The notes beneath the pieces were generated by a model, which ran no database searches, was not told the origin of the DNA, and worked only from the letters and a program-made list of their open reading frames with translations. Of a stretch of 11,058 bases of DNA, positions 1 through 11,058 are shown in pieces. Both the position numbers and the translations under genes were made by a program. The first letter of the stretch is position 1. Each line of letters begins with the position of its first letter. This stretch comes from Opitutaceae bacterium (GTDB lineage Bacteria > Verrucomicrobiota > Verrucomicrobiia > Opitutales > Opitutaceae), in assembly GCA_031254955.1 (NCBI GenBank), contig JAIRTK010000375.1, positions 1 to 11,058 on the forward strand. The letters run 5' to 3'.

Positions 1-194
1 ACACCCTCGCCGCCGCCGGCGACATCCTCCTCACCGCGAGCGCGGGCGACCTCACGCTCAACGGCGCGCTGACCTCCGCCACCGGCGGCATTACGCTCAC
101 CGCCGACGCCGGAAGCATCGCGTTGAACGACACGCTGACCGCCGCCGGCGATATCGCCCTCACTGCCGACGCCGGAAGCATCCTCGCCACCGCG
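1..194 (+). repeat. 66-bp tandem repeat block A inside the adhesin gene
   Basis: Successive units of 22 codons are in register: the unit starting at 63 is followed by one starting at 129, exactly 66 bp later, each ending in a TLN or ALN-type tripeptide. The block starts before the window and decays after about 190. Each unit would give one coil or a pair of strands of a beta-helix. Confidence 0.7.
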
Positions 195-3164
195 CAAATC
201 ACCGCCACTGGCGGCCTCTCCGCCAACGCTAACGCCATCACCGGCACCCTCGCGCTCGCCGGCGTGCAAACCGGCGGCACGCAAACTTACATCGCCGCCA
301 CCTTCACCGGAACCGGCCTGCTCCAAACCACCGCCGCCGGCGACGCCTCCGCTGCTGGTGACATCGTGTTCAATATCACCAACGCCGCGACGCTCTCCGG
401 CGCCGCGGGACGCATCGACTCCGCCGCCGCGTTCACCGCCACAGCCGGCTCGTTCATCACCGACTCCGCCGCGAACACCCTCACCGCCGCCGGCGACATC
501 GCCATCACCGCGACCGCCGGCAACCTCACGCTCAACGGCGCGGTGCGCAACACCGTCGGCGACATCACGCTCACCGCCGATGCCGGAGACATTACGCTCA
601 ATGCCGTGCTGACCTCCACCGCCGGCAACATCACCCTCGCCGCCGCCGCTGGCGACATCACGCTCAATGCCGCGCTGACCTCCGCCGTCGGCGACATCAC
701 CCTCGCCGCCGATGCCGGAGACATCACGCTCAATGCCGTGCTGACCTCCACCGCCGGCGGCATCACGCTCGCCGCCACCAATGGCGGCATCCTTCTCGCC
801 GGGGCCGGCGGCATCGCCGCCGCCGATGCCCTCATCGCCAATGCCGCCGATCCGTTCACCGTCGCCGGCGCGGCGAATGTCCTCACCGCCGGCGGCTCCA
901 TCGCCATCACGACCGCTGTCGTGGACGGGGTTGGCATCGTCTTTAATGGCGCGCTCACCTCCGCCACCGGCGGCATCACGCTCGCCACCGCTGGCGGGGA
1001 CATCGTGGTGGGAGGCCGGGTCACGTCGTTGGCGGCGGACGCGGATGTGGTTTTTTCCACCGTCGCCACCACCTCCTCCTCCGCCACTACCTCCACCACC
1101 TCCGCCTCCGCCGCCGCCGGGGGCGCGGGCATGACCACCATCAAGTCCGGCGCGTCCGTTGAGCTGGCTGGCGCGGGGCTTCGGGTGCTGGGCGGGTTCA
1201 CGCTTGAGGAGGGCGGCGGCGTGAGCACGGGGACGGCGGGGCAGGTCGTGATTGAGGCGGCGGGCCGCGAGGTGATTCTCGGCGCGCGGCTTGGCGGCGG
1301 TGGCGAGGCGGGCGACATCGGCGGCATCGGCGTCGGCGGCGCGGGTTTCATCGGCATCGCCGGGGTCGAGACTTTCGGCACGCAGTCTTTTGCGACTCAT
1401 GGCGGCGACATCGAGGTGCGCGGTTTGCTCAAGTCCGGCGCGTCGTCCGGGACTTCCATTGTTCTCGCGACCGCCGGCGCGGACGGCGCGGCGGCGGGCA
1501 TGACCACGATTCGGGCGGGCGGCGGCATCGAGGCCGCGGGCGGCCTCGTCGTGGTGACCGGCGGGTTGCTCATGGAGGAAAACACCGGGCTGGTGGTTCC
1601 CGGCGCCGGCGGGGTGGTCGTCGATGCGCTCGGGCGCCATGCGGTGTTTCACGCCGCGCTCGGGGGCGAGGACGGCGGGTTGTCCGGCTTCCACATTCGC
1701 AACGCCGGCGACATCCTTCTCTCCGGCGTCACCACCACCGGCAGCCAGTCCTATCATTTTGGCGACGAGGCGGCGATGCGGCTCGACGGCATGTTGCGCG
1801 CCACCGGGGAGGGGTCCATTTCCATCGCCAACTCCCGGACCGACTACGCGGGTTGGGCGACGATTTTTTCCACCGCGCCTGGCGGCATCCACATCGAGAC
1901 CGCGACCGGCGACATCGAGGTGAGCAGGTTCAACACCATGCTCGCCTTCGACGCCGGGTTGCCCGACGCGACCGCCGGCGACATTGTTATAAAAGCGTCG
2001 GGCGGCTCGGTGTCGCTCCCGAACATGGTCGCGTCGCACAAGATCGAATTGACCGTCTCCCAGGACGATGCCATCACGCTGCTGGGCACGCATTATCAGG
2101 CGGCGATCATGAATTGCCACGCCGTTTACGACGACGGTTCGCAGACGAGTTTCTTCCCCGTAAGGTTCTCCAGGTCGAGCGAGTCCGCGTCCACGCGCAT
2201 CATCACGGGACAAAACGAGGCGCGCATCCTCATCACGGATGGCATCGAGTTGCGGGCGTATCGCGACGGCGTCGTCTCCCGCGACACCGGGCGGATTTCC
2301 GCGGAGATGTTCCAGACCATGCCCGCCCCGGACGGGAGCCTGTTTGGCGCCTTGTATGACAGCGGGACCTCCCTGAGATGGTTGCTCGCCTCGAACGACG
2401 CCGTGCAAAACACCATCGCCGCCAACCTCTACCAACACGCGCTCGGGCTGGCCGCGCTGGAGGAAAACATGAAGACGGCGCTCGCCTCGTTCATGTCCAC
2501 CACCGATGTCGCGAACCGCATCACCGGCGCGACCAAGGACGAGCTTGCGAGCTTGGGCATTTTCTCCCGCCGGCCCTCCGTCGCGGAATACATTTCGCGC
2601 GGTTATTATCGCGGCCTTTTCCGGCAACTCATCCAGAGCGAGGAGCGCGCGCCGGAGATGTATCGGGTGGTGGACGGACGCATCTCCGAGGCGAACGCCA
2701 AGCTGGCGCTTGAGATTTACCGGGGCGTCTTCATGCGCGCGAATGGCGGCGGCGGGCTTGTTTCCCGCGTGCCCGAGATACAGGCCGCGCTCCAGTCCTG
2801 CATCCACGCCTTCCGCTCCGAAAACCTGGCGGTGTCCGACCCGGCGGAGTTCGCCCGGTTCATCCACATGCGCTCCGCCGGCAACCCGGACGCCGGGCTG
2901 GTGCGCGAGTTCATCGAGGGCGCGCGCCGGCTCTTCGCGTTTATCGGCACCATCGGCCTGACGCGCAACGAAATCGCCGCCGCCAAATCCGTGCTGCTCC
3001 GCCCGCTGCGCGCCACCGGCCTCCCGCCCGGCGCCATCCGCGACATCATCGACCCGCCGCCGCCCGCCGCCGCCGCGCGCGCCACCCCGCCGGTCCCGCC
3101 GCCGGCCTTCACCCTCAACCGGAATCCCGGCTTAAATACACTGTCACTTGATTATAATTTATGA
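1..3164 (+). CDS. Filamentous-haemagglutinin-like beta-helix repeat protein, C-terminal part (5' end outside the window)
   Basis: The reading frame is open from base 3 to the TGA at 3162-3164, so the gene begins upstream; the TTG at 123 is only an internal codon. About 1,050 residues are visible. The first third is made of short Ala/Gly/Thr-rich strand repeats of the type GDITLNA-LTS, as in right-handed beta-helix adhesins and two-partner secreted exoproteins. A motif GV-T-G-Q-Y/F occurs three times (near 260, 1368 and 1726), as is common in haemagglutinin-like proteins. From about 2070 the repeats stop. A mostly helical region follows (about 2400-3050), then a Pro/Ala-rich stretch and a short end, LSLDYNL. 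No autotransporter beta-barrel and no LPXTG or PEP-CTERM-like anchor is visible. The likely role is a secreted or surface-exposed structural or adhesive protein; the family call rests on repeat style, and the function is inferred. Confidence 0.85.
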   Translation, partial: TLAAAGDILLTASAGDLTLNGALTSATGGITLTADAGSIALNDTLTAAGDIALTADAGSILATAQITATGGLSANANAITGTLALAGVQTGGTQTYIAATFTGTGLLQTTAAGDASAAGDIVFNITNAATLSGAAGRIDSAAAFTATAGSFITDSAANTLTAAGDIAITATAGNLTLNGAVRNTVGDITLTADAGDITLNAVLTSTAGNITLAAAAGDITLNAALTSAVGDITLAADAGDITLNAVLTSTAGGITLAATNGGILLAGAGGIAAADALIANAADPFTVAGAANVLTAGGSIAITTAVVDGVGIVFNGALTSATGGITLATAGGDIVVGGRVTSLAADADVVFSTVATTSSSATTSTTSASAAAGGAGMTTIKSGASVELAGAGLRVLGGFTLEEGGGVSTGTAGQVVIEAAGREVILGARLGGGGEAGDIGGIGVGGAGFIGIAGVETFGTQSFATHGGDIEVRGLLKSGASSGTSIVLATAGADGAAAGMTTIRAGGGIEAAGGLVVVTGGLLMEENTGLVVPGAGGVVVDALGRHAVFHAALGGEDGGLSGFHIRNAGDILLSGVTTTGSQSYHFGDEAAMRLDGMLRATGEGSISIANSRTDYAGWATIFSTAPGGIHIETATGDIEVSRFNTMLAFDAGLPDATAGDIVIKASGGSVSLPNMVASHKIELTVSQDDAITLLGTHYQAAIMNCHAVYDDGSQTSFFPVRFSRSSESASTRIITGQNEARILITDGIELRAYRDGVVSRDTGRISAEMFQTMPAPDGSLFGALYDSGTSLRWLLASNDAVQNTIAANLYQHALGLAALEENMKTALASFMSTTDVANRITGATKDELASLGIFSRRPSVAEYISRGYYRGLFRQLIQSEERAPEMYRVVDGRISEANAKLALEIYRGVFMRANGGGGLVSRVPEIQAALQSCIHAFRSENLAVSDPAEFARFIHMRSAGNPDAGLVREFIEGARRLFAFIGTIGLTRNEIAAAKSVLLRPLRATGLPPGAIRDIIDPPPPAAAARATPPVPPPAFTLNRNPGLNTLSLDYNL
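471..800 (+). repeat. 66-bp tandem repeat block B inside the adhesin gene
   Basis: Units begin at 471, 537, 603, 669 and 735, exactly 66 bp apart, and encode variants of a 22-residue unit with the core GDITL and the end ITLN. The units at 603, 669 and 735 are nearly identical at DNA level, which points to recent duplication or ongoing homogenisation. The last unit decays into a Gly-rich segment near 790. The multiple of three means copy-number change would not break the frame. Confidence 0.8.
1131..1900 (+). repeat. Long diverged module (about 120 residues) repeated in the adhesin gene
   Basis: The protein motif AGMTTI at 1131 recurs at 1500 (369 bp, 123 residues later) and in weaker form as AGWATIFS at 1854 (354 bp later). 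Between these points both copies show the same order: a GG(F/L)xxEE(G/N) segment, a V(V/I)xAxGR segment, a GD-I or RNAGDI strand, the GV-T-G-Q-Y/F motif, and a G-L or GML end. The copies are well diverged in DNA, so this is an old duplication, unlike the 66-bp blocks upstream. Confidence 0.65.
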
Positions 3165-3311
3165 CCGAGGATGAACCCGGCGGCACCCAAGGCCGCCCGC
3201 GACCCAAAAAATTCACGGAAAACCCGACGATTAAACTTCATCAATTCAACCCGCTCAACTTAGAGTGCCTGACACAATCACCCACGCAAAGACGCAAAAA
3301 AAACCATGAAC

Positions 3312-3330
3312 TCTGTTATATCACAACAGA
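3312..3330. promoter_or_regulatory. Operator-like perfect inverted repeat
   Basis: The arms tctgtt (3312-3317) and aacaga (3325-3330) are perfect reverse complements with a 7-base spacer. The size and symmetry resemble a dimeric regulator site, but an RNA hairpin or chance is equally possible. It lies about 220 bp upstream of tssA. Confidence 0.25.
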
Positions 3331-3358
3331 CCACCCCAGTTTTCTTTGATAGATGCTC

Positions 3359-3436
3359 TTAAAATCCGATTCTCAACTTAAAATCCGATTCCCAATTTAA
3401 ACACCGATTCCCAACTTGAACTCCGATTCCCTCAAC
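3359..3436 (+). repeat. Array of 19-bp direct repeats upstream of tssA
   Basis: Three 19-bp units lie head to tail (3359-3377, 3378-3396, 3397-3415), followed by a fourth, degenerate unit (3416-3436). The consensus is about ttaaaatccgattcccaac, and the core ccgattc is kept in all four copies. There are no spacers, so this is not CRISPR. The period is near two DNA turns, which would place repeated protein contacts on about the same helical face. It lies about 115 bp before tssA. The role as a regulator-binding array is inferred. Confidence 0.75.
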
Positions 3437-3551
3437 CATTCCCCCAACGAAAAACCTGCCATGCGGCACCCCCGGACGCCCCGGAAAGCCGCCCCCGCCC
3501 AAAGACGGGCCTCTGTTGGGAAATGATCCTTAAACAAAACCACCCATCCCC

Positions 3552-4613
3552 ATGAGCATCGACCTGTCCAGATTTCTCGAACCCGTCCCCGGCGACGACC
3601 CCGCCGGCGAGGACCTCGCCGCCACCGGCGCGCTCTTTGAACTCGATCGCATGATTCTCGGCAAACCCGAGACCCAGTTTTCCCAAGCCGAGGAGGCCGA
3701 CTGGCGCGCCGTGCGCGAGCGCTGCGAGGAGCTTCTCGGCCAGTCCCGCGACCTCCGCGTCGCCACCGCCCTCGCCGTCGCCCTGCTCAAGACCAAAGGA
3801 TTCCCCGGCTTCGCCGCCGGCCTCTCGCTCGTGCGCGACATGCTCGCGACCTATTGGGAAACCCTCTGGCCGAAACTCGACCCCGAGGACGGCAACGACC
3901 CGCAAGAACGCGTCAACGGCCTCAACAACCTCGCCGCCCCCATCGGCACCGCCGGCGACCCCTACAAAACCCTCGAAACCCTCCGCAAAACCCCCGTCAC
4001 CCAGTCCCGCGAGGCCGGCGCGTGGGGACTCGACGCCATCCTCGCCGCGCGCGACGGCGCGCCCCTGCTCGACGGCTCCGCCGCCCCCTCCACCGCCCTC
4101 ATCGACGGCGCGTTCTCCGACTCGCCCCCCGAGTTCCTCGCCGAAACCTCCGCCGCCATCGACTCCGCGCTGGAAAGCGCCCAGGCGCTCATCGCCTGGT
4201 TTACCGACACGCTCTCCGCCTCCACCTGGCCGACCTTCGAACCGCTCATCGCCGACCTGAAAAAACTGAAAACCGCCCTCGACTCGCACACGGGCGCGGA
4301 GGGTGGGGCAGGGGAGTCCGGCGCCGCCCAAGCGGAGACGCGGGAGGACGGCGGCGCCTTGTCCGCCGCCGATGCGTCCGCAGCCCGCCGCGCCCCCGCG
4401 GGCATCGCGACCCGCGAGGATGTCGTCCGCACCATCGACCTCATCATCGCCTACTACTCCCGCAATGAACCCTCCAGCCCCATCCCGCTCATCCTCGAAC
4501 GCGTGAAACGCCTCGTCCCCATGAACTTCATGGACATCATCAAGGACATGACCCCCGACGCCATGGACCGCGTCACCCTCATCACCGGCGCCAAGCCGCC
4601 CGAGGAATTTTGA
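3552..4613 (+). CDS. tssA: Type VI secretion system protein TssA (ImpA family, short class)
   Basis: This 353-residue protein matches short TssA/ImpA proteins in length and layout. The N-terminal ImpA_N domain covers about residues 8-130: PVPGDDPAGEDL near residue 11, SRDLRVA near 65, a YWETLWPKLDPED segment near 101, and ERVNGLNNLAAPIG near 119. A Gly/Ala-rich linker lies around 245-285. The C-terminal block (about 286-350) has the TREDVVRTID and EPSSPIPLILERVKRLV segments typical of the TssA C-terminus. TssA proteins act in the cytoplasm and help assemble baseplate, tube and sheath. The gene opens the visible T6SS cluster; tssB follows after a 113-bp gap that starts with a very GC-rich stretch. 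No Shine-Dalgarno motif precedes the ATG. The family assignment is firm; the exact subclass role is inferred. Confidence 0.95.
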   Translation: MSIDLSRFLEPVPGDDPAGEDLAATGALFELDRMILGKPETQFSQAEEADWRAVRERCEELLGQSRDLRVATALAVALLKTKGFPGFAAGLSLVRDMLATYWETLWPKLDPEDGNDPQERVNGLNNLAAPIGTAGDPYKTLETLRKTPVTQSREAGAWGLDAILAARDGAPLLDGSAAPSTALIDGAFSDSPPEFLAETSAAIDSALESAQALIAWFTDTLSASTWPTFEPLIADLKKLKTALDSHTGAEGGAGESGAAQAETREDGGALSAADASAARRAPAGIATREDVVRTIDLIIAYYSRNEPSSPIPLILERVKRLVPMNFMDIIKDMTPDAMDRVTLITGAKPPEEF

Positions 4614-4726
4614 ACCGCGCGCGCCCCGCGCCGCCGCGCCCCCTCCCCATTTTTCACGGAGCAATCCGCCGAAAGACAACACCCTCGTCAGTGCAACCAT
4701 AAACCAACAACCACCCGCAAAATAAC

Positions 4727-5242
4727 ATGGCCAAAGCAAGCAGTCAGAAATTCATCGCGCGCAACCGCGCGCCCAGAGTTCAAATCGAATACGATGTCGA
4801 ACTCTACGGTTCCGAAAAAAAGGTCCAGCTCCCGTTCGTCATGGGCGTGATGGCCGACCTTTCCGGCAACCCGGCCGAGCCGCTCAGTCCCGTGGCCGAC
4901 CGCAAATTCCTCGAAATCGACGTGGACAACTTCGACGACCGCATGAAGTCCGCCAAACCCCGCGTCACCCTCCAAGTGCCCAACACCCTCACCGGCGAAG
5001 GCAACCTCAACGTCGAACTCAACTTCGAGAGCATGGACGACTTCTCGCCCGCCGCCGTCGCGCGGAAAGTGGACGCCCTCAACAAACTCCTCACCACCCG
5101 CGAACAACTCGCCAACCTCCTCACCTACATGGACGGCAAAACCGGCGCCGAGGACCTGATCGCCAGACTCCTCAACGACCCCGCCCTCCTCAACACCGTC
5201 TCCGCCTCCGCCAAACCCGCCGACGGACAAACCGCCAACTAA
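4727..5242 (+). CDS. tssB: Type VI secretion contractile sheath small subunit TssB (VipA)
   Basis: At 171 residues it has the normal TssB length. Diagnostic parts are visible: RAPRVQIEYDVE (about 14-25), LPFVMGVMADLSGNP (35-49), the RKFLEIDVDNFDDRM signature (59-73), and the C-terminal helical part with DFSP, VDALNKLLTTREQLANLL and MDGK (105-138). TssB forms a heterodimer with TssC that polymerises into the contractile sheath around the Hcp tube in the cytoplasm. TagJ of related systems binds the N-terminal part of TssB, and a tagJ gene is present downstream. tssC starts 22 bp after the stop, so the two are almost surely co-transcribed. Confidence 0.98.
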   Translation: MAKASSQKFIARNRAPRVQIEYDVELYGSEKKVQLPFVMGVMADLSGNPAEPLSPVADRKFLEIDVDNFDDRMKSAKPRVTLQVPNTLTGEGNLNVELNFESMDDFSPAAVARKVDALNKLLTTREQLANLLTYMDGKTGAEDLIARLLNDPALLNTVSASAKPADGQTAN

Positions 5243-5264
5243 ACCCATTCCCACCATCACCACC

Positions 5265-6761
5265 ATGTCAGACGAAACCGCAGCCGCCGCACAAGGCGCG
5301 CCTCAGGCCGCCACCGCTGAATACAGCGAATTCCAGTCCCTGCTCAACAAGCAGTTCAAACCCAAGAGCGACGAGGCCAAAAGCGCCGTCGAGACCGCCG
5401 TGCAGACCCTTGCCCGGCAGGCCCTCGCCGCCACCAGCCTCGTCTCCGACAACGCCATCACCACCATCGAAAGCATCATCGCCGAGATCGACCGCAAGCT
5501 CACCGAGCAAATCAACCTCATCATCCACCATGAGGACTTCACCAAGCTCGAAGGCACCTGGCGCGGACTCCACCACCTCGTCAACAACACCGAGACCGAC
5601 GAGTCGCTGAAAATCCGCGTCCTCAACATCTCGAAAAAAGACGTCGCCAAGACCCTGAAGAAATTCAAAGGCACCGCCTGGGACCAAAGCCCGCTCTTCA
5701 AGAAACTCTACGAGGAAGAGTTCGGCATGCCCGGCGGCCAGCCCTACGGCGCCATCATCGGCGACTACTACTTCGACCACTCCGCCCCGGACATCGAAAT
5801 CCTCTCCGGCATGGCGCAAATCGCCGCCGCCGCCCACGCCCCCTTCATCACCGGCACCAGCCCCACCGTGATGAACATGGAATCCTGGCGCGAACTCGGC
5901 GACCCCCGCGACCTCACCAAAATCTTCCAGACCCCGGAATACGCCTCCTGGCGCTCCCTCCGCGAGTCGGCGGACGCGATGTATCTCGGCCTCACCATGC
6001 CGCGCTTCCTCTCCCGCATCCCCTACGGCGCCAAGACCAACCCGGTCGAGGAATTTGCCTTCGAGGAAGACATCACCGGCGCCGACCACAACAACTACGT
6101 CTGGTCCAACGCCGCCTACGCCATGGGCACCAACATCACCCGCTCCTTCAAAACCTACGGCTGGTGCGCCCGCATCCGCGGCGCCGAGTCCGGCGGCATG
6201 GTCGAAGGCCTCCCCGTCCACTCCTTCCCCACCGACGACGGCGGCGTGGACATGAAGTGCCCCACCGAAATCGCCATCGGCGACCGCCGCGAGGCCGAGC
6301 TTGCCAAGAACGGCTTCATGCCGCTCTCGCACTGGAAAAACACCGACTACGCCGTGTTCATCGGCGCCCAGTCCCTCCAGAAACCCGCCGAATACGAGGA
6401 CGCCGATGCCACCTCCAACGCCGCCCTGGCCGCCCGCCTCCCCTACCTCTTCGCCACCTGCCGCTTCGCGCACTTCCTCAAGTGCATCGTCCGCGACAAG
6501 ATCGGCTCCTTCAAGGAAAAGGAGGACATGCGCAGTTGGCTCCAGAACTGGATCATGCAGTATGTGACCAGCGACCCGACCGCCTCCGAGGATTCCAAGG
6601 CACGCTTCCCCCTCTCCGCCGCCGAGGTGGTGATGGAGGACGTGCCCGGCAACCCCGGCTATTACTCCGCCAAGTTCTACCTCCGTCCGCACTACCAGCT
6701 CGAAGGCCTCACCGTGTCGCTGCGGCTGGTCTCCAAGCTCCCCTCCGCCAAGTCCGGCTGA
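5265..6761 (+). CDS. tssC: Type VI secretion contractile sheath large subunit TssC (VipB)
   Basis: The 498-residue product has the full length of TssC1-type sheath proteins and reads intact. Recognisable segments in order are the N-terminal helices with EFQSLLNKQF (22-31), EGTWRGLHHLV (96-106), YGAIIGDYYFDH (161-172), HAPFITGTSP (191-200), ESWRELGDPRDL, WRSLRESADAMYLGLTMPRFL, the ESGGMVEGLPVHSFP stretch, and the end HYQLEGLTVSLRLVSKLPS. TssC is the main sheath subunit; contraction drives the Hcp tube outward, and the ClpV ATPase disassembles the contracted sheath. It is tightly paired with tssB. A strong hairpin begins 16 bp after the stop and may end or reduce transcription. Confidence 0.99.
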   Translation: MSDETAAAAQGAPQAATAEYSEFQSLLNKQFKPKSDEAKSAVETAVQTLARQALAATSLVSDNAITTIESIIAEIDRKLTEQINLIIHHEDFTKLEGTWRGLHHLVNNTETDESLKIRVLNISKKDVAKTLKKFKGTAWDQSPLFKKLYEEEFGMPGGQPYGAIIGDYYFDHSAPDIEILSGMAQIAAAAHAPFITGTSPTVMNMESWRELGDPRDLTKIFQTPEYASWRSLRESADAMYLGLTMPRFLSRIPYGAKTNPVEEFAFEEDITGADHNNYVWSNAAYAMGTNITRSFKTYGWCARIRGAESGGMVEGLPVHSFPTDDGGVDMKCPTEIAIGDRREAELAKNGFMPLSHWKNTDYAVFIGAQSLQKPAEYEDADATSNAALAARLPYLFATCRFAHFLKCIVRDKIGSFKEKEDMRSWLQNWIMQYVTSDPTASEDSKARFPLSAAEVVMEDVPGNPGYYSAKFYLRPHYQLEGLTVSLRLVSKLPSAKSG

Positions 6762-6776
6762 TTATAAAAAACGAAA

Positions 6777-6820
6777 ACCCATCCGGTCGCGCCGCCTCCC
6801 AAGGCGCGACCGGCATGGGT
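6777..6820 (+). terminator. Strong hairpin directly after tssC, terminator- or attenuator-like
   Basis: The left arm acccat-c-cggtcgcgcc (6777-6793) pairs with ggcgcgaccg-g-(c)-atgggt (6803-6820), giving 17 pairs with one bulged base and a 9-base loop. It is preceded by an A-run, but only a short ttt follows, so it is not a perfect intrinsic terminator. It could lower transcription into hcp or protect the 3' end of the tssBC messenger. Confidence 0.5.
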
Positions 6821-6853
6821 GCCATTTAATAACTGATGTTACGCGCCGCCATT

Positions 6854-6947
6854 GTAGCGCAGGTTTCCAAACCTGCTGACGGGCCGAAGGCCCGCCCTGA
6901 AGCAGACTGGGTTTCGAACGAAGCGCCAGCCCGCCAGTCTGCGCTAC
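6854..6947. repeat. REP-like palindromic element with 9-bp terminal inverted repeats
   Basis: The outer ends gtagcgcag (6854-6862) and ctgcgctac (6939-6947) are perfect reverse complements. Inside are further palindromes: caggttt/aaacctg (6860-6875), cgggcc-gaa-ggcccg (6880-6894), and gcagactgg with ccagtctgc (6902-6910 and 6934-6942). Nested hairpins of this kind fit an interspersed extragenic palindromic (REP/BIME-like) element. Whether it is repeated elsewhere in the genome cannot be seen from here. Confidence 0.65.
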
Positions 6948-6969
6948 GTCAGGCCGAGGCGTCCCCGCC

Positions 6970-6981
6970 GGGCCGCGGCCC
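6970..6981. repeat. Perfect 12-bp palindrome gggccgcggccc
   Basis: The sequence equals its own reverse complement and lies 22 bp after the larger palindromic element, of which it may be an extension. In a high-GC genome a short GC palindrome may also be chance. Confidence 0.3.
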
Positions 6982-7059
6982 AGCCGGAGTCCTTGCCGCC
7001 GACGGCATCCACGACGCCATGCCCATTGGTAAATCGCGTGATGATTACAAACAAACCCG

Positions 7060-7080
7060 TTCATTATAATTATAATAAAC
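7060..7080 (+). promoter_or_regulatory. AT-rich patch with two TATAAT hexamers, possible promoter of the hcp array
   Basis: Exact TATAAT hexamers occur at 7065-7070 and 7071-7076 in a nearly pure A/T patch within a GC-rich genome, 170-180 bp upstream of the first hcp. No good TTGACA-like -35 lies at 16-18 bp spacing (7048-7053 reads caaaca), so the call is tentative. Its place after the tssC hairpin would suit a separate start for the hcp genes. Confidence 0.35.
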
Positions 7081-7245
7081 TTTATCAGCCTGAGCTTGTG
7101 TGAATTCTTTTCCGCAACCAACATATGATGCTATCGGACAAACCCCGCGCACTGACACCCGCAATCCCCGCCTTCCGCCACCTCGCCTAATCGCAATGAT
7201 TGATAGTATTCACAACCCACACCCACACCCGTCTTTCCCGCCGCC

Positions 7246-7761
7246 ATGCCCCTAATCGATGCATATATGAAGTATTCCGGCGGAATTGAGGGCGGTTATA
7301 AAAGCTCCGGGAGCAAGCTTGCCGGCGACGCCGGCCTCACCGCCGACAGCCACCACGATGGCTGGTCCGAGGTGTATTCATTCAATTACACCTTGGACGA
7401 TAGCAGATCGTCGTCCATTGAGATAACCAAGCCTGCGGACAAGGCGAGCAGCCTGCTGTATCAGCGCTATTTGCAATGCCTCTTCGCGAAAGCGGTTTCT
7501 GGTTCAGCCCTCGAGGAGCACGTCATCGAGGAAATAAATGTGGAGCTGCTCCGGAGGGAGGACGGGGCGATCTCATCCTTTGCGAATTATCGTTTCAAGG
7601 AATGCCGTATTCTGTCCTACGGCATGAGCCGCGAGGCTTCCAGCGACGAACCGCCCGAGGAAAAACTCACCATCGCTTTCAATGAAATGTATATGAAATA
7701 CAGCACCCCGTCCAAGGTGGTCGCGTCGTTTGACTGGGATTTCAAAGGCAATAACGCGTAA
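7246..7761 (+). CDS. hcp: Hcp-family (TssD) type VI secretion tube protein, copy 1
   Basis: The 171-residue product has the Hcp layout: an opening strand IDAYMKY (4-10), the classic HHDGW-EVYSF segment (36-46), IEITKPADKASSLLYQRY (58-74) matching the Hcp I-TK-DKASP-L region, a strand with INVELLRRE (97-105), NYRFKECRILSYGMS (114-128), and the closing MYMKYS...ASFDWD (148-165). Hcp proteins form hexameric rings stacked as the inner tube, and are themselves secreted; some bind effectors inside the ring. The ATG at 7246 starts directly with the Hcp fold and has no Shine-Dalgarno motif. Base usage is more AT-rich than in tssABC. The product is strongly diverged from the third and fourth copies. 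Confidence 0.87.
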   Translation: MPLIDAYMKYSGGIEGGYKSSGSKLAGDAGLTADSHHDGWSEVYSFNYTLDDSRSSSIEITKPADKASSLLYQRYLQCLFAKAVSGSALEEHVIEEINVELLRREDGAISSFANYRFKECRILSYGMSREASSDEPPEEKLTIAFNEMYMKYSTPSKVVASFDWDFKGNNA

Positions 7762-7770
7762 TCTTTCCCA

Positions 7771-7784
7771 GCGGCGTGAGCCGC
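7771..7784 (+). other. Small hairpin with a GTGA (GNRA-type) loop between hcp copies 1 and 2
   Basis: gcggc (7771-7775) and gccgc (7780-7784) enclose gtga. In RNA this would be a 5-bp GC stem with a stable GUGA tetraloop, in the 37-bp gap just ahead of the second hcp start. It could affect messenger stability or translation between the two genes; no function is proven. Confidence 0.3.
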
Positions 7785-7798
7785 GCCTTGAAAACATC

Positions 7799-8419
7799 AT
7801 GCCATTCTACGCCTATATAAAAATCCCCGGAGTGGGGCAAACCGAGTCGAGCGACGATTGCTATGGAAACGGCTGGATCCCCATCGAAAAATTCGACTTG
7901 GGCGGCGAGCAGGGTGACGACTACGACGGGACGGAAGACGATACGGGAAAAAAAACGGACAGTGCCGATTTCACGAATAACGAATCGGGCGACGGTTTTT
8001 CTTCTGAGGCGGAGGACGACGTGGAAGAGCAGCAGAAGTTGGAGAAAAAAATCAGCGCGGAGGCCTCCATGAGCATTGATAAAATGCTGGATGTCTCCAG
8101 CCCCGTGCTGCATCGGCTTTGCCTGGAGCATTTGCGCGAGGAGAGCGCCTTGCTCAATGGGGCGGTGGAGCTGCACATCTGCCGTGTGGGCGGGGACAAG
8201 TCTCCCGAGCTGATCATGGCCTACCGGCTGGAAAACTGCGCCATTTCTTTGGTGGAGGTGCATGCGTCGGAAAACGGCCTGACCGAGATGGTGAAACTTA
8301 AATTTCAAAAAATCACCTGCGCCACCAACTTTGAGCAGAAGGAGTGGATGTCATCCGGCTGGGATATGGTTCGCGGGGAAAAACTGAGCGCCGGCTGGAA
8401 ACCCGCCAAACCCAAATGA
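7799..8419 (+). CDS. hcp: Hcp-family (TssD) protein, copy 2, with a long acidic insertion
   Basis: The ATG at 7799 is chosen because FYAYIKI, the first Hcp strand, begins right there; a TTG at 7730 would overlap the previous gene. The 206-residue product shows GNGWIPIEKFDL (24-34), then an unusual Asp/Glu/Ser/Thr-rich stretch (about 35-83) with no regular strands. The Hcp fold then resumes with ISAEASMSIDKMLDVSSPVLHRL (85-107), a strand LHICRVGG, YRLENCAISLV, and an end with SGWD. In ordinary Hcp the loop at this place is much shorter and takes part in ring stacking, so the insertion should alter tube assembly or bind a cargo. The tail after WD also carries an extra SAGWKPAKPK. It may be a specialised tube subunit or a secreted adaptor. 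Confidence 0.82.
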   Translation: MPFYAYIKIPGVGQTESSDDCYGNGWIPIEKFDLGGEQGDDYDGTEDDTGKKTDSADFTNNESGDGFSSEAEDDVEEQQKLEKKISAEASMSIDKMLDVSSPVLHRLCLEHLREESALLNGAVELHICRVGGDKSPELIMAYRLENCAISLVEVHASENGLTEMVKLKFQKITCATNFEQKEWMSSGWDMVRGEKLSAGWKPAKPK

Positions 8420-8420
8420 C

Positions 8421-8453
8421 CGCGCCGGCGCAATAAAATTTATCCGCGGCGCG
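8421..8453. repeat. Inverted repeat just after hcp copy 2
   Basis: The arms cgcgccg (8421-8427) and cggcgcg (8447-8453) are perfect complements, and the AT-rich loop itself holds ataaa/tttat (8433-8443). No T-run follows on the plus strand, so it is a poor intrinsic terminator; a processing or stabilising hairpin is more likely if it is functional. Confidence 0.35.
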
Positions 8454-8478
8454 CGCGTCGCGACACACACCAACACCC

Positions 8479-8504
8479 GCCCTTTCATGCGCGATAAAAA
8501 GGGC
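8479..8504 (+). promoter_or_regulatory. Leader hairpin 16 bases before hcp copy 3
   Basis: gcccttt (8479-8485) and aaagggc (8498-8504) are perfect complements with a 12-base loop; the downstream leader is the unstructured agaacagaacaacaac. Its closeness to the ATG suggests a possible role in messenger stability or translation of a tube gene that needs very high expression. Only the symmetry is seen directly. Confidence 0.35.
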
Positions 8505-8520
8505 AGAACAGAACAACAAC

Positions 8521-9063
8521 ATGGCATTCAACGCATATATCGTATTCGAGGACCCCATCATCATCGGGGAGTCCGATCCCACTGACTACAAGGAACTCTC
8601 GGGCACGCGCCCGGTCCAGATGGACTCCTATGAATTCGCCACGACCATGGCCGTGCCCGCCCTCCGCTCCGACAGCGGCGCCGGCACCTCCGGGCGCGGC
8701 AAGTTCGAGTCCTTCAAATTCTCCAAGAGGGTGGACACCGCCAGCCCCATCCTCTCCTACCACGCCGCCGCCGGCACCGTGTTCAAGCTCGTGACGGTCA
8801 GCCTCTACTTCGACACCCAAGACTCCGGCTCCTCCACCCGCACGCCCATCCGCGTGCTGGAAATGAAGATGAACCAGGCCGTCATCAGCGAAACCTCCAT
8901 CAAGGGCGCCTCCGGCGACGACCTGCCCGCCGAGGACATCACCCTCAACTTCGGCAGCATCGAATTCAAATACCAAAGCGTGAACCCGGAGACCGGGCAG
9001 GCTGGAACCAAAAGAAGCCAGTTCACTTGGTCCGCGCTCAAGAACACAGGCAACAAGGCCTGA
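8521..9063 (+). CDS. hcp: Hcp-family (TssD) type VI secretion tube protein, copy 3
   Basis: The 180-residue product begins with the strand AFNAYIVFE. It lacks the HDGW motif of copies 1 and 2, but has VQMDSYEFAT (32-41), GRGKFESFKFSKRVDTASPIL (58-78), the strand VFKLVTVSLYFDT (87-99), VLEMKMNQAVISE (112-124), GDDLPAEDITLNFGSIEFKYQ (132-152), and the closing SQFTWS (166-171). This is the typical order of Hcp strands, with the 'TASP' helix start. It has no cysteine. It is clearly homologous to copy 4 along its length (shared GR-, D-L-, SGDDLP/GDELP, FGSIEFKY/YGAIKYTY and QF-W segments). Codon use is GC-rich like tssABC, making copies 3 and 4 good candidates for the main tube subunits. Confidence 0.9.
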   Translation: MAFNAYIVFEDPIIIGESDPTDYKELSGTRPVQMDSYEFATTMAVPALRSDSGAGTSGRGKFESFKFSKRVDTASPILSYHAAAGTVFKLVTVSLYFDTQDSGSSTRTPIRVLEMKMNQAVISETSIKGASGDDLPAEDITLNFGSIEFKYQSVNPETGQAGTKRSQFTWSALKNTGNKA

Positions 9064-9110
9064 CGTTAAACCTCCCGTTTCACCCATAACAATTAACACA
9101 CCACACCATC

Positions 9111-9671
9111 ATGGCAGTTGACGCATATCTTTATATCATGGGCATGGAAAACCTCGGCGAAAGCCAGAGCGAGTATGCCAGCAAAATCGGCCTGGGCGCA
9201 ATCGAGATCACCGACTACGGCTTCGGCATCACGATGCCCATCGCGGAAAACCGTTCCGCCACGGGCGCCGCCACCACCGGGCGCGCCGACCTGACGGAAT
9301 TCGAGTGCACCAAAAACCTCGACGCCTCCACGGCCCACCTGTGCCACGCCTGCATGAGCGGGCGGCACATCGAAAAAATCACGTGCCGCATCTTCCGCTC
9401 CGTCGGCGAAACCAATGTCGAGTATGTGACATTGGAGTTCACCGACGTTCTCATCACCTCCTGCACCGTCAGCGGCTCGGGGGACGAGCTGCCCAAGGAA
9501 AGCCTCAAGTTCAGCTACGGCGCGATCAAATACACCTACACCGTGACCGACCACGCCACCGGCAAGGCGACCAGCGAAAAGGCCCAGTTCGTCTGGGACG
9601 AAATCCTGAACAAGGGCGACAAGAAGATGGCCAACCCCCCGAAGATCAACGCGCGCCTCAAGCTCGGCTGA
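9111..9671 (+). CDS. hcp: Hcp-family (TssD) type VI secretion tube protein, copy 4
   Basis: The 186-residue product is a paralogue of copy 3, 47 bp downstream of it. It has VDAYLYIMG (3-11), GESQSEY, IEITDYGFGI (31-40), GRADLTEFECTKNLDAS (57-73), LEFTDVLITSCTVSGSGDELP, YGAIKYTYTV, and the end QFVWDEILNKG followed by a basic tail KKMANPPKINARLKLG not seen in copy 3. It carries five cysteines (66, 78, 81, 92, 118), with a C-HA-C pair at 78-81, while copy 3 has none. The tail and cysteines suggest a different partner or ring interface. It stops 12 bp before tagJ, implying co-transcription. Confidence 0.9.
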   Translation: MAVDAYLYIMGMENLGESQSEYASKIGLGAIEITDYGFGITMPIAENRSATGAATTGRADLTEFECTKNLDASTAHLCHACMSGRHIEKITCRIFRSVGETNVEYVTLEFTDVLITSCTVSGSGDELPKESLKFSYGAIKYTYTVTDHATGKATSEKAQFVWDEILNKGDKKMANPPKINARLKLG

Positions 9672-9683
9672 TGACCGCCGCCC

Positions 9684-10496
9684 ATGCCCACGCCATCCGA
9701 CCACCTCAAACACGCGGATCTCGACGGGGCGCTGGCGGCCGCCAGCCAGGCCGTCCGCGCCGCCCCCGCCGACCCGAAACAGCGCCTGTTTCTCTACCAG
9801 TTGAACTGCGTGCTCGGTCGTTGGGACAAGGCGCTCAGCCAGCTCGCGATCTTCGCGGAGCTGTCCACTGATCCCGAGTCGAAACTCACCGCGCGCCTCT
9901 ACCGCACCGCCATCCAGTGCGAGGTGTTTCGCGCGGAGGTGTTTGCCGGGAAACGCCAGCCCCTGCTCCTCGGCGAACCCGAGGAGTGGGTGGCTTGTCT
10001 CATGCAGGCCTGCCAGTTGCTCGCGCAAGGCCGCGCCACCGCCGCCGCCGAACTGCGCGACCGCGCCTTCGAGGCCGCCCCCGCCACGCCCGGCGCGGTG
10101 GACGGGCGTCCCTTCGCCTGGCTCGCCGACGCCGACAACCGCCTCGGCCCGGTCATCGAGCTGTTCATGGAGGGCAAGTATTATTGGGTGCCGGTCAACC
10201 GCATCCGCCGCATCGCGCTCGAACCGCCGCACAACCTCTGCGACCTCGTCTTCGCCCCCGCTCAATTCATGTGGACCAACGGCGGCGAAGGCGCGGGCTT
10301 CATCCCCGTGCGCTACGCCGCCGCTGCCGGCGCGGACGCGAAACCCGACCCGAAGTGCCTGCTTTCCCGCCTCACGCAATGGCGCGAGCTGCCCGACGGC
10401 TTCACCGTGGGTTCGGGCCAGCGCATGCTGGCCACCGACGCGGAGGAAATCCCGCTGCTCGACTGCCGCGTGATCGATTTTCAAGCCGGCGAATAG
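9684..10496 (+). CDS. tagJ: Type VI secretion accessory protein TagJ (ImpE family)
   Basis: The 270-residue product has the two-part ImpE/TagJ layout. The N-terminal half (about 8-135) is a TPR-like helical array with LDGALAAASQAVRAAPADPKQR near 13 and RLYRTAIQCEVFRAEVF near 71. The C-terminal part has the family signature FAWLADADNRLGPVIEL (144-160), YYWVPVNRIRRIALEPP (166-182), DLVFAPAQFMWTNGGEGAGFIP and VRY. In known systems TagJ binds the N-terminal helix of the sheath protein TssB and interacts with ClpV, modulating sheath disassembly in the cytoplasm. The ATG at 9684 lies 12 bp after the last hcp; an ATG at 9671, overlapping that stop, is in another frame. The order tssB-tssC-hcp-tagJ is that of TagJ-containing T6SS loci. 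Confidence 0.95.
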   Translation: MPTPSDHLKHADLDGALAAASQAVRAAPADPKQRLFLYQLNCVLGRWDKALSQLAIFAELSTDPESKLTARLYRTAIQCEVFRAEVFAGKRQPLLLGEPEEWVACLMQACQLLAQGRATAAAELRDRAFEAAPATPGAVDGRPFAWLADADNRLGPVIELFMEGKYYWVPVNRIRRIALEPPHNLCDLVFAPAQFMWTNGGEGAGFIPVRYAAAAGADAKPDPKCLLSRLTQWRELPDGFTVGSGQRMLATDAEEIPLLDCRVIDFQAGE

Positions 10497-10618
10497 TCAA
10501 TCCGCAAAAACGCCGCCCCTATTCATTGTTTTTCTCCATTTGATAAATCCGTTCGATAAGTAAAAAATTATAAAATCACCAAAACCCATAACAAAGACCC
10601 TAAGACAAGGACGCGACA
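10497..10618. promoter_or_regulatory. AT-rich leader before the last gene, possible promoter region
   Basis: After tagJ the base composition changes abruptly to AT-rich. TTGATA (10540-10545) and TATAAA (10569-10574) are present but 23 bp apart, too far for a standard pair; TAAAAA at 10561 would be 15 bp away. A promoter is plausible, but its exact elements are unclear. An aagga motif at 10607-10611, 7 bases before the ATG at 10619, is a good ribosome binding site. Confidence 0.4.
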
Positions 10619-11058
10619 ATGGCCAATAAATCATACAACATGGTGCAGTTCCCTGATGTGCTGCCGATCATAATCGAATCCTATTACAAGGATTTTCCCT
10701 ATGCCAGAAACAAGAAAATCCCCGTGAGCATTTCCGTCTCCCTGCCTGAGAATATTTATGATGCGTTCACGGAAGACCCCTCGTGGATGCAGCGCGCCCA
10801 GCAGAAAATTTCCGAGGGGATCAAAAAATGGCTTAGGCTCGCAAACGAGGCTGCAAAAAACGGTGCCGGCAAGTTTTCCGAGGATCAGAGAGAGGTAAAG
10901 TATTATCTCTTCCTAGGAAAAGAAATGGAAAGCATGGAGAAGACGTTTGAAAAAGCGGCCCAAAAAGAATGCGTGAATATTATCAAGGAATATAAAAAGG
11001 AGCAGGATAAGCTTGAGGAATACAGGATCAAGGCAGCCGGGAAAATCGCCCTCTCCGG
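10619..11058 (+). CDS. Unrecognised protein, coiled-coil-rich N-terminal part (3' end outside the window)
   Basis: The frame is open from the ATG at 10619 to the window end (146 complete codons), so the stop lies outside. I do not recognise the family. The first 45 residues look globular (FPDVLPIIIESYYKDFPYAR, then a strand IPVSISVSLP). The rest is strongly helical and rich in Lys, Glu and Gln, with a likely coiled coil from about residue 88 to 137, ending in the less polar AAGKIALS. It is not TssE, which usually follows tagJ. It is more A-rich than tssABC and tagJ, and is the only gene here with a clear Shine-Dalgarno motif (aagga, 7-base spacing). Position and composition suggest an acquired cargo or accessory gene, perhaps an effector, but this is inference. 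Confidence 0.75.
   Translation, partial: MANKSYNMVQFPDVLPIIIESYYKDFPYARNKKIPVSISVSLPENIYDAFTEDPSWMQRAQQKISEGIKKWLRLANEAAKNGAGKFSEDQREVKYYLFLGKEMESMEKTFEKAAQKECVNIIKEYKKEQDKLEEYRIKAAGKIALS

What the first reader, a model, noticed from the sequence alone, without database searches (positions are those of the whole stretch)
7246..9671. Four tandem, strongly diverged Hcp paralogues between tssC and tagJ
T6SS loci normally carry one hcp at this place. Here four Hcp-fold proteins lie in a row, and they form two types: copies 1 and 2 keep the GW segment of classical Hcp, while copies 3 and 4 lack it and resemble each other. This could mean a mixed-subunit tube, alternative tubes for different cargo, or Hcp copies turned into cargo adaptors. 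The four-in-a-row order is seen directly; the functional reading is inference.
Basis: partly seen in the sequence, partly recalled or inferred. Interest (0 to 1): 0.72.

Follow-up and report, generated by a model that had tools for sequence, protein, structure and literature searches.

The report
Swappable four-gene T6SS tube cassette
A verrucomicrobial bacterium's type VI secretion "spear gun" encodes four different versions of its tube protein in a row, where most related loci have one; one version lacks and another greatly enlarges the loop that stacks the tube's rings in other bacteria, and close relatives with nearly identical machines carry very different versions, so the block is likely swapped between strains and would change what the weapon carries.

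Summary
Confirmed and extended. Four intact Hcp genes (I-IV) lie between tssC and tagJ of a canonical type VI core. Of 252 genomes of the family, 6 carry the array, all in the same order; of 78 other loci found through TssC, 69 have one Hcp, 5 two, 4 none. Each copy is its own clade.

The stretch holding ring-stacking loop L2,3 is 36-39 residues in 68 single Hcps and 38-39 in III/IV, but 21-22 in 6 of 6 I and 69-142 in 6 of 6 II.

The block looks like a recombining cassette. Ereboglobus PH5-10 and E. luteus are 92-99% identical in DNA over tssC and 98% from the start of tagJ, but mostly 63-79% across the four hcp genes. Window and G046 differ sharply over I+II only. Synonymous divergence of I and II is 3-13 times TssC's; for single Hcps it is about equal.

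Most likely III/IV build the tube and I/II add special rings for strain-specific cargo (inferred; no oligomer was modelled). Closest precedent: multi-Hcp Bacteroidales systems.

The parts
3552..4613 (+). tssA
   Evidence: NCBIfam TIGR03363 204 bits against cut-off 160.9; Pfam ImpA_N
4727..5242 (+). tssB (sheath small subunit)
   Evidence: TIGR03358 192.6 bits against 97.3
5265..6761 (+). tssC (sheath large subunit); upstream edge of the cassette
   Evidence: TIGR03355 714 bits against 271.5; DNA identity to G046 stays high to its end
6762..7245 (.). 484-bp gap at the upstream cassette edge; holds a dispersed repeat at about 6830-6948
   Evidence: 48 matches listed in the genome, itself included; alignment of 12 other copies
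7246..7761 (+). hcpI: Hcp-fold protein without the L2,3 stacking loop (21-residue span)
   Evidence: Pfam 38.3 bits; AlphaFold2 pLDDT 79.4, best PDB matches Hcp, E 1.9e-10; loop length
7799..8419 (+). hcpII: Hcp-like protein with an expanded L2,3 loop (69-residue span; residues 36-74 disordered in the model)
   Evidence: Pfam 37.5 bits; AlphaFold2 pLDDT 62.2, low, PDB matches Hcp, E 5e-7
8420..8520 (.). 101-bp gap between the two pairs; where the divergence from G046 ends
   Evidence: 81% in the window from 8450, 90% from 8600
8521..9063 (+). hcpIII: Hcp of ordinary loop length
   Evidence: Pfam 55.8 bits; PDB relatives 9qpe, 1y12
9111..9671 (+). hcpIV: Hcp of ordinary loop length, nearest of the four to solved Hcps
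   Evidence: Pfam 85.6 bits; 7fcf E 2.9e-17
9684..10496 (+). tagJ (ImpE); downstream edge of the cassette
   Evidence: Pfam ImpE 137 bits
10619..11058 (+). orfX, cut by the contig end; 530 aa in G046, no Pfam family; unknown, possible cargo

Best explanation
The window holds a block of four Hcp (type VI tube) genes in two pairs, III and IV with ordinary ring-stacking loops and I and II with that loop missing or greatly enlarged, and because the block is far more diverged between close relatives than the genes on either side it is likely swapped by recombination as a cassette, with III/IV predicted to build the tube and I/II predicted to add special rings that carry strain-specific effectors. 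Shown: four intact genes, fixed order in six genomes, four separate clades, class-specific loop lengths, sharp edges of divergence at tssC, at tagJ and (window against G046) between II and III, and excess synonymous divergence. Inferred: homologous recombination as the cause (about 0.85); III/IV as the main tube (about 0.7), from normal loops, classical sequence and codon usage nearer the sheath genes; I and II working together (about 0.6), from their shared divergence and shared exchange; cargo loading as their job (about 0.4). The mechanism proposed: a ring holding I (no loop) beside II (long, mostly disordered loop) cannot stack by the normal L2,3 contact on that face, so it would sit at a tube end or form a chamber in which II's loop contacts cargo; new alleles arriving with new effectors would keep tube and cargo matched while the sheath stays constant.
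For: Order and rarity. Clades. Loop lengths, 68 single Hcps 36-39, III 38-39, IV 38, I 21-22, II 69-142. Loop L2,3 is needed for hexamer stacking in one Hcp1 (PMC4650826, passages) and for effector delivery in avian E. coli (PMC5874247, passages). Cassette edges: G002 against G051 (Ereboglobus) 92-99% over tssC, mostly 63-79% over I-IV, 98% in the window from 13,250 in tagJ; window against G046 diverged over I-II only. dS: G002-G051 TssB .10, TssC .14, TagJ .30 against Hcp 1.24.93, 1.42, 1.51; window-G046 I 1.03, II 1.57 against III .30, IV .21, TssC .19. Control: 83 pairs of single-Hcp loci have dS(Hcp)/dS(TssC) 0.5-3.2, 3 of 83 at 2.0 or more; the 7 pairs with TssC dS under .55 have 0.6-1.3. 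Arrays, 15 pairs: I 3.1-12.8, II 3.9-8.1, III 1.5-9.9, IV 1.1-10.5. Exchange in two units: I+II joins G046 with G102 (99/97), III+IV joins G046 with the window (100/100). Codon adaptation to TssB/C: I/II .31-.45, III/IV .34-.60. One canonical tssC per genome in the window's genome, G046, G002 and G051, so four Hcps for one machine. In G002 and G051, 11 and 9 ORFs after tagJ have no BLASTP match in the other locus.
Against: No oligomer was modelled; the II model is poor (pLDDT 62). The link of alleles to cargo is only correlative, and part of the data goes against it: orfX is shared by G046 and G051 (66.5%) although all four of their Hcps are under 50% identical; accessory ORFs next to the membrane-complex genes have clearly related starts in G002 and G051; genes absent from one locus were not sought elsewhere in that genome. 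Residues at Hcp3's lumen contacts are only slightly more variable than the rest in each class (random sets as low in 15-35%). In G002, IV (.34) has lower codon adaptation than I (.43). The window's own genome, G077 and G102 are fragmented assemblies. No donor sequence was found. The tree tests were named after seeing the trees, and the I+II one is moderate (p .017). Single Hcps also outpace TssC in protein change.
Confidence: 0.45

Rival explanations
1. Mixed-subunit tube throughout: all four Hcps assemble into heterohexamers along the whole tube, as reported for Bacteroides, so I's missing loop and II's long loop would compensate for each other within each ring.
For: Multiple Hcps in one Bacteroidales locus are known (PMC4714493, passages), and Hcp heterohexamers in Bacteroides are cited by PMC13323088 (passages; the cited Nat Commun 2026 paper is not held). 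Complementary loop lengths fixed in 6 of 6 arrays. One canonical sheath gene set per genome in four of the six.
Against: I+II and III+IV have separate histories in the window-G046-G102 trio, which is hard on a four-way obligate interface; I/II have lower codon adaptation in 5 of 6 genomes.
Confidence: 0.25
2. Tube-end parts: I and/or II form the first ring on the spike or the last ring at the distal end, as tube paralogues do in extracellular contractile injection systems (recalled, Pvc1/Pvc5 and Afp1/Afp5), and III/IV are the shaft.
For: Abnormal stacking loop on I and II; low codon adaptation, as for a part needed in few copies.
Against: End parts contact conserved VgrG/TssK/TssA and should be conserved, yet I and II are the most diverged genes of the block; 69 of 78 related loci manage with one Hcp.
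Confidence: 0.15
3. Redundant copies: tandem duplicates and horizontally gained hcp genes drifting under weak constraint, with one copy doing the work.
For: High divergence; the classes of protein I and II have few relatives in 5.8 billion proteins.
Against: Four intact genes in the same order in 6 of 6 arrays across two genera, dN/dS below 1 for every pair and gene, class-fixed loop lengths and no decayed copies seen.
Confidence: 0.1
4. Exposure-driven diversification: the tube or shed Hcp is recognised by outsiders (for example a phage or a host), and alleles are exchanged to escape, with no link to cargo.
For: Allele replacement inside a conserved machine resembles surface-antigen loci.
Against: The tube is inside the sheath; no recogniser is known here; loop classes are fixed rather than free to vary.
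Confidence: 0.05

Closest known systems
Hcp/TssD of type VI systems with the tssA-B-C-hcp-tagJ-E-F-G-clpV-vgrG order (H1-T6SS type; the H1 order is recalled)
   Same: Family, core gene order, fold
   Different: Four Hcps instead of one; none reaches TIGR03344's cut-off; I lacks and II enlarges loop L2,3
Multi-Hcp T6SS of gut Bacteroidales (GA1-GA3; Hcp heterohexamers)
   Same: Several distinct Hcps in one locus (PMC4714493, passages: 400 Hcps in 115 loci, five per typical GA2 and GA3 locus)
   Different: The locus here has TssK, TssL/DotU and TssM/IcmF-type genes, whereas Bacteroidota appear to lack canonical membrane-complex homologues (PMC10781749, start of abstract); the tssC-hcp-tagJ position and the two exchange units are of this lineage
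Three Hcp homologues with divergent extended loops in avian pathogenic E. coli
   Same: Hcps in one strain differ mainly in loop L2,3, with different effectors (PMC5874247, passages)
   Different: There the genes lie in different clusters; here four are in a row, with the loop lost or expanded several-fold and the block apparently exchanged
Tube paralogues of extracellular contractile injection systems (Pvc1/Pvc5, Afp1/Afp5; recalled)
   Same: More than one tube protein in one contractile machine
   Different: Not compared by any search; those have fixed end roles, these are the most variable genes of their locus

Membership tests
Hcp/TssD (T6SS_HCP) | Pfam PF05638 above the curated cut-off | tested here: met
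   4 of 4 copies
Hcp/TssD (T6SS_HCP) | NCBIfam TIGR03344 (VI_effect_Hcp1) above cut-off | tested here: not met
   0 of 4; best is IV with 53.2 against 58.9. They are filed under the wider Pfam family, not under this subfamily.
Hcp/TssD (T6SS_HCP) | Hcp fold | tested here: met
   I: all 50 listed PDB matches are Hcps or Hcp fusions. II: same, but on a model of pLDDT 62. III and IV were not modelled; sequence matches to solved Hcps.
Hcp/TssD (T6SS_HCP) | Loop L2,3 of ordinary length (ring stacking) | tested here: not met
   Met by III and IV; not met by I and II
Hcp/TssD (T6SS_HCP) | Hexameric rings stacking into a secreted tube | not testable with these tools
   No multimer prediction on hand
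Bacteroidales-type multi-Hcp T6SS | Several distinct Hcps in one T6SS locus | tested here: met
   Four
Bacteroidales-type multi-Hcp T6SS | No canonical membrane-complex genes | tested here: not met
   TssL (DotU) and TssM (IcmF-related N) in G002, TssK in 5 of 6 genomes. The IcmF_C domain gave no match in 6 of 6 genomes.
Bacteroidales-type multi-Hcp T6SS | Hcp heterohexamers | not testable with these tools
   -
Evolved Hcp (Hcp with a C-terminal toxin) | Extra C-terminal domain | tested here: not met
   171-206 aa, Pfam finds only the Hcp domain; II's extra length lies in the L2,3 loop
Decayed tandem duplicates | Broken or variable-number copies in relatives | tested here: not met
   Four intact copies in 6 of 6 arrays

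The most novel reading that the evidence does not exclude
A type VI system with a modular, strain-swappable tube: a loop-less Hcp and a giant-loop Hcp pair up into a new kind of ring (chamber or cap) that docks strain-specific effectors, while a second Hcp pair builds the shaft, and recombination exchanges either pair or both between strains under a near-constant sheath, so that tube specificity evolves as a cassette alongside the cargo.
Probability: 0.33. Interest if true: 0.85.

Novelty: new variant of a known kind. Interest (0 to 1): 0.68.

Why it matters
The tube is usually treated as a constant part of the type VI machine and effectors as the variable part. Here the tube genes themselves are the hypervariable, apparently exchanged part between near-constant neighbours. 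If that is right, Hcp alleles are a specificity layer, and natural allele pairs (two Ereboglobus genomes with 98-99% identical sheath proteins) make the open question of what Hcp-cargo specificity and heteromeric rings are for directly testable. The natural loss and gain of loop L2,3 is also a ready-made test of how rings stack.

Tried and rejected
Rejected: chance ORFs (Pfam and conservation); decay; evolved Hcp toxins; a phage origin of the block as far as a blastn search of one phage collection can tell (no match). GW as the class mark: rejected. 'Sheath conserved, Hcp fast' as special to arrays: only partly, since single Hcps also change faster than TssC in protein, so the synonymous-site control carries the point. 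I+II as one clade: not supported by the tree (34/84, long branches). Lumen hypervariability: inconclusive. Promoters and terminators in the block: counts no higher than in shuffles. No Rfam family at gathering score and no tRNA in the window. Silent donor copies: the three least fragmented array genomes, G046, G002 and G051, show only their four Hcps. Arrays elsewhere: among 372 genomes drawn from the order, 32 have Hcp and only the window, G002 and G051 show four in a row (G046, G077 and G102 do not appear in that list).

Literature: searches. Within those searches I saw nothing on a tandem four-Hcp array in Verrucomicrobiota or on exchange of hcp cassettes; one gave one paper (seen as a listing only) and 94 none. 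Papers seen in passages: PMC13323088, PMC4714493, PMC5874247, PMC4650826. The rest were listings with the start of the abstract.
Full report
What is there. The window is a whole contig (G000:C164, 11,058 bases) of a fragmented genome, 3.58 Mb in 574 contigs, 69% complete. Reading along the + strand: the end of a giant repeat protein, tssA, tssB, tssC, a 484-bp gap, four hcp genes, tagJ and the start of orfX. All four hcp products pass the Pfam Hcp cut-off and none passes the stricter NCBIfam one. IV is nearest to solved Hcps (7fcf, E 2.9e-17), then III (9qpe, E 4e-8); I and II are distant (best E 0.0025 and 6e-6). AlphaFold2 models built on the six orthologues give an Hcp fold for I (pLDDT 79) and, at low confidence, for II (pLDDT 62), with residues 36-74 of II disordered; the Foldseek matches listed in both cases are Hcps or Hcp fusions. 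III and IV were not modelled.

Distribution. Of 252 genomes searched in the family, 24 have any Hcp and 6 have the array: the window's genome, two of its genus (G046, G077) and three of another genus (G002, G051, G102). G002's contig is Ereboglobus sp. PH5-10 (L047) and G077's is Opitutaceae bacterium Nm470_bin120 (L046) by record title and contig length. G051 is taken as Ereboglobus luteus because a protein of that name is identical to the end of its HcpII. In 78 further loci found through TssC, 69 have one Hcp next to tssC, 5 have two and 4 have none. One of the 69, L048 (Puniceicoccales, contig ending just after it), joins class I in the tree (99/95), so the array may reach beyond the family. 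In other families of the order tandem pairs occur, not fours. HcpI has no other relative, and HcpII one, in the large protein collection by single-sequence search; the HcpII profile finds ten besides the window's own, three of them from genomes already used here. That search sees only relatives sharing short exact words.

Two pairs. In a tree of 110 Hcps each of I, II, III and IV is one clade. III and IV are sisters (100/93) beside the single Hcp of a Pedosphaera (99/98), so they look like a duplication of an ordinary verrucomicrobial Hcp. I and II sit on long branches and their join is weak; profile comparison pairs them more clearly (3e-11). The clearest mark is anatomical. From the end of strand 2 to the start of the helix, across loop L2,3, 68 single Hcps have 36-39 residues, III 38-39, IV 38, I 21-22 in 6 of 6 and II 69-142 in 6 of 6. 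In another Hcp1 this loop is the contact between stacked hexamers, and two substitutions in it abolish dodecamers (PMC4650826, passages); in avian E. coli its deletion stops effector delivery (PMC5874247, passages).

A cassette. DNA identity in 150-base windows: G002 against G051, 92-99% over tssC; from the end of tssC to the end of hcpIV 63-79%, except one window with 76 aligned bases at 91% and one with too few aligned bases; then 98% at 13,250 in tagJ. Window against G046: 84-97% over tssB and tssC, mostly unalignable or 67-69% from about 6,800 to 8,450 (gap, hcpI, hcpII), then 81% at 8,450 and 88% or more from 8,600 on. Synonymous distance says the same: window-G046 TssB .27, TssC .19, TagJ .12, HcpIII .30, HcpIV .21, but HcpI 1.03 and HcpII 1.57; G002-G051 TssB .10, TssC .14, TagJ .30, but Hcp I-IV 1.24.93, 1.42, 1.51. 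As a control, 83 pairs of single-Hcp loci have dS(Hcp)/dS(TssC) from 0.5 to 3.2, with 3 of 83 at 2.0 or more; the 7 pairs with TssC dS below .55, the range of the arrays, have 0.6-1.3. In the 15 array pairs the ratio is 3.1-12.8 (I), 3.9-8.1 (II), 1.5-9.9 (III; 12 of 15 at 2.0 or more) and 1.1-10.5 (IV; 13 of 15) (dS capped at 3.0 where saturated). Faster protein change alone would not raise synonymous distance, so replacement by diverged alleles is the likely cause. The exchange seems to run in two units: I+II puts G046 with G102 (99/97; the alternative with the window p .017), III+IV puts G046 with the window (100/100; the alternative with G102 p 1.9e-11); these groups were named after seeing the trees. 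No silent copies are in the better assembled genomes, so donors are probably other strains.

The machine. In the relatives tagJ is followed by orfX (G046 and G051 only among those long enough to tell), tssE, tssF, tssG, clpV and vgrG. TssK, DotU (TssL) and an IcmF-type protein (TssM) lie some 30-40 kb upstream on the same contig in G002, and TssK does so in G046 and G051; the IcmF_C model itself found nothing. The window's genome, G046, G002 and G051 each have one canonical tssC, so four Hcps serve one machine; G077 has extra partial sheath matches and two TssK. Between G002 and G051 the core proteins TssA, B, C, TagJ, TssG, ClpV and VgrG are 90-99% identical (TssF 98-100% over part of its length; TssE was not compared because of its GTG start), the Hcps 46-67%, and 11 and 9 ORFs after tagJ have no BLASTP match in the other locus. 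Against a simple match of alleles and cargo: orfX is shared by G046 and G051 at 66.5% although all four of their Hcps are under 50%, and ORFs near the membrane genes have related starts in G002 and G051.

Likely working. III and IV have the normal loop, classical sequence and, in 5 of 6 genomes, codon usage nearer to the sheath genes than I and II (G002 is the exception), so they most likely build the tube. I and II, abnormal in the stacking loop, most diverged and together in exchange, likely form special rings, either a cargo chamber or a tube end. Cargo is preferred because I and II are the most variable genes of the block, unlike what a part docking on conserved VgrG or TssA should be, and because Hcp lumen-effector specificity is known (PMC13323088, passages). 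A check of the eight lumen contacts reported for Hcp3 was inconclusive. The step from structure to role is inference; no oligomer was modelled.

Known and new. Multiple Hcps in one system, and heterohexamers, are known for Bacteroides; loop L2,3 differences between Hcps are known in E. coli. What appears new within the searches made is the fixed four-class array in a canonical, membrane-complex-bearing system, the natural loss and expansion of L2,3 in partners, and exchange of the tube genes as a cassette.

Noticed in passing
window 6830-6948: A dispersed palindromic repeat of about 120 bp (MITE/REP-like; ends near CGTAGCGCAG...CTGCGCTACG) sits in the tssC-hcpI gap; one search lists 48 matches in this genome, itself included, and 12 other copies were aligned. 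It could serve as a recombination site at the cassette edge.
   Followed up: partly
window 3-3164; L133:1752-3710 and 3749-10180: The giant repeat protein before tssA: in G002 a ShlB-type transporter and a TPS-domain giant protein lie between the membrane-complex genes and tssA, so a two-partner secretion set seems embedded in the T6SS locus.
   Followed up: partly
L153:13920-15875, L154:1032-3095 (-), L155:12758-14845: A second sheath-like protein (652-696 aa) that fuses a VipA domain to the VipB N-terminal domain behind an acidic repetitive N-terminus and lacks the VipB_2 domain, near the start of the extended T6SS locus in G002, G051 and G046.
   Followed up: partly
L035/L036, L034, L038, L133, L134: Accessory ORFs in G002 (10), G046 (2) and G051 (2) share an N-terminal module of about 75 residues with a conserved Trp in front of different C-termini; leave-one-out E-values run from 2e-7 to 8.6, and no hit fell in the 78 non-array loci. 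A candidate effector-targeting domain.
   Followed up: partly
window 10619-11058: orfX, 530 aa in G046 and 528 aa in G051 (66.5% identical), no Pfam family; absent between tagJ and tssE in G002 and G102.
   Followed up: partly
HcpI orthologues, window 7246-7761: A DxDxDG-type stretch resembling a calcium-binding EF-hand loop (motif recalled) in HcpI of G077, G002, G051 and G102, not in the window or G046; weak troponin-like PDB matches of E 0.3-0.5 are not significant.
   Followed up: no
L040 (G102): G102 is labelled as the Ereboglobus genus, yet its locus is nearer to the window's genus (TssC 93-95% against 88%, TagJ 89% against 72%): transfer of the locus or a binning error.
   Followed up: no
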